From assembly GCF_005844325.1 (NCBI RefSeq), contig NZ_SPFY01000007.1:1-64000 (forward strand): a stretch of DNA of 64,000 bases, given 5' to 3'. Shown piece after piece: positions 1 through 64,000 of this stretch. Below the pieces are notes generated by a model. The model did no database searches. It was not told the origin of the DNA and was given only the letters and a program-made list of their open reading frames with translations. Position 1 is the stretch's first letter. Each line of letters opens with the position of its first letter. Source of the stretch: Collinsella aerofaciens (GTDB lineage Bacteria > Actinomycetota > Coriobacteriia > Coriobacteriales > Coriobacteriaceae). A program made the translations under genes and the position numbers.

Positions 1-3
1 TCA

Positions 4-25
4 GGGAGGCGGGGCTGTCCCTCCC
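4..25. terminator. GC-rich hairpin at the window edge
   Basis: GGGAGG pairs with CCTCCC around a short loop. No T-run follows on either strand. It precedes the IS110 remnant and may be the terminator of a gene outside the window. The bases between it and about position 58 show no convincing coding similarity. Confidence 0.3.
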
Positions 26-57
26 GGAATCGTCCAAATAGGTGTTGCCAATCCAGC

Positions 58-543
58 CCCATCCCCGCCTCGAGCGGCAAGACCGTGAGGCACAGGCTCA
101 ACAGGGGCGGCGACCGGCAGGCGAACAGCGCGCTGCACGAGATCGCGAGGCAGAGGGTCATGCGCGACCCCGAGACCGCCGAGTACGCCGAGAGGGCCAG
201 GGGGCGGGGAAAGAGCGACAGGGAGGTCATGAGGTGCCTCAAGCGCTACGTGGCCAGGGAGGCGTACCGGGCGCTGATGCGCCCGCACGAGATCAGGAGG
301 CCCGAGGACGCCTCGGAGCTCGTGGCGGCCAGGCGCGCGGCGAAGGTCAGCCAGGTGAGGGCGGCGTCCATACTGGGCACCAGCGAGAAGTACATCTCGA
401 TGCTGGAGAGGGGCCAAAGGGAGCTCAAGCCCATAAGGAGGGCCTACGAGGCATGGGTCGAGGCCGGACTTCCGCTCGATTGGGACAGGCAAGCCTTCGA
501 GGCCGAGCGCAAAATGGATTCTAAAAAACACCTTGCCAAATAG
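58..543 (+). pseudogene. IS110-type transposase, C-terminal remnant with added HTH domain
   Basis: The reading frame begins with the PIPASSGKT then RHRLNRGGDRQAN segment typical of the C-terminal Transposase_20 (IS116/IS110/IS902) domain, followed by a basic helix ending KRYVAREAYRAL. The N-terminal DEDD catalytic domain expected in a protein of about 400 residues is absent: bases 1-57 do not continue the similarity, so the element is truncated by decay or by a contig break. After the transposase domain, about 85 residues continue in frame and contain a helix-turn-helix of XRE flavour (around KVSQVRAASILGTSEKYISM), which is unusual for the family as I know it. The earliest listed start is a GTG at 85, but the similarity is already present before it. 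Probably non-functional. Confidence 0.72.
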
Positions 544-553
544 GAGCGCCACA

Positions 554-595
554 CATGGTCGAGGACGTTCTGAAAACTAAGCCCGGCCCCGCCGG
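554..595. repeat. Half of a nested-palindrome repeat (family 1)
   Basis: The stretch ATGGTCGAGGACG and the following AACTAAGCCCGGCC match the 3' half of the family 1 palindromes at 16866 and 36750 (ATG.CCGAGGACG, then a locus-specific arm containing AACTAAGCCC). The matching 5' half is missing. The IS110 remnant ends 11 bases upstream, so the insertion sequence appears to sit inside the palindrome. Confidence 0.5.
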
Positions 596-605
596 ACAGG
601 CCACA

Positions 606-1631
606 CTACTCGCAGAGCAGCTTAGCGATCTGGACGGCGTTGGTCGCCGCGCCCTTACGGATTTGGTCGCCGCAGCACCAGAAGGTAATACCGCGCGTGG
701 CCTCGGGGTTCGAGATGTCGCGACGCACGCGACCGACCCAGATCAGGTCCTGGTCGGACGTATCCATCGGCATGGGGAAGCGATCGTGCGCATCCTCGGC
801 GCTCATATCGTCAACCAGCTTCACGCCCGGAGCGGCAGCCAGCGCAGCACGGGCCTCTTCCACCGTGATGTCGCGCTCAAACTCGAGCGTAATGCTCTCG
901 GAGTGCGAACGCAGCACAGGGACGCGCACGCAGGTGCAGTTCACGCGCAGCTCGGGCAGATGCATGATCTTACGGCCCTCGTTCTGCAGTTTCATCTCCT
1001 CGGAGGTAAAGCCCTCCTCCTTGACGCCGCCAATCTGCGGAATCAGGTTGCTCGCCAGCTGGGCGGCAAACGCGCGCGGCTCGGGAATCTCCTCGCCACG
1101 GCCCAGGGCGGCCAGCTGAGCCTCGAGCTCGGCCATACCGGGCGCGCCAGCGCCCGAAGCTGCCTGATACGTGGACACGATCATACGCTTCACGCCGGCA
1201 AGCTGGTGCAGCGGCCAGGTGGGAACCAGGCCGATAATGGTCGCGCAGTTGGGGTTGGCGATAAGGCCGTGATGCCATTTGATATCGTCGGCATTGATCT
1301 CGGGCACGACCAGCGGCACCTCGGGATCCATGCGGAAGGCGTGGCTGTTGTCGACCACGACGGCTCCGCGCTTGACGGCCTCGGGCAGCAGCTCCTTAGC
1401 GATATCGTCGCCGGCAGCGCCGAGCACGATGTCGCAGCCCTCAAAGGCCTCGGGGCAAGCCTCTTCGATCACGATTTGCTCGCCGCGGAACTCAACGGTC
1501 TTGCCCGCGGAGCGTGCGCTTGCCAACAGCTTGAGCTTGCCGACCGGGAACTCCTGCTCGTTGAGGCACTCGAGCATCTGGGTGCCCACGGCTCCCGTCG
1601 CGCCCAAAATAGCAACCGTGTACTGTTTCAT
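606..1631 (-). CDS. asd: Aspartate-semialdehyde dehydrogenase
   Basis: NADPH-dependent reduction of aspartyl-4-phosphate to aspartate-4-semialdehyde, the branch point to threonine, methionine, lysine and diaminopimelate. The 341-residue protein begins MKQYTVAILGATGAVG (Rossmann GATGAVG loop), has the nucleophilic cysteine in NPNCAT (about residue 129) and the active-site histidine region RVPVLRSHSES. The start at 1631 was chosen because an AAAGGGGGAAGC ribosome site directly precedes ATG; the longer frame to 1778 has no such site and would add 49 residues without family similarity. It lies downstream of lysC on the same strand, separated by 173 bases with a GC hairpin, so it may be partly uncoupled from lysC. 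Confidence 0.95.
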   Translation of the reverse strand: MKQYTVAILGATGAVGTQMLECLNEQEFPVGKLKLLASARSAGKTVEFRGEQIVIEEACPEAFEGCDIVLGAAGDDIAKELLPEAVKRGAVVVDNSHAFRMDPEVPLVVPEINADDIKWHHGLIANPNCATIIGLVPTWPLHQLAGVKRMIVSTYQAASGAGAPGMAELEAQLAALGRGEEIPEPRAFAAQLASNLIPQIGGVKEEGFTSEEMKLQNEGRKIMHLPELRVNCTCVRVPVLRSHSESITLEFERDITVEEARAALAAAPGVKLVDDMSAEDAHDRFPMPMDTSDQDLIWVGRVRRDISNPEATRGITFWCCGDQIRKGAATNAVQIAKLLCE

Positions 1632-1705
1632 GCTTCCCCCTTTAAAGGTTGTGGCTTTTGCCCGCACGCCGAGCAGGCCGATTATTGTTGCCAGTTTATA
1701 CAAGA

Positions 1706-1732
1706 ACGGGGCGGGCACGAAACCCGCCCCGT
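1706..1732 (-). terminator. Hairpin between lysC and asd
   Basis: ACGGGGCGGG pairs perfectly with CCCGCCCCGT around a 7-base loop. Read on the minus strand it is followed by TCTTGT and a TATAAA box, compatible with a terminator for lysC followed by a separate asd promoter. A second, weaker stem (TAGATTTT with AAAATCTA) lies at about 1760-1790, just after lysC. Confidence 0.5.
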
Positions 1733-1804
1733 CGAAACGAAACCGAAACGAAACGCCCCGCCGTAGATTTTGAGGCAACTCCCAAAAATCTAGCGAGATA
1801 GCAG

Positions 1805-3193
1805 CTACTTGTGGAGCGCAGCCAGAGCGGGATCGACCGGCGCGGAAGCCTCCAGGTCGGAGACCTTCACAATGCCGTTCTCATCGGAGAAGGCACGGTA
1901 AATGGTCCGAATCGCTAGGTCGAAGTCCTTCTCCTCGACACCGATGATGATGTTGATCTCGTCGCAGCTCTGCGAAATCATACGCACGCTCACGCCGGCC
2001 TGGCCAAGCATGCCAAACAGATGGCCCGAGATACCTGCGCGGCCGCGCAGGTTACGACCGACGGTAGCGATAAGCGCCAGACCCTCAACGACCTCGATCT
2101 CGAGCGGCTCGACCTCCTGCTGGATGTCGCCCACAAGCGAGTACAGCGAATCGTGCACATCCTGCTCCTGCACCACGGCGCCAAAGCGGTCGACGCCGGT
2201 GGGCATATGCTCGACGGAAACGTCATAGCGCTCGAAGACCGAAAGCGCACGGCGCATAAAGCCAACGCGGGGCTTGGTGCGGTCGCGGGCCACGTTGATG
2301 GCGACAAAACCGCGCTTGCCGGTCACGCCGGTAATGATGGGCTCTGCCTCGCCCTCGTCAGCCGTCTCGCTAATGATGGTGCCGGGGTCCTGTGGCGCAT
2401 TGGTGTTCTTGATGACCAGCGGAATGCCGGCCTCGCGCACGGGGAACACGGCCTCCTCGTGCAGGACACTCGCACCCATGTACGAAAGCTCGCGCAGCTC
2501 CTCGTAGGTAACGCGGGCGATGGGCTGAGCCTCGGGAACAATACGCGGATCGGCAGAATAGAAGCCCGAGACGTCGGTCCAGTTCTCATACAGATCGGCG
2601 CCCAGGCACTTAGCCAAGATCGAGCCCGAGATATCGCCGCCGCCACGATCGAGCAGCTTGATCTGGCCCTCACGCGTCGCGCCGTAGAAACCGGGCATAA
2701 CAAAGCCGCCCTGCTGACCGTACTCCTGCACCAACTCGGAGGTACGATTCATGCTGAGCGTACCGTCGTGATGGAACGCCACAACCGTCGCGGCGTCCAG
2801 GAACGGTAAGCCCAGGTACTCGGCCATCAGGCGGGCGGTAAAGTACTCGCCACGGCTCACAAGCTCCTCGGTGGAGTAGCCGCCCGAGCGGGCGCGCTCG
2901 GCAAAGGCCGCGAACTCCTCACGGATGGGATAGGTGAGCTCCAGCTCGTCGGCAATATCAAAGTAGCGCTGGCCGATGTCCTCGAGCAGCTCCTCGCACG
3001 ACACGTGGTACTTAACGTGCGCGTTAACCAGGTAGAGCAGGTCGGTCACCTTGGTGTCGCCCTTAAAGCGGCGACCGCAGGCGGAAACCACCACAAAACG
3101 GCGAGCCGGGTCGGCATCGACGATGGCCTTGATCTTCTTAAAGTGTTCGGCGTCGGCGACCGACGAGCCGCCAAACTTGGCAATCTTAATCAT
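1805..3193 (-). CDS. lysC: Aspartate kinase
   Basis: Phosphorylates aspartate, the first step of the aspartate amino-acid family. The 462-residue protein starts IKIAKFGGSSVADA, the classic KFGGSS kinase motif, continues with a nucleotide-binding amino-acid-kinase domain to about residue 300, and ends with two ACT-type regulatory segments (around VGFMRRALSVFERYDVSVEHM and ALIATVGRNLRGRAGISGHLF). It is a monofunctional aspartokinase without a fused homoserine dehydrogenase. Feedback control by an aspartate-family amino acid is expected from the ACT pair, but the ligand cannot be read from sequence. Divergent from thrC, sharing a promoter region of about 100 bases. A hom gene is not in the window. 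Confidence 0.95.
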   Translation of the reverse strand: MIKIAKFGGSSVADAEHFKKIKAIVDADPARRFVVVSACGRRFKGDTKVTDLLYLVNAHVKYHVSCEELLEDIGQRYFDIADELELTYPIREEFAAFAERARSGGYSTEELVSRGEYFTARLMAEYLGLPFLDAATVVAFHHDGTLSMNRTSELVQEYGQQGGFVMPGFYGATREGQIKLLDRGGGDISGSILAKCLGADLYENWTDVSGFYSADPRIVPEAQPIARVTYEELRELSYMGASVLHEEAVFPVREAGIPLVIKNTNAPQDPGTIISETADEGEAEPIITGVTGKRGFVAINVARDRTKPRVGFMRRALSVFERYDVSVEHMPTGVDRFGAVVQEQDVHDSLYSLVGDIQQEVEPLEIEVVEGLALIATVGRNLRGRAGISGHLFGMLGQAGVSVRMISQSCDEINIIIGVEEKDFDLAIRTIYRAFSDENGIVKVSDLEASAPVDPALAALHK

Positions 3194-3297
3194 GGGCTGG
3201 AGGTTACCTTTCTAAAAAGCCTCTGCGAACCTATTTTGCGCGCTCTGATACCATGGTTTCACCGATTGGGACCAAGGCATCCGAGGAGCAGTGTTAT

Positions 3298-4815
3298 ATG
3301 GGAACTTATCATAGTACACGAGGACGCACTTTATCGTGCTCAAGTAAGGTGGCAATCCGCACCGGCATCGCTCCCGACGGGGGTCTGTTTGTCTCGGACG
3401 AGCTCGGCACCCAGCAGGTCGATATCAGCTCGCTTGCAGATAAATCGTACTTTGAAATCGCTCAAGATGTGTTGGGAGTGTTACTGAATGATTACACGAC
3501 CGAAGAAATTTCGGCGTGTGTCGACGAGGCATACCGCGGCACGTTCGCGAGTGAAGAGGTTACGCCGCTCGTCAAACTCGACGCTGCGCCGGGCGCTGAC
3601 GCCCCTCAGACCTATGTGATGGAGCTCTTTGGCGGCCCCACGAGCGCCTTTAAGGACGTCGCCCTGCAGATGCTCCCCCGCTTGATGGCCCGCACTTCCG
3701 CCAAGGACGGCGGCGCCGAGCGCATCATGATCGTCACCGCCACGTCGGGCGACACCGGCAAGGCCGCACTTGCCGGTTTTGCCGACGCCCCGGGCACGGG
3801 CATCACCGTCTTTTATCCCGAGGGCAAGGTCAGCCGCGTGCAGAATCTGCAGATGTCCACGCAGGAGGGCGGCAACGTCGCCGTCTGCGGCATCCGCGGC
3901 AACTTCGACGACGCCCAGAGCGCCGTCAAGCGCATCTTTGCCGATAAGGAGCTGGCCGAGCGCCTTGAAGCCGCCGGCACGGTGCTTTCGAGCGCCAACT
4001 CCATCAACGTCGGGCGCCTGGTGCCGCAGGTCGTCTACTACTTTGCCGCCTATGCGCAGCTGCTGCGCGCCGGTGCCATCGAGGCCGGCAATGCCGTGGA
4101 GTTCTGCGTGCCGACCGGCAACTTTGGCGATATCCTGGCCGGCTACTACGCCAAGCGCATGGGTCTGCCCGTTGCCAAGCTCATCGTCGCGAGCGACAAG
4201 AACAACGTTCTGGCTGACTTCCTGACCACCGGCGTCTACGACCGCAACCGTCCGTTCTTCACGACCATCTCGCCGTCGATGGACATCCTCATCAGCTCCA
4301 ACCTGGAGCGCATGCTGTACTTCCTGTCCGATGGCGACTGCGAGCTCGTTGCCGGCCTTATGGAGCAGCTGGCACAGACTGGTCGCTATGAGGTTCCCGC
4401 CGACCTGCTGGCAAAGATTCAGAGCGTGTTTGGCTGCGGCTGGGCCAGCGAGGACGAGGTCCGCGCCGCCATCAAGAGCTGCTGGGACGCCAACGGCTAC
4501 GTGATCGACCCGCACACCGCCTGCGGCTATCACGTCTTTGAGCAGGTCGCCCCCGCCGAGGGCGCTAAGGCCCGCGTGCTGCTTTCGACCGCCAGCCCCT
4601 ACAAGTTCCCACGCGCCTGCTGCGACGCCCTGGGCCTCGACGTTCCCGAGGATGATTTTGAGGCCATGCGTGTACTCGAGCAGGCCACCAACACGGTCGC
4701 CCCGACCCAGCTCGCCGAGCTCGAGTCCAAACCCGTCCGCTTCGAAGACGTCTGCGACGTAGCCGACATGGCCAACTACGTAGAGTCTGCAGCAAAAAAG
4801 ATGGCTACCAACTAA
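3298..4815 (+). CDS. thrC: Threonine synthase
   Basis: PLP enzyme converting O-phosphohomoserine to threonine. The 505-residue protein has the N-terminal YHSTRG signature, the PLP lysine in GGPTSAFKDVALQ (about K119), and TATSGDTGKAAL for phosphate binding. Length and motifs fit the long (yeast/E. coli-like) class. The start at 3298 follows a GAGGAG site; the upstream in-frame ATG at 3253 lacks one and adds 15 residues with no similarity. thrB follows on the same strand, separated by a terminator and a palindromic repeat, so the two may be separate transcripts. Confidence 0.95.
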   Translation: MGTYHSTRGRTLSCSSKVAIRTGIAPDGGLFVSDELGTQQVDISSLADKSYFEIAQDVLGVLLNDYTTEEISACVDEAYRGTFASEEVTPLVKLDAAPGADAPQTYVMELFGGPTSAFKDVALQMLPRLMARTSAKDGGAERIMIVTATSGDTGKAALAGFADAPGTGITVFYPEGKVSRVQNLQMSTQEGGNVAVCGIRGNFDDAQSAVKRIFADKELAERLEAAGTVLSSANSINVGRLVPQVVYYFAAYAQLLRAGAIEAGNAVEFCVPTGNFGDILAGYYAKRMGLPVAKLIVASDKNNVLADFLTTGVYDRNRPFFTTISPSMDILISSNLERMLYFLSDGDCELVAGLMEQLAQTGRYEVPADLLAKIQSVFGCGWASEDEVRAAIKSCWDANGYVIDPHTACGYHVFEQVAPAEGAKARVLLSTASPYKFPRACCDALGLDVPEDDFEAMRVLEQATNTVAPTQLAELESKPVRFEDVCDVADMANYVESAAKKMATN

Positions 4816-4826
4816 ACCCCATATAA

Positions 4827-4858
4827 GGCGCCGGCGAAAGCCGGCGCACCTTCTTTTA
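4827..4858 (+). terminator. Rho-independent terminator of thrC
   Basis: GGCGCCGGC, loop GAAA, GCCGGCGC, followed by CCTTCTTTT, 11 bases after the thrC stop. Confidence 0.85.
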
Positions 4859-4893
4859 TCAGATACCTACCGGGATGATGACGAACGTGCATA

Positions 4894-5005
4894 GCGTGCC
4901 TGGCTGTTTAGTTCGTCGCGAGTTCCGCACGCAAAGGAAAGCACTTAATGTGCTTTCCGTCTTGCGCAGGACTGCCCGAGCAGCGAACTAAACAGCCAGG
5001 CACGC
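4894..5005. repeat. Nested palindrome, family 1, between thrC and thrB
   Basis: Outer arms GCGTGCCTGGCTG and CAGCCAGGCACGC are part of a 22-base perfect inverted repeat. An internal stem GGAAAGCAC/GTGCTTTCC has loop TTAAT. Between the stems lie CCGCA on the left and a shortened CCGAG box on the right, the family's conserved parts. The thrB ribosome site (AGGAGG) begins 2 bases beyond the right arm, so folding could affect thrB translation. Confidence 0.8.
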
Positions 5006-5018
5006 CAGGAGGACTCAC

Positions 5019-5900
5019 ATGATCAAGATCACCGTCCCAGCAACAAGCGCCAACTTGGGCATTGGCTACGATACCCTCGGCATGGCCGTCAGCCTCTACT
5101 CGCACTTTACCTTTGAGCGCGCCGACAAGCTCACCATCACGGGCTGCCCCGAAGAGTTCCAAAACGAGAATAACCTGGTCTATGTAAGCTTTGTCGATGC
5201 TCTGGCCGCCTGGGGCGAGCCGGCTTTTCCCGTTGCCATCGACATCCAGACCGACGTGCCCGTCGCCCGCGGCCTGGGCTCCAGCTCCACCTGCGTCGTC
5301 GCCGGCATTATGGCCGCCGCCGCACTGACAGGCCACACCGTCGACCGCGCCGAGCTGGTTCGCATCGCCACCGAGGTCGAGGGCCATCCCGATAACGTCG
5401 CCCCCGCTATCCTGGGCGGCGCCGTCTGCTCCTTTACGCCGACCGATTCGCTCCCCCAGTGCCTGCGCTACGAGGTGAGCGATCGCCTGCGTTTTATTAC
5501 CGTGATTCCGCCCTACGAGGTACACACGAGCGAGGCGCGCAAGGTCGTGCCGCAGGAGATTCCGCTCTCCACCGCCGTGTGGCAGATGGGCCGCATCGCC
5601 GGTATGACGCGCGGCTTGGAGACCGGTGACCTCAACCTGATTGCCGCCGCCAATGACGACCGCATTCAGGAGCCCTATCGTCGCCGCCTGATTCCCGACT
5701 ACAACGCCGTGCGCGACACCTGCCTTAACGGCGGCGCTAAGACCATCTGGATTAGCGGCTCGGGCTCGACCCTCATGGCTGTGACCGACGACACCATCGT
5801 GGCAAAGTTCCTGCAGGTCAAGCTGCGCGAGCAGTTCCCTAAGTGTGATACGCATATTCTGACGTGCGACACGGAAGGCGCTCAAATCGAGTACCTGTAG
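5019..5900 (+). CDS. thrB: Homoserine kinase
   Basis: ATP-dependent phosphorylation of homoserine, the substrate-producing step for ThrC. The 293-residue GHMP-family protein has the N-terminal VPATSANLGIGYDTLG, the ATP loop PVARGLGSSSTCVVAG (GLGSSS at about 85-90) and the C-terminal GSGSTLMAV segment. Start ATG at 5019 is preceded by AGGAGG. Its stop codon TAG lies inside the outer arm of the palindrome that begins at 5895. Confidence 0.95.
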   Translation: MIKITVPATSANLGIGYDTLGMAVSLYSHFTFERADKLTITGCPEEFQNENNLVYVSFVDALAAWGEPAFPVAIDIQTDVPVARGLGSSSTCVVAGIMAAAALTGHTVDRAELVRIATEVEGHPDNVAPAILGGAVCSFTPTDSLPQCLRYEVSDRLRFITVIPPYEVHTSEARKVVPQEIPLSTAVWQMGRIAGMTRGLETGDLNLIAAANDDRIQEPYRRRLIPDYNAVRDTCLNGGAKTIWISGSGSTLMAVTDDTIVAKFLQVKLREQFPKCDTHILTCDTEGAQIEYL

Positions 5901-6079
5901 ACATCGCCGATCGGTCTGTCCGGGCCACCCAGGGGCATCCCCTTAAAAACGTCCTCGCACTTGAGGCCCACTTATCCTGCTCCTTCGGAGCTGCGGATAA
6001 GCGGGCCTCGTGCTGCGGAATGTTTTTAAGGGGATGCCCCTGGGTGGCCCTATGGCAACGTAGCTAGCGATGTCTACAG
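5895..6079. repeat. Long nested palindrome, family 1, between convergent thrB and ysxC
   Basis: A 13-base outer arm CTGTAGACATCGC (containing the thrB stop) pairs with GCGATGTCTACAG at 6067-6079. The middle arm GGGCCACCCAGGGG and onward through CCTTAAAAAC (5922-5950) pairs perfectly with 6022-6050. An inner stem pairs GCTTATCC-type arms around GCTCC/GGAGC. Read on the minus strand it carries CCGCA on the left and CGAGGACG on the right. It probably also serves as a bidirectional terminator. Confidence 0.85.
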
Positions 6080-6158
6080 GGACCCACGCTTTGAAGGGGC
6101 GCCAGGCTGAAATCATGGCCTTTTATTGATAGGGGCTCTTGCTAGGCTGGGGCACTTA

Positions 6159-6749
6159 TTAGAGGCAGGCTTCGGCGATGCGGCGCTTGAGTTCGTCGAT
6201 GCCGGTACCGGTCTGGGAGCTTGTGATGATCACGTTCTCGGCCGGGACGTTGAGCTGCTTTTTGATGGCTGCTGCTTGGCGGGCCTGCTGGGTGCGGCTG
6301 AGTTTGTCGGCCTTGGTGAGGCAGACGATAAAGTTGAACTCGTTGCCCTGTAGGTAGTCGATCATGTCGTGGTCGAGCTTGCTGGGGTCGTGACGAATGT
6401 CCACCAACGAGACGACCAAGTTAAAGCTGCGCTCGGAGTCGAAAAAGTCGCCGATAAGCTCGGCCCAGCGGTCGCGCTCGGCCTTGGAGCGACGGGCGAA
6501 ACCGTAACCCGGCAGGTCCACGAAATGCACGTCATCGGCCTCAAAGAAGTTGATGTTGCTCGTCTTGCCCGGCGTACTGGAAACCTTGACCAGGTTCTTG
6601 CGGCCAAAGAGCTTGTTCATGATGGACGACTTGCCCACGTTGGAGCGGCCGACAAAGCTCACCTCGGGGCAGGTGGACTCGGGGATCTGCGAAACCTTGC
6701 CGTAGCTGGCGACGAACTTGGCAAGCTGATAGTTAATGGAATCGGCCAT
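6159..6749 (-). CDS. ysxC: Ribosome biogenesis GTP-binding protein
   Basis: TrmE-Era-EngA-type GTPase (EngB/YsxC/YihA) needed for large-subunit assembly. All G motifs are visible: GRSNVGKSS (G1, about residues 34-42), STPGKT (G2), DLPGYGFA (G3), TKADK (G4) and TSSQTG (G5). ATG at 6749 was chosen because AAGGAG lies 5 bases upstream; an in-frame GTG two codons earlier is too close to that site. 196 residues, the usual length. mtnN lies 39 bases upstream on the same strand. Confidence 0.93.
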   Translation of the reverse strand: MADSINYQLAKFVASYGKVSQIPESTCPEVSFVGRSNVGKSSIMNKLFGRKNLVKVSSTPGKTSNINFFEADDVHFVDLPGYGFARRSKAERDRWAELIGDFFDSERSFNLVVSLVDIRHDPSKLDHDMIDYLQGNEFNFIVCLTKADKLSRTQQARQAAAIKKQLNVPAENVIITSSQTGTGIDELKRRIAEACL

Positions 6750-6787
6750 GGACACTCCTTGGTCGTAGGTTCTTACAAATAGACGCG

Positions 6788-7528
6788 CTATTGCGCAGCG
6801 GCAATGCGGCGGACGATATCGAGCGTGATGTCACTTGCGACACGCGCGTACTCGAACAGATCGAACTCGCGCTCGCAAATTGCATCGTACGCCTCGTCAC
6901 AATTATCGCTGATAGCGCGCAACACCAGGCAATCGACACCATTTTTGGTTGCGACATGGGCAATTGCCGCGCCCTCCATGCCGACACAATCGGCATGCGT
7001 CGCCTCGATAGCGTCGTTGCGCATGGTGGCGCCCGTCACAAAGCGGTTACCCGTGGCAATCGTGCCGACCAGGAACTGCTTGGTGCCCTCATTCGAAGCG
7101 ACTGCATTTGTCGAAGCGTCAACAAACCCACGCTCAGCAAGCACTTCGGCGGCAATATCGACCAGCGCGGGCGTCGAGCCAAACTCCTCGAGCCCCGGTG
7201 CGGACTCGGCGATAAGCGCGGTATCGGTATCCAGATAGCGCAGGCGTTTGCCAATGACCACGTCGTCGATATGGAGCTTGGGGTTCAAACCGCCCGCAAT
7301 GCCCGAAAACACAACAGCCTGCGGAGCATACTTGCTAATGAGGTGCTGTGTTGCAGCGGCGGCGTTCACCGTGCCCATGCCCGCCGTTGTGGCGACAACT
7401 GTCAGGCCGTCGAGCTCACCGCTCACAACGGTCAAGCCTGCCTCCCGTGCCTCGCAAACGTCGCTCAGCTCTTCCTTAATCTGCATGATCTCTTTTTCGA
7501 GCGCACCGATAATCGCAATGGTAGCCAT
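6788..7528 (-). CDS. mtnN: 5'-methylthioadenosine / S-adenosylhomocysteine nucleosidase
   Basis: Hydrolyses MTA and SAH to adenine plus the thioribose or ribosyl-homocysteine, detoxifying SAM by-products (including 5'-deoxyadenosine in some homologues, relevant where radical SAM enzymes such as PflA work). The 246-residue protein shows IIGALEKEI at the N-terminus, SGIAGGLNP, the substrate-binding GMEGAAIAHV and the LRAISDNCDE segment with the catalytic aspartate. ATG at 7528 was preferred to an upstream in-frame TTG at 7540; a purine-rich GGGGAA precedes it. Confidence 0.92.
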   Translation of the reverse strand: MATIAIIGALEKEIMQIKEELSDVCEAREAGLTVVSGELDGLTVVATTAGMGTVNAAAATQHLISKYAPQAVVFSGIAGGLNPKLHIDDVVIGKRLRYLDTDTALIAESAPGLEEFGSTPALVDIAAEVLAERGFVDASTNAVASNEGTKQFLVGTIATGNRFVTGATMRNDAIEATHADCVGMEGAAIAHVATKNGVDCLVLRAISDNCDEAYDAICEREFDLFEYARVASDITLDIVRRIAAAQ

Positions 7529-7606
7529 GCCATTCCCCAAACCTATTCGAAATTCTCAACCACGGTATGGTACCAGCATTTTGTTTGACCTCGTCAAACG
7601 AACACG

Positions 7607-8764
7607 CTAAGCCAGTGCAGCTCGCGTATCAAACAGAGCCTTTGCAATCGCGGCCGTAACCTCGCTCGAGCGGTCGCTCCACGGCATCGATGTCATGATA
7701 CCCATGACATAGGTACAGCCATCGATGTCGATAAGGCCCGCATCGCATGTCGAGTAGTAACCATCCTCGCTAATCCAGCCTGCCTTGTTGCGCACCAAAA
7801 CCTGCTCGTCCGCAATGCCATCGCGAATAAACGAGCGCGATGTTGATGCCAGAAGGCCCGACAACCACTGTGAAGTCTCGGTATCCATGCTCAGATACTC
7901 GCTCATCTCACGCCATAACCTCGCAGAAGTGCGCGGGCAGTAGGTCGGAAAATCACTCATCGGATTCAGTGCCGTTTCGTCATCAACACCCAGATTGGCA
8001 ATCCAATCCTCATAGCCATCATGGTCAAACGCCGCGCGTAACGCGATAAACGAATCGTTGTCCGAGTTGACGACCGCGGCCTCGATAAGGTCACGCACTG
8101 TCTGCCAGCCCATGCTGTAACCACCATACGTGGCTAAAGGCCCATCGAGCGACACCTGCCCCGATTCGACCAACATCTCGCAAATATAGAGTGCATACAG
8201 CGCCTTATAACTGCTCGCTCCATACACCTCAACATCGGCGTTATACGTCACGCCCCTACCACTCGATAGGTCGTAGAACACTACACCCACGTCGCCCAGC
8301 TCCTGCGCCCGACACAGGGCATCCTGGAGCGAGGCAAGGCTCTCATCCTCCAAGGCAGGAGTCTTGTTATCCACCAACGAGAAGGTCCGAACGGTATCAC
8401 CCGAAGGGATATCGTTGAAGTCCGCCTTCGAAAGTCTCGTCTTGAGATCTGCCGTCGACAGAGCTTGATCTGCCGACGCTTTGGACTTTGAAACCTTCTC
8501 GTTTTGCAGCTGTACCGTTGACGCATCTGGGCGCCCCGTTCGCTCCGAGGCGTAGGTTTTAACGGTAATTCCGAGGATAATAACCGCCGACGTTAGCATC
8601 CCAATAGCGGCAATCTTCCTCACGCGGATGCGAGCGCCGGCAAGGCCACGCGAAGACGTGCCCTTCGTCTTATATCTGCTGCCATGCTGCGGCACATACT
8701 CGTCCCGCGATGCGATGTTTCGCACGTGGTCTCCTGACTGCCACCGTTTATATACGAGCAGCAT
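7607..8764 (-). CDS. Membrane-anchored class A beta-lactamase-like serine hydrolase
   Basis: 385 residues. A basic N-terminus is followed by one hydrophobic segment (about residues 50-67, IAAIGMLTSAVIILGITV), then an extracytoplasmic domain. Beta-lactamase-type active-site motifs are present: SxxK in GASSYKALYAL, SDN in VVNSDNDSFIALR, and NKAG in place of the usual KTG. The family (Beta-lactamase2) contains true class A enzymes and many cell-wall-related hydrolases. The N-terminal anchor and altered third motif make antibiotic resistance uncertain. No resistance gene or mobile element is adjacent. The start is weakly supported because no strong ribosome site precedes it. Confidence 0.75.
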   Translation of the reverse strand: MLLVYKRWQSGDHVRNIASRDEYVPQHGSRYKTKGTSSRGLAGARIRVRKIAAIGMLTSAVIILGITVKTYASERTGRPDASTVQLQNEKVSKSKASADQALSTADLKTRLSKADFNDIPSGDTVRTFSLVDNKTPALEDESLASLQDALCRAQELGDVGVVFYDLSSGRGVTYNADVEVYGASSYKALYALYICEMLVESGQVSLDGPLATYGGYSMGWQTVRDLIEAAVVNSDNDSFIALRAAFDHDGYEDWIANLGVDDETALNPMSDFPTYCPRTSARLWREMSEYLSMDTETSQWLSGLLASTSRSFIRDGIADEQVLVRNKAGWISEDGYYSTCDAGLIDIDGCTYVMGIMTSMPWSDRSSEVTAAIAKALFDTRAALA

Positions 8765-8883
8765 GATACCGAGCAGGCATTTCTTTCCAAAGATATTCAG
8801 CAGCGTTTAAGGTGTCTTTAAAGAAACCACAAGCGTATTTATCCAAATGGCACGATTCTGTTGCGCATCTCTACCCAAAACGA

Positions 8884-8950
8884 AGTTGCGGTGAAATGGT
8901 TCCTGTTTGGGCGACATGGGCCTAAAAACAAGAACTATTCCACCGCAACT
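8884..8950. repeat. 67-bp palindrome, family 3, copy 1
   Basis: AGTTGCGGTG at the left pairs with CACCGCAACT at the right; inside, GGTTC pairs with GAAC and TGTTT with AAACA. The copy at 49248-49314 has exactly the same length and outer arms but different inner arms. It lies between the beta-lactamase-like gene and pflA. Confidence 0.8.
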
Positions 8951-8986
8951 CAGCTGGGAACGAGGGGATATGAGGGCTATGGCATG

Positions 8987-9805
8987 CTATCCGATAGCGT
9001 TTTTGAGCTCCGCACGGCGCTTTTTCATACCGGCCATAACGGCATTGCGCAGCTCGGGCATGCGCGCGGTATCCATCTGGGGCACGCCCTCGAGCTTATA
9101 GGGAATGCCCAGTTGCTCGTACTTGACGACACCCATCGTGTGATACGGCAGCATTTCCAGGCCCACCACGTTGTGCCATGGAGCGATGAGGCGACCGAGC
9201 TTCTCGCACTCCTCCGCCGTGTCGGTAATGCCCGGCACAACCACGTGGCGGATAACGACCTTGATATTGCGACGTGCAAGCTCATCGCCAAACGCCAGGA
9301 TGCGTGCGGGATCACAACCGGTCAGCTTTTTATGCTCGACCGGGTCGGCATGCTTAATATCGAGCAGTACCATGTCGGTCTCGTTGAGCACGGCATCGAA
9401 CTTCTCGGGATGCTGAGGGTCGAAGGCGTAGCCACAGCTATCCAGGCAGGTATGCACACGACCATCGGGGTTGTTGTGCATTGCACGGAACAGGTCGGCC
9501 AAAAACTCGGGCTGCAGAAGCGGCTCGCCGCCCGAAACGGTAATGCCACCGCTGCGGTAAAACTCATGGTTGCTCTGGAACTCGTCCATCAGATGCTCGA
9601 CGGTCACCATGGTGCCGCCGTTAACCGACCAGGTATCGGGATTGTGGCAATACGCGCAGCGCATGGGACAGCCTTGGACAAACACTACGAAGCGGATGCC
9701 GGGACCGTCAACCGTACCCATCGTCTCGATCGAATGTACGCGGCCCAGGGCAAACGCGGAGTCCTCGGGACGAGCGTCCACACCCTCGAGCGTCATCTCA
9801 GCCAT
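8987..9805 (-). CDS. pflA: Pyruvate formate-lyase activating enzyme
   Basis: Radical SAM enzyme that installs the glycyl radical on pyruvate formate-lyase. The 4Fe-4S-binding CxxxCxxC lies in GCPMRCAYCHNPDTW, followed by the SAM-binding SGGEPLLQ. The PFL it would activate lies about 7 kb away, on the same strand, as a split enzyme (17045-19433). The target peptide RVSGYA is on the small separate protein, so PflA probably acts on a two-protein complex (inference). Start at 9805 follows an AAGG site; an alternative ATG at 9826 adds 7 residues. Confidence 0.92.
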   Translation of the reverse strand: MAEMTLEGVDARPEDSAFALGRVHSIETMGTVDGPGIRFVVFVQGCPMRCAYCHNPDTWSVNGGTMVTVEHLMDEFQSNHEFYRSGGITVSGGEPLLQPEFLADLFRAMHNNPDGRVHTCLDSCGYAFDPQHPEKFDAVLNETDMVLLDIKHADPVEHKKLTGCDPARILAFGDELARRNIKVVIRHVVVPGITDTAEECEKLGRLIAPWHNVVGLEMLPYHTMGVVKYEQLGIPYKLEGVPQMDTARMPELRNAVMAGMKKRRAELKNAIG

Positions 9806-9927
9806 TCCCGCTACCTTGCCTCTCATTGGTTTTAGTTACATAAATGCCAGAGCCATTCTAGCCCATACATATGATGGCGAAACGGTTTAGAGGTCAATTA
9901 GGTCGTCCTATTTGACTCCACGCAAAA

Positions 9928-9962
9928 GCGGCGGGAGGGTTATCGCAACCCGCCCACCGCCG
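9928..9962 (-). terminator. Hairpin downstream of the degV-like gene
   Basis: GGCGGG and GGGTT on the left pair with AACCC and CCGCC on the right around ATCGC. It lies 30 bases beyond the degV stop. Confidence 0.55.
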
Positions 9963-9991
9963 AGGCAATAGAAATCGATAGACTCCAGGCC

Positions 9992-10846
9992 TTACGCCTT
10001 AAGCGTGAGCACCGCGCCGAAGGCGGTCGGGCCGCAATGGCTCGAGATGACGCCGCCGACCTGAGTCCAGGTAATGTCCTTAAAGCCAAGATCGTGTGCA
10101 TAGACTTCCATGTCGTCGCGCAGCTCCTCGGAAAGACCTACCGAATACGCCAGGCCAATGTGCGAGTAGTCAATCTCGCCCTTGGCAACCATGTGATCAA
10201 TAAAGGCGCGGGCGCACTTGAGCATAGAGCCGCGGAACTTCTTGGTTGCCACGAACTTGCCGCCCGTTACCTCAATGCAGGGCTTAATCTTGAGCAGATG
10301 GGCGCCCAGGAACGCGACGTTGGACAAGCGACCGCCCGCCTTAAGGAAGGCAAGGTCCGTAGGAACAAAGCCCAACAGCACGCGGTCCATGACGGAGTTC
10401 GCGAAGGCGAAGATCTCGTCGACGGTGGCATCGGGGTGAGCCTCGATGTATTTGGCGGTCTCGACGACAACAAGCGACTGGCCTACCGAGACAAAGCGCG
10501 TGTCCATGGAGAACACGTAGTCGCGCCCCTGGGCCGCAATCTTTGAGGACTGATGCGAACAGGTCGTGGCCTCGGAATATGCAAGATGCAAAATAGTCGC
10601 GTCGGGCTGCTCAGCGTGAATGCGGTCGTACACGTGAGCAAAATCCGCAGGCGCGCAGCCACTGGTCTTGGGCATCACGCCAAACTCATTGCAGCGCGAA
10701 TAAATCTCGAGCGGATCGATCGAGCCGTCCTCGACGGTCTCGTCACCAATCGTGACATGCATGGGCACGCGCACGATGCCGTAGCGCTCGCAGAGCTCCG
10801 GCGTCACATCCGACCCAGACTCGACCACGATTACGTACTTGCCCAT
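9992..10846 (-). CDS. DegV family fatty-acid-binding protein
   Basis: DegV/FakB proteins bind a fatty acid and present it to the FakA kinase for phospholipid synthesis. The 284-residue protein begins MGKYVIVVESGSDVTPEL (the family's SGSD/T start) and contains the TSGCAPADF and GGRLSN segments (cf. family TSqpsp and kaGGRis). ATG at 10846 marks where family similarity starts; the longer frame to 10957 adds 37 unrelated residues. No FakA-like kinase is in the window. Confidence 0.88.
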   Translation of the reverse strand: MGKYVIVVESGSDVTPELCERYGIVRVPMHVTIGDETVEDGSIDPLEIYSRCNEFGVMPKTSGCAPADFAHVYDRIHAEQPDATILHLAYSEATTCSHQSSKIAAQGRDYVFSMDTRFVSVGQSLVVVETAKYIEAHPDATVDEIFAFANSVMDRVLLGFVPTDLAFLKAGGRLSNVAFLGAHLLKIKPCIEVTGGKFVATKKFRGSMLKCARAFIDHMVAKGEIDYSHIGLAYSVGLSEELRDDMEVYAHDLGFKDITWTQVGGVISSHCGPTAFGAVLTLKA

Positions 10847-11122
10847 TAATATCACGACCCATCTCGACATTGGCTTTTCAATACATGGCACGCACCGCCG
10901 CACTGTTGCACAACGGCGTCCAAGCGCCAAAGAGACGCCGCCCCTTGCACACAACAAAGGACAGCGTCTCCCTGGAAAACTCCGTGCTTATCTGAGATTC
11001 TACACGGTTTATTAAGGAGTGTTACTTATTCCGCAAACGGTAGCTATACGCGATGAACGGTAGTTCGCTGCAGCGACTGCGACACATTCCGCCCAGCAAG
11101 TCCAATCGCGCTCCACACACGG
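10847..11122. other. Intergenic region upstream of the degV-like gene
   Basis: 276 bases with no gene. It contains TGAACGGT at 11054-11061, one of the recurring GYGAACGGT motifs of this window. No clear terminator for scrB is seen. Confidence 0.4.
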
Positions 11123-12565
11123 TTAATGCGCGAGGCGGTAGAAATCCATCGACGCCGCACCCTCGGCATGCAACCCCATCGCCGGAACCGCCGGCGAATA
11201 GGTACGGCTCGTAAGTGCCGCCTCGCCGCCATTTGCAAAAATCTCGACCATCGTAGTGTCCGAAAGCACGCGCAGGTCGCGAAGCTCGCTGAGCTCGATC
11301 GACCTCTGGTCGCGCCCATAGCCTTCGTCACCCATGTCGAGGGTAAGCATCCCGTCTGCATAGCGCACAAAGACACCCTTGCGGATTTCGAGCTCGATCA
11401 CCTGGGCGCCCTCACAGGAAACCACAAGATCAAACAGGCGGCCCGGCTCCTCAACGGTTTCACCGCCTGTCGCGCAAACGCAGTCGCCGCGCATCCTCTC
11501 AATCTCGTGCACCGGCTGCTGACAGAGCTTACCATCGCGCATGCTCAGTTCTCTCGGCACCGTCAACGCGCACTGCCACCCGCGTGCCACCGTCGGGCTT
11601 TTTGCCGTCGCATCGGGGCAACCCGACCACCCGATCATCAAACGCCGACCCGCAGCATCCTCAAAAGACTGCGGTGCGTAGAAATCAAAGCCGGCATCGA
11701 CCATCGGGGGCATGCCCTGCCCGGCGATCTTAAAACTCGGCGCCTCCCAATCGGCCTCGATGGGAAACCACACGCACTGGTGCGGATTGCGGTAACGCCA
11801 TCCATCGGCGGACACACCCTGCGGACAGCAAACGAGAATAAGCTCACCATCGAGCTCAAACAGATCGGGGCACTCCCACATAAAGCCAAACTTCTCGCCC
11901 AACTCAATGCGCGTCGCATAGCTCCAGTCCTCTAGATCGCTCGAGGTATAGACAAGCACGCAGCCGCGGTCGTCTTTCGTACGAGCGCCCAGAACCATGT
12001 AGTAGATACCATCGTGTTCAAGGATTTTGGGATCACGCACGTGCGTACCGATATCGTCGGGGTAATCGACCGGCCCAACAGCTATGCGCTTCTCGCCCAA
12101 TTCGTCGGGGTTCTCGGCAACCACATGAATCTGGTTTTGCTCACGGCCCGTCAACACGTAGTCGTAATCATCGCGGTCAAAATGCTTGACGTTGCCGGTA
12201 TAGAAGTAGTGAATCTTGCCGTCGTGTACAAAGGCAGAACCAGAATACGCTCCGCTCGAATCCAAATCGGAATCGGGGAACAGCACAGGGCCGCGATTCT
12301 CGTACGTCACAAAATCCTTTGTTGTCAGATGATTCCAAATCACTGGACCGCCATGCGCAGCATCGAATGGATCGTATTGGTGATAGATGTGATACGTATC
12401 ACCGATCTGCACCAAACCGTTGGGGTCGTTGAGCCAGCCAAGCTCAGGCTCCACATGGAACAGGAGCCTATCGGGGTCGGACGCGATGCGACCCGCCGTC
12501 TCATCCTGTCCGGCACGCCACTGCTCATAGTCCGCGCGTGTCACCTTATTTTTTTGATTAAACAT
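11123..12565 (-). CDS. scrB: Sucrose-6-phosphate hydrolase (GH32)
   Basis: Cleaves sucrose-6-phosphate delivered by the PTS into glucose-6-phosphate and fructose. The 480-residue GH32 protein has the nucleophile motif GWLNDPNG near residue 40, the transition-state stabiliser RDPK (about residue 163) and the acid/base motif ECPDLF, followed by a C-terminal beta-sandwich. It is the downstream gene of a minus-strand set, after scrA and the second GH32-like gene. Hydrolysis of other fructosides is possible. Confidence 0.92.
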   Translation of the reverse strand: MFNQKNKVTRADYEQWRAGQDETAGRIASDPDRLLFHVEPELGWLNDPNGLVQIGDTYHIYHQYDPFDAAHGGPVIWNHLTTKDFVTYENRGPVLFPDSDLDSSGAYSGSAFVHDGKIHYFYTGNVKHFDRDDYDYVLTGREQNQIHVVAENPDELGEKRIAVGPVDYPDDIGTHVRDPKILEHDGIYYMVLGARTKDDRGCVLVYTSSDLEDWSYATRIELGEKFGFMWECPDLFELDGELILVCCPQGVSADGWRYRNPHQCVWFPIEADWEAPSFKIAGQGMPPMVDAGFDFYAPQSFEDAAGRRLMIGWSGCPDATAKSPTVARGWQCALTVPRELSMRDGKLCQQPVHEIERMRGDCVCATGGETVEEPGRLFDLVVSCEGAQVIELEIRKGVFVRYADGMLTLDMGDEGYGRDQRSIELSELRDLRVLSDTTMVEIFANGGEAALTSRTYSPAVPAMGLHAEGAASMDFYRLAH

Positions 12566-12587
12566 CGCCGTTGACTTTCTCGTCTAT

Positions 12588-12629
12588 GGGGAAGGACGCT
12601 CGACTCACACGAGTCGAACGCCCTTCCCC
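12588..12629 (-). terminator. Terminator between scrA and scrB
   Basis: GGGGAAGG, then TCGACT, pair with AGTCGA and CCTTCCCC around CACACG. No clear T-run follows. It sits between the PTS gene and scrB and could lower scrB expression relative to scrA. Confidence 0.65.
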
Positions 12630-12666
12630 AAATGGACTTATCCTCAGATTACGCTGAACGGCTCAA

Positions 12667-14118
12667 CTAGAAGCTGACATCGAAGCCAGCACCAGCGCCC
12701 TCTTCATCAGTGGTCGGCACGCCCTTTGCCTTGTTGTAGGCAAAGATCAAGACGATCGGCACGATAAAGGCGATGAGATTGCCAGCCACATACCACACGA
12801 GCGTCTCGGGCGTGACGATGAGCAGGCCAAGCACGCCGGTCAGACCCTGACCGATGGCGCGCACCTCAAAGAGCTTCACGAAGGCACCGCCGCAGCCTGC
12901 ACCGATGCAAGCGCAGATGAACGGGATGATCGAGTAGCGCATGTTTGCAGCAAAGATTGCGGGCTCGGAGATACCGACCAGCGTCGGGATAAAGGACGAC
13001 ATGCAGATGTTGCGCTCTTTGGAATGCTTCTTGTGAATGAGGTACATGCCGATGGCGCCACCGCCCTGGGCGATGATGGAAACCGACCAGATTGCCTGGA
13101 TGTAGTTGAAGCCAGTCGTGGCAACGAGGTTGGCCTCAATACCCTGGATGAACTGATGCGTACCGGTAACGACGAGCGGCTGCAGGAACGCGGCAAAGAC
13201 AAAGGCGCCAAAGACGCCCATCCTGTTGTACAGGACATCGATTACGCCAGCGAGGACGTCGCCGATCAGGTTGCCGAGCGGGCCGAACACGGTGAACAGG
13301 GCAACGTTAGCAAGAATCAGGGTAACGGTCGGGACAAAGACAAACGAGACGACCTCGGGGATGTACTTCTGGGCAATCTTTTCGACCTTGGCCATAAACC
13401 AGGCAGTCAGGATTGCAGGGAACACGCCGCCCTGGAAAGCAACCATGGGGATGGAGAGCGGACCAAAGTTCCAGTACTCAGCACCCGACGGATCCATAAC
13501 GAACGCGTTACGGTTCATAAGGCTCGGGTGAACCATGACGATACCGACGAGGATGCCCAGAATCGGGTTACCGCCAAAACGCTTCACCGCGCTGTACATA
13601 ACCAGGACAGGCAGGTAGTCAAACGTGGTGGCGATAATGGCAAAGAAGCTTGCGAGGTTCTTGAGGAACTCGCTGTGGTCGGCAAGGCTGCCCTCCATGC
13701 CAAAGAGGCCGTTGGCAACGATCAGCGACTTAAGGCCGATGATGATAGCAGCGCCGACGAAAGCGGGAATGATGGGGATAAAGATATCCGAGAATACCTT
13801 GAGGACCGAGAAGAACTTGCCCTTCTTGTCCGCCTCGGCGCCCTTGACCTCGGAAGCGCTGATCTCCTTAACGCCCGTCAGAGCCATAAACTCATCGTAG
13901 ACCTTGTTGACGGTACCGGTACCGAAGATGATCATGAGCTGGCCGCTGTTGTACAGCACGCCCTTGACGCCATCGATGTTCTCGAGCTCGGCCTTGTTGT
14001 ACTTGCTCGTATCCTTGAGCACCAGACGCAGACGCGTAACGCAATGCGTGGCGCCCTCGATGTTCTCCAGACCGCCGACGTTATCGACGACTTGCTGAGA
14101 CACTACTTTGTAGTCCAT
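12667..14118 (-). CDS. scrA: Sucrose-type PTS EIIBC permease
   Basis: Phosphorylates and imports a glucoside or fructoside, probably sucrose given the flanking GH32 genes. The N-terminal EIIB domain (about residues 1-90) carries its phospho-cysteine in ATHCVTRLRLVL; a linker leads to an EIIC domain of about 380 residues with many membrane segments. No EIIA domain is fused, so a glucose-type EIIA from elsewhere must supply phosphate. ATG at 14118 follows GGAGAGG; an upstream ATG at 14130 would add 4 residues. An operator-like TCATAAAACGTTTTGATG lies at 14143-14160. Confidence 0.9.
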   Translation of the reverse strand: MDYKVVSQQVVDNVGGLENIEGATHCVTRLRLVLKDTSKYNKAELENIDGVKGVLYNSGQLMIIFGTGTVNKVYDEFMALTGVKEISASEVKGAEADKKGKFFSVLKVFSDIFIPIIPAFVGAAIIIGLKSLIVANGLFGMEGSLADHSEFLKNLASFFAIIATTFDYLPVLVMYSAVKRFGGNPILGILVGIVMVHPSLMNRNAFVMDPSGAEYWNFGPLSIPMVAFQGGVFPAILTAWFMAKVEKIAQKYIPEVVSFVFVPTVTLILANVALFTVFGPLGNLIGDVLAGVIDVLYNRMGVFGAFVFAAFLQPLVVTGTHQFIQGIEANLVATTGFNYIQAIWSVSIIAQGGGAIGMYLIHKKHSKERNICMSSFIPTLVGISEPAIFAANMRYSIIPFICACIGAGCGGAFVKLFEVRAIGQGLTGVLGLLIVTPETLVWYVAGNLIAFIVPIVLIFAYNKAKGVPTTDEEGAGAGFDVSF

Positions 14119-14142
14119 GTTCCTCTCCATTCCCTTACGAAA

Positions 14143-14160
14143 TCATAAAACGTTTTGATG
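14143..14160. promoter_or_regulatory. LacI-type operator upstream of scrA
   Basis: TCATAAAACGTTTTGATG is a near-perfect palindrome centred on ACGT, matching the ATG-AAA-ACGTT pattern found before the second GH32-like gene and before the local lacI gene. Probably bound by the regulator at 15731. Confidence 0.65.
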
Positions 14161-14163
14161 CCA

Positions 14164-15546
14164 TTACAGAGACGCGATCGTTGCATTTGCGCACTTGAGC
14201 GTACCGTCGGTGACCGTCAGTGCCACACCCTGGCCCTGCTTATTGCAGAAGCGCGCGTTAAGCGCAACATCATCGACAAAGATGGTCGCGATATCGTCGT
14301 CAACGACCAGGCGCACATGATGAGTGCCCTCGCCCTTAAAGAACAACGGACGCTCGAGGCCCATGTTGTTGACCTGGAACCACGGATACTGGGGGGCCGC
14401 CGTAAACTCGAGCTTGCCCTCACGCAGGTTGGCGCGGAACTCATAGGCAAGACCGGACTCGGCGTCCTCGGCAAGCTTCACCGAGAAGCCGGCAGCGTCA
14501 CCGGCGAGCTCGATGTCGGCATCGAGCATATAGGTGGAACCGGCATCCGCGGCGAGCACCTGCTCGACCTTGCCCGACTCGCAGGAAAGCTCAAAGGCCT
14601 CGACTGCCTTAGCCTCGCCAAAGGCGCCAAGCATGCTGTCAGGGAGCTTGGTGCCGAGCGTTCCGTCGGCACGCTGAACGATCTCGAGAGGCATAAAGGT
14701 GCCACCCCACAGGTAAGAGCTGGGGTCGCCGCCCTCGTCACGCGTAGGAACCCAACCAAAGAGAACGCGGCGCTCGCCATCAAATGCGGTACGCGCGGCA
14801 TAGTACGCGCGGCCATCGAAGGAATCGTCCGCAGGAGTGATCCAAGGACCGTTGATAGAGCGAGACATGCGGTAACGGGTCTTGTTGCCATCACTGTACT
14901 CGGAGAACACCAGATACCACCAGTCGCCCATCTTAAAGAGATCAGGCATTTCGAACATGGTGTACAGGCCCGGATTCCACCAGTCGCCCTGGAACTCCCA
15001 GGTATCCAGGTCCTTGGAGGTGAACTTGACCAGACGACCGGTCATCAGACGCTTGTCCTCGCCCACACGCGTGCCGAGGATGAGCATGTACTCTTCGTTC
15101 TCCTCATCCCAAAGCACAAAGGGATCGCGCCAGTTGCGGTCATCGTAACCCTCCTGGGGCGGAAGCAGCGTCTCGGCGATGTTCTTCTCCCACTTGACGG
15201 CGTCGTCACTCGTTGCGTGAAGAAGAACCTGCTTCATCAAGCGTGCCTTGACCTTATCGCGATTGCAACCAGTGTAGAGCGCATGGTACTTGTCGCCCAC
15301 CTTAAACACCGTGCCGGCATAAACATACTGGTCGACTTCCTCGTCGCCGCCACGCTCAAGGCTCTCGCCAAAGTCTTTGTAATTGACGAAGTCCTTGGTT
15401 GTCGCGAGTGCCCAGCCAAACGGCTCTCCGAAAGGTCCGGGGTTTCGCGTGTCACGCTGATGATAGAGATAGAACGTGCCGTCCTCGCCGTACGGCATGA
15501 TGTCGCCTACCCAAATTCCCTCAGGCTGGTAATACACCTTGTGCAT
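14164..15546 (-). CDS. GH32-like glycosidase with atypical nucleophile region
   Basis: 460 residues. The fold-defining pieces of GH32 are visible: NWRDPFVLW (RDP motif), YTMFEMPDLFKMGDWW (acid/base region, MPD for ECPD) and a C-terminal beta-sandwich with LEFTA and HVRLVVD strands. The usual WxNDPNG near the N-terminus is replaced by EGIWVGDIMPYGEDG, so the aspartate is kept but the motif is not. I recall this variant among uncharacterised GH32 proteins. Its place in the sucrose locus and the two operators upstream point to a fructoside substrate other than plain sucrose-6-phosphate, but this is inference. It overlaps the operator zone of scrA at its 3' end. Confidence 0.78.
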   Translation of the reverse strand: MHKVYYQPEGIWVGDIMPYGEDGTFYLYHQRDTRNPGPFGEPFGWALATTKDFVNYKDFGESLERGGDEEVDQYVYAGTVFKVGDKYHALYTGCNRDKVKARLMKQVLLHATSDDAVKWEKNIAETLLPPQEGYDDRNWRDPFVLWDEENEEYMLILGTRVGEDKRLMTGRLVKFTSKDLDTWEFQGDWWNPGLYTMFEMPDLFKMGDWWYLVFSEYSDGNKTRYRMSRSINGPWITPADDSFDGRAYYAARTAFDGERRVLFGWVPTRDEGGDPSSYLWGGTFMPLEIVQRADGTLGTKLPDSMLGAFGEAKAVEAFELSCESGKVEQVLAADAGSTYMLDADIELAGDAAGFSVKLAEDAESGLAYEFRANLREGKLEFTAAPQYPWFQVNNMGLERPLFFKGEGTHHVRLVVDDDIATIFVDDVALNARFCNKQGQGVALTVTDGTLKCANATIASL

Positions 15547-15595
15547 CCGAGACTTCCTTTCTCACGAGATACTAACTCGGTACAACTGCAAGATA

Positions 15596-15629
15596 TGTCA
15601 ATCGTTTTCATATGTCAAACGTTTTCACA
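15596..15629. promoter_or_regulatory. Tandem LacI-type operators of the sucrose locus
   Basis: Two adjoining 17-base direct repeats, TGTCAATCGTTTTCATA and TGTCAAACGTTTTCACA, lie about 50 bases upstream of the second GH32-like gene. Their reverse complement reads ATGAAAACGTTTGACA-like, giving the ATG-AAA-ACGTT pattern. Confidence 0.7.
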
Positions 15630-15730
15630 CCAATACGTCTTTTCGCAGTTCCAGTCGTCGGCAAACGGTTGACATATGCCGGCGAACGGTCATCAGAGGT
15701 GTTTGAGGAATTCTTTTGGCACGGGATGAA

Positions 15731-16741
15731 CTACGCGGTTTTACCCTCAATGAGTTCAACGGGGAGCTTGATATTCGATTCGGGCTTTTCGCCGTTAATA
15801 AGAGCAATGATGGATTGCGCCGCGAGCTCTCCGATGCGATCGATATCTTGGCGAACGGTTGTTAAGTCAGGCATAAACGTCATAGTGCGGCGGGCACCAT
15901 CCGCGCCCACGACCTTAATATCGCCCGGAGCGCTCAAGCCGCGCTGCTTCATCACGTTAAGACAGATAGCCGCCATCGTGTCGTCTCCCGCAAAGATGCC
16001 GTCAATATCGGGGTTCTCATCGAGGATCTTCGCAACGACCGCGCTCTTTTCGTCGTCGGGCTTAACGAACTCGACCTCACGGACAAGCGCGGGCAAACCG
16101 GCCTGCTCAACAACATCGAGGTAGGCATCGGTACGCTTATTGGCAGGCATGCGCATGCGGCTATTGCTGCGCAGGCACAGGATGCGCGAACACCCGTCAT
16201 CGATCAGGCGACGCGTGGCAAGTTCGCCGATACTATAGCTGTCGCTCGCAATCTGAACAGAGGCCTCGCCAAGGTCGCAGTCGATACCAACCAGACTCAA
16301 ACCCATCTCGGCATACGCCTCGGCACCGATATTAAGCGAGTTGACGATGACGCCATCAACCATATTGCGTCGAAGCATGTCGATATAAGAGCGCTCAAGC
16401 TCGGGTCGATTGGCGCTATTGCACAGCAGCATCTTAAAACCGTTTTCGGCCAGGGTATGCTCAATGACTTGAACCACTTGGGCATGAAACGGACTGCTGA
16501 CATAGGGGACGATCATACCGATAAGATTCAGGCGACCGTTGAGCATGGCACGGGCGATATCGTTGGGCGTATAGTTGATGCGCTTCATCGCGGCATGGAC
16601 CTTATCGCGGGTCTCTTGGCTAATATAGCCGCGATTATTAAGCACGCGAGATACCGTAGTAGGCGAAACCCCCGCCACCGCCGCAACTTCCTTGATGCCA
16701 GGCTTAGCCGTATCCTTAGAACGAGCACTCTCGCGAGCCAT
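15731..16741 (-). CDS. LacI-family repressor of the sucrose/fructoside locus
   Basis: 336 residues. N-terminal HTH GIKEVAAVAGVSPTTVSRVLNN with hinge helix, then a periplasmic-binding-protein-like sugar domain starting NLIGMIVPYVSSPFHAQVV. The specificity dipeptide between VS and TVSR is PT. Start ATG at 16741 follows GGGGGAGG; upstream in-frame ATGs (16756, 16762) lack a site. Similar operator sites stand before the GH32-like gene, before scrA and just upstream of this gene (16762-16778), suggesting autoregulation. Confidence 0.9.
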   Translation of the reverse strand: MARESARSKDTAKPGIKEVAAVAGVSPTTVSRVLNNRGYISQETRDKVHAAMKRINYTPNDIARAMLNGRLNLIGMIVPYVSSPFHAQVVQVIEHTLAENGFKMLLCNSANRPELERSYIDMLRRNMVDGVIVNSLNIGAEAYAEMGLSLVGIDCDLGEASVQIASDSYSIGELATRRLIDDGCSRILCLRSNSRMRMPANKRTDAYLDVVEQAGLPALVREVEFVKPDDEKSAVVAKILDENPDIDGIFAGDDTMAAICLNVMKQRGLSAPGDIKVVGADGARRTMTFMPDLTTVRQDIDRIGELAAQSIIALINGEKPESNIKLPVELIEGKTA

Positions 16742-16761
16742 AGCACCCTCCCCCATCAACA

Positions 16762-16778
16762 TGTCATACGTTTACATA
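16762..16778. promoter_or_regulatory. Possible autoregulatory operator
   Basis: TGTCATACGTTTACATA resembles the tandem operators at 15596-15629 and lies just upstream of the lacI-type gene. Confidence 0.5.
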
Positions 16779-16865
16779 CGAACAAAGCATACCCCAACAA
16801 GAGCGGGAAGACGGTAACAGTACAAGTAAGTAAACGACTCATCCAAATAATTAGGAGAGTTCCGC

Positions 16866-17048
16866 CTAAAGGGTGACTCCAAAGGACCCCACATGGCCGG
16901 TTTTGGGTTATTTTCCAAAACATCCCGCAGGACGCAAAGAGGCTCCGCCGCGCAACGCGCGCAGCGGAGCCTCTTTGCATGTCCGAGGACGTTTTGGGAA
17001 ATAACCCAAAACCGGCCCCAGTAATCCTACAGGAGTTGAACCCTTTAG
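16866..17048. repeat. Long nested palindrome, family 1, downstream of the PFL small subunit
   Basis: Outer arm CTAAAGGGT..ACTCC pairs with GGAGT..ACCCTTTAG, and the right copy contains the TAA stop of the 83-residue PFL gene. The middle arm GGCCGGTTTTGGG pairs with CCCAAAACCGGCC. Inner stem GCAAAGAGGCTCCGC pairs with GCGGAGCCTCTTTGC. Conserved boxes CCGCA and CGAGGACG flank the inner stem. Confidence 0.85.
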
Positions 17049-17296
17049 AACTTGTCGTGGAAGGTACGCGAAATGACCTCGTCCTGCTGCTCCTTGGTGA
17101 GCGTGTGGAAGTTCACGGCATAGCCGGAAACGCGGATGGTCAGCTGCGGGTACTTCTCGGGGTGAGCCTGAGCGTCGAGCAACGTCTCACGGTTGAAGAC
17201 GTTGATGTTCAGGTGGTGGCCACCCTTCTCGGCGTAAGCGTCGAGCATGTGGACCAGGTTATCGGCCTGAGTCTCGGAAACTTCAGAAACCTTCAT
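17045..17296 (-). CDS. Free-standing glycyl-radical domain of pyruvate formate-lyase
   Basis: 83 residues that align end to end with the last 70 or so residues of full-length [38 protein letters not shown] and [14 protein letters not shown]. The radical glycine is G58 in RVSGYA. It has its own ATG and its own GAAGGAGA ribosome site and is not in frame with the upstream core gene, so this is a separate gene and not a frameshift. The family's spare-part protein GrcA/YfiD also carries this domain but coexists with a full-length PFL; here the neighbouring PFL lacks the domain, so this small protein should be an obligatory subunit (inference). Outer palindrome arm overlaps the stop. Confidence 0.93.
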
Positions 17297-17319
17297 AATG
17301 TGTCTCCTTCGATTAATAG

Positions 17320-17379
17320 GCGCCGGCCGAAACCGGCGCGCTAATCAGTAATCGTTATTGTTAGTATAGCACTAACAAT
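17320..17379 (-). promoter_or_regulatory. Two hairpins between the PFL core and its glycyl-radical gene
   Basis: The AT-rich stem ATTGTTAGT/ACTAACAAT (17357-17379) begins two bases after the core stop. The GC stem GCGCCGG/CCGGCGC (17320-17339) follows. Neither is followed by a T-run on the minus strand, so complete termination is unlikely. They may act as processing or stability elements that set the ratio of the two subunits. Confidence 0.6.
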
Positions 17380-17381
17380 AG

Positions 17382-19433
<2,052 letters not shown>

Positions 19434-19899
19434 TGTGTAACCACGCTCCTAGTTACGTGTAATGCGGCGCTCTCTCACACCGCTACTTATTGAATTCTTG
19501 AATTATCGGCTTGCACTACCGGCTTCTTCCGTTCTTCACCACACGTTGGTACAGGGAAAAACGTTTGTCCACCTTGGAACTGCAACCCAAAACCCAAGAT
19601 TTCACCCGTTTGAGAAGGATAACATAGCCACCCCCTTCATCAGGGCTGTTATATGTTTCTTTTTTTATACCATTAGGGCATTTTTAACAAATCCGCAGGA
19701 AATGCGAGCGTGAACAACTACCGTTCACCGATTTGTTTGGTTTTTTCCTTGCCTTTGTACGACGTTCACTCTAGCTGTTATGCCAGCTTTATCAGGGTAA
19801 AGTGTCCCAAAGACCCTACAGAAACTGCAGGGCGGCCACGGGATCCCCCGTGGCCGCCCTGTGGCGTAGCTAGTTTTTAGCTTTGATTACCGTTTGGCA
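19434..19899 (-). promoter_or_regulatory. Upstream region of the split PFL genes
   Basis: 466 bases without a gene. The pfl-proximal part is AT-rich (for example at 19650-19690) and likely holds the promoter. GTGAAC, 7 bases, CCGTTCAC at 19710-19729 is an inverted repeat and includes the ACCGTTCACC motif seen before several sugar genes. Confidence 0.5.
19828..19861 (-). terminator. Terminator downstream of kdgT
   Basis: A 15-base perfect stem (CAGGGCGGCCACGGG with its complement) around a 4-base loop, about 40 bases beyond the kdgT stop. No T-run. Confidence 0.7.
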
Positions 19900-20916
19900 T
19901 TAGGCGGCTGCGGAGGCCTTGTCGGTCGTTGCCTTGCCGTTGCTCTGCTGGCCCTCAAAATGCTTGTAGCACCAGCTGGTGACCAGCGGGGTCAAAATAG
20001 CCGTAACGATTGCGCAGGCAGCAACCTGTGCCGTGGCCGTCGCGAGCACCGCGCCGCCGTACATGGCCTCGTTGACGCTTGCCATGGCAGCAGGCGTGGC
20101 CACATTGGCTCCGGCGCAGCTCGAAATGGCCGCACCTGCGACACCCGTACCGCCCGTGAGCTTATCGACCGCGATGACGGGAATTGCAAAGATCACCGAG
20201 CAGATCACGCCGAGCAGGATGCCGGGAAGACCGCCGTTGATAAGCTGGCCAAAAGTCATGGTCGAGCCCATGGCAAAGAAGACGAGCACGATGATGGCGG
20301 AAAGTGCCGGTGCCATCATCTTCTTAAAGCTGGGGAACAGGTTACCCAGAATAATGCCGACGACGATCGGCAGAATGGCGCCCACGAGCGACCAGCCGAT
20401 CGGGGCCTGGCCGGCAGCGCCGAGCACGATCATCGTGACCGGAGGGCCGACAACCAGCGTGGTGATGGCGACAGCGCCACGCTCAGCCTCGTTGCCCATG
20501 GTACCCATCAGCCCAGCGTACATAGCGTTGTTGGCGCCGGTGCAAGCCGCCAGCATCACCATGGCAGAGATGCCAAACAAGTTGTCGTTGAACACATAAA
20601 GGATGAGCAGCGACATGGCAACGACCACGATCTGCTTGACGGCGATGATGATGGCGCCGCGGGCAGCGGCGGCAGGAGCGCTCTTAAACGAAATCGTCGT
20701 ACCGACGATGAGCAAAAAAGCGCCCACGAGCGGGCCAGCGCCCTGCTGGGTCATGCCAAGCGTAAAGCTGCCGAGCGTTTTGAACAGGTCAGGGAATAGC
20801 GTGTTGAGCAGGCAGCCCAGCAAAAGCGGCACCAAAATATTGGCACCCGGGATGGAGGACATCTTAAAGAACGGCTCCTTTGCCGCCGGCGCCTCCACCG
20901 CAGTCGATTCACTCAT
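19900..20916 (-). CDS. kdgT: 2-keto-3-deoxygluconate permease
   Basis: Proton-coupled importer of KDG, a product of pectin and uronate breakdown. The 338-residue protein is almost entirely hydrophobic, with about ten membrane segments and the KdgT features IPGANILVPLLLGCLLNTL, ACTGANNAMYAGLMG and CAGANVATPAAMASVN. ATG at 20916 follows AAAGGAGATATAT. Downstream of an SDR gene on the same strand, 108 bases apart. The KDG kinase and aldolase expected for use of the substrate are not in the window. Confidence 0.9.
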   Translation of the reverse strand: MSESTAVEAPAAKEPFFKMSSIPGANILVPLLLGCLLNTLFPDLFKTLGSFTLGMTQQGAGPLVGAFLLIVGTTISFKSAPAAAARGAIIIAVKQIVVVAMSLLILYVFNDNLFGISAMVMLAACTGANNAMYAGLMGTMGNEAERGAVAITTLVVGPPVTMIVLGAAGQAPIGWSLVGAILPIVVGIILGNLFPSFKKMMAPALSAIIVLVFFAMGSTMTFGQLINGGLPGILLGVICSVIFAIPVIAVDKLTGGTGVAGAAISSCAGANVATPAAMASVNEAMYGGAVLATATAQVAACAIVTAILTPLVTSWCYKHFEGQQSNGKATTDKASAAA

Positions 20917-21024
20917 ATATATCTCCTTTGGATGCATGCGAATCGTAGCCGCACGCGCCTATGTCAGAAAGAAGGCGACGGTCCCGAGTCGCAGGAGCCG
21001 TCGCCGAATAATCGTCGCGGGGTA

Positions 21025-21774
21025 TTACCCGTCCAGGACGATGCCGCCGTCGCAGTCACCGATCTCGCCGTTCACGAAGCTGGCGAGATCGGAAGCGAAG
21101 AACAGCACCATCTGCGCAGGCTCGCTGGCCTGGGCGGCGCGGCCCAGAGGAATACCGTTGATGATGCGCTGAGAGTTCTCGTCAGAGAGAATCGAGGTCA
21201 TATCAGTAAGGGTGAGCGACGGGCACACGGCGTTGCAGCGAACGCCAAACTTGCCGCCTTCCTTGGCGACTGCCTTGGTTAGACCGTTAACACCGGCCTT
21301 GGAGCTCGCGTAGGCCGCGGTGCCGAGCAGGCCACCGCCGATCTTGCCAGCAACGGAACTCACGTTGACGATAGTGCCGGCATGGGCCGCCTTAAAGTGC
21401 GGGTACACGGCGTTCATCATGGTAAAGGTGCCGTTGAGGTTGATGTCGATGGTGCGACGCCACTCGGTGTCATCGATCTCATCGAACTTCTTGGTGCTGA
21501 TGACGCCAGCGCAGTTGATCAGGATGTTGGTTTGCGGCAGGTCCGTAAAAATCTGCTCGACAGTCTCGCGCGCCTTGGGTGCATCGGCGACATCGAGCTG
21601 ATAGAACTTGTTGCCCTCGCCAAGCTCGGCCACCGCGGCCTCGCCCTTAGCAGCGTTCCTTGCGATGAGCGCGACATGTCCGCCGCCCGCGACGATGCCC
21701 TTGGCGATCTCGAGGCCAATGCCCTGAGTGCCGCCCGTGACAATCGCGGTCTTGCCCGTGAAGTCAAATGCCAT
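21025..21774 (-). CDS. Short-chain dehydrogenase, possibly KduD-like
   Basis: 249 residues with the classical SDR set: TGGTQGIG (cofactor loop, about 13-20), NCAG (87-90), NVSS serine (about 139) and YASSK (Y155, K159). SDRs with this length include 2-dehydro-3-deoxy-D-gluconate 5-dehydrogenase (KduD), and the kdgT neighbour favours that role, but the sequence alone does not settle it. The start at 21774 follows GGGGGATGGAG; a longer frame to 21891 adds 39 unrelated residues. Confidence 0.85.
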   Translation of the reverse strand: MAFDFTGKTAIVTGGTQGIGLEIAKGIVAGGGHVALIARNAAKGEAAVAELGEGNKFYQLDVADAPKARETVEQIFTDLPQTNILINCAGVISTKKFDEIDDTEWRRTIDINLNGTFTMMNAVYPHFKAAHAGTIVNVSSVAGKIGGGLLGTAAYASSKAGVNGLTKAVAKEGGKFGVRCNAVCPSLTLTDMTSILSDENSQRIINGIPLGRAAQASEPAQMVLFFASDLASFVNGEIGDCDGGIVLDG

Positions 21775-21965
21775 GACTCCATCCCCCTTTATATAAGGTG
21801 TCTCCTCGCGGGAAGTTGGAGCATCGCACGTGGCGATTATATGAGTCCCAGTCGTCATGGTGGTGACAACCCCTCGCCTAACCGCGTGCATAATAGTTCT
21901 TTGAAACGCTACAATTATTGAATTATTTTAATTCTTTATACGCTCTTTATATTACCTAGCAACCA

Positions 21966-22074
21966 GGTATTTTTTTTGGGACATGCCCAGAGATCTACCC
22001 CTAACTTTGCTGATACCGACGGTGTACGGAGGTCGCCTAAAGATTGTTTTCTAGGCATGACCCAAAAATCTACC
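21966..22074. repeat. Imperfect nested palindrome upstream of marR
   Basis: GGTA..TTTTTGGGACATGCC pairs with GGCATGACCCAAAAA..TACC, with one mismatch in 15. The interior of about 65 bases contains AGATCTACC, repeated as AAATCTACC at the right end. A related AAAATCTA stem lies at about 1760-1790. Lies in the 366-base gap between the divergent SDR and marR genes. Confidence 0.55.
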
Positions 22075-22140
22075 GTATAGGGTGCGCGTGCAAGGGTATC
22101 ATCTTTCACCGGAAATAGTTTCTAGTGTTAGGGGTTTTCG

Positions 22141-22590
22141 ATGGAAGATACCGATTTCCATGAGCTTGGGCGTCAGCTCTTAACTGAGTTTGGCAGCATG
22201 CATCAGCGAATTTCGCGCTTTGCGGACAAAGCTCTCGGCGGCGAGATGGCCGTCATGCGCGCCCTCATGCGCGCCGGCGGCTCACTCACACCGAGCGAAC
22301 TCGCCGATCGTGCCTGGGTTTCGAGCGCCCGTATCGCCAATATCCTGCGCGCCCTCGAGGCCAAGGGTTGGGTCGAGCGCGAGCACTCAAAGACCGACCG
22401 TCGTCGCGTACACGTCACGGTGACCGACAAGGGATTCCAGGTCATCGAAATCAAACGCCGGGAATTCGAGGACCGCACCGCGGCCTTCCTCGAGCAGCTC
22501 GGCGAAACAGATACCCAAGAGATGGTGCGCCTTCTAAGACGTGCCAACGAAATTATCGACCGCAATCAAGAAAGGAGAGATGCCGAGTGA
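22141..22590 (+). CDS. MarR-family regulator
   Basis: 149 residues with a winged-helix domain: GSLTPSELADRAWVSSARIANILRALEAKGWVEREHSKTDRRRVHVTVTDKG gives the recognition helix and the wing DRR. First gene of an operon with the ABC exporter: its TGA stop overlaps the GTG start of the next gene. It most likely controls that exporter in response to a small molecule. Ligand unknown. Confidence 0.9.
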   Translation: MEDTDFHELGRQLLTEFGSMHQRISRFADKALGGEMAVMRALMRAGGSLTPSELADRAWVSSARIANILRALEAKGWVEREHSKTDRRRVHVTVTDKGFQVIEIKRREFEDRTAAFLEQLGETDTQEMVRLLRRANEIIDRNQERRDAE

Positions 22591-24953
22591 GGATTCTCAA
22601 GCTCTTTAAAAAGCATATCCTGGCACTACTCGCAGCTATCGTACTCATCGTAATCAGCTGCAACGCCGATCTGGCGCTGCCTACCTATATGAGCGACATC
22701 GTCGACGTGGGCGTGCAGCAAGGCGGTATTGCCTCGCCCGTGCCCGACACCATTCGCGCCGAATCGCTCGACGACCTCGAACTCTTTATGAGCGCCAAGG
22801 ACGCCAAGGCTGTGGAGGCCGTGTTTAGCAAGGCTGGCAAAAACGGCATTCGAGCGTACAAGGGCACCGAGGAAGAGCGTGCCGATGGAGGCAAGATTGC
22901 CGACATTATGAGCCTGCCCGAGACTGTCGTACTTTCGTTCAACCAGGGCATTGACGCCGACTCCATGGGCGACATGACCGGCACGTCCGGCGAAAAAGAC
23001 AGCGACGCCGCCCAGGCCATGCCCACCCCCGAGCAGATGGCGGCGATGACGCCCGAGCAGCTCGCCGAGATGCAGCAGAAGGCCGCAGCGGCGCAGAACA
23101 TGCAAAAGCAGATTGATGCCGACGGCGGTAAGATCACCATGAAGAGCCTGCGCCTGGGTGTCGAGGGCGGTCTGGTAGACCAAAGCAAGCTCGTCGAGGG
23201 CGCCAACGAAATGGCGGATAAAATGGGCTCCATGTCGGGCTCCATCGTGACCCAACGCGCCGTGAGCTATGTGCAAGACGAGTACAAGGCGCAGGGCATC
23301 GACCCCGCCGACGTGCAGAACGCCTACCTGGGCCGCATGGCGACCACGATGTTTGGTCTGTGCCTGATCTCGCTCGTCGCCACCATCCTGACCGGTGCCG
23401 TGGCTTCGCGCACCGCCTGCTCCATCGCCCGCGACCTGCGCCGCGAGACCTTCAACAAGGTAATGCACTTCTCGCCGGCCGAGGTGGGCAAGTTTAGCCA
23501 GGCCTCGCTCATCACCCGCTGCACCAACGACATTCAGCAGATCCAGATGGCCGCAACCCTGTTTATCCGCATGTGCCTGATGGCCCCCGTCATGGGCATC
23601 GTCGCCGTTATGCGCGTCCTGGCCAACCACACCGGCCTGGAGTGGACCATCGCCGTGGCCATCATCGCGGTTTCGGCCGTTGTCGGCGTGCTCATGGGCC
23701 TCACCATGCCCAAGTTCAAAAAGATGCAGAGCTTTGTGGACCGCGTGAACCTTACCGCCCGCGAGCTGCTCGACGGCCTTATGCCCATCCGCTCGTTCAA
23801 CCGCGAGGAACATGAGCTCGAGCGTTTTGACAAGGCTTCGCTCGACCTGATGACCACGCAGCTCTACACCAACCGCGCCATGAGCTTTATGATGCCGCTC
23901 ATGATGCTTGTCATGAACTGCATCACCGTGCTTATCGTCTGGTTTGGCGCGCAGGGCGTGTCCGACGGCGTGATGCAGGTCGGCAACATGATGGCGTTTA
24001 TCTCCTACACCATGCAGATCGTCATGGCGTTTATGATCCTCACCATGGTGTCGGTCATTCTGCCCCGTGCCGAGGTCGCAGCCGAGCGCGTGGAAGAGGT
24101 CATCACCTGCCCCACGAGCATCAACGACCCTGTCTCGCCCAAACTGCCCGCGGCCAGCGCGCCGCGCGGTGAGCTCACCTTCCGCGACGTGAGCTTCCAG
24201 TATCCCGATGCCCGTGCCGACGTCATCAGCGGCGTGAACTTCACCACGCATGCCGGTCAGATGCTCGGCATCATTGGCTCCACGGGCTCGGGCAAGTCCA
24301 CGCTCGTGCAGTTGATTCCGCGCCTGTACGACGTCACGGGCGGCAGCATTTCGCTCGACGGCATCGACGTGCGCGACATGACCCTTTCCGAACTGCGCCG
24401 CCGCATTGGTTACATCCCGCAGCAGGGTCGCCTGTTCTCGGGCACTGTCAAGAGCAACCTCAAGTTTGCCGGCGACATGGTAAGCGACGATGACATGCAC
24501 CAGGCCGCGCGCATCGCCCAGGCCGAGGACTTTATCGCCGAGCGCGAGGGCGGTTACGACTCCCCCATCAGCCAGGGTGGCTCCAATGTTTCGGGCGGTC
24601 AGCGCCAGCGTCTGGCCATCGCCCGCGCCCTGGCCAAAAAGCCCGAGGTCGTGGTGTTCGACGACTCGTTTAGCGCGCTTGACTACAAGACCGACGCGCG
24701 CCTGCGCGAGGAGCTGGCCAAAAACGTCACCGACGCCGCGCTCGTGGTCGTGGCACAACGCATCGCGACCATCATGCACGCCGACCAGATCATCGTACTC
24801 GACGACGGTCACGTAGTGGGCACCGGCACGCACGAGGAGCTACTGCGCAGCTGCCCGGCGTACCTGGAAATCGCACAGTCGCAGCTTTCCGCCGAGGAGC
24901 TGGGGCTTACCCAAGAAGAAATTGCAGCCGTTACGGAAGGAGGCGAGCACTAA
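22587..24953 (+). CDS. ABC exporter subunit with large extracytoplasmic insert
   Basis: 788 residues, half-transporter (membrane domain then ATPase). After the first membrane helix (about 8-28) there is an insert of about 200 residues (41-250) rich in Met, Ala and Gln (MPTPEQMAAMTPEQLAEMQQK), absent from typical members; the remaining five helices follow. The ATPase has Walker A GSTGSGKST and signature VSGGQRQR, but the residue after Walker B is Asp (VVFDDSFSALD) in place of the catalytic Glu, marking the degenerate site of a heterodimer. GTG start at 22587 overlaps the marR stop and follows AAAGGAGA. Substrate unknown, drug or peptide export likely. Confidence 0.9.
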   Translation: MRILKLFKKHILALLAAIVLIVISCNADLALPTYMSDIVDVGVQQGGIASPVPDTIRAESLDDLELFMSAKDAKAVEAVFSKAGKNGIRAYKGTEEERADGGKIADIMSLPETVVLSFNQGIDADSMGDMTGTSGEKDSDAAQAMPTPEQMAAMTPEQLAEMQQKAAAAQNMQKQIDADGGKITMKSLRLGVEGGLVDQSKLVEGANEMADKMGSMSGSIVTQRAVSYVQDEYKAQGIDPADVQNAYLGRMATTMFGLCLISLVATILTGAVASRTACSIARDLRRETFNKVMHFSPAEVGKFSQASLITRCTNDIQQIQMAATLFIRMCLMAPVMGIVAVMRVLANHTGLEWTIAVAIIAVSAVVGVLMGLTMPKFKKMQSFVDRVNLTARELLDGLMPIRSFNREEHELERFDKASLDLMTTQLYTNRAMSFMMPLMMLVMNCITVLIVWFGAQGVSDGVMQVGNMMAFISYTMQIVMAFMILTMVSVILPRAEVAAERVEEVITCPTSINDPVSPKLPAASAPRGELTFRDVSFQYPDARADVISGVNFTTHAGQMLGIIGSTGSGKSTLVQLIPRLYDVTGGSISLDGIDVRDMTLSELRRRIGYIPQQGRLFSGTVKSNLKFAGDMVSDDDMHQAARIAQAEDFIAEREGGYDSPISQGGSNVSGGQRQRLAIARALAKKPEVVVFDDSFSALDYKTDARLREELAKNVTDAALVVVAQRIATIMHADQIIVLDDGHVVGTGTHEELLRSCPAYLEIAQSQLSAEELGLTQEEIAAVTEGGEH

Positions 24954-26809
24954 TGGCAGACGAGACCAAGACCCAAATTCCCAAGCCCACCCGTCAGCGT
25001 GGACCCATGGGCCGCATGGGCGGCATGCGTCGCGGCGAAAAGGCCAAGGACTTTAAGGGCACCATGAGGCAGCTGCTCGGCTATATCGGCCAGCACAAGA
25101 TTGCCGTGTTTGCCGCCGTCGCCTTTGCCGTGTGCTCGGTCATCTTTAACATTGTGGGACCCAAGGTGCTCGGCCAGGTTACGACCAAGCTGTTCGAAGG
25201 CCTGGTCGCCAAGGTCAACGGCACCGGCGACGTTGACTTTGACTGGATCGCCAAGACGCTCGGCTTTTTGCTCTGCCTGTATCTGGCGAGCTCTGTCTGC
25301 AGCCTGGTCCAGGGCTGGCTCATGACCGGCGTCACGCAAAAGATCTGCTACCGCATGCGCAAGGAAATCGCCGCCAAGATTGCCGTCGTGCCGATGAGTT
25401 ACTTCAACGGCCACAGCAAGGGAGACGTACTCAGCCGCATCACCAACGACGTCGATACGCTGGGTCAGTCGCTCAACCAGAGCGTGACGCAGCTCATCAC
25501 GTCGGTAACGCAGATTATCGGCGTGCTCGTCATGATGCTTTCGATCAGCCTGCCGCTCACCGGCGTCACCGTGCTCACGCTGCCGGCAGCCGCGATTATC
25601 CTGACCGTAATGATTCACTTCTCGCAGCCGTACTTCCGCGAGCAACAGCAGGTTCTGGGCGCCGTCAACGGCATTATCGAGGAGGACTTTGCCGGTCAAA
25701 ACGTCATTCAGGTGTTCGACCGCGCCGAGGTCTCAATCGAGGAGTTCGACCGTCAAAACGACCGCCTGTTTATTAGTGGCTGGCGTTCGCAGTTCCTGTC
25801 GGGCCTGATGATGCCGCTTATGAGCCTGGTGGGCAACATGGGTTACGTGGGCGTTGTCGTGGTGGGCGCGCAGCTCGCGCTGACCGGCAATGCCACGCCC
25901 GGCGACATCCAGAGCTTTATCCAGTACGTGCGCAACTTTACGCAACCCGTGCAGCAGCTGGGCAACGTGAGCAACACGATGCAGTCGATGGCAGCTGCCA
26001 CCGAGCGTGTGTTTGAGTTTTTGGCCGCACCCGAGGAGGAGCAGAAGGCCGACGCGCAGATCCCTGAGAAGCGCCCCGGCCACGTGGAGTTTGACCATGT
26101 GAAGTTTGGCTACACGCCCGACAAGACCATCATCCACGACTTTAGCTGCGAGGCGCAGCCCGGCCAGACCATCGCCATCGTCGGCCCCACCGGCGCCGGC
26201 AAGACCACGCTCATTAAGCTGCTGCAGCGCTTCTACGACGTGGACGGCGGCTCGCTGCGTGTCGAGGGCGTCGATGTGCGCGACTGGGACCGCGCGGCAC
26301 TGCGCGGCGAGTTTGCCATGGTGCTGCAGGACACCTGGCTGTTTAACGGCACCATCCGCGAGAACATCCGCTACGGACGCCCCGACGCGAGCGATGCCGA
26401 GGTCGAGGCCGCTGCGCGCGCCGCACGCTGCGACCACTTTATTCATACGCTCGCCGGTGGCTACGACTTTATGATCAACGAGGAGGGCACCAACCTGTCG
26501 CAGGGTCAGCGCCAGCTCGTGACCATCGCCCGTGCCATTTTGGCCGACCGCCCGGCACTGATTCTGGACGAGGCGACTTCCAACGTCGATACCCGTACCG
26601 AGGAGCTTATTCAGCGCGCCATGGATGCGCTGATGCAGGGCCGCACCAGCTTTGTCATCGCGCACCGCCTGTCCACGATCCGCAACGCCGACGTGATCTT
26701 GGTGATTCGCGACGGCGACATCGTCGAGAAGGGCACGCACGACGAGCTGCTCGCCCAGGGCGGCTTCTACGCCGACCTGTACAACTCGCAGTTCGACGAA
26801 GCGGCGTAA
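24953..26809 (+). CDS. ABC exporter subunit with canonical ATPase site
   Basis: 618 residues, partner of the previous gene; its ATG overlaps that gene's TAA (TAATG). A basic, Met-rich N-terminus (GPMGRMGGMRRGEKAKD) precedes six membrane helices and an ATPase with GPTGAGKTT, LSQGQRQLVTIARAI and the complete Walker B plus catalytic glutamate ILDEATSNVD. In the pair, the two composite ATP sites should be unequal, as in known heterodimeric multidrug exporters. Confidence 0.92.
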   Translation: MADETKTQIPKPTRQRGPMGRMGGMRRGEKAKDFKGTMRQLLGYIGQHKIAVFAAVAFAVCSVIFNIVGPKVLGQVTTKLFEGLVAKVNGTGDVDFDWIAKTLGFLLCLYLASSVCSLVQGWLMTGVTQKICYRMRKEIAAKIAVVPMSYFNGHSKGDVLSRITNDVDTLGQSLNQSVTQLITSVTQIIGVLVMMLSISLPLTGVTVLTLPAAAIILTVMIHFSQPYFREQQQVLGAVNGIIEEDFAGQNVIQVFDRAEVSIEEFDRQNDRLFISGWRSQFLSGLMMPLMSLVGNMGYVGVVVVGAQLALTGNATPGDIQSFIQYVRNFTQPVQQLGNVSNTMQSMAAATERVFEFLAAPEEEQKADAQIPEKRPGHVEFDHVKFGYTPDKTIIHDFSCEAQPGQTIAIVGPTGAGKTTLIKLLQRFYDVDGGSLRVEGVDVRDWDRAALRGEFAMVLQDTWLFNGTIRENIRYGRPDASDAEVEAAARAARCDHFIHTLAGGYDFMINEEGTNLSQGQRQLVTIARAILADRPALILDEATSNVDTRTEELIQRAMDALMQGRTSFVIAHRLSTIRNADVILVIRDGDIVEKGTHDELLAQGGFYADLYNSQFDEAA

Positions 26810-26839
26810 AAACCGGCGGCAAACAACCGCAATGCCAAG

Positions 26840-26875
26840 AAAACGGGGGCGCAGGACAACCTGCACCCCCGTTTT
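26840..26875 (+). terminator. Terminator of the ABC exporter operon
   Basis: AAAACGGGGG.GCAGG pairs with CCTGC.CCCCCGTTTT around ACAA, about 30 bases after the stop. Confidence 0.85.
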
Positions 26876-26936
26876 GTGTCCTTCGAGCCTCGAAACGCCT
26901 TCCCTGAGACCTCACTGACGGCGCTTTCCAGACCCC

Positions 26937-27167
26937 GTGGGCAAAAAAGGGCAAATATGAGTACTGTTACCTTTTTAGTAACAGCCAAAACCGCCTCAAA
27001 TGCCGCTCCCACGGCTTACACGCGTCCCTAAATTGATCAAACAACACCATAGCGGACTTATATGTGTTTGCGTTAATGAACATATTTTGCTGTTATGTCT
27101 ATTATTTTGCGAAGGCAATATGATACTAAGATAGCAACCGTACTCATATTTGGCATTTTTTGCCCAC
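26937..27167. mobile_element. 231-bp MITE-like element with 34-base inverted ends
   Basis: Left end 26937-26970 and right end 27134-27167 are inverted copies with about 5 mismatches: GTGGGCAAAAAA, CAAATATGAGTAC on the left and their complement on the right. The AT-rich 160-base interior has no gene. No target duplication could be confirmed: the flanks CCC and GGG extend the palindrome. Confidence 0.6.
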
Positions 27168-27252
27168 AGGGTATTTCCTAGGGAACCGACAACAGCCTTA
27201 GGGTCCCGCGCGGCGCCGCTCCCTCCCGGCATCCGCCGACGTTTGCCCAGAT

Positions 27253-27293
27253 AAAACCGACCAAAATAAACCTGTCCCTTTTTGGTCGGTTTC
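27253..27293. repeat. REP-like hairpin upstream of aroG
   Basis: AAAACCGACCAAAA pairs with TTTTTGGTCGGTTT around ACCTGTCCC. The hairpin at 38910 has the same CTGTCCC loop sequence with different stem bases. Located about 100 bases before the aroG start. Confidence 0.6.
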
Positions 27294-27390
27294 GGGGTGA
27301 CAAGGGCTTGCACTTTAGCGTGCGACAGCGGATAATGCCGAACACTCGACAATACGCTTATTGCTCTTTCTATAGATTGAGGAGGCCCCT

Positions 27391-28422
27391 ATGGCCATGG
27401 AATTCAAACGCAGGCTGCCGATCCCCATGGAGATCCGCGAGGAAATGCCGCTTTCTGCCGAGCTTACCGCCAAAAAGCAGGCATTTGACGCCGAGGTCGC
27501 CAAAGTCTTTACCGGCGAGGACGCACGCAAGGTGCTCATCATCGGCCCGTGCTCTGCCGACCGCGAGGATTCGGTGCTTGAGTACATGAACCGACTGGCC
27601 AAGACCGCCGAGGAGGTCAAGGACAAGCTCATCATCATTCCGCGCGTCTACACCAATAAGCCGCGCACCAAGGGCACCGGCTACAAGGGTCTTCTGCACA
27701 ACCCCAACCCCGAGGCTCCCGACGACCTGCTCGAGGGCGTCAAGGCCATCCGCCACATGCACCTGCGCGTCATCGAGGAGACCGGCTTCTTTACCGCCGA
27801 TGAGATGCTCTACCCGTCCAACTACCAATACCTCGTTGACCTGCTGAGCTATGTTGCCGTGGGCGCACGCTCGGTCGAGAACCAAGAGCATCGCCTGGTG
27901 TCGAGCGGCATTTCGGTACCCGTCGGCATGAAGAATCCCACTGCCGGCTCTACCACCGTTATGCTCAACTCCATTTACGCCGCCCAGGCGCACCAGAGCT
28001 TCATCTTCCGCAACTGGGAGGTCGAGTGCGACGGCAATCCGCTCGCACACGCCGTTATGCGTGGCTACATCGGTCTCGATGGGCGCACCTACCCCAACTA
28101 CCACTACGAACACCTGGAACGCTTGGCCGAACGCTATACCGAGCATGCCGGCTATGCCAATCCGGCAGCGGTCATCGACTGCAACCATGACAACTCGGGC
28201 AAGCGTCCGCTGGAGCAGTATCGCATTTGCAAGGAGGTGCTCGACAGCTGCCGCCGCAACGAATCCATCTCCAAGCTGGTCAAGGGCTTTATGATCGAGT
28301 CCTACCTGGAGGACGGCAACCAGCCGGTCGACGGCGGCGTCTTTGGCAAGTCGATCACCGACCCGTGCCTGGGCTGGGAAAAGACCGACTACCTCATCCA
28401 CGAGATCGCGGAACGTATTTAG
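27391..28422 (+). CDS. aroG: 3-deoxy-7-phosphoheptulonate synthase (class I)
   Basis: Condenses PEP and erythrose-4-phosphate, the first step of the shikimate pathway. The 343-residue protein shows LLIGPCSADRED-type metal/PEP residues (IIGPCSADRED), PRVYTNKPRTKGTGYKGL, VGMKNPTAGS and CNHDNSGK. This is the AroFGH class with an N-terminal extension that usually mediates feedback inhibition by an aromatic amino acid. ATG at 27391 follows GAGGAGG. Its stop at 28420-28422 is followed immediately by a palindromic repeat. Confidence 0.95.
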   Translation: MAMEFKRRLPIPMEIREEMPLSAELTAKKQAFDAEVAKVFTGEDARKVLIIGPCSADREDSVLEYMNRLAKTAEEVKDKLIIIPRVYTNKPRTKGTGYKGLLHNPNPEAPDDLLEGVKAIRHMHLRVIEETGFFTADEMLYPSNYQYLVDLLSYVAVGARSVENQEHRLVSSGISVPVGMKNPTAGSTTVMLNSIYAAQAHQSFIFRNWEVECDGNPLAHAVMRGYIGLDGRTYPNYHYEHLERLAERYTEHAGYANPAAVIDCNHDNSGKRPLEQYRICKEVLDSCRRNESISKLVKGFMIESYLEDGNQPVDGGVFGKSITDPCLGWEKTDYLIHEIAERI

Positions 28423-28423
28423 C

Positions 28424-28570
28424 TACGCGGTTTTACCAAACCGCGTAACGGCTCGACGCTGCAAACCCGCCAGAACGGCAATCTGCCTTTCAACTTCGGC
28501 GGCATGATCAAAAGATCAATGCCGCCTCGTTTCAAGGCACCTTGCTCGCTCTGGCGGGTTTTCGCTGACG
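28424..28570 (+). repeat. Nested palindrome, family 2, copy 1
   Basis: Starts 2 bases after the aroG stop with the stem TACGCGGTTT/AAACCGCGTA. The second unit has outer arms ACCCGCCAGA/TCTGGCGGGT, middle TGCCTT/AAGGCA and inner GGCAT..ATGCC around a GATC/GATC tip. Compared with copies at 31887 and 44651 all three stems differ but remain paired. Confidence 0.85.
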
Positions 28571-28652
28571 TTTTTCGACCTGCATTGTTGCCAGGGTTGG
28601 CACCAATGACTAATGCGATAGCTAGCTACGTCGGTCCGATTGATCGGCTGGG

Positions 28653-28747
28653 TTTCCGAGGTGCGGCAGATTCCCGCGAAAGAGGAGGGCATAGACCTTA
28701 AGGGTCATGCCCGACGATTGAAGGGCAAGGTGCCGTGCCTCGGGAAG
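28653..28747 (-). repeat. Nested palindrome, family 2 variant
   Basis: On the minus strand it begins 8 bases after the agmatine deiminase stop. Stems CCGAGG/CCTCGG, CGGCA/TGCCG and GGGCAT..ATGCCC are present; the conserved single-stranded stretches TTCAATCGTC and TCCTCTTTC match copies at 31887 and 44651. The CACCTTGC and AATCTG segments are on swapped sides and the leading TTACGCGG stem is missing. Confidence 0.7.
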
Positions 28748-28755
28748 ACAGACAG

Positions 28756-29961
28756 TTACGCCGAGGGCTCCTGCTGCGTAATGCAGTGGATATTTCCGCC
28801 ACCGAAGACGACCTGCTCGGACTGAACGCCGACGCACTTGTAGACGCCCTCGCCCCAGACCTCGTCGTAGATCTTCTGGAGCGTGTCAACGGCAAGCTGA
28901 TCGTTCTCGTCGCCGTACTGCGGGACGATAACGCCGTGGTTGGTGACCAGGTAGTTCATGTAGGAGGCGATCAGCGGCTCGTTGGCAACGCGCGGCTCGG
29001 CGTTCTCGTCGGCGTCGATGGTGTCGCAGGAAGCCTGGTCCATGAACAGCGGGTTCACAGGCATGCAGAGCTTGTAGACCTTCATCTTGCGGCCCTTGGC
29101 GTCAACGGCGTTGGAAAGGGTCTCGTAGACAGCATGGCATTGCTCGTAGAACGGATACTCGGGATCGTCGGTCCAGATGCAGGCCATGACGCCCGGAGCG
29201 ATGAACGTAGCGACATCATCGATGTGGCCGTTGGTCTCCTCGGGGTCGATGCCCTCCTTAACCCAGATGACCTTCTCGACACCCAGGTAATCCTTGAGGT
29301 GCTCGTCCATATAGGCGCGAAGTTCCTCACTCCAGGGCTCAAACTTCTTGTGGAACTTGGGCCAGATGGACTCGGGATCCTCTTCCTCCTCCAGAACCGC
29401 AGAGCAGGTGCGGCCCGGGGAAAGCAGGCACTGGTCGGTCACGACCACGGTGCCTTCGCCGTCGACGGTAATGGAGCCGCCCTCGAGGATCATGTCATCG
29501 GGACGATAGCGACGGCAGCCGGAAAGCTCAGCCATCTTAAGGGCAATCTGCTCGTCCTTGTCCCACGGGAAATAGAGGCCGTCGACGAGGCCGCCGTAGG
29601 CGTTGAAGTGCCAGTGGTTGGCGCGCTTATCGCCCTTGCCATTGATAACAAAAGTGGCAGCGGTGTCGCGGAACCAAGCGTCGTCGGTGGTCATCTCGAT
29701 AACGGTGACGTTCTCGTCTTCCTCAAAGGCGGCCTTGCAGTTGGCGTAGTCGGCCTGGTTTGCGCACATGGTGACCGGGGTGAACTCGGCGATGGCGCGA
29801 GCGATGGCGGCATACTGCTTCTGAGCCGGCTTGGCGCCGTGGGCCCAGGTGTCGGTGCGGTGGGGCCAACCCATCCACACGCGATCCTGCGGAGCGAACT
29901 CAGCGGGCATAAAGAAGCCGTCGGCCTTAGGGGTGGACTCGGACTCGGTGATCGTACGCAT
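28756..29961 (-). CDS. aguA: Agmatine deiminase
   Basis: Hydrolyses agmatine to N-carbamoylputrescine and ammonia. The 401-residue protein has MPAEFAPQDRVWMGWPHR at the N-terminus, EGGSITVDGEGTVVVTDQCLL in the middle, GHIDDVATFI (catalytic HxD) and the C-terminal catalytic cysteine in GGNIHCITQQEP. ATG at 29961 follows TTTGGAGGAAA; the frame runs open to 30195 but without similarity. The APC transporter upstream on the same strand may exchange agmatine and a polyamine product. No putrescine carbamoyltransferase or carbamate kinase is in the window. Confidence 0.94.
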   Translation of the reverse strand: MRTITESESTPKADGFFMPAEFAPQDRVWMGWPHRTDTWAHGAKPAQKQYAAIARAIAEFTPVTMCANQADYANCKAAFEEDENVTVIEMTTDDAWFRDTAATFVINGKGDKRANHWHFNAYGGLVDGLYFPWDKDEQIALKMAELSGCRRYRPDDMILEGGSITVDGEGTVVVTDQCLLSPGRTCSAVLEEEEDPESIWPKFHKKFEPWSEELRAYMDEHLKDYLGVEKVIWVKEGIDPEETNGHIDDVATFIAPGVMACIWTDDPEYPFYEQCHAVYETLSNAVDAKGRKMKVYKLCMPVNPLFMDQASCDTIDADENAEPRVANEPLIASYMNYLVTNHGVIVPQYGDENDQLAVDTLQKIYDEVWGEGVYKCVGVQSEQVVFGGGNIHCITQQEPSA

Positions 29962-30244
29962 AAGATTTCCTCCAAATCGAACGATCGCTTGCTGCGGGCG
30001 GGTTACCCTCAGCCTAAAACCAAGAGATGGTAGGCGCCCATTCCCCGGCAAAGGTCGGGGCGCCTGGCACCGGTTTTCACGGATGTCGCACCGGCAAGCG
30101 ACGACGTAACCCGGTGCGCGGAGACAAAACGCACGAAGGATACGGAAGAGAGATTGGGGCGGGCGGTGGTTACCGGAGCAATAGCTCACACCCACCTCAG
30201 AGAAAGGTTAGCAAACCTGTTGCTTGGGCACGCCTCCGAAGAGG

Positions 30245-30333
30245 CTAGAGCGTCCCGAGTCGGGAGCGACAAGCCCGACGAAGCGTACGTTGGTACGCGA
30301 GGAAGGTTGGAGCCCCGAATCCGGGTGCTCTAG
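30245..30333. repeat. Nested palindrome (family 5) overlapping the APC transporter stop
   Basis: Outer arms CTAGAGC/GCTCTAG, the right one containing the stop codon of the transporter gene. TCGGG..GC pairs with GC..CCGA, and an inner hairpin is GCGTAC-GTTG-GTACGC. The rest of the 29962-30329 gap (aguA upstream) also has a GGCGCC/GGCGCC stem near 30036-30062. Confidence 0.7.
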
Positions 30334-31760
30334 TCCTCCTCGGACTCCTCAGCGAGGCGCTGAGCAGCCAGCTCGGGAGTGAGACCCTTGTACTCGGTCT
30401 CGCGGCCCTTAGCACTGACGACGCGGACAACCTCGCCAATAAGCAAGAGCACGATGAAGATGACGATCATCGGGACCTTATCGCCAATCTCATCGACAGA
30501 GAACGGAATCAGCGTTGCAACGATAGCCAGAATCAGCTCAATGCAGGGAATAGCCAGCATGACCTTCATCATGGCGCCCTTAAACGGGAACGTAAAGATA
30601 CGCTCACGGTTGGGGTCGTTCTTACGAAGGTTGAGGAATGCCGGGAACATCGGGATGTAGGTCAGCAGCAGGAAGACAACGGAGGTACCGAAGAGCATCC
30701 AGAAGACACCGTTGGAGATGGCGTCGATGGGAACCAGCTGCAGGCACAGCACCAGGGAGGCAACGATGGCGTTGACCAGGTTGGCGCCGTTGGGCATGTC
30801 GTCATCCGAGATCATCGAGGCGAAGACCTTGGGCATGTTGCCATGCTCGGCAGCATAGCGAGCGACGGAGTTGACGCCGAAGGACCAGGCAGCCATGTTG
30901 GCGAACAGCGTGATCAGGAAGGCGATGCAGATGACCTTAAAGATCATGGAATCGCCCACAATAGTCTGGACAGCGTAGATCATGCCGTAGTCGGGATCGA
31001 TGGAATCGGCCGACACAGCAGCGCCGATGCCAAAGCCAGCGAACAAGTAGATCACGGCGATGGACAGGCCGCCGACGATGATAGCCTTGGGGATATCGCG
31101 AGCGGGATCGGCCATATCGTCGGTCATGGTGCAGATGACCTCGAAGCCCATGAAGTTAAAGATGATGATCGACAGGTAGCCAAGCGCGTTGGTGTTGGTG
31201 AGCTCGGGCAAGAAGGTGGCAGCGGACATATCGTTCGCAAAGCCGTTCTCCATGGCGTACCAGATGCCCAAAGCGCCGACGATAACGGCAACGGCAACCT
31301 TGATGATGGCGCCGCCGTTCAGGACCCACTCGGAGTCGGCAGCCTTGGAGCGACCCATAAGATAGACGATCCACACAAAGGCAAGGTCGATACCAATCTT
31401 GGCAATCAGATTGAACTCGACGCCAAAGACCATGCCCAAAATGTCCGGGAACATAGTGGCCAGCGAGGCAATCCACAGCGGGTAGTTAACCCAGTAGTAG
31501 TACGAAATGCGGGCGCCCCACTTGTCGCCCAGGCCATCGCGTACCCAGTCGTAAATGCCACCCTCACCGTCATAGGTAGTGCCGAGCTCGGCAACGACCA
31601 TGCCATAAGGGAGCAGGAAGGTCAGAATCAGGAAGATCCACCAGAAGAACTGCTGGTTGCCAATGGCAGCAGCAGGTGCGGCGGCCTCGCAAACGAAGAC
31701 GACGCAGATGATGGTCGAGATGACCGTCAAGAAGGAAAGCTTTTTCTTTCCGTCGCTCAT
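30330..31760 (-). CDS. APC-family amino-acid/polyamine antiporter
   Basis: 476 residues, about 12 membrane segments. The start has the APC helix 1 region (FLTVISTIICVVFVCEAAAPAAAIGNQ), the middle LSIIIFNFMGFEVICTMTDDMADPARDIPKA matches the helix 6 gate region. Position directly before agmatine deiminase suggests agmatine-putrescine exchange (AguD-like), but substrate cannot be proved from sequence. ATG at 31760 follows AAGGAG. Confidence 0.85.
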   Translation of the reverse strand: MSDGKKKLSFLTVISTIICVVFVCEAAAPAAAIGNQQFFWWIFLILTFLLPYGMVVAELGTTYDGEGGIYDWVRDGLGDKWGARISYYYWVNYPLWIASLATMFPDILGMVFGVEFNLIAKIGIDLAFVWIVYLMGRSKAADSEWVLNGGAIIKVAVAVIVGALGIWYAMENGFANDMSAATFLPELTNTNALGYLSIIIFNFMGFEVICTMTDDMADPARDIPKAIIVGGLSIAVIYLFAGFGIGAAVSADSIDPDYGMIYAVQTIVGDSMIFKVICIAFLITLFANMAAWSFGVNSVARYAAEHGNMPKVFASMISDDDMPNGANLVNAIVASLVLCLQLVPIDAISNGVFWMLFGTSVVFLLLTYIPMFPAFLNLRKNDPNRERIFTFPFKGAMMKVMLAIPCIELILAIVATLIPFSVDEIGDKVPMIVIFIVLLLIGEVVRVVSAKGRETEYKGLTPELAAQRLAEESEED

Positions 31761-31886
31761 GATGAGCTCCTTCGCTCAGTCTTGGACAAATCGAGGTCCT
31801 TAAGATATTAAGGCAATTGCCGGGCCTCGGTGAGCGGGCGACAGGAGACGAGCATCCGCCGCCCGCAAGCGTGCTTCTACGATGAA

Positions 31887-32033
31887 GTTACGCGGTTTTA
31901 CCAAACCGCGTAACGGCTCGACGCTGCAAACGCCCCTAAGCGGCAATCTGACGTTCAATCGTCGGTCGCGTACCGAAGTACGCTTCCCTCCTCTTTCACG
32001 TCACCTTGCTCGCTTAGGGGCGTTTTCGCTGAC
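31887..32033 (+). repeat. Nested palindrome, family 2, copy 2
   Basis: Leading stem GTTACGCGGTTT/AAACCGCGTAAC (31887-31914). Second unit: ACGCCCCTAAGCG/CGCTTAGGGGCGT, TGACGT/ACGTCA and an inner hairpin GCGTAC-CGAA-GTACGC. Lies in the gap between the APC transporter start and the 3' end of the FtsX-like permease. Confidence 0.85.
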
Positions 32034-32069
32034 CTATGGTCAACCTACGATAATTCCAAGCTGAACGAG

Positions 32070-34292
32070 TTACTCGCTGTAGCGGGTGGCGATGGCGGCT
32101 CGCACCATGCCGGTGCTCATGAGGTAGGTCACCAGGAAGTAGCCGCCGTAGGCTGCCAGGAAGATTGCACAGGTGAGGCCCACGGTGCCACCGATGCTCA
32201 TATTTCCGAATATGCTCACCAGCTCGATGATCACCTTAAGTGCCACAAAGGAGTGCGCCAGGCCCACTGCCAGCGGGAACAGGAAGAATACCGCTTGCTG
32301 CGCCATCACCGAATGGCGAATCTGGCGGTCGTCACAGCCGATCTGTGCCAGCACACGATAGCTGCGGCTGCCGTCGGCCACGTTGGAGAGTTGCTGGATC
32401 GACAGAATCGCCGCGCATGCAACGACCAATACAAAGCCGATGTAAATGGCTAGGTAGCTAATAAGACCGTTCATTTGCGCTGCTTGCGTGTACATCTCGG
32501 AGCGTGTGATGAAGGTTCCCCACGACCCCGACTCCTTGCCGTCAACGAGCAGATTGTCGAGCACAGTGTATTTAATGCTCTCGTCTGCCTCGGTTGTATC
32601 CATCCCCTGTTTGTAGTTAACGAGCAGGCTACTGGAATACGGCTGCAGATTAAGCTGGGACAACAGCTCGTCGGCAACGACGACGGTACCCGGATTACTG
32701 CCCATCGCCGAGTTGGCGATGGCCGCCGTATCTTCGTCCGACTTATCGGTTGCGGGCTTGAGCGTATGCCCGCCCAAGGTAAGGGCATGGCCGCCAGCCA
32801 TATACTTGGTGTACAGGTCGACCAGCTCGCCGCCCATATCACACGTGAGCAGATACTGGTCGTGACCGATGTGCACCGGCTCCTCGCCCATCATCTGACG
32901 CAGTTTGTTGTACTGGCTCGCCGGCGTCACAAACAGACCCATCGTATCGGCATTGCTACCCCCGAACGCCTTGGGAAGCTTTTCGCCCATGGCCTTGCAC
33001 ATTTCACTTGGAGTCACCGAAGGATCCGAACCGCCAAGCGGGTAACTCAGATACGAATCGATCTGCACATGCTCACCGGCAACATCGGCAATATTGACCT
33101 TCTTGCCGGTCTCGTCGTTGTTGTCCGCCGACTTGCCCTTACGATCGCCGTGCCATGGATCGCCGTGCCATGCGGAGTACAAATCGACCGTACTATCGGC
33201 CAGCACCATTCGATCGGCCTCAGACGGATTGAAAGACTCTTTGTAGAAGTCGAGCGTATCGGGCGTGTAATAGACATACCTCTGCGACATGTCGGCCGGA
33301 TTATAGCGCTCCAGATTCTCGTTCATCACGTTGGCAATCGACATACCGCACGTCACCGAGGTGATGGCCAAAAACAGGAGCATCGCGATGACGCCCATCG
33401 AAAAGCACACCGTGTTGACCTTGGCCGCAAGCTGGCGCACGGTAAACATGTTGAGGCCGCGCCAATACACGCCGCGCAGGCTCTGCAGCAGCTTGATGAG
33501 CATGCCCGAGAGTCCCCAGAACAGGGCAAAGGTGCCCACGGTAACCATAGCGGTCGTAATACCAAACTGGGTCATGGCCTCTTGCAGCTTGCTGTCCGTC
33601 GCGGTTAGCGGGAACCCATCACGTAGCAGACGGTAATAGGCCACGCCCACAAGCGCCACGCCCACGGTAAAGATGGCAATCGAGATCCAGGGGTTGCGTG
33701 TCTTGATGCTCTCGTTGCGACGCTCGGCACCCATAAGCTCGATGAGTTTGGTACGACGCACGGCGCGAAGGTTCAACAGTAGCGTGAGCACGAACATTAC
33801 GAGCATGCAGGCAAGGGTCAGATTGAACGCATGCACCGAGAAAAAGAAGTGGAAATTGGCGATCTGTGTCTTAAAGAGCGAGGCCGTAAAGAACGTCATG
33901 AGCTGGGAGAGTCCCACACCCAGCACAATGCCGGCGACAAAGGCCACGACCGACACTATCACGGTCTCGAGCGCCATGATCGTGGCGACGCGCCCACGCC
34001 CCATGCCGAGCACCTGGTACAGGCCAAACTCCTTCTTGCGGCGTTTCATGATGAAGTTATTGGCATACACCATCAAAAAGGCCATGACACCGGCCAAAAA
34101 GTACGTCAGGTCGCCGAGCATGCTGCCCATTACCTGCGCCAAGCCCTCTTCATCGATTCCGGCGATGTCGACCTGCATCGAGATGGTGTTAAAAGCATAG
34201 AAGACCGTGACGCCCAGGGTGAGCGTCAAAAGGTAGACAAGGTAGTCGCGACCGGCGCGGCGGACGTTGCCCCAAGCGAGTTTACAGAGCAT
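32070..34292 (-). CDS. FtsX-like ABC permease (BceB type)
   Basis: 740 residues with about ten membrane segments: one near residue 20, a group at about 55-165 and 205-300, a large extracytoplasmic region (about 310-560), and a final group near the C-terminus. This is the layout of peptide-sensing and detoxifying BceAB-type permeases. ATG at 34292 overlaps the ATPase stop (ATGCTCTGTAA), showing translational coupling. No BceRS two-component pair is adjacent, so regulation is unknown. Substrate likely a cell-envelope-active peptide (inference). Confidence 0.85.
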   Translation of the reverse strand: MLCKLAWGNVRRAGRDYLVYLLTLTLGVTVFYAFNTISMQVDIAGIDEEGLAQVMGSMLGDLTYFLAGVMAFLMVYANNFIMKRRKKEFGLYQVLGMGRGRVATIMALETVIVSVVAFVAGIVLGVGLSQLMTFFTASLFKTQIANFHFFFSVHAFNLTLACMLVMFVLTLLLNLRAVRRTKLIELMGAERRNESIKTRNPWISIAIFTVGVALVGVAYYRLLRDGFPLTATDSKLQEAMTQFGITTAMVTVGTFALFWGLSGMLIKLLQSLRGVYWRGLNMFTVRQLAAKVNTVCFSMGVIAMLLFLAITSVTCGMSIANVMNENLERYNPADMSQRYVYYTPDTLDFYKESFNPSEADRMVLADSTVDLYSAWHGDPWHGDRKGKSADNNDETGKKVNIADVAGEHVQIDSYLSYPLGGSDPSVTPSEMCKAMGEKLPKAFGGSNADTMGLFVTPASQYNKLRQMMGEEPVHIGHDQYLLTCDMGGELVDLYTKYMAGGHALTLGGHTLKPATDKSDEDTAAIANSAMGSNPGTVVVADELLSQLNLQPYSSSLLVNYKQGMDTTEADESIKYTVLDNLLVDGKESGSWGTFITRSEMYTQAAQMNGLISYLAIYIGFVLVVACAAILSIQQLSNVADGSRSYRVLAQIGCDDRQIRHSVMAQQAVFFLFPLAVGLAHSFVALKVIIELVSIFGNMSIGGTVGLTCAIFLAAYGGYFLVTYLMSTGMVRAAIATRYSE

Positions 34293-35067
34293 CGGAGCCC
34301 TCACCGCCCATCATGGCAACGACCTCCATAATGCGGTCGAAGAACTCTCGGCGGTCGGTGTCGCCGCGGCGCAGCTCGGTGAAGATCTTGCCGTCGCGGA
34401 TAAACAGCACACGGCTCGTGTAGCTGGCGGCAAAGCTGTCGTGCGTGACCATGAGCACGGTGGCGCGCAGGCGGCGATTGAGGGCCTCCAGGCTCTCGAG
34501 CAGCAGGCGAGCGCTCTTGGAATCGAGGGCGCCGGTGGGCTCGTCGGCCATAATCATGGTGGGGTCGGTGACGAGCGCGCGAGCCGCGGCAACGCGCTGC
34601 TGCTGACCGCCGGACATCTGGTAGGGATACTTGTCGAGAACCTGACTGATAGACAGACGCGCGGCTACATCCTGCACGCGGGTTGAGATCTCTGCCGAGT
34701 TTGTGCGGGCGATGGTGAGCGGCAGGGCGATGTTCTCGCGTGCCGTGAGCGTATCGAGCAGGTTGGAGTCCTGGAAGATAAAGCCGAGCTCCTCGCGGCG
34801 GAACTGCGAAAGCTTAGCCTGCTTCATACGCGTCACGTCCTGGCCGTTGATGCGGATGGTGCCGCTCGTGGCGCTATCGATGGTCGAGACGCAGTTGAGC
34901 AACGTCGACTTGCCCGAGCCCGAGGCGCCCATGATGCCAACGAATTCGGCGCGGTTGACGGTAAAGCTGACGTCGTTGAGCGCGCGGGTCACGTTGCCCA
35001 GCGCTCCATATACCTTTTCGAGATGCGCGACCTCCAGTACCGGGGTCGCCATGTGCGTGGTTTGCAT
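34282..35067 (-). CDS. ABC transporter ATPase (BceA/LolD-type)
   Basis: 261 residues. Walker A GASGSGKST, Q-loop FIFQDSNLLD, signature MSGGQQQRVAAARAL, Walker B MIMADEPTGALD and H-loop VTHDSF are all intact. Partner of the overlapping FtsX-like permease. Start 35067 follows GAAAGGACTCGGT. Confidence 0.92.
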   Translation of the reverse strand: MQTTHMATPVLEVAHLEKVYGALGNVTRALNDVSFTVNRAEFVGIMGASGSGKSTLLNCVSTIDSATSGTIRINGQDVTRMKQAKLSQFRREELGFIFQDSNLLDTLTARENIALPLTIARTNSAEISTRVQDVAARLSISQVLDKYPYQMSGGQQQRVAAARALVTDPTMIMADEPTGALDSKSARLLLESLEALNRRLRATVLMVTHDSFAASYTSRVLFIRDGKIFTELRRGDTDRREFFDRIMEVVAMMGGEGSDAL

Positions 35068-35215
35068 ACCGAGTCCTTTCTTGCAATTAGTCTACGGCAT
35101 CTATAGTCGCAAGAAGACGAGTCGGCTACCATCGATATGGCTTACGCTTGCCTTACCGTTGTGTAAGGTACGGGTAGCTAGCCTGTCACGTGTTGATGTT
35201 GAGAGAGGACTCCTG

Positions 35216-36202
35216 TTGAAGACTGTTCATGTTGCCGCTGGGATCATTCGCAAGGAAGGATCCGACGAGCTACTGGCCGTGCAGCGCGGCTATGGCGACA
35301 TGCAGGGACTTTGGGAGTTCCCAGGTGGCAAGCTCATGCGCGGCGAGACGCCCGAGGACGCCGTGCGCCGCGAGCTCATGGAAGAGCTGCAGGTAAAAGT
35401 CACCAACCTGCGCGATTTCTATACCGTTGAGTATGACTACCCCGATTTTCATCTCTCCATGGAGTGCTACTACTGCTCGCTCGCTGATAAATCCGATGAG
35501 CCCCAGAAGCACGACCGCCAGCTCGATATCCGCTGGATTCCGCGCACTTCGCTTGCCACGGTGGAATGGATGCCCGCCGATAAGGGGCTTATCGATGCTC
35601 TGATTGAGTTGAAGGAAGATCGGCTCGAGGCAAGCTCCGCCGATGACGCCGCGCCCAACACAGCCGACAAACCCGCCGCCAAACCCAAGCGCGCACCTAA
35701 GCGCCGTAGCAAAAAGCGCCCCAAGCCCGGCCTGCTGGACGGCATCGATACCTCGGACCTTTCTGCCGACGAGCGTGAGCTCGTGCGCCGTCGCGCCGCT
35801 ATAAAAAAGTCCATGAAGGGCAACAAGCGTGCGAACACCAAACCTGAGCTGCTCGTTCGCCAGCGCCTGCGCGCCGCAGGCCTTACGGGATACCGTCTGG
35901 AATGGAAGGTGCCCGGAAAACCCGACATCGCCTTTCCCGGGCGCAAGATCGCCATCTTCGTCAACGGCTGCTTTTGGCATCGCTGCCCCAAATGCAACCC
36001 AAGTCAGCCCAAGCGCAATGTTGAGTTTTGGGAGGCAAAGTTCCGCCGCAACGTCGAGCGCGACCGCGCTGCCGTGGCAGCACTCACTCAAATGGGCTGG
36101 ACACCCATAACCATCTGGGAATGTGAGCTCAAAAAGGACCGCATCGACGCCACGATGGAAAAGGTCATCGAGCAGGTGCGCACCGCAGAGCCGCAGCGCT
36201 AG
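35216..36202 (+). CDS. NUDIX hydrolase fused to a Vsr-type endonuclease
   Basis: 328 residues. Residues 1-130 form a MutT-like NUDIX domain with the box G38-x5-E44-x7-REL-x-EE (GKLMRGETPEDAVRREL). A Lys/Pro-rich linker at about 140-172 leads to a very-short-patch-repair endonuclease at about 195-322: NTKPELLVRQRLRAAG, the catalytic Asp in GKPDIAFPG (D237), FVNGCFWHRCPKC and FWEAKFRRNVERDR. Vsr nicks T:G mismatches and MutT-like enzymes remove oxidised nucleotides, so both fit mutation avoidance. TTG start at 35216 is preceded by AGAGGA; no in-frame ATG gives a better start. No cytosine methylase gene is nearby. Confidence 0.88.
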   Translation: MKTVHVAAGIIRKEGSDELLAVQRGYGDMQGLWEFPGGKLMRGETPEDAVRRELMEELQVKVTNLRDFYTVEYDYPDFHLSMECYYCSLADKSDEPQKHDRQLDIRWIPRTSLATVEWMPADKGLIDALIELKEDRLEASSADDAAPNTADKPAAKPKRAPKRRSKKRPKPGLLDGIDTSDLSADERELVRRRAAIKKSMKGNKRANTKPELLVRQRLRAAGLTGYRLEWKVPGKPDIAFPGRKIAIFVNGCFWHRCPKCNPSQPKRNVEFWEAKFRRNVERDRAAVAALTQMGWTPITIWECELKKDRIDATMEKVIEQVRTAEPQR

Positions 36203-36749
36203 GAACGAGCCATCCACACGCCCCGCACAGGCGAGCCACATCCGCACCACAAACCTTAGAAAGTCCTTAAGCTCAAAACCTTTCAAGAGTGTTACTCGAT
36301 ACTTCTGACCTGCAGTTTCATCGTAAAACCAAACCAGGTTAAGCCTTTCTTTAGCGCTTCTTTGCAGCAGCCGCGGCATAATACTGCCAGCGCACGGGAC
36401 CTAGCAGCACACCCCATGCGCAACCTTTTGGTGGACATCGAGGAGGCCGCATAAGCATGCATTCTTCCAATGCCGTAGCACGGCAGCCATCCCTAAAACA
36501 TGCAGACCTTTTCTCCTTCCCCCCGACACAGAGAAACGGCCTCCTCGACTCCCCCACCACAAAAGCCAAACGCTCAACCGACCAGAGCCACAACTTGCAA
36601 GCATCGTTCGAAAAGCTCCAAGCATCCCTAGACAAAACCTTCCCCAACCAAGCCCGGGCATACTAGCCCCTCATCAACAAAGCGCCCCTCGCGCCCCACC
36701 CCTTTCCGCCCCAACGCCACAAGGGCGACGACCTCGAGTAGGTCAACCT
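36203..36749. other. Intergenic stretch without a convincing gene
   Basis: About 550 bases. A 69-codon plus-strand frame (36457-36666) has an AGGAGG 10 bases upstream but no recognisable similarity. The complementary frame ends LLGPVRWQYYAAAAAKKR, which looks protein-like and could be the decayed tail of a lost gene. Neither is called. Confidence 0.3.
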
Positions 36750-36874
36750 GGGAGGGACGAGGGCTTAGTTCCCCAATCTTTCCGCAGGGGGCAAAAAGCC
36801 TCGCCGCACGAAGTGCGCAGCGAGGCTTTTTGCATGCCCGAGGACGATTGGGGAACTAAGCCCTCGTCCCTCCC
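36750..36874. repeat. Nested palindrome, family 1, downstream of fba
   Basis: Outer arms GGGAGGGACGAGGGC/GCCCTCGTCCCTCCC continue through CTTAGTTCCCCAAT. Inner stem GCAAAAAGCCTCGC/GCGAGGCTTTTTGC. Conserved boxes CCGCA (left) and CGAGGACG (right) match the copy at 16866. Ends 33 bases before the aldolase stop. Confidence 0.85.
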
Positions 36875-36907
36875 CGGGATATATAGCGAGTCGGAGTACC
36901 CTTGCTG

Positions 36908-37765
36908 TTACTCTGCTTTGCCCACAGAGTTGAGGTTGGTCATGCGGATCTTAACCAGCTCGGTGATCTCACGCATACCCTCCTTAGCCGGCTTCTTGGG
37001 GTCGAAGCAGGCGGGGTTCTCGGCCATGTAGGCCATGAAGCCCTTGGTGTAGGCCTGACGCAGCTCGGTGGCGTAGTTAACCTTGCAGATGCCGTTCTTC
37101 ACAGCCTCGGCAACCTGCTCATCGGGCACACCGGAGGTGCCGTGCAGAACCAGCGGCACGTCGACGGCGTCGCGGATGGCCTTGACCACGGACTGCTCGA
37201 TGTGCGGATCGCTCGTGTACACACCGTGGCTGGTGCCAACGCCAATAGCCAGCGAGGTGCAGCCGGTACGCTCGACGAACTCCTTGGCCTCGGCCGGATC
37301 GGTGTAGGGGCTCTCGCCCTCAACCGCGGGACCGTCGTCCTCCTTGCCGCCAACCTTACCGAGCTCGGCCTCGACGGGCACGCCCATGGCGCGGCCAGCG
37401 TCGGCGACGGACTTGGTCAGGGCGATGTTGTCCTCGAAGGACTCGTGCGAACCGTCGATCATGACAGAGGTATAGCCGGTGCGGAAAGCCTGCATGCAGC
37501 GGTCATAGCCATCGCCGTGATCGAGGTGCAGAGCGACGGGCACGGAAGCGCGCTCGGCAGCAGCCTTGACCATGCCGTAGAAGTAGTCCAGACCAGCGGA
37601 CTTGATGGTGCCCGGGGTGGTCTGCATGATGACGGGGGACTTGGTCTCCTCGGCAGCGGCCAGAACGGCCATAACAAACTCGAGGTTCTCGACGTTGAAC
37701 GCGCCAACGGCGTAATGGCCGGCCTGAGCGTCCTTGAGCATCTTTTCGGTGGTAACAAGTGCCAT
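36908..37765 (-). CDS. Class II fructose/tagatose-bisphosphate aldolase
   Basis: Zinc-dependent cleavage of a ketose-1,6-bisphosphate to DHAP and glyceraldehyde-3-phosphate. The 285-residue protein has the metal ligands in ALHLDHGDGYD, the GTSHGVY and LHGTSGVPDEQ segments and a GAFNVENLEF start. It may be glycolytic FbaA or a GatY/KbaY-like tagatose-bisphosphate aldolase. No lacD gene lies in the lac cluster, so it could complete the tagatose pathway. Start ATG at 37765 follows AGAGGAG. The longer frame to 37906 lacks similarity. Confidence 0.88.
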   Translation of the reverse strand: MALVTTEKMLKDAQAGHYAVGAFNVENLEFVMAVLAAAEETKSPVIMQTTPGTIKSAGLDYFYGMVKAAAERASVPVALHLDHGDGYDRCMQAFRTGYTSVMIDGSHESFEDNIALTKSVADAGRAMGVPVEAELGKVGGKEDDGPAVEGESPYTDPAEAKEFVERTGCTSLAIGVGTSHGVYTSDPHIEQSVVKAIRDAVDVPLVLHGTSGVPDEQVAEAVKNGICKVNYATELRQAYTKGFMAYMAENPACFDPKKPAKEGMREITELVKIRMTNLNSVGKAE

Positions 37766-37906
37766 GAGCGTTTGCTCCTCTCCCTCGCCCGCATCTGGAC
37801 ATCGGGCGTAGTTGTTCGCAAAGCGTTTTACCTTGCGTTTTACTGCGCTCATTGTATGAAATTCAGCGTCTTTGCATGTGCGAGATATTGAGCCCATGCA
37901 GGTCAA

Positions 37907-38100
37907 TACAGTCGTTTTTGAAAAGTAAACGGAAGGAATTGGGGCTGGGCGGGCGTGTTCGATATTGAATTTTGGGCGTTCAGCGTCTTTCTTTTATAGA
38001 AAAGATAAGTAATCGAAAGGCGTTTTCTTACTAAAAAAGAAAATGAACGAAAATAGTTTCAACATAATTCCTGCAAATTTCGGTTCAGGATGGAGCAGCA
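37907..38100. promoter_or_regulatory. Divergent promoter region of the aldolase and deoR genes
   Basis: AT-rich stretch with repeated TTTCTT..TA.AAAAGA blocks at about 37988-38035, a plausible DeoR operator. TGTTCGATATTG at 37956-37967 matches the ACAATATCGAACA motif seen before several lac genes. Confidence 0.5.
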
Positions 38101-38904
38101 ATGACCCACGCAACAAACCGCGCTTTCGCCGATGAGCGTCGTGCCGCCATCATGGAAATGCTCGAGCACAACGCCTCGGTGCAGGTAGCAGAAATTGCCC
38201 AAACCTTTGGCGTGTCCTCTGTCACCGCTCGCGCCGACCTGAACGCACTCGCCGAGTCTGGCAAGCTGCGCCGCACGCATGGCGGCGCCGTATCGCTCCA
38301 CAAACGCCTGACCGTCTCCACGCAGGATCGCCGCATCAATGTCAACGTCGCCGCCAAGCAGGCCATCGCGCAAAGCGCCATCGAGCTCGTCAATGACGGC
38401 GACACGCTGCTCGTTGACTCGGGCACCACGGCGCTCGAGTTCGTCCGGCTCCTCGATCAGCGCAACGGCATCACCGTTATCACGGCCGACATTACCATCG
38501 CCGATTATATCGACGAGAGCATGCCCTCGGTCGATGTCGTCATGCTGGGCGGGGCGCTGCGCAAAGGCCATCGTTATCTGTACGGTCCACTTACCATGCA
38601 GGCGCTCCAAATGGTCCATGCCGATCTGGCCGTCATGTGCCCTGGCGCTTTTGTTCCCGGCTGCGGCTTTACGACCGACTTTCCGCAGATGGCCGAGACC
38701 AAAACGGCTATGATCGCCGCAGCCCATCAAAGCGTCGCCCTCATGGACGCCAGTAAGGTCAACGGACGCGGCATGTACCGTTTTGCCGAGCTGACCGATG
38801 TCGACGCCATCGTGATGGACCGAGACCCCGAAGGCGCCGTCGCCACCTCAATCGCCAAGACCGCCGACGGCGCACGTCCAGCACTCATCATCGCCGCCAA
38901 CTAA
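38101..38904 (+). CDS. DeoR-family transcriptional regulator
   Basis: 267 residues: N-terminal DeoR HTH (ERRAAIMEMLEHNASVQVAEIAQTFGVSSVTARADL) with the signature LRRTHGGA, then a sugar-phosphate-sensing domain of the RpiA-like fold (LLVDSGTTALEFVRLL, VVMLGG). Divergent from the aldolase gene, which it probably controls in response to a phosphorylated sugar intermediate. Confidence 0.9.
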   Translation: MTHATNRAFADERRAAIMEMLEHNASVQVAEIAQTFGVSSVTARADLNALAESGKLRRTHGGAVSLHKRLTVSTQDRRINVNVAAKQAIAQSAIELVNDGDTLLVDSGTTALEFVRLLDQRNGITVITADITIADYIDESMPSVDVVMLGGALRKGHRYLYGPLTMQALQMVHADLAVMCPGAFVPGCGFTTDFPQMAETKTAMIAAAHQSVALMDASKVNGRGMYRFAELTDVDAIVMDRDPEGAVATSIAKTADGARPALIIAAN

Positions 38905-38909
38905 ATAAA

Positions 38910-38946
38910 AACCACCACAAAGGTGCCTGTCCCCTTTGTGGTGGTT
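38910..38946. terminator. Bidirectional terminator / REP-like hairpin
   Basis: AACCACCACAAAGG pairs with CCTTTGTGGTGGTT around TGCCTGTCC. Lies between convergent deoR and the flavodiiron gene. Stem differs from, but loop matches, the hairpin at 27253. Confidence 0.8.
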
Positions 38947-38969
38947 GAGCGTCAAAAGTAAACGTGTCG

Positions 38970-40130
38970 CTACTTGGAAAGCTCGTCGGCGAGGACCTCG
39001 ATCTGAGCGCGCGAGGCGTCGTTGAGCGAGCCCAGCACGGTCACCTTGTTCTGCGCCAGGGTGATGTCCTTCATGCCCTCGAGCTCCTTGGCCATAACCT
39101 TGGCAGCGGTGGGCGCCCAGGAGCCGGCCTCGACGAGTGCCACCGTACGGTTCTGATAGGCGTGCTCGGCAAGCGTATGGATAAAGGTGCTCATGAACGG
39201 GAAGATCTCACCCTGATAGGTGATGGAAGCGAGCACCAGACGGTCGTAGCGGAACGCATCCTCAACGGCCTCGGCCATGTCGTCGCGAGCCAGGTCAAAG
39301 ACGGAGACCTTCTGGCCGCGAGCCTCAAGCGCTGCGGCGAGCTCCTCGACGGCAGCCTTCAGATGGCCATACACGCTCGCATAGGCGATCGTGATGCCCT
39401 CGTCCTCGGGCTGATAGCTCGACCAGGTGTTATAGGTGTCGAGGTAGTAGCCCAGGTTCTCGGTCAGCACGGGGCCGTGGAGCGGACAGATGATCTGAAT
39501 GTCCAGGTCGGCGGCCTTCTTGAGCACGGCCTGCACGAACTTGCCGAACTTACCGACGATGCCAAAGTAGTAGCGGCGAGCTTCGCAAGCCCACCCCTCG
39601 GGGTCCTCGATGTCGTTGGCGCCGAACTTGCCAAAGCCGTCGGCGCTAAAGAGCACCTTGTCGGTTGCCTCGTAAGAGAACAGTACCTCGGGCCAGTGCA
39701 CGTTGGGGGCGCCGATAAAGGTCAGGCTGTGGCCACCCAGGTCGAGCACGTCGCCCTCTTTGACGACCATCTTGCGCTCGGGGTAGTCGGTGCCAAAGTA
39801 GTTGACCATCATGCGGAAGGCGCCCATGCTGGCCACAATCTGTGCCTGGGGATAGCGCTCCATAAAGGCGGCGATACCGGCGGAGTGATCGGGCTCCATG
39901 TGATGGACAACCAGGTAGTCGGGCGTACGGCCATCGAGCACGGCCTCGAGGTTGCCGAGCCACTCGTCAACAAAGCCAGCGTCAACCGAATCGGCGACAG
40001 CGATTTTATCGCCCAAGATAACATAGCTGTTGTATGCCATGCCGTTCTCGGACACGTCGTACTGGCCCTCGAACAGGTCAATGTCGTGATCGTCGACACC
40101 GATGTAGCGGATATCCTTGGTGATCTCCAT
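38970..40130 (-). CDS. Flavodiiron protein (oxygen/NO reductase)
   Basis: FprA-type: an N-terminal metallo-beta-lactamase-like diiron domain followed by a flavodoxin domain. Iron ligands are visible in HHMEPDHSAG, NVHWPEVLF, DGFGKFG and CPLHGPV; the flavodoxin part begins near ITIAYASVYGHLKAAV. 386 residues, the usual two-domain length, with no rubredoxin tail. Expected to reduce oxygen to water in an anaerobe, which would protect glycyl-radical enzymes such as PFL. ATG at 40130 follows AGGAGG. Confidence 0.93.
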   Translation of the reverse strand: MEITKDIRYIGVDDHDIDLFEGQYDVSENGMAYNSYVILGDKIAVADSVDAGFVDEWLGNLEAVLDGRTPDYLVVHHMEPDHSAGIAAFMERYPQAQIVASMGAFRMMVNYFGTDYPERKMVVKEGDVLDLGGHSLTFIGAPNVHWPEVLFSYEATDKVLFSADGFGKFGANDIEDPEGWACEARRYYFGIVGKFGKFVQAVLKKAADLDIQIICPLHGPVLTENLGYYLDTYNTWSSYQPEDEGITIAYASVYGHLKAAVEELAAALEARGQKVSVFDLARDDMAEAVEDAFRYDRLVLASITYQGEIFPFMSTFIHTLAEHAYQNRTVALVEAGSWAPTAAKVMAKELEGMKDITLAQNKVTVLGSLNDASRAQIEVLADELSK

Positions 40131-40259
40131 CAGGCAAAGCCTCCTAGATAGACAAAAGAACCCGTCTATCATAACACTCGCCTTCATAGCCACGGCTATC
40201 TGCCAGCATCCTTATCGATTGTTATTGAGGCGGAATATATCGCCATTGACCTGCAAAAA

Positions 40260-41291
40260 CTATGTGCGCGGAGCTGCCGTGGTATGTCGAACGATAAGCT
40301 GGCCGGGAATACGAATGGCAACGGTTTTGTCCGTTGCCCCCGCCTTGGGAACCGCGTGCTCGAACACCTCGCGTCCACGCTGATGCAAATCGAATCGAAC
40401 GGTCGTGAGCTCGTTGTGTGCCACAAAATCATCGAGCGAATCGTCGACGCCCACCACGCTCACGTCCTCGGGCACGCGCAGACCGCTATCGCGCAGCGCT
40501 GCAATCGCGCCATTTGCCATCTGGTCGTTTGCCGCGTAAATCGCCGTCATGGTGCGATCGTGCTCGGCCAGGTACCTGCCGGCCTCGTAGCCGCTGTTGG
40601 CAGACCAGTCGCCCTCGAGCGGCTCTGCCGGCTCGATGTGTTTACGCTCGAGTGCATCCTGCCAACCGGCGCGACGAAATTGCTCGTCGACCGAGAATGA
40701 CGGGCCGCCAATATAGCGAATCTGCTCGTGCCCTAGCTCAAACAGGTGATCCATAAGCAATAGCGAGCAGCCGTAATGGTCGGAATCGACCGTGGTCACC
40801 TGCGGGTGCGCGTACATGGTAACGATGACCGTGCCAATGCCCGGCAGTGGATCAAACGTCTCAAAATCGGGCGCCATGCGACTCATACCGATGATGATGC
40901 CGTCCACCGGCAATGCGGCCATACGACGCGTGGCCTCGGCAAGCGAAAACTCTTCGGTCTTGGACATCTCGACCAGCGTGATGGCGCAATTATGCTCGCG
41001 AGCAGCGCTGGCGATGCCGTCGATCATTGAGAGGTTGCCGAACTTGGTCACATCGTTGACGCACAGGCCGACCGAATGGTAACGGCCGTCGCGCAGCGAG
41101 CGACCGGCATAACTCGGACGAAAGCCGAGCTCTTGCATCGCGGCCTGTACGCGCTGGCGCGTCTGCTCGTTCACATTGGGCAAGCCGTTGGCAACGCGCG
41201 AGACCGTCTGCTGCGAAACGCCGGCAGCGCGGGCGACGTCGGCCATGGAGACCGGACGCGAACTGGTATCGTTGGACGGGCGCCTTGCCAC
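40260..41291 (-). CDS. LacI-family regulator of the gal genes
   Basis: 343 residues. HTH SMADVARAAGVSQQTVSRVANGLPNV with specificity dipeptide QQ, then a sugar-binding domain. Divergent from galK. Three sites with ATGAGTACGTT or its complement lie in between (41384, 41507, 41573). GTG start at 41291 follows GTGAAGG. Confidence 0.9.
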   Translation of the reverse strand: MARRPSNDTSSRPVSMADVARAAGVSQQTVSRVANGLPNVNEQTRQRVQAAMQELGFRPSYAGRSLRDGRYHSVGLCVNDVTKFGNLSMIDGIASAAREHNCAITLVEMSKTEEFSLAEATRRMAALPVDGIIIGMSRMAPDFETFDPLPGIGTVIVTMYAHPQVTTVDSDHYGCSLLLMDHLFELGHEQIRYIGGPSFSVDEQFRRAGWQDALERKHIEPAEPLEGDWSANSGYEAGRYLAEHDRTMTAIYAANDQMANGAIAALRDSGLRVPEDVSVVGVDDSLDDFVAHNELTTVRFDLHQRGREVFEHAVPKAGATDKTVAIRIPGQLIVRHTTAAPRT

Positions 41292-41383
41292 AGGATCACC
41301 TTCACTCTTGCGAGATCTGAATAGCGTGAATGCCGGCCCGGGCAGAAATACATCCCGCGCCGAGGCCCGCTATCGTCGGACGC

Positions 41384-41586
41384 ATGTTAACGTACTCTAC
41401 TTTTTCTATCGGCGGTTCTTTTGCTCCATATGTCCATACAGCCACACCGTTCACGGCCGAAAATCTACCGATTACCAGATTCTCAAAAATAGATATGCGT
41501 TGTGTTATGAGTACGTTAACATACCCATTAACGTGCGGCACCGCGACCGTCTGGTTTGTGGTGCTCAAAATTGTTAACGTACTCAT
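41384..41586. promoter_or_regulatory. Gal operators
   Basis: Three copies of the half-site pattern ATG-AGT-ACGTT: ATGTTAACGTACTC (41384-41397), ATGAGTACGTTAACAT (41507-41522) and GTTAACGTACTCAT (41573-41586). The last is about 45 bases before the galK start. CACCGTTCACGG at 41445-41456 is a second motif. Confidence 0.7.
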
Positions 41587-41630
41587 AATGACACGGACCA
41601 GTCTCTCCCGCGTCAAGGAAAGGACCCCCC

Positions 41631-42836
41631 ATGACCACCCCCGACGAAAAGACACTCGCCACGCTCACCAAGCTGTTTGAGGAGGAGTTTGGCACCGTCG
41701 GCGATCGCCAGGTGCTCTATGTGCACGCGCCCGGCCGTTCCGAGATCAGTGGCAACCACACCGACCACGAGGGCGGCCACGTCATCGCCGGCTCGCTCGA
41801 TGTCGCCGTTGACGGCATCGCCGTAGCGACCGACACCAACAAGGTCCGCGTTGCCGATGAGGGCTACCCCACCTTTGAGATCACGCTCGACACGCTGGAT
41901 ATTCAAGAGTCCGAGAAGGGCACGTCCGCAAGCCTCGTCCGCGGCATGGCCCATGAGATTGCAGCCCTTGGCGTTGAGCCCCAGGGCTTCGACTTCGCCT
42001 TCACCTGCTCCGTCCCCTCGGGCGGCGGTCTTTCGAGCTCCGCTGCCGTCGAGGCGGCATACGGTCGTGCCATGGAGACGCTCTGGGGAGCGCCCGCCAT
42101 TGAGCCCGTCGCACTCGCCCAGATGAGCCAGCGCACCGAGAACAACTACTACGGCAAGCCCTGCGGCCTGATGGACCAGGCCGCCGTTTGCTTGGGCGGC
42201 CTCGCCTACATGGACTTTGAGGATCAGGCCCAGCCTAAGACCCAGAAGCTCGAGCTCAACTTTGAGGATCACGGCTACGCGCTCGTGCTCGTCAAGGTCG
42301 GCGCCGACCACGTGGCCGCTACCGACGACTACGCCGCCGTTCCGCGCGAAATGCAAGACGTCGCCGCCGAGTTTGGCAAGGCACGCCTGTGCGAGGTAAA
42401 CGTTGCCGATTTTGACGCCAAGCTCCCCGAGCTGCGTGCTAAGCTGGGCGACCGTGCCTGCCTGCGCGCCGTTCACTACTGGTACGAGAACGGCCTGGTC
42501 GACAAGCGCTGGGCAGCCCTGAACGCCGGCGACATCGACCAGTTCCTGGTCCTGACACGCGAGTCCGGCGCCAGCTCTGCCATGTACCTGCAGAATGTCG
42601 TTGCCAAGCTGGGCTCCGAGCAGCCCTCGATGTATGCCCTGGCACTGGCCGAGCACGTGCTCGACGGCCGCGGCGCCGTCCGTATCCACGGCGGCGGCTT
42701 TGGTGGCACCATCCAGGCCTTTGTGCCACTCGATCTGGTCGACACCTTTATCACCAAGATGAACAGCTGGCTGGGCGAGGGCTCTGCCCGTCACTACGCT
42801 ATCTCTGACAAGGGGGCTTACGCGGCATGGCTGTAA
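41631..42836 (+). CDS. galK: Galactokinase
   Basis: Phosphorylates galactose at C1, Leloir pathway. 401 residues with the galactokinase signature PGRSEISGNHTDHEGG, the GHMP ATP loop PSGGGLSSSAAVEAAYG and the C-terminal GGGFGGTIQAF. First gene of an operon with galT; the coding regions overlap by 10 bases. Confidence 0.95.
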   Translation: MTTPDEKTLATLTKLFEEEFGTVGDRQVLYVHAPGRSEISGNHTDHEGGHVIAGSLDVAVDGIAVATDTNKVRVADEGYPTFEITLDTLDIQESEKGTSASLVRGMAHEIAALGVEPQGFDFAFTCSVPSGGGLSSSAAVEAAYGRAMETLWGAPAIEPVALAQMSQRTENNYYGKPCGLMDQAAVCLGGLAYMDFEDQAQPKTQKLELNFEDHGYALVLVKVGADHVAATDDYAAVPREMQDVAAEFGKARLCEVNVADFDAKLPELRAKLGDRACLRAVHYWYENGLVDKRWAALNAGDIDQFLVLTRESGASSAMYLQNVVAKLGSEQPSMYALALAEHVLDGRGAVRIHGGGFGGTIQAFVPLDLVDTFITKMNSWLGEGSARHYAISDKGAYAAWL

Positions 42837-44455
42837 TGACCGACGCGCGCGAGGCTGCGCAGAACCTGATCGAGTACGCTATCCACCGATCGATGATCGG
42901 ACAGGACGACCGCATCTGGGCCTACAACACCATTCTGGAGTGCATCGGCGCCACGGGCCCCGCGCTCAACATGGCCTGGGCGCTCAAGACCGAGAAGATT
43001 TCGCTCTTGCACCCCGATACCCTGCCCGATTTTGACCTGGAGGGCACGCTCGCCGCGCTTTCCGAGGCCGCCGTTGCCAACGGTGCTGCCGAAGACACGG
43101 TGTCGGGCCGCGACCGCATCGCCATGCGCATCATGGGCGCGCTCATGCCGAGGCCTTCGGTTGTAAACGAGGAGTTCAACGGCCGCATGGGCGTCAACGA
43201 GCCCCGCGCCGCGACCGACTGGTTCTACGGTCTGTGCTGCGACGCCGGCTACGTGCGCCGTGCCGCCATCGCGCGCAACATCAAATGGCGCACCCCCACC
43301 AACTGGGGCGACCTGGAGATCACCATCAACCTGTCGAAGCCCGAGAAGGACCCGCGCGACATTGCCGCAGCCGGCGCCGCAAAGAACACGGGCGAGAAGT
43401 ATCCCGCCTGCCAGCTGTGCATCGAGAACGAGGGCTATCCCGGACGCTCCGCCGCAGCCGACGGCGGCGCCCATCCCGCCCGCCAGAACCTACGCGTTAT
43501 CCCCATTCAGCTCAACGACGAGCGCTGGGGCTTCCAGTACAGCCCGTACGCATACTTTAACGAGCACTGCATTGCTATGAGCTCCGAGCATCGCCCGATG
43601 CACGTCGACCGCAAGGGGCTGACCTGCCTGCTCGATTTTGTGGACCTGTTCCCGCACTACTTTATTGGCTCCAACGCCGACCTGCCCATCGTGGGCGGCT
43701 CGATTCTGTCGCACGACCACTTCCAGGGCGGCGCGCACGAGTTCCCCATGATGCATGCCGCCGAGGTCTCGCAGTTTAGCGTGCCCGGCTTTGACCAGGT
43801 CAGCGGCACCGTGTTGCAGTGGCCGCTTTCGGTGCTGCGACTGCGCTCGCACGACCGCACCCAGCTGCTCGATGCTGCCGAGAAGATTATCCTCGCCTGG
43901 CGCGAGTGGACCGACGAGTCCGTGGGCGTTATCGCACACACAGCCGACGGCGTAGCGCACAACACCGTAACGCCCGTCATCCGCCGCGTCGACTCCCGCG
44001 GCAACGCCGGCGGCGAAATCTACGAGGCCTACCTGGCGCTTCGCTGCAATATCACGACCGACGAGCATCCGCTGGGCGTATTCCACCCGCATGCCGAGTA
44101 CCACCACATTAAAAAGGAGAACATCGGCCTGATCGAGGTCATGGGCCTGGCAATTCTGCCGCCGCGCCTGGTTCCCGAGCTTGGCGCTGTCCGCGAGCAT
44201 CTGCTGGCAGCCAAGGCCGATGCCAGCTACGACCTTGCCGGTGCACTCGAGGGCGATGATCTATGCCGCAGCCACGCCGCATGGGCCGAGGATGTCTATG
44301 CCCGCCGCGCCAACGAGCTTACGGCCGACAACGCCATCGATATCCTGCACGAGGAGGTCGGCGTGGTGTTTGGCCACGTGCTCGACAACGCCGGCGTCTT
44401 TAAGTGGGACGAAGCCGGCCGCGCCGCCCAACAGCGCTTTATCGACTCACTGTAA
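42827..44455 (+). CDS. galT: Galactose-1-phosphate uridylyltransferase (type 2)
   Basis: Exchanges UMP between UDP-glucose and galactose-1-phosphate. At 542 residues it belongs to the long bacterial GalT2 class (Lactobacillus type), with RNIKWRTPTNWGDLEITINLSKPEKDP, HRPMHVDRKG, GSILSHDHFQGG and HPLGVFHPHAEYHHIKKENIGLIEVMGLAILPPRL. It overlaps the end of galK; ATG at 42836 is an alternative start inside TAATG. UDP-galactose epimerase is not in the window. Confidence 0.94.
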   Translation: MAVMTDAREAAQNLIEYAIHRSMIGQDDRIWAYNTILECIGATGPALNMAWALKTEKISLLHPDTLPDFDLEGTLAALSEAAVANGAAEDTVSGRDRIAMRIMGALMPRPSVVNEEFNGRMGVNEPRAATDWFYGLCCDAGYVRRAAIARNIKWRTPTNWGDLEITINLSKPEKDPRDIAAAGAAKNTGEKYPACQLCIENEGYPGRSAAADGGAHPARQNLRVIPIQLNDERWGFQYSPYAYFNEHCIAMSSEHRPMHVDRKGLTCLLDFVDLFPHYFIGSNADLPIVGGSILSHDHFQGGAHEFPMMHAAEVSQFSVPGFDQVSGTVLQWPLSVLRLRSHDRTQLLDAAEKIILAWREWTDESVGVIAHTADGVAHNTVTPVIRRVDSRGNAGGEIYEAYLALRCNITTDEHPLGVFHPHAEYHHIKKENIGLIEVMGLAILPPRLVPELGAVREHLLAAKADASYDLAGALEGDDLCRSHAAWAEDVYARRANELTADNAIDILHEEVGVVFGHVLDNAGVFKWDEAGRAAQQRFIDSL

Positions 44456-44501
44456 TGGTCCCTTGGGGACGGAGGAAAACAGATCATTTCGTCTTCAAGA
44501 C

Positions 44502-44542
44502 AACGGCGCCCGCCGGCAACATCACCGACGGGCGCCGTTTTT
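44502..44542 (+). terminator. Terminator of galKT
   Basis: AACGGCGCCCG pairs with CGGGCGCCGTT, followed by TTT. Confidence 0.85.
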
Positions 44543-44547
44543 GAGTG

Positions 44548-44616
44548 TAGTCATTGGGGTCATTCTTAAGGGGCGTTCTTAAACGACTAGTCATTAAAGA
44601 GCGTCCCCAATGACTA
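44548..44616. repeat. 69-bp palindrome, family 7
   Basis: Arms TAGTCATTGGGG and CCCCAATGACTA, with an inner CTTAA/TTAAG-type stem. A half copy, CCCCAATGACTA, lies at 49227-49238 beside the family 3 palindrome. Confidence 0.65.
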
Positions 44617-44650
44617 TTTGCGACCAAGGCAACGCCGGTGTCTTGGCAAC

Positions 44651-44797
44651 GACAGCGAAAACGCCCCTAAGCGAGCAAGGTGACGTGAAAGAGGAGGGCA
44701 TTGACCTTTTGGTCATGCCCGACGATTGAACGTCAGATTGCCGCTTAGGGGCGTTTGCAGCGTCGCGCCGTTACGCGGTTTGGTAAAACCGCGTAAC
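44651..44797 (-). repeat. Nested palindrome, family 2, copy 3
   Basis: On the minus strand it begins one base after the lacC stop with GTTACGCGGTTT/AAACCGCGTAAC. The second unit has ACGCCCCTAAGCG/CGCTTAGGGGCGT, TGACGT/ACGTCA and inner GGGCATGACC-AAAA-GGTCAATGCCC. Nearly identical to the copy at 31887 except for the inner hairpin. Confidence 0.87.
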
Positions 44798-44798
44798 C

Positions 44799-45734
44799 CT
44801 ACAGTTCAGTCACGACAACGCTGTTGTAGACCTCGTCCCAGCGGTCCATGACCAGGTGGCCGGTCTTGGGATCCATGGCGTTGAGCTTGCCGCAGGTATT
44901 GGCGGTCTTGAGCACCGTGACGTCGTCGGCACCAGCAGCAATGGCATGCGCAAAACCGGCAATGGTCGAGTCACCGGAACCCGTCGCGTTCACAGCCGCA
45001 ATCGCGGGCGTCTTGGCGCGGAACGCGCGGCCCTCATGGAAGCCCACCGAACCGGCAGCGCCCATCGAAACGACAACCCAGGGGATACCGGCAAAACGGT
45101 CATCGGCGGCAAGCGCCTCGCGCAGGGCATCGACATCATCGGTCGTAAAGGACGTACCCAGCAGGCCGTTAATCTCGGTCAGGTTGGGCTTTACGAGCTC
45201 AGGCTTAGCGTCGGACTCCAGCGCGGCCTCCAGCGATGCACCCGAGGTGTCGAGCAGCACCTTGGCGCCCGCCTCCTCGGCAATCTTGACGAGCTCGGCA
45301 TAGTAGCCGGCATCGACACCACGCGGCAGCGAGCCCGAAAGCGTCACAACGTCCGCCTTTGCTGCAAGCTCGGCGAATTTTGCCGTAAAGGCCTCGAGCT
45401 CGGCCGGGGCGATCTGCGGGCCGCTCTCCAAAAGCTCGGTCTGATTACCCTCGTGCAGAATATTCAGGCAAATGCGCGTCTCACCGGCGATGGGCACAAA
45501 GTCGTTCTTGACGCCGTCGGCATCCATAAGCTCGGCCATATAGGCACCCATGTGGCCGCCGAGCAGACCGGTCGCGAGCACATCGTCGCCCAACTGCAGC
45601 AGCACACGGCTCACGTTAAGGCCCTTGCCGCCAGCGGTCTTTTCGGGCGTCACGCGGTTTACATCGTCGATGATCAGCTTGTCGAGCTGATAGCGCGTAT
45701 CAATCGACGGGTTCATGGTAACGGTCAGAATCAT
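44799..45734 (-). CDS. lacC: PfkB-family hexose kinase, probable tagatose-6-phosphate kinase
   Basis: 311 residues. MILTVTMNPSIDTRYQLD is the typical start of LacC/FruK/PfkB kinases; GGKGLNVSRVL binds substrate and NATGSGDSTIAGFAHAI carries the catalytic Asp. FruK (1-phosphofructokinase) cannot be excluded, but lacA and lacB next door favour tagatose-6-phosphate. ATG at 45734 follows CAGGAG. The stop is directly followed by a family 2 palindrome. Confidence 0.85.
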   Translation of the reverse strand: MILTVTMNPSIDTRYQLDKLIIDDVNRVTPEKTAGGKGLNVSRVLLQLGDDVLATGLLGGHMGAYMAELMDADGVKNDFVPIAGETRICLNILHEGNQTELLESGPQIAPAELEAFTAKFAELAAKADVVTLSGSLPRGVDAGYYAELVKIAEEAGAKVLLDTSGASLEAALESDAKPELVKPNLTEINGLLGTSFTTDDVDALREALAADDRFAGIPWVVVSMGAAGSVGFHEGRAFRAKTPAIAAVNATGSGDSTIAGFAHAIAAGADDVTVLKTANTCGKLNAMDPKTGHLVMDRWDEVYNSVVVTEL

Positions 45735-45790
45735 ATTGAACTCCTGTTTCCGGGGCACGACACGCGCGGCCCCAAACATACGATAGCTCG

Positions 45791-46672
45791 TTAAAGGATC
45801 TCGATCTCAAAGCCGCGGGTAACGGTCTCCCCCGGCTTGGCCACCAGGCAGCCGCGCTTGTGCTCCAGGATATCGTCCTCGTCGGAGCAGGTGGACAGGC
45901 CGCCCCACGGTTCCACGGCCACAAAGTCACCCTCGGGCTTGCTCCACACAATCAGGTACGGCATATCGGGGAACGTCAGTCGCACGCCCTTGTCCTCGGT
46001 CTTCTTGGTCAGCGTAACCACGCGGCTCTCGAGCACGTCAAAGATGGTCTCCGCGAAGTCAAAGAGTTCGTGGGTCAGCGGCAGGTCATGGCCAACCATC
46101 GGGTTCTTGCTGCGATGCTCAACATCAATCAGGCCCGTCGAGGGAACGGCAGTACAGAGCTCGGCGGCCTCGCGCTGCTCAAAACGGAGCTCGTAGTCGT
46201 CATAGGACTCGCCCTCGTCAAGCGGGCACTTAAAGCCAGGGTGACCGCCCACAAAGAACGGCATGTCCTCGGTGCCCTCATTGGTCACCTCGTACGACAC
46301 GGCCACCTTCTCCGCATCGATCGTGTAACGAGCAACGATCTTAAACGGATACGGGTACTGCTCGAGCAACTCGGCATGGTCGGCAGAGCTTAGACTCAGC
46401 GCAACCATGTTGTCGCTCTGCTCCTCGAGCTTCCACTCCTGTTTGCGCGCAAAGCCGTGGCGGGCGAACTTTACCTCGCGGCCGCCCATGGTCATTGCGT
46501 GACCATCACGAAGGCCGCCGCAGATCGGGAAGCAAATGGGTGCCTGGCCCGACCAGACCGAAGGATCGCCCTGCCACAGGTACTCGCGACCGTTGGCTTT
46601 AATCGAAGTGAACGATCCGCCAGCCGTGCTCAGTACCACGCGAACAGAACCGTTATCAAGAACAAACTCCAT
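45791..46672 (-). CDS. Aldose 1-epimerase-like protein (LacX type)
   Basis: 293 residues of the galactose mutarotase fold, with GQAPICFPICGGLRDG, the catalytic-region FFVGGHPGFKCPL and VAVEPWGGLSTCSDE. LacX proteins of this size occur in lactose operons of Gram-positive bacteria. Probably interconverts anomers of a sugar or sugar phosphate. ATG at 46672 follows AAGGGAAGG. Between lacB and lacC on the same strand. Confidence 0.83.
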   Translation of the reverse strand: MEFVLDNGSVRVVLSTAGGSFTSIKANGREYLWQGDPSVWSGQAPICFPICGGLRDGHAMTMGGREVKFARHGFARKQEWKLEEQSDNMVALSLSSADHAELLEQYPYPFKIVARYTIDAEKVAVSYEVTNEGTEDMPFFVGGHPGFKCPLDEGESYDDYELRFEQREAAELCTAVPSTGLIDVEHRSKNPMVGHDLPLTHELFDFAETIFDVLESRVVTLTKKTEDKGVRLTFPDMPYLIVWSKPEGDFVAVEPWGGLSTCSDEDDILEHKRGCLVAKPGETVTRGFEIEIL

Positions 46673-46791
46673 AGGAGCCTTCCCTTTCTTACGACAGCCC
46701 GCCAAGTCAATAGGGCTGATAGAAAACCGGCTCGCGCCCCCTCACAGAAACGCGAGCCGTCAACGGACTAGTTAATTACGCCGGATACCCG

Positions 46792-47316
46792 CTAATCGTG
46801 GTATTCGCCGCGGTCCCACTTCTCGAGGAACTCGTCAAAGAAGTGCGGGTCAGCCTGAGCCTCGGCATCGGCCTTATTGCAGGCATCGATCTTGGCGATC
46901 AGGGCATCGTGCTCGGGGGTCTTCTCGTAGGGCTCCTCCAGGAAGGCAAGCATGATATCGGCCATCAGGAACTCGCCGGTGATCTTGCCGCCAAAGCCCA
47001 CGATGTTGGCGTTGAGCTCGCGACGGGCATACAGGGCAGAGGTCATATCGCGGACCAGGGCGCAGCGGGCGCCGGGAACCTTGTTGACGGCGTTGGTGAT
47101 GCCGATGCCGGTGCCGCACAGGGCCACGCCAAAATCGGCCTTGCCGCTGGCGACAGCCTCGCCCACGGCCTTACCGTAGATGGGATAGTGCGTACGGGTG
47201 TGGCTGTAGGTGCCGCAGTCGAGCACCTTGTAGCCAGCCTGCTCCAGGCGGTCGGCCAGATAGATCTTCTCGTCCGTAACGATATGGTCGCAACCGATTG
47301 CGATGGTCTTCTTCAT
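46792..47316 (-). CDS. lacB: Galactose-6-phosphate isomerase subunit LacB
   Basis: With LacA converts galactose-6-phosphate to tagatose-6-phosphate. 174 residues, RpiB/LacAB fold: [39 protein letters not shown] and the conserved [13 protein letters not shown] at 47316 follows GAAAGGA. lacA lies 63 bases upstream. Confidence 0.93.
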
Positions 47317-47379
47317 CAGAACGTCCTTTCGTCTGAATTCACAAGTTGAGGTAGAAGTTCGAGTTCTCGGTGGCTCTCG

Positions 47380-47808
47380 TTAGGCCATCTTGTTGAGCAT
47401 GTCGACACGGATCTGGTGACGGCCGCCGGCGTACTGGGCACGCAGGAACTCGCGGGCGATCTTCTTGGCGACCTCGGTGCCCACAACGCCCGGGCCCATG
47501 GTGACCATGCGCGAGCCGTTGTGCTCGCGGGTCATGTAAGCGGAACGCTCGTCGGAAATGTTGGCGACGACCATGCCCTTGATCTTGACGGCGGCCATAT
47601 AGGAGCCGACGCCGTACTTATCGAATGCGAAGCCCTGGGAATCCTTGTGCTCCAGCAGGTCCTTGGCAACGGCGGTCGCGGAATCGACAAAGTCCGCGGC
47701 AGGGGTCTCGGAATAGTCGACGACCTCGTGACCGTCGGCGATGAGCATCTCCTTGATGGACTCCTTCATCGACATACCGTCGGCATCGGAAGCGATTACA
47801 ACCCTCAT
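47380..47808 (-). CDS. lacA: Galactose-6-phosphate isomerase subunit LacA
   Basis: 142 residues. VVIASDADGMSMKESI, FDKYGVGSYMAAVKIKGMVVANISDERSAYMTREHNGSRMVTMGPGVVG match LacA. First gene of the minus-strand tagatose set lacA-lacB-lacX-like-lacC. AAGGAGGATGTC precedes ATG. Confidence 0.92.
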   Translation of the reverse strand: MRVVIASDADGMSMKESIKEMLIADGHEVVDYSETPAADFVDSATAVAKDLLEHKDSQGFAFDKYGVGSYMAAVKIKGMVVANISDERSAYMTREHNGSRMVTMGPGVVGTEVAKKIAREFLRAQYAGGRHQIRVDMLNKMA

Positions 47809-47902
47809 GACATCCTCCTTGAGAGATACGCAGGTGCGTAGTTTCTGTTTGGAAGTGTTGAATCGCGTTCAGGTCCGGGCATCTGAATGTGCGGTTCTTC
47901 AC

Positions 47903-47990
47903 TGTTCATGTTTATTTGAACACATTCGAACATCAACTGCAAGAATTATTTGTTTGTCTTTGTTCTTTTTTGAACAAATACCGTTCGCGG
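47903..47990. promoter_or_regulatory. Operator-like repeats upstream of lacA
   Basis: TGTTCATGTTTATTTGAACA (47903-47922) and TTTGTTC-6 bases-GAACAAA (47959-47977) are palindromes of one type, with a third half ATTCGAACA between them. TACCGTTCGCGG follows at 47979-47990. These differ from the LacI-type sites, so a non-LacI regulator (for example a DeoR/LacR protein) may act here. Confidence 0.5.
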
Positions 47991-48050
47991 ATGATTGCTG
48001 ACCGTTTGGAATCGGGGAAAGCCCACCCTGCCACGTATTCAACAAACAAA

Positions 48051-48082
48051 AGGGCGGCCGAGAACGTGTCTCGGCCGCCCTT
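48051..48082 (-). terminator. Terminator downstream of the hypothetical membrane gene
   Basis: AAGGGCGGCCGAGA pairs perfectly with TCTCGGCCGCCCTT around ACGTG. Confidence 0.8.
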
Positions 48083-48116
48083 CGGCGGTATTCCCCGGTA
48101 TATACAGCTGTTTTAG

Positions 48117-49130
48117 CTACTCGGACTGCCCGCCCTTTTTGGCGTGCTTGGACGGAGCGCTCAGAAAGCGACCCGTCAAATAGTTCGCCGGGCCGGAAAT
48201 ATCAATCCCCAGCAGGGTGTGCCCCAGCCACAAAAACGCCGCGAGCACCAGCAATGGAATCACGCACGAGGTCACGATCATCACGATGACGCCTTCGATA
48301 AGGTCGGTCACCTGCTGCACGATCTCGTCGGTCATCTGCTTGGCACCACTGGTTACCGACGTGACCAGGCTTGAGGCACCGTCGGCAAGCTGCTCAAGCA
48401 CGTTCTTGGACTCTGTGGACTCGGTCTTTTTCTTGCTTGCTTTGGAGCTATCACTATTTGCCGTACCCGCAGCGTCGGCCGCCTTTTGCTCGGCCGCTTC
48501 GATGCTCACTCGATACGTTTCGTCGACCTTTTGCGACACCCATACGCTTGCAGGCACCAACGCCATGCCGATCGTGGCGACCACCAGCACGCGAGTCGCC
48601 ACGCGGCGCAGGACGGCGCTCGTGCTCCAGCGCCCGTGAATGCCGAGCGACACCGCAAGGAGCACCAGCGCAAACGGGATCAGGATGCCCAGGCCAACCG
48701 ACCACAAAATGGTCAGCAGGTATTTCTCGAGGTAGAGCACGGCAAGCACGATGCCCAAGTTACCCGAAAGCTGCGCGAGCTGCTCGGCAACCGGCGTTCC
48801 CGTATCGCCCGGCAGCGCAGTGATACCCGCAGATAGGGCGACGCACGAGGTCGTGAGCGCCAAAACATTGCCCTTCTTTTGATCGATGACCTCGATGGTG
48901 GAGTCCCAAGTCTTGGTATCGGCGAAATGCGGACGAGCTACAAAGCCCGACAGCAGCGCCAGTACCACGAGCGCAACGATAAAGCCAATCTGCAGCTTTT
49001 TGTTTGCGCACACGACATCGGACAGACTGGGCTGCAGCTCGGTTACCGTCGTGTGCTCGGTTATCTGGACAGGACGCCCATGAGCCATCTCGTGCGCGTC
49101 TCTTTTTTGTATTGACCCGTTATCCGGCAT
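48117..49130 (-). CDS. Uncharacterised multi-pass membrane protein
   Basis: 337 residues, not recognised. One membrane segment near 47-64, a short outside stretch, three more segments at about 120-200, a charged Ala/Lys/Ser-rich region (about 205-250, AAEQKAADAAGTANSDSSKAS), another long hydrophobic segment at about 278-310 and a basic tail. AGGAGG precedes the ATG at 49130. It interrupts the lac genes between lacA and lacF and has its own terminator, so a link to lactose use is not implied. Confidence 0.7.
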   Translation of the reverse strand: MPDNGSIQKRDAHEMAHGRPVQITEHTTVTELQPSLSDVVCANKKLQIGFIVALVVLALLSGFVARPHFADTKTWDSTIEVIDQKKGNVLALTTSCVALSAGITALPGDTGTPVAEQLAQLSGNLGIVLAVLYLEKYLLTILWSVGLGILIPFALVLLAVSLGIHGRWSTSAVLRRVATRVLVVATIGMALVPASVWVSQKVDETYRVSIEAAEQKAADAAGTANSDSSKASKKKTESTESKNVLEQLADGASSLVTSVTSGAKQMTDEIVQQVTDLIEGVIVMIVTSCVIPLLVLAAFLWLGHTLLGIDISGPANYLTGRFLSAPSKHAKKGGQSE

Positions 49131-49247
49131 TTGGATACCTCCTCAGTCCGGGGCTTAATGCGAAAGGAAGTATACCCACCGAGCAAAAAACGAACGGGAA
49201 GACGAACAGAGCGCACCAAGACTGTCCCCAATGACTATCTCCGGATG

Positions 49248-49314
49248 AGTTGCGGTGGAATAGGGATTGTTTTGCGCCCGTCGGCCCCTATTCAGTCCCT
49301 ATTTCACCGCAACT
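49248..49314. repeat. 67-bp palindrome, family 3, copy 2
   Basis: AGTTGCGGTG/CACCGCAACT outer arms as in the copy at 8884, with inner arms GAATAGGGA/TCCCTATT. Immediately left is a half copy of the family 7 repeat. Confidence 0.8.
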
Positions 49315-49328
49315 TGGAGGAGGACAGA

Positions 49329-49361
49329 AAAAGCCCTGCCGCGGGTAGCGGCAGAGCTTTT
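49329..49361 (-). terminator. Terminator of lacF
   Basis: AAAAGC.CTGCCGC pairs with GCGGCAG.GCTTTT around GGGTA, about 28 bases after the lacF stop. Confidence 0.85.
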
Positions 49362-49388
49362 GGAAGGGGACTTGGTTGTGAGGGCTCG

Positions 49389-49727
49389 TTAGGCGAGCTT
49401 GGCCTCGAGCTCGGCGATGCGCTTGTAGGCATCGATGGTAAAGCGGGCCTGCTTCTCCAGGATCATAGTGGTCATGAGAGTGTCCTGAGCGTGAGCCATG
49501 ATGAAGGTCATCTCCATCTCGCCACCGCCGGCCTCCTGCGAAAGCAGCTTGGTCTGCGTGTCGTGGGCGCCGATAAGTGCATCGCTGGCATCCTTGTGCA
49601 GCTGTTCGGCCTTCTCAAAATCGCCCTCGCGAGCAGCATCGAGCGCTGCAAGCAGATCGGTCTGGGCGTCACCTGCGTATGCGACAATCTCGAATCCAAC
49701 CATCGAGATTTCTTCTTTGGTTGCCAT
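49389..49727 (-). CDS. lacF: Lactose/cellobiose-type PTS EIIA
   Basis: 112 residues, the phosphocarrier for Lac-family EIICB proteins. The phospho-histidine is in FIMAHAQDTLM (H79). It is the only Lac-type EIIA in the window, although three EIICB genes follow, so it may serve all three. Next to, and on the same strand as, a LacI gene (216 bases upstream). Confidence 0.93.
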   Translation of the reverse strand: MATKEEISMVGFEIVAYAGDAQTDLLAALDAAREGDFEKAEQLHKDASDALIGAHDTQTKLLSQEAGGGEMEMTFIMAHAQDTLMTTMILEKQARFTIDAYKRIAELEAKLA

Positions 49728-49942
49728 ATTGCGTTCCTTTCACATATGAACCAATGGAGAGCATCGCGTCCGGGCATACGCGCTGCGTTCTGTATGACAG
49801 AAACATTAACATTCAAACAAAAAAGAACAGCGCAAAACGTGATTTCGAGCTATGAACGGTCGCTTTTCGCCCGTGAACGGTTTTTAAACCAATCTGAACA
49901 ATATCGAACACAATTAGCGGCAACCCAAACAGACCTGCGCCC

Positions 49943-50947
49943 CTAGCGTACATCGCGCACCGTATCGCCCTCGACGAGCACGCCCGGAAACAGCATGTGC
50001 TCCACACCGGGCGCAACGCCCTCGGCGCCGGCAATCTTGTCGACCGCCCACATGCCGACGCGCTTGTTGTCAAAGCGCACCGTGGTCAGGCGACGGTCGG
50101 GCACGATATCGCCCAGGCTGTCATCAACACCCACCACACTCACGTCCTCGGGCACGCGCTTTCCGCGCGACTCGAGCCCGCGAATGCAGCCGTAGGCCAT
50201 GGCGTCGTTGGAAGCATAAATGGCCGTACAGGTCGGATCATCCGCCAGGGCCTGACCTGCGGCATATCCGCTCTGCGCCGTCCAATCGCCACGGATAAGT
50301 CGCGGTGGCTCAATGCCATGCGCGCGCAATGTCTCGCGCCAGCCTTCCTCGCGCCGCATGCCCGAAAGCGAGCGCTCGGGACACGAGATAAAGTGCACGG
50401 TCTTGTGCCCCCGCTCCAGCAAGTACTCGACCACCTGGCGCGAGCAATCGAACTGGTCGTTATCGACCGTTGAACAGAGCGGGTGCTCCAACATCGTAAC
50501 GAGCACCGTCTGCATGCCGGGCAGCGGCTCAAAAGTGCCAAAGTCTGCCGGCATGCGATTCATGATCACAACCATACCGTCCACTGGCAGTGCGCTCATG
50601 CGCGACGATGCGCTCTCGAGGGTATACGGATGCCCGTCTACTTTAGTGAGGGTGATGGCATAGCCGTGCTTATCGGCCGCGGCGGCAAAGCCCTCCATAC
50701 GGTCGAGATTGCCGGTGCCGGTAATGTTGAACATGGCGACGCCGACGGTCTTAAACTTACCGCGGCGCAGCGATCGACCGGCAAAATTGGGGCGATACCC
50801 CAGCTCGCGCATGGCGGCACGCACGCGTTCCTTGGTCTCGGGGCGCACGCTGGGCGAATCGTGCACGGTGCGCGAGACCGTCTGCTCCGAGACGCCCGCG
50901 AGACGCGCCACATCCTTAACGGATACCGATTTTTTAACAGCGGCCAT
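49943..50947 (-). CDS. LacI-family regulator of module 1
   Basis: 334 residues. HTH SVKDVARLAGVSEQTVSRTVHDSPSV with specificity dipeptide EQ, then sugar-binding domain. Divergent from the first EIICB gene. Operator-like sites of the form AATGGCAACGT or complement at 50961, 51105 and 51226. Confidence 0.9.
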   Translation of the reverse strand: MAAVKKSVSVKDVARLAGVSEQTVSRTVHDSPSVRPETKERVRAAMRELGYRPNFAGRSLRRGKFKTVGVAMFNITGTGNLDRMEGFAAAADKHGYAITLTKVDGHPYTLESASSRMSALPVDGMVVIMNRMPADFGTFEPLPGMQTVLVTMLEHPLCSTVDNDQFDCSRQVVEYLLERGHKTVHFISCPERSLSGMRREEGWRETLRAHGIEPPRLIRGDWTAQSGYAAGQALADDPTCTAIYASNDAMAYGCIRGLESRGKRVPEDVSVVGVDDSLGDIVPDRRLTTVRFDNKRVGMWAVDKIAGAEGVAPGVEHMLFPGVLVEGDTVRDVR

Positions 50948-50960
50948 AGGTCGATCTTTC

Positions 50961-51246
50961 TATGTCAACGATGCCATTGATGGCACCTTGCGCAGTCATT
51001 TTTACCGCCTTCAAGTATATCCAACGCCTCCCCCACCATACGCTCACCACCCAAAACCTACCGTTCACCGACATTTTTGCTTCCCCAAACGGCTTTTGTC
51101 GACCAAATGTTAACGTTGCCATTGTGCAAACACAGAGCCACCGGGCGGCTCAAACGTTTACGCGTAAGGAATCGACGGTTCGCAGGCACAGGAACCACCG
51201 GTTCGCTTCTTTTTTTTGTGTCACAAAATGGCAACGTCAACATTTT
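50961..51246. promoter_or_regulatory. Module 1 operators and promoter
   Basis: TATGTCAACGATGCCATTG (50961-50979), AAATGTTAACGTTGCCATT (51105-51123) and AATGGCAACGTCAACATT (51227-51244) share the half-site ATG-GCA-ACGTT. ACCGTTCACC lies at 51060-51069. The last site is about 60 bases before the EIICB start. Confidence 0.7.
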
Positions 51247-51305
51247 GGCAACCGAAAGTCAAAAGCTACCATCGTTGCTAACCCACCGACTCTTAGGAGC
51301 ATTGC

Positions 51306-53069
51306 ATGGAGCAACTCATCGCCATCATCGAAAAGGGCCAGCCCTTTTTCAACGCGATCGCCCGCAACAAGTACCTCAAGGCGATCCGCGACGGCTTTAT
51401 CTCCGTCATCCCCATCATCATCTTCTCGTCCATCTTCTGCCTGGTAGCCTCGGTCCCCAACATCTGGGGTTTCTACTGGCCCGATGACATCAACAACGCC
51501 CTGTGGAAGTGCTACAACTACTCCATGGGCATCCTGGCCATCGCCTGCGCCGCCACCACGGCCAAGCACTTCGCCGACGCTCAGAACCGCGATCTGCCCA
51601 AGAACAACCAGATCAACTTCATCTCGTGCATGTGCGCGGCCATCATCGGCTTCTTGCTCCTTTCGAGCGACACGATCGCCACGGACGCCGCCAGCGGTTT
51701 CAACACCACCTACCTTGGTTCCAAGGGCCTGCTGACCGCTTTCATCGCTGCGTTTGTGACTGGCATCATCTACAAGTTCTTCATTAAGCGCAACATCACC
51801 GTCAAGATGCCCGAGCAGGTTCCGCCCAACATCTCGCAGACCTTTAAGGACATCATCCCCTTCTCCGTCTGCATCACCGTCTTTTGGGTTTTTGACATCG
51901 TCTTCCGCGCTGCTTTTGGCTTCTGCTTTGCCCAGGGTGTCATCCAGGTGTTCCAGCCCCTGTTCACCGCTGCCGATGGCTACATCGGCCTCGCTGTGAT
52001 CTACGGCGCCATGAGCCTCTTCTGGTTCGTGGGCGTCCACGGCCCCTCAATCGTCGAGCCCGCCATCGCCGCCGCTCTCGTTGCCAACATGACCGACAAC
52101 CTGGCTGCGTTCCAGGCCGGCCAGCACGCTTCCGCTGTCCTGACCCAGGGTGCCCAGTACTTCGTCGTCTGCATGGGCGGCACCGGCGCCACGCTCGTCC
52201 TGGTCTTTATGTTCTGCTTCCTGGCCAAGTCTCAGGAGATGCGCGCCGTCGGTAAGGCCGCCATCGTCCCCGTCTGCTTTGCCGTCAACGAGCCGCTGCT
52301 GTTCGCCGCGCCCATCGTACTCAACCCCGTCTTCTTTGTCCCGTTTGTCTTTGCCCCGATCGCCAACATCTGGATCCTCAAGATCTTTATCGACTTCTTG
52401 GGCATGAACGGCTTTATGTACACCCTGCCTTGGACCGTCCCCGGCCCCATCGGCACCATCATGGGCCTGGGCTTCCAGCCGCTCGCCTTTGTGATGCTCG
52501 CCCTTATCCTGGTCGTCGACTTCGTTCTGTACTATCCGTTCTTCCGTGCCTATGACGCCCAGAAGTGCGCCGAGGAGGCCGAGATTTCCCAGGAGGAGCT
52601 CGCAGCCAAGAACGCCGAGAAGGCCGCTAAGCTCAACGATGCCTTCCAGGGCAAGGCTGACGCCAAGAGCGTTGCCGCCGGCGCTGCTGCCGAGGCCGTG
52701 AAGTCCGACGTCGCTCCCGCCGCCACCGAGGCAACGACCGCCAGCGACCTCAACGGCAAGCGCGTGCTCGTGCTCTGCCAGGGCGGCGGAACCTCGGGCC
52801 TGCTCGCCAACGCGCTGGCCAAGGCCGCCAAGGAGCGCGGCATCAATCTTGAGACCGCTGCCGAGGCCTATGGCAACCACGTGGACATGCTCCCCGACTT
52901 CGATCTGGTCGTCCTGGCCCCGCAGGCCGCCAGTTACCTGGCCGACCTGCAGAAGGACTGCGAGCGCGTGGGCAACAAGTGCGTCGCCTGCCGCGGTAAG
53001 CAGTACATCGAGCTTTCCCAAAACGGCGATAAGTCTCTCGCCTTCGTAAGCGAGCAACTCTCGAAGTAA
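51306..53069 (+). CDS. lacE: Lactose-type PTS EIICB, module 1
   Basis: 587 residues. EIIC membrane domain (about 1-430, starting with the family's FLEKGQPFFNAIARNKYLKAIRDGF-like helix), an Ala/Glu-rich linker, and EIIB with the phospho-cysteine in VLVLCQGGGTSGLLANAL (C491). The LCQGGG form is closest to classical LacE. AGGAG precedes the ATG. Followed by a GH1 gene after a hairpin. Confidence 0.92.
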   Translation: MEQLIAIIEKGQPFFNAIARNKYLKAIRDGFISVIPIIIFSSIFCLVASVPNIWGFYWPDDINNALWKCYNYSMGILAIACAATTAKHFADAQNRDLPKNNQINFISCMCAAIIGFLLLSSDTIATDAASGFNTTYLGSKGLLTAFIAAFVTGIIYKFFIKRNITVKMPEQVPPNISQTFKDIIPFSVCITVFWVFDIVFRAAFGFCFAQGVIQVFQPLFTAADGYIGLAVIYGAMSLFWFVGVHGPSIVEPAIAAALVANMTDNLAAFQAGQHASAVLTQGAQYFVVCMGGTGATLVLVFMFCFLAKSQEMRAVGKAAIVPVCFAVNEPLLFAAPIVLNPVFFVPFVFAPIANIWILKIFIDFLGMNGFMYTLPWTVPGPIGTIMGLGFQPLAFVMLALILVVDFVLYYPFFRAYDAQKCAEEAEISQEELAAKNAEKAAKLNDAFQGKADAKSVAAGAAAEAVKSDVAPAATEATTASDLNGKRVLVLCQGGGTSGLLANALAKAAKERGINLETAAEAYGNHVDMLPDFDLVVLAPQAASYLADLQKDCERVGNKCVACRGKQYIELSQNGDKSLAFVSEQLSK

Positions 53070-53078
53070 GTAACGCTC

Positions 53079-53113
53079 AGGGCCAGCCGACCATCCAAGA
53101 CCGGCTGGCCCTT
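53079..53113 (+). terminator. Hairpin between EIICB and GH1, module 1
   Basis: AGGGCCAGCCG pairs with CGGCTGGCCCT, no long T-run. Read-through attenuation between the two genes is likely. Confidence 0.65.
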
Positions 53114-53135
53114 CGATTTAGACGATTGGATCATC

Positions 53136-54575
53136 ATGTCCGTTAACCCTGCTAGCGTCACCAACCCGCCTGCGCAGTTTCCCGAGGACTTTGTCTTTGG
53201 CGGCGCTACCGCTGCCTACCAGGTAGAGGGCGAGACCCGCACCCATGGTAAAGGCAAAGTCGCCTGGGACGACTTCCTGGAGGCCCAGGGGCGCTTCTCC
53301 CCCGATCCCGCTTCGGACTTCTACAACCAGTACCCCGTCGATTTGGAGCTGTGCGAGGAGTTCGGCATCAACGGCATTCGCCTCTCTATCGCCTGGAGCC
53401 GCATCTTCCCCAACGGTACCGGTGAGATTAACCCCGAGGGCGTGCAGTTCTATCACGACCTCTTCGCCGAGTGCCATAAGCACCACGTTGAGCCGTTTGT
53501 CACGCTGCATCACTTTGACACGCCGCTGTCCCTCTTTGAGAAGGGCGACTTCCTCAACCGCGAGACCATCGACGCCTTTGTGGACTTTGCTACCTTCTGC
53601 TTTAAGGAGTACGCCGACCAGGTGACCTACTGGTTCACCTTTAACGAGATCTGGGCCGACGCCTCCAACACCTACATCGAGGGCACCTTCCCCGGTGGCG
53701 TCAAGGCGCATCTGGCCGAGGCCTTCCAGTGCGAGCACAACATGATGCTCGCCCACGCCAAGGCCGTGCTGGCCTTCCACAACGGCGGCTTTAAGGGCAA
53801 GATCGGCGTCATTCAGTCGCTGGAGTTTAAGTATCCGCTCAACGAGAACGACCCCGCCGACATCAAGGCCGCCAACAACGAGCACGTGCTGCAAAACCAG
53901 TTCTTGCTCGACGCCACCTTCCGCGGCGACTATGCGCCCGACACCCTCGAGTGCGCCAACCGCCTGGCTGCCGTCTCGGGCGGCACCATCGAGATCCTAG
54001 ACGAGGATCTGGAAATCATGCGCGAGGCCGCGCTCTACAACGACTACCTGGGCGTTAACAACTACCAGTGCCGTTTCTTGAAGGCTTACGATGGCGAGAA
54101 CGACCTGCACCACAACGGTACGGGCGAGAAGGGCACCGGCCGCTGGCGCGTCAAGGGCATTGGCGAGCACGTGAACAAGCCTGGCATCCCCACCACCGAC
54201 TGGGACTGGATCATCTATCCCGAGGGTCTGTTCGATCTGCTCGTCTACATTAAGCAGCGCTACCCCAACTACAAGCAGATCTTCATCACCGAGAACGGCA
54301 TGGGCTACAAGGACCCCTACAAGGACGGTTTTGTGGACGACCAGCCGCGCATCGACTACATCGAGCAGCACCTGCGCTGGTTGCTCAAGGCCATGGAGGT
54401 GGGCGTCAACGTGGGCGGCTACTTCCTGTGGAGCCTGCAGGATCAGTTCTCCTGGACCAATGGCTACAACAAGCGTTACGGCTTCTTCTACGTTGACTTT
54501 GAAACCCAGAAGCGCACACCCAAGGCAAGCGCATACTGGTATAAGCACGTGGCGCAGACCCGTCGTCTGGACTAG
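53136..54575 (+). CDS. lacG: GH1 6-phospho-beta-galactosidase, module 1
   Basis: 479 residues. Acid/base glutamate in FTFNEIWAD (E171), nucleophile in FITENGMGYKDP (E386). The C-terminal NGYNKRYGFFYVDFETQ carries the Lys and Tyr that bind the 6-phosphate group in the phospho-glycosidase branch. Substrate is probably lactose-6-phosphate, though 6-phospho-beta-glucosidase activity is possible. Confidence 0.92.
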   Translation: MSVNPASVTNPPAQFPEDFVFGGATAAYQVEGETRTHGKGKVAWDDFLEAQGRFSPDPASDFYNQYPVDLELCEEFGINGIRLSIAWSRIFPNGTGEINPEGVQFYHDLFAECHKHHVEPFVTLHHFDTPLSLFEKGDFLNRETIDAFVDFATFCFKEYADQVTYWFTFNEIWADASNTYIEGTFPGGVKAHLAEAFQCEHNMMLAHAKAVLAFHNGGFKGKIGVIQSLEFKYPLNENDPADIKAANNEHVLQNQFLLDATFRGDYAPDTLECANRLAAVSGGTIEILDEDLEIMREAALYNDYLGVNNYQCRFLKAYDGENDLHHNGTGEKGTGRWRVKGIGEHVNKPGIPTTDWDWIIYPEGLFDLLVYIKQRYPNYKQIFITENGMGYKDPYKDGFVDDQPRIDYIEQHLRWLLKAMEVGVNVGGYFLWSLQDQFSWTNGYNKRYGFFYVDFETQKRTPKASAYWYKHVAQTRRLD

Positions 54576-54620
54576 TGACTGGCGGGGTTGCCCGCTCACA
54601 TAACCTGTCCCCATTTCTCA

Positions 54621-54665
54621 GCCGGGGGCGGCACGTCACACGGCGCGCCGCCCCCGGCCTTTTTT
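54621..54665 (+). terminator. Terminator of module 1
   Basis: GCCGGGGGCGGC pairs with GCCGCCCCCGGC, followed by CTTTTTT. Confidence 0.88.
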
Positions 54666-54683
54666 GGGCGGACCGTGTCGCAC

Positions 54684-54829
54684 GTTTGTCTCGATCTGTA
54701 ACATCTAGCCGAGTTTTTTGGTCCTAGCTGTTACAGATTGAGACGAACAGGATTGCTCTTTCCGAAGAATCTAAATCTGTAACACGTAGCCCGCTTTTGA
54801 CCGTCTACCTGTTACAAATCGAGACAAAC
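54684..54829. repeat. Tandem pair of family 4 palindromes
   Basis: Copy at 54684-54748 has arms GTTTGTCTCGATCTGTAACA and near-complement. Copy at about 54770-54829 repeats it with an imperfect left arm. The loop base CTAG/CTAG in the first copy becomes GTAG/CTAC in the second. Lies between convergent lacG and lacI genes. Confidence 0.8.
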
Positions 54830-54839
54830 GGAGTAGGAC

Positions 54840-55868
54840 CTAACCCCGCATGTCCCTAACAGTCGAGCGTTCGACCAGCGTACTCGGCACATGAATCGCC
54901 TCGATAGACGAGCTCTCTCCAATCGCCGCCTCAAACGCAAGCTTACCGACACCGCGCAAATCAAATCGCAGCGTCGTCAGTCGATTGTGAGGAACAAGTC
55001 CCTCGAGTGCGTCGTCGATACCAACCACGCTCACGTCGTCGGGCACGGACAGGCCCGCGTTCTCGAGCGCGGCGATAACGCCCAGCGCCATCTGGTCATT
55101 TGCCGCAAGCACGGCAGTCGGCGCCTGCGACCCGCCGGCAAGCACCTCGGCCGCAATCCGCTCGCCCATGGCGTACCCACTGTCCGCACTCCAATCGCCA
55201 CGCAGCATCGGAGCGGCATCGACATGAGCACGACCCAGCGTATCGCGCCAACCGGCCTCACGAAAACGCGAGGAAATCGAGTTTTCCGGACCCGCCACAA
55301 ACCGCATATTCGAGTGACCATGTTCCAGCAGATAATTGGTCAACAGCTCGCACGAACCATACTGGTCGGAGTCGATCGTCGTGCAGCGCGGATGCGCATA
55401 CATGGACAGGATGACCGTTCGCACTCCCGGCTGGGGAACAAACTCCTCAAAATCGGGAGCCATGCGGTTCATGTTGAGAATCATGCCGTCGACGGGTCGC
55501 TCGACCATGCGGCGCGAGGCATCGGCAAGTGTATAGGGCTTGTCGCCGCCCATCTCGATCATAGTGACGGCAAAATCGTGCTCGCGCGCCGCTTGCATGA
55601 TACCCTCGAGCGTCGCCAGGTTACCGACACGTGTGATGTTGTACATGCACAGGCCAATAGAACGATACGACCCGCCGCGCAACGCCGCTCCAGCAAAATT
55701 GGGACGAAAGCCCAGCTCTTCCATGGCGGCCAGCACACGCTTGCGCGTCTTTTCCGTCACGTTGGGCACACCGTTGACCACGCGAGACACAGTCTGGCGG
55801 CTCACGCCAGCGAGCGCCGCAACCTCTGCCGCGCTCGCCGAATGACCATTCCTTGTCTGCTGAGCCAT
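54840..55868 (-). CDS. LacI-family regulator of module 2
   Basis: 342 residues. HTH SAAEVAALAGVSRQTVSRVVNGVPNV with specificity dipeptide RQ. Divergent from the second GH1 gene. Start at 55868 is the first ATG near the domain; the site GGAAGG is very close, so GTG at 55877 is an alternative, and the frame runs open to 55925. Confidence 0.88.
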   Translation of the reverse strand: MAQQTRNGHSASAAEVAALAGVSRQTVSRVVNGVPNVTEKTRKRVLAAMEELGFRPNFAGAALRGGSYRSIGLCMYNITRVGNLATLEGIMQAAREHDFAVTMIEMGGDKPYTLADASRRMVERPVDGMILNMNRMAPDFEEFVPQPGVRTVILSMYAHPRCTTIDSDQYGSCELLTNYLLEHGHSNMRFVAGPENSISSRFREAGWRDTLGRAHVDAAPMLRGDWSADSGYAMGERIAAEVLAGGSQAPTAVLAANDQMALGVIAALENAGLSVPDDVSVVGIDDALEGLVPHNRLTTLRFDLRGVGKLAFEAAIGESSSIEAIHVPSTLVERSTVRDMRG

Positions 55869-56212
55869 GCCTTCCACGCTAACCTGCTTCCCAACTATTC
55901 CCCGCGCCCATGGCGCATCGTACATACATCGATAACGTGCTCATGATACCCGAGCCATATACCACAACATGAAAACTTCTGTCAATCAAAACCGCTTACC
56001 GAACAAATACAACCGTTCGCGGCTGTTTGAAGTTGTTTTGTTTCTATACATCCCAGCCGGATGTTAACGTGCTCATTGTCAAATGTTCACGTGCTCATTT
56101 TGGTTCTAATCATTTTAAGATAGTGTTTATCGGGCTTTTTCACCGCTGAACGCTAACCAGGGAGCCTCCTGAGCGCAAACGCACAATATCGAACAGCGAG
56201 ACGAGAGGGTGT
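55869..56212. promoter_or_regulatory. Module 2 operators and divergent promoters
   Basis: ATAACGTGCTCAT (55932-55944), GTTAACGTGCTCAT (56063-56076) and GTTCACGTGCTCAT (56085-56098) share half-site ATG-AGC-ACGTT; the last two are 22 bases apart, two helical turns. AACCGTTCGC at 56011-56020 and ACAATATCGAACA at 56183-56195 are further motifs. Confidence 0.7.
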
Positions 56213-57661
56213 ATGCATATGTCTTTGCTAAACCGCGTACAGCAGCTGCCGAAGGGCTTTGTTTGGGGCGCCGCAACCGCCGCGTACCAAACGGAAGGTT
56301 CCACGAAGGTGGCAGGCAAGGGTAAGACCATGTGGGACGATTACCTTGTCGCCCAGGGTCGCTTTTTGCCCGACCCGGCCAGTGATTTCTACAACCGCTA
56401 CGAGGAGGATATCCGCCTTTCTGCCGAGCATGGACTCAACGCCATCCGTGTGTCCATCGCCTGGACCCGCATCTTCCCCAACGGCGACGATGCCGAGCCC
56501 CTCGCCGAGGGCGTTAAGCACTACCACGAGCTGTTCGCCTGCTGCAAAAAGTATGGCGTCGAGCCCTATGTGTCCCTGCATCACTTTGACTCCCCCGCCG
56601 CCCTGTTCAACCAGGGCGACTGGCTCAACCGCAAGACCGTCGACGCCTATGTGCGCTATGCCGAGTTCTGCTTCCGCGAGTTCCGCGAGGTCAAGAATTG
56701 GTTCACCATCAACGAGCTCATCAGCCTCTCGCACTCCCAATACATCCAAGGCAACTTCCCGCCCAACCATCACTTTGATGTGACGAGCGGCATCCAGAGC
56801 CAGCACAACGAGCTCGTTGCCCACGCCCGCGCCGTCAACCTGTATAAGGATCTTGACGAGACCGAGCACCTGGGCGGACGCATTGGCATGGTCAACGTCC
56901 TGACGCCGGCATATCCTGCCACAGACTCGCCCGCCGACCAGCACGCCGCCGACCTGTACAACGCCTTCTACACCGACTTCATCATGGACGGCGCCTTCCT
57001 GGGTCACTACTCCGCGCGCACCCTCTCACTCATCAACGAGATTCTGCGTGCCAACAACGCCACGCTTACGGTTGAGGACAGCGACATGGAGGAGCTCGCC
57101 AAGGCGGCGCCCCGCAACGATATGTTCGGCCTCAACTACTATCAGTCGGCGTTTATCGCCGCCTACGATGGCGAGTCCACCAACAGCTTTAACGGCACCG
57201 GAGACAAGGGCACCTCGTGCTTTAAGTTTAAGGGCGTCGGGCAGCAGGTCGATATGCCGGGTATCCCCACCACCGACTGGGATTGGCTCATCTACCCGCA
57301 AGGCCTCTACGACACGCTCAAGCACATCAGCGCCACCTATCCCAACCTCCCCGTCATCTATATCACCGAAAACGGCCTGGGCCACAAGGACCCCGAGCCC
57401 GGCGCAAACGGCATCGTCGCCGATCCCGAGCGCATCGACTTTGTCGACCAGCACATGGAGAAGGTGCTCCGGGCGCGCGCCGAGGGCGTCGACGTCCAGG
57501 GCTACTTTATCTGGAGCCTGCAGGACCAGTTCTCGTGGGCCAACGGCTATAACAAGCGCTACGGCCTGTTCTACATCGACTTCGACACGCAAAAACGCTA
57601 CATCAAGCAGTCGGCACTCTGGTACAAGGAGCTCGCCGACACTATGGCGGACGCGCAGTAG
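56213..57661 (+). CDS. lacG: GH1 phospho-beta-glycosidase, module 2
   Basis: 482 residues. Acid/base in WFTINELISL (TINE in place of TFNE), nucleophile in YITENGLGHKDP, phosphate-binding NGYNKRYGLFYIDFDTQ. It is clearly more distant from the module 1 and 3 enzymes than these are from each other, so the substrate may differ (another 6-phospho-beta-galactoside). ATG at 56219 is an alternative start. Here GH1 precedes EIICB, the reverse of modules 1 and 3. Confidence 0.9.
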   Translation: MHMSLLNRVQQLPKGFVWGAATAAYQTEGSTKVAGKGKTMWDDYLVAQGRFLPDPASDFYNRYEEDIRLSAEHGLNAIRVSIAWTRIFPNGDDAEPLAEGVKHYHELFACCKKYGVEPYVSLHHFDSPAALFNQGDWLNRKTVDAYVRYAEFCFREFREVKNWFTINELISLSHSQYIQGNFPPNHHFDVTSGIQSQHNELVAHARAVNLYKDLDETEHLGGRIGMVNVLTPAYPATDSPADQHAADLYNAFYTDFIMDGAFLGHYSARTLSLINEILRANNATLTVEDSDMEELAKAAPRNDMFGLNYYQSAFIAAYDGESTNSFNGTGDKGTSCFKFKGVGQQVDMPGIPTTDWDWLIYPQGLYDTLKHISATYPNLPVIYITENGLGHKDPEPGANGIVADPERIDFVDQHMEKVLRARAEGVDVQGYFIWSLQDQFSWANGYNKRYGLFYIDFDTQKRYIKQSALWYKELADTMADAQ

Positions 57662-57837
57662 CGCATCGCCTCGCTTTCTCCCGAGAGGGGAGCGGCCCTA
57701 TGCGATACAAACCCAGCCGCTCCCCTCTCTCCCCCTGGGACCGACCCCGCCTGCACCCGGGCTTTTAGCAAGCGGGAGACCATATAGGTTTTCAACGTCC
57801 ATGCCATTAAGATTTCATGCAAAGAGGAGCGTGAACT

Positions 57838-59598
57838 ATGGAATCGATCGTTAAGTTCTTGGAGAAAGGTCAGCCGTACTTCGACAAGGTCTCTAAGAAC
57901 ATCTACCTTCAGGCCATTAAAGACGGCTTTTTGGCAGCAATGCCCATCATCCTGTCTTCTTCTGTCTTCCTGCTTATTTCGACCCTGCCGGGCGTTGTCG
58001 CCACGGTCGGCGGCTTTACGCTGCCCGACTGGTGGAACGTCGACGTCGTGAACTTCTGCAACAAGGTTTACAACTTCACGATGGGCGTCGTGGGCATCAT
58101 GGTCGCCGGCACCACCGCAAGCGCGCTGACCGGCTCCAAGAACCGCCGCATGCCTGCCGGCAAGGCCATCAACGCCACGAGCACCATGGTCGCCGCCATG
58201 TGCGCTATGCTCATCTTGGCCGTTACCCAGACGAGTGCCAAGATCGACGGCGCCGATGTCTCGGTGTTCTTTACCGACAACATGGGCACCAAGGGCCTAC
58301 TGAGCTCCTTTGTCGCCGCATTTGCCACGGTCAACATCTATGCCTTCTGCATTAAGCGAGACATCACCATCAAGCTGCCCAAAGAAGTCCCCGGCGCCAT
58401 CGCCCAGAACTTCCGCGACATCTTCGCCTTCAGCTTCTCCATCCTGTTTGTCGCCGTCATCGACGTTATCTGCCGCACCTGCTTGGCCGTCCCGTTTGCC
58501 AACGTCATCTCCACGCTGGTGAGCCCGCTGTTCGCCGCTGCCGATTCCTACGCCGGCCTCGCCCTCATCTGGTTCATGATCCCGCTGTTCTGGTTCATGG
58601 GCATCCACGGCCCCTCGGTCGTTAAGCCTGCCCTCAACGCCGCGCTGTTTGGCAACATCACCACCAACCTCGCCACGCTGCAGGCCGGCGGTCACCCCGC
58701 CCTCGCCCTGACCGAGAACTTCGGTAACTACATCGGCGAACTCGGCGGCACCGGCGCCACGTTCATTGTCCCGATCATCTTCCTGCTCTTTATGCGCTCC
58801 AAGCAGCTCAAGGCCGTCGGCAAAGCCTCTGTCGTACCCGTGATGTTCGCCGTCAACGAGCCGCTGCTGTTCGCCGCGCCCATCATCCTCAACCCGTACT
58901 TCCTGATCCCGTTCCTGTTTGCCCCCGTGGCCAACGTCCTCATTGGTAAGTTCTTCATCGACTTTTTGGGCATGAACGGCTTTATCTATGCCATGCCGTG
59001 GGCACTCCCCGGACCGATCGGCACCTTCATCGACACCAACTTCCAGCCGATCTCTCTGGTCCTGGTTGTCGTCCTGCTGGTCGTTGACTTCTTGATCTAC
59101 TACCCGTTCTGCAAGGCCTACGACAACGTCCTGTGCAAGCAGGAGGCCGAGACCCTGGCCGAAGAAGAGGCCGAGGAGACCAAGGCCGTCAAGACCGCTG
59201 CCGCCCCCGCCGTTGAGGCTCCTGTTGTCGAGACCGCTTCTGCCACCGAGGCCTCCGCAGCTCCGTCCGCCCTTAAGGGCAAGGATCTGAGGGTTCTGGT
59301 TCTGTGCGCTGGCGCCGGCACCTCTGCACTGCTCGCCAACGCGCTTAAGGAAGGCGCCGACGAGCTGGGCATCGACATTACCGCCAACGCCGGTGCCTAC
59401 GGCAGCCACTACGCCATCATGGACCAGTACAACGTCATCGTCCTGGCTCCGCAGGTTCGCACCTATTACAACGAGATGAAGGCCGACACCGACCGCCTGG
59501 GCATCACGCTGCTGTCGCCCAAAGGCAAACAGTACATCGACCTCACTAAGGATCCCAAGGGTGCCGTCGCCTGGATCGAGGAAAACCTCAAGGCATAA
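57838..59598 (+). CDS. lacE: Lactose/cellobiose-family PTS EIICB, module 2
   Basis: 586 residues. EIIC domain then an Ala-rich linker (AAAPAVEAPVVETASATEA) and EIIB with LCAGAGTSALLANAL (C490). The CAGAGTS form differs from CQGGGTS of module 1 and agrees with module 3. AAAGAGGAG precedes ATG. It lacks an EIIA; LacF at 49389 is the nearest. Confidence 0.91.
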   Translation: MESIVKFLEKGQPYFDKVSKNIYLQAIKDGFLAAMPIILSSSVFLLISTLPGVVATVGGFTLPDWWNVDVVNFCNKVYNFTMGVVGIMVAGTTASALTGSKNRRMPAGKAINATSTMVAAMCAMLILAVTQTSAKIDGADVSVFFTDNMGTKGLLSSFVAAFATVNIYAFCIKRDITIKLPKEVPGAIAQNFRDIFAFSFSILFVAVIDVICRTCLAVPFANVISTLVSPLFAAADSYAGLALIWFMIPLFWFMGIHGPSVVKPALNAALFGNITTNLATLQAGGHPALALTENFGNYIGELGGTGATFIVPIIFLLFMRSKQLKAVGKASVVPVMFAVNEPLLFAAPIILNPYFLIPFLFAPVANVLIGKFFIDFLGMNGFIYAMPWALPGPIGTFIDTNFQPISLVLVVVLLVVDFLIYYPFCKAYDNVLCKQEAETLAEEEAEETKAVKTAAAPAVEAPVVETASATEASAAPSALKGKDLRVLVLCAGAGTSALLANALKEGADELGIDITANAGAYGSHYAIMDQYNVIVLAPQVRTYYNEMKADTDRLGITLLSPKGKQYIDLTKDPKGAVAWIEENLKA

Positions 59599-59628
59599 GA
59601 CGCTGATGCCACCTGCCGCTCGCAGACA

Positions 59629-59674
59629 AAAAATGGCCCGTGCATCGATGCGTGATGCGCGGGCCATTTTGTTT
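59629..59674 (+). terminator. Terminator of module 2
   Basis: AAAATGGCCCG.GCAT pairs with ATGC.CGGGCCATTTT, followed by GTTT. Confidence 0.87.
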
Positions 59675-59691
59675 AGACCGCACCCGCCCTC

Positions 59692-59838
59692 CTGTTCATC
59701 TCAATCTGTAACATCTAGCCGAGTTTTTGGATCCTAGCTGTTACAGATCGAGACAAACAGAACGCCCGAGCAGAAATATCTCAATCTGTAATATTTAGCT
59801 GAGTTTTTCGGTCCTAACTGTTACAGATTGAGACGAAC
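59692..59838. repeat. Second tandem pair of family 4 palindromes
   Basis: Copies at 59692-59760 and 59775-59838 have arms ATCTGTAACA/TGTTACAGAT-type and a GAGTTTTT loop. The loop stem is CTAG/CTAG in the first and TTAG/CTAA in the second. Same position as the pair at 54684: between the 3' ends of a lac operon and a lacI gene. Confidence 0.82.
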
Positions 59839-59851
59839 GGGCCGAAAAACC

Positions 59852-60853
59852 CTACGCCCGCAGGTCCTTTACGCTGGAACGTTCGACCAACACGCCCGAG
59901 ACGAGCGTACGGCTTCTGGAGCTCGGAGCTTCTAGGCCCGCAACGACCTCGTTGAGCGCACGGACGCCCAGCTCGCGGTGGCGAAACTTCACCGACGTCA
60001 GAATCGAGTTGGGAATCGTCTTGTAAAGCTCGTCATCAAAGCCGATCACGGACACATCATCGGGCACACTCAGACCCTTGTCACGTAGAGCCATCATCAC
60101 GCCGTTTGCCATGCAGTCGTTAGCAGCGAGGACCGCCGTGCAATCGGGTTTATCGGCAAGCACAAGGCCAGCGGCATAGCCACTATCCGCATTCCAATCG
60201 CCTTGCAGAGGCTCGGGCGGCTCAATGCCACGCGCCTCGAGCGCCGCTCGCCAGCCTTTCATTCGGCACTGGCTCGACAGCGACTCTTTCTTACCCGAAA
60301 CGAAGTACACGTTCTTGTGCCCGTGGTTCAAGAAGTACTCGCACGCCATGCGCGCGCCGCCCTCTTGATCGTCACTGACGGTGGAGCAGGTAGGATGTTC
60401 CATTGGTGTGATAATCACCGTCTTGAGGTCTTTCGGCGCCTCAAAGGTATCAAAGTCATCGACCATCTGACGCAGGTTGAAGATCATGCCATCAACAGGC
60501 AGCTGCGACATCCTGCGCGCCGCATCGGCAAGGGTCATCTTCTCCCCAGCGCGCTTTTTGATCATCGTGAGAGCAAAGCCTCGCTCTTCGGCGGCATCGG
60601 CGATACCGTCAATCATGTCCACGGCGCCGCCCGACAAGTGAAACATCACCACGCCGATGCACCCGTAACGGCCCAACTTGAGTGAACGCGCGGCAAAGTT
60701 GGTTCGAAACCCGAGCGCCTCCATGGCCGCATGGACCTTATCGCGCGTCGACTCTCGCACGCTATCAGGCTCGTTGATCACGCGCGACACCGTCTTGAGA
60801 GAAACACCCGCGGCAACTGCCACATCGTTCATTGAGACATTTTTCTTGTCCAT
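59852..60853 (-). CDS. LacI-family regulator of module 3
   Basis: 333 residues. HTH SMNDVAVAAGVSLKTVSRVINEPDSV with specificity dipeptide LK. Divergent from the third EIICB gene. ATG at 60853 is preceded by GGAG at 12 bases; the frame is open to 60931 but the extra residues have no similarity. Confidence 0.88.
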   Translation of the reverse strand: MDKKNVSMNDVAVAAGVSLKTVSRVINEPDSVRESTRDKVHAAMEALGFRTNFAARSLKLGRYGCIGVVMFHLSGGAVDMIDGIADAAEERGFALTMIKKRAGEKMTLADAARRMSQLPVDGMIFNLRQMVDDFDTFEAPKDLKTVIITPMEHPTCSTVSDDQEGGARMACEYFLNHGHKNVYFVSGKKESLSSQCRMKGWRAALEARGIEPPEPLQGDWNADSGYAAGLVLADKPDCTAVLAANDCMANGVMMALRDKGLSVPDDVSVIGFDDELYKTIPNSILTSVKFRHRELGVRALNEVVAGLEAPSSRSRTLVSGVLVERSSVKDLRA

Positions 60854-60947
60854 CGTTGCCACTACTTCTCCAGTCGGTTTTGCATCGCTTGTTTTTTGTG
60901 TTCTAGCATACACTACCTGCCCAACTGACAAATCAGCCGTTTATCGG

Positions 60948-61035
60948 ACAATATCGACCGTTCACCCGTAAATCCTTGTTGCTCTTCCAAAAATGTCTTA
61001 CGTTGTCATTAACGAAATGACAACGTTGTCATTTC
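60948..61035. promoter_or_regulatory. Module 3 operators
   Basis: A perfect 22-base palindrome centred on AACGTT with half-site GAAATGACAACGTT occupies 61014-61035; a further half site ACGTTGTCATT lies at 61000-61010. ACAATATCGACC and ACCGTTCACC overlap at 60948-60966. Confidence 0.75.
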
Positions 61036-61137
61036 GCAATGCCTTCCTTACCCAGGAAGGTTTCCGGGCAGTCCTGACCATCCATCGACGACCAGTTCCA
61101 TCCACATGCATCGCGCATCAAGCAGCAAAGGAGCTCT

Positions 61138-62916
61138 ATGGACGCCATCGTAAAGATGCTCGAAAAGCATCAACCGTTCTTTGAGAAGATCTCGAGGAAC
61201 ATCTACCTCCAGGCCATCAAGGACGGATTCCTTGGGTGCATGCCCATCGTCCTTACCTCTTCGATCTTTCTGCTGATCGCCACGCTTCCCGGCGTAGTCG
61301 GCATCACGCTGCCCCAGCCGCTCATCGACTGGTGCAACAAGCTCTACAACTTCACCATGGGCGTCATGGGCATCATGGTTGCCGGCACCACCGCCAAGAA
61401 CTTCACGGCATCCATGAACCGTCGCATGCCCGCCGGCAAAGTGCTCAACGACGGTTCCACCATGGTGGCCGCCCAGTGCAGCATGCTTTTGCTCGCCGTT
61501 ACGCAGTTCACCACCAAGTTCGACGGCTCCGAGCTTTCGGTCTTCGATTGCACCAGCATGGGTACGCGCGGTCTGTTCTCGGCCTATATCGCCGCGTTCA
61601 TTACCGTGTGGGTTTATAAGTTCTGCGTCTCGCGCGATCTGACCATTAAGCTGCCCAAGGAGGTCCCGGGCGCCATCGCTCAGAACTTCCGCGACATCAT
61701 CCCCTTTGGCGGCGCCGTCATCATCTGCGGCATCATCGATGTGGTTGTGCGCAACCTCATGGGCGTTCCGTTCTCCGAGCTGCTCATCAAGCTGCTCTCC
61801 CCGCTCTTTACCGCTGCAGAAACCTATCCTGGCCTTATCCTTATCCAGGCAGCCACCGCGTTCTTCTGGTTCATCGGCGTCCACGGCCCCTCGATCGTCC
61901 AGCCGGGCATCGACCCCATCCGTCTTGCCAACCAGGCCGAGAACCTGCAGGTTCTGCTGGCCGGTGGCCACCCCGCCCACTCCCTCACCTTTAACATGTC
62001 GCTCGTAGGTGAGTTCGGCGGCACCGGCGCCACCTTCATCGTGCCGCTTCTGCTGATTCTCTTTATGAAGTCCAAGCAGCTCAAAGCCGTCGGTAAGGCC
62101 TCGATTGTTCCTGTTGCCTTTGCCGTCAACGAACCGCTGCTCTTTGGCGCGCCGATGATCCTTAACCCCTACATGCTCATCCCCTTTGTTGCCGCCGGCT
62201 GCGTCAACGTGAGCGTTGCCAAGTTCTTTATCGATAACGTAGGCATGAACGGCTTCTCCTTCGTGGTGCCTTGGGCCACCCCCGCCCCCATCGGCATCTT
62301 CATCACCACGAACTTCCAGCTTATCGCCCTGGTATTTGTCGCGATCATCATCTTACTGGACGCCATCATCTACCTGCCGTTCTTGAAGGCATACGATAAG
62401 CTGCTCTGCGACCAGGAGGCCGAGCGCGCCGCCGAGCTGGGTCTCGAGTCCAATGGTGCCGCTGCCATCGCCGCCGACGCCTCTGCGCCCGCTGTCGAGC
62501 AGGCCACCGCTTCCGTCGAGACGACCGCCGCTGCCGCCGAAAGCAAGCCTGTCGCCGATCAGCCCGAGCCTGCCGCCGACGCATCCGCTAAGAAGGATGT
62601 CGACGGCCTGAAGGTCCTCGTCCTGTGCGCCGGTGCCGGCACCTCTGCCATGCTTGCCAACGCCATCAAGGAAGGTGCCGCGCAGACCGGAGAGAACATC
62701 GCTTCCTCCGCAGGCGCCTATGGTCAGCACACTGCCATCATGGATCAGTACGACGTTATCGTGCTTGCCCCGCAGGTTCGTAGCTACTACAACGACATGA
62801 AGGCCGACACCGATCGCCTGGGCATTAAGCTGCTCGCCCCGCGCGGTAAGGAATATATCGACCTTACTCGCGACCCCGCCGGCGCCATTAAGTGGCTCCG
62901 CGAGAACCTCGACTAG
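61138..62916 (+). CDS. lacE: Lactose/cellobiose-family PTS EIICB, module 3
   Basis: 592 residues. EIIC domain, long Ala/Glu-rich linker (about 435-485) and EIIB with LCAGAGTSAMLANAI (C497). Closely related to the module 2 protein in the EIIB half. CAAAGGAG precedes ATG. Confidence 0.91.
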   Translation: MDAIVKMLEKHQPFFEKISRNIYLQAIKDGFLGCMPIVLTSSIFLLIATLPGVVGITLPQPLIDWCNKLYNFTMGVMGIMVAGTTAKNFTASMNRRMPAGKVLNDGSTMVAAQCSMLLLAVTQFTTKFDGSELSVFDCTSMGTRGLFSAYIAAFITVWVYKFCVSRDLTIKLPKEVPGAIAQNFRDIIPFGGAVIICGIIDVVVRNLMGVPFSELLIKLLSPLFTAAETYPGLILIQAATAFFWFIGVHGPSIVQPGIDPIRLANQAENLQVLLAGGHPAHSLTFNMSLVGEFGGTGATFIVPLLLILFMKSKQLKAVGKASIVPVAFAVNEPLLFGAPMILNPYMLIPFVAAGCVNVSVAKFFIDNVGMNGFSFVVPWATPAPIGIFITTNFQLIALVFVAIIILLDAIIYLPFLKAYDKLLCDQEAERAAELGLESNGAAAIAADASAPAVEQATASVETTAAAAESKPVADQPEPAADASAKKDVDGLKVLVLCAGAGTSAMLANAIKEGAAQTGENIASSAGAYGQHTAIMDQYDVIVLAPQVRSYYNDMKADTDRLGIKLLAPRGKEYIDLTRDPAGAIKWLRENLD

Positions 62917-62931
62917 TTTCCTCCCTCTGTT

Positions 62932-62958
62932 GGTGCCCGGATCCCCAGTTCGGGCACC
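62932..62958 (+). terminator. Hairpin between EIICB and GH1, module 3
   Basis: GGTGCCCG pairs with CGGGCACC. No T-run; likely attenuation or processing, as between the same two genes in module 1. Confidence 0.6.
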
Positions 62959-62992
62959 TCTCCCTATTCGTATCCCACAGAAAGGATGACTC

Positions 62993-64000
62993 ATGACCAA
63001 CCCCATGCAGTTCCCCGACGGCTTTGTCTTTGGCGGCGCCACCGCTGCTTACCAGGTTGAGGGCGAGACCCGTACGCACGGCAAGGGCAAAGTGCCCTGG
63101 GACGATTTCCTGGCAGCCCAGGGTCGCTTCTCCCCCGATCCTGCAAGCGACTTCTACAACAAATATCCGGTCGATATCGATTTGTGCCAGCGCTTTGGCA
63201 TTAACGGCATTCGCGTCTCCATCGCTTGGAGCCGCATCTTCCCCAGTGGCACCGGCGAGATTAACCCCGAGGGTGTCGCTTTCTATCACGAGCTTTTCGC
63301 CACCTGCAACAAAGCTGGCGTTATCCCCTATGTCACGCTCGATCACTTCGATACGCCCGAGGCCTTTTACCAGAACGGCGGCGAGGGTTTCCTGACGCGC
63401 GCGACGATCGACGCCTTCGTCGAGTACGCCAAGTTCTGCTTTGCCGAGTTCACCGAGATCAAGCACTGGTTCACGTTTAACGAGATTCCCGCAACCGCCG
63501 AGGGCAGCTTTATCGTCGGCAACTGGCCGCACGGCGAGAAGTACCGCCTGGACAAGGCCTTCCAGCTCATGCACAACATGATGGTGGCCCACGCCAAGGC
63601 TGTCGTCGCCTTCCATGAGGGCGGCTTTGAGGGCGAGATCGGCATTGTCCAGAACCTGGAGCCCAAGTATCCCCTCGACCCCAACAACGCCGCCGACTGC
63701 GAGGCAGCTCGCATGGCCGACGTCATCAACAACCGCTGGGTACTCGACGCCACCTTCCGCGGCCACTATGCAGCCGACACCATGGAGGCTGCGACCAAGC
63801 TGGCCCATATCGCCGGCGGCGAGCTCGACGTCCGCGACGAGGACATCGCCGCGCTGACCGCCGCGCTCCCCTACAACGATTGCCTGGGCGTCAACACCTA
63901 CAAGTGCCAGTTCCTGCGTGCCGCCGAGGGCGAAAACGACATCAACCACAATGGCACCGGCGACAAGGGCTCCTCGCGCTGGTTCCTCAAGGGCGTGGGC
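62993..64000 (+). CDS. lacG: GH1 6-phospho-beta-galactosidase, module 3 (3' truncated by window)
   Basis: The first 336 residues are present. Start MTNPMQFPDGFVFGGATAAYQVEGETRTHG is nearly identical in pattern to the module 1 enzyme; acid/base glutamate in WFTFNEIPATAEG. The nucleophile and phosphate-binding parts lie beyond the window. AAAGG precedes the ATG at 62993. The frame stays open to the last base. Confidence 0.92.
   Translation, partial: MTNPMQFPDGFVFGGATAAYQVEGETRTHGKGKVPWDDFLAAQGRFSPDPASDFYNKYPVDIDLCQRFGINGIRVSIAWSRIFPSGTGEINPEGVAFYHELFATCNKAGVIPYVTLDHFDTPEAFYQNGGEGFLTRATIDAFVEYAKFCFAEFTEIKHWFTFNEIPATAEGSFIVGNWPHGEKYRLDKAFQLMHNMMVAHAKAVVAFHEGGFEGEIGIVQNLEPKYPLDPNNAADCEAARMADVINNRWVLDATFRGHYAADTMEAATKLAHIAGGELDVRDEDIAALTAALPYNDCLGVNTYKCQFLRAAEGENDINHNGTGDKGSSRWFLKGVG

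Follow-up and report, generated by a model that had tools for sequence, protein, structure and literature searches.

A NUDIX–Vsr fusion conserved in the family of Collinsella: a candidate bifunctional mutation-avoidance enzyme

Introduction

Why should a NUDIX domain and a Vsr endonuclease share a single polypeptide? The question is raised by one gene in a stretch of 64,000 nucleotides of Collinsella aerofaciens DNA (contig NZ_SPFY01000007.1, positions 1 to 64,000), referred to here as the window. The original prediction, made from the letters of the sequence, was of a combined mutation-avoidance protein with MutT-like removal of 8-oxo-dGTP at one end and a Vsr domain at the other; no description of such a fusion was found in the literature searched. 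The reading favored here, with a probability of roughly 0.55, is that the gene encodes a bifunctional, chromosomally fixed mutation-avoidance enzyme in which the NUDIX domain would clear an abnormal deoxynucleoside triphosphate, most likely 5-methyl-dCTP, and the Vsr domain would start T:G repair.

The fusion gene and its boundaries

The gene and its parts are as follows:

35216..36202, + strand: NUDIX–Vsr fusion gene, 328 aa, TTG start, stop codon at 36200–36202
35206..35209, + strand: ribosome-binding site AGGA, with 6-nt spacing to the TTG, as read from the sequence
35216..35611, + strand: NUDIX domain, predicted MutT/NudG-like pyrophosphohydrolase, residues 1–132
35327..35395, + strand: Nudix box, residues 38–60, with G38, E44, R52, E53, E56 and E57
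35612..35788, + strand: Lys/Arg/Pro/Ala-rich linker, residues 133–191, 59 aa, of which 15 are K or R
35789..36181, + strand: Vsr endonuclease domain, residues 192–322, with key residues M200, E211, D237, N250, C252, F253, W254, H255, K275, N279, D283 and C303
34282..35067, − strand: divergent ABC-transporter ATPase gene, a marker of the site with no part in the function

The joining of a NUDIX box and a Vsr domain in one frame was borne out by these exact coordinates and by the profile scores. Pfam PF00293 (NUDIX) matches residues 5–123 with an E-value of 5.7e-19 (68.9 bits, against a cut-off of 21.1), Pfam PF03852 (Vsr) matches residues 196–256 with 4.5e-17 (62.1 bits, cut-off 27), and the NCBIfam model TIGR00632 "vsr" scores 108.2 bits, exceeding its cut-off of 97.85. 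The predicted Lys/Pro linker is likewise present, in the somewhat broader composition given above. Longer open reading frames of 499, 693 and 777 aa are upstream run-on frames that bring in no extra domains; the 499-aa frame, which is in the same frame and begins at 34703, runs antisense to the ABC-transporter gene.

The predicted structure of the 328-aa protein consists of two confident lobes (mean pLDDT 80.7, pTM 0.44), with predicted disorder in linker residues 136–169. In relatives, the length of the linker ranges from a few residues to more than 100. The NUDIX lobe superimposes on MutT (3a6t) with a Z score of 18.9, on MutT2 with 5mdCTP (5zro) with 18.3, and on 3gwy with 17.0, while residues 206–325 match the E. 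coli Vsr–DNA complex (1cw0) with a Z score of 15.9 over 119 residues. Elsewhere in the window, a peptidyl-arginine deiminase family gene adjoins an amino-acid permease gene (28756–30195 and 30330–31760, − strand).

Conservation in the family

A protein search found a match in all 65 genomes of the family to which Collinsella belongs, and in 60 of these, from five of its six genera, both domains lie in one open frame. (These 60, as read from their open frames, are the window's genome, the 29 genomes behind loci L003–L031 and the 30 behind L142–L171.) The carriers include named isolates of Collinsella aerofaciens, C. intestinalis, C. phocaeensis and C. tanakaei. A frame error or a chimera is ruled out by this identical architecture in 60 genomes and in named isolates; the Vsr domain is found unfused in one sister genus only, all four genomes of which (genus g2) have a stand-alone Vsr. 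In one further genome, G028, the NUDIX domain is present and Vsr has been lost; the NUDIX domain of that genome shares its open frame with a Gfo/Idh/MocA oxidoreductase that lies upstream (L176:1974–3725).

Purifying selection on both domains is strong, with dN/dS among close species of about 0.03 for NUDIX and 0.02 for Vsr, against about 0.17 for the linker, and both retain their catalytic residues across the family. The fused clade is monophyletic in the trees of both domains (support 98/99 for NUDIX, 100/99 for Vsr). The divergent ABC-transporter ATPase gene is a conserved neighbor in most relatives, which indicates an inherited core gene rather than a mobile one. Outside the family, the same architecture occurs in one Prevotella genome, which is discussed below.

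The Vsr half

Profile and residues alike place the C-terminal domain in the Vsr family. In the 1cw0 structure, M14, F67 and W68 wedge open the mismatch, and K89 and N93 contact the T:G pair. The equivalents of E25, D51, H69 and D97 (E. coli numbering) are E211, D237, H255 and D283, which are invariant in the fused proteins, as are the equivalents of M14, C66, W68, K89, N93 and C117; the position of F67 is either F or Y. With the E. coli enzyme, then, the fused Vsr shares its fold, its catalytic, wedge and mismatch-contacting residues and its zinc cysteines, and relatives in its clade adjoin C5-methylases, as Vsr does with Dcm. It differs in its fusion to a NUDIX domain, in a C/C/C/C zinc site instead of C/H/C/C, in the lack of an adjacent methylase in most genomes, in an N at the H64 position and, probably, in a sequence context less strict than CTWGG.

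The H64 equivalent is N in every fused protein, which counts against the favored reading; N, D, M, Q or R also occur there in other Vsr sequences. V.NgoAXIII of Neisseria is functional with a D at this position and cuts T:G whatever the context (PMC12907096, PMC6116569), so H64 does not strictly define a Vsr. Like the fusion, V.NgoAXIII and VsrA of Caulobacter have H64 replaced and are not linked to one methylase gene, and their activity extends, or may extend, to a wide range of contexts (PMC6116569, PMC12907096). They are, however, stand-alone proteins, have D rather than N at H64, and belong to hosts with MutS–MutL.

Is there a partner methylase? The statement that no cytosine methylase is near holds within the window, but a C5-methylase lies on the same contig 34 kb downstream of the fusion, where it is accompanied by an EcoRII-type nuclease (C58:70282–72745, 6–9 kb beyond the end of the window). 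A C5-methylase (PF00145) was found in 45 of the 65 family genomes. By hand count, 17 fusion-bearing genomes, including the one-contig genome G006, have no detectable C5-methylase, and a role confined to 5-methylcytosine thus fails to explain why the fusion has been kept there. Vsr presence in the family does not track a partner methylase, and with the methylase 34 kb away here and none detected in other fused genomes, the enzyme does not appear to depend on a single Dcm-like methylase. In genome G046 an Eco29kI-type restriction–modification (R-M) pair directly adjoins the fusion (L263:6837–8604).

The NUDIX half

What does the NUDIX domain act upon? E44, R52, E53, E56 and E57 do not vary among the fused proteins; the only residue of the Nudix box that is changed is its last G, a non-catalytic one, which has become Q59. 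The domain is a Nudix hydrolase that falls short of the curated cut-offs of both MutT and NudG: it scores 84.2 bits with the MutT equivalog TIGR00586 (cut-off 97.9) and 84.6 bits with a second MutT profile, compared to 61.2 bits with the NudG-type PRK10546 (cut-off 156). At the position where N119 of MutT reads 8-oxoG, there is a D (D122 here) in 32 of 34 fused representatives, and this residue aligns with the Asp of NudG, 3gwy and MutT2 at the base-recognition position (PAD motif).

The best match of the window's NUDIX among PDB sequences is 3gwy, at 62.3 bits; its lead over E. coli MutT (59.7 bits) is within noise. In an EcoRII-type operon of a Bacteroidales genome (L108), by contrast, the NUDIX scores 90.0 bits with 3gwy, far above its 55.7 bits with MutT. 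The 3gwy protein, Q5LBB1 of Bacteroides fragilis, has a kcat/Km of 4.8e6 on 5-methyl-dCTP and 4.4e6 on 5-hydroxymethyl-dCTP (PMC5158307). Q5LBB1, E. coli NudG and M. smegmatis MutT2 are the closest or near-closest relatives by sequence and fold and have the Asp in common with the fused NUDIX, although they are single-domain proteins with about 30% identity to it. E. coli MutT shares the fold and the catalytic glutamates and gives the highest profile scores; the fused NUDIX differs from it in the change of N119, the sub-cut-off score and the Vsr partner. Neither the NUDIX tree, in which long branches lead to the characterised enzymes, nor the structural ranking, in which the Z values are tied within about 2, resolves the substrate. 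On balance, 5-methyl-dCTP is slightly favored over 8-oxo-dGTP, though by no decisive margin, and one enzyme may hydrolyze both.

This bears on the strongest rival explanation, in which the NUDIX domain is the housekeeping MutT of the family, directed at 8-oxo-dGTP, and the protein is a fusion of two unrelated avoidance steps, with Vsr acting on T:G. The fused NUDIX could be such a MutT, since it is the sole full-length MutT-type NUDIX in the genome of the window and in most relatives. The MutT profiles score highest, one fused protein (G025) passes the curated MutT cut-off with 111.9 against 97.9 bits, the structural match to MutT with 8-oxo-dGMP is as good as any, and the conservation of the fusion in genomes with no C5-methylase also fits. 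Against this stand the loss of the 8-oxoG-reading Asn in nearly all representatives and two genomes, G002 and G004, that have no MutT at all. An 8-oxo-dGTP role also leaves the R-M neighborhoods described in the next section unexplained. The explanation is a tentative one, and is considered clearly less probable than an enzyme directed at 5-methyl-dCTP. As to the originally proposed MutT-like activity, the Nudix box is intact and the MutT profile scores are high, but 5-methyl-dCTP is at least as likely a substrate as 8-oxo-dGTP.

A second origin and the Bacteroidales neighborhoods

The Prevotella genome (L057) has its own NUDIX–Vsr fusion, of 306 aa, which groups with Bacteroidales in the trees of both domains. 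These well-supported branches require that the fusion arose at least twice, the Prevotella protein independently. Among Bacteroidales loci in the genome collection with this type of NUDIX, Vsr is fused (L057) or on the same strand within 2.2 kb (10 more) in 11 of 12, whereas in Bacillota it is linked in 0 of 13; as the query contained both domains, linked pairs may be overrepresented here. In the family of the Prevotella genome (201 genomes), Vsr was present in about 82 among the matches listed, and at least eight of these have a NUDIX within about 2 kb, where by a rough estimate fewer than one would be expected by chance (hand count).

Several of these loci are R-M operons. In two of them (L106:3457–6778 and L108:3609–6890), a C5-methylase and an EcoRII nuclease are followed by NUDIX and Vsr genes, which occur in either order with small overlaps; an EcoRII-type nuclease is also found in L065. 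Other R-M loci with a C5-methylase are of the HaeIII type (L096) and the HpaII type (L267), and in L269 a C5-methylase is found with an HNH nuclease. In all, at least seven NUDIX genes have a C5-methylase no more than about 5 kb away (hand count, among the matches listed). Separately, in class and archaeal-type relatives of the fused Vsr (L067, L069, L071), the Vsr gene and a C5-methylase gene share about 28 bp, an arrangement like that of E. coli dcm and vsr.

What would the fused enzyme do?

In the favored reading of a bifunctional enzyme, the NUDIX domain would hydrolyze an abnormal deoxynucleoside triphosphate at the alpha–beta bond, most likely 5-methyl-dCTP, which would be supplied by salvage from the turnover of DNA containing 5-methylcytosine. 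Its removal would prevent incorporation of 5-methylcytosine at unprotected sites. The Vsr domain would intercalate at T:G mismatches arising from deamination of 5-methylcytosine and nick 5′ of the T, probably in a relaxed sequence context, and the nick would lead to very-short-patch repair, completed by polymerase and ligase. Tethering would hold both activities at one copy number or at one site. We infer both activities, along with the substrate and the context specificity; what the sequences themselves show is the fused architecture, its conservation, its independent recurrence, the intact residues and the repeated linkage to Vsr and C5-methylases.

The notion of a combined mutation-avoidance protein has the strongest support, from the retention of both catalytic sets, purifying selection, fixation throughout the family and the recurrent pairing beside methylases in Bacteroidales. 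It has changed in two respects, namely in the NUDIX substrate and in the methylase, which exists in this genome but not in some others that keep the fusion. New here are the independent Prevotella fusion, the Bacteroidales neighbor pairs, the finding that the assayed NUDIX nearest in sequence, by a marginal lead over MutT, hydrolyzes 5-methyl-dCTP, the frequency of Vsr in a class with no MutS above the cut-off, and the persistence of the fusion where no C5-methylase is detectable. If true, the reading joins two steps commonly considered in isolation: cleaning of the nucleotide pool and repair of mismatches caused by methylation. It would also offer a candidate answer to the question, raised in PMC5290159, of how Coriobacteriia, which are common in the human gut, limit mutation with neither MutS–MutL nor NucS. 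The Bacteroidales operons would then predict a general rule, by which R-M systems that make 5-methylcytosine can carry a pool-cleaning NUDIX in addition to Vsr.

The mismatch-repair background

Might Vsr instead serve as a general endonuclease for T:G, and perhaps other mismatches, replacing MutS–MutL and NucS independently of methylation? A published survey found neither MutS–MutL nor NucS in Coriobacteriia (PMC5290159). Here, no MutS above the cut-off was found in the 296 genomes of the class, with a single sub-threshold match of 20 bits in the family of Collinsella; NucS matches in that family are all partial (about 40 aa, 20–28 bits), and those in the class are fragmentary apart from one of 31 bits. 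Vsr, on the other hand, is present in 199 of the 296 genomes and in 78 of 125 genera, and is retained where there is no C5-methylase. Elsewhere in the class it is fused to glycosylases: two triple fusions (L042:5284–6849 in Ellagibacter, 521 aa, and L203:1462–3189 in a second genus, 575 aa) combine a deoxyinosine/uracil-type DNA glycosylase (TIGR04274/UDG), Vsr and GIY-YIG, and in a relative from the same order (genome G152, L178:1314–2435), an AlkA-like HhH-GPD glycosylase is joined to Vsr in a protein of 373 aa. The role would resemble that of NucS/EndoMS in other Actinobacteria, which performs methylase-independent T:G repair in the absence of MutS–MutL but belongs to a separate protein family, with no convincing member in the family of Collinsella.

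However, 97 of the 296 genomes have neither Vsr nor MutS, the known Vsr enzymes are limited to T:G, and post-replicative repair needs a means of strand discrimination, none of which was found. A general mismatch endonuclease is accordingly considered improbable. The same caution applies to the wider proposal that a context-independent Vsr forms the core of an undescribed replacement pathway in Coriobacteriia, fixed with a nucleotide-pool NUDIX in the family of Collinsella and with base-excision glycosylases elsewhere, which has only an outside chance of being correct. Vsr also shares a reading frame with a GNAT acetyltransferase (L180:1791–2858) and with an aminoacyl-tRNA editing domain (L179:1230–2303), so that not every Vsr fusion points to repair.

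The least likely explanation is an anti-phage or R-M accessory module that, for example, degrades modified phage dNTPs and has no part in mutation avoidance: it would fit the linkage to Bacteroidales R-M operons and to the Eco29kI-type pair, as well as the matches to PADLOC models PDC-S07 and Vsr, but in Collinsella the fusion is a core syntenic gene beside an ABC transporter and not part of a mobile island. The phage-defense candidate PDC-S07 matches here with 127.3 bits, compared to 130.7 bits for E. coli MutT and 147.3 bits for NudG, and is thus unspecific, since both controls match as well or better.
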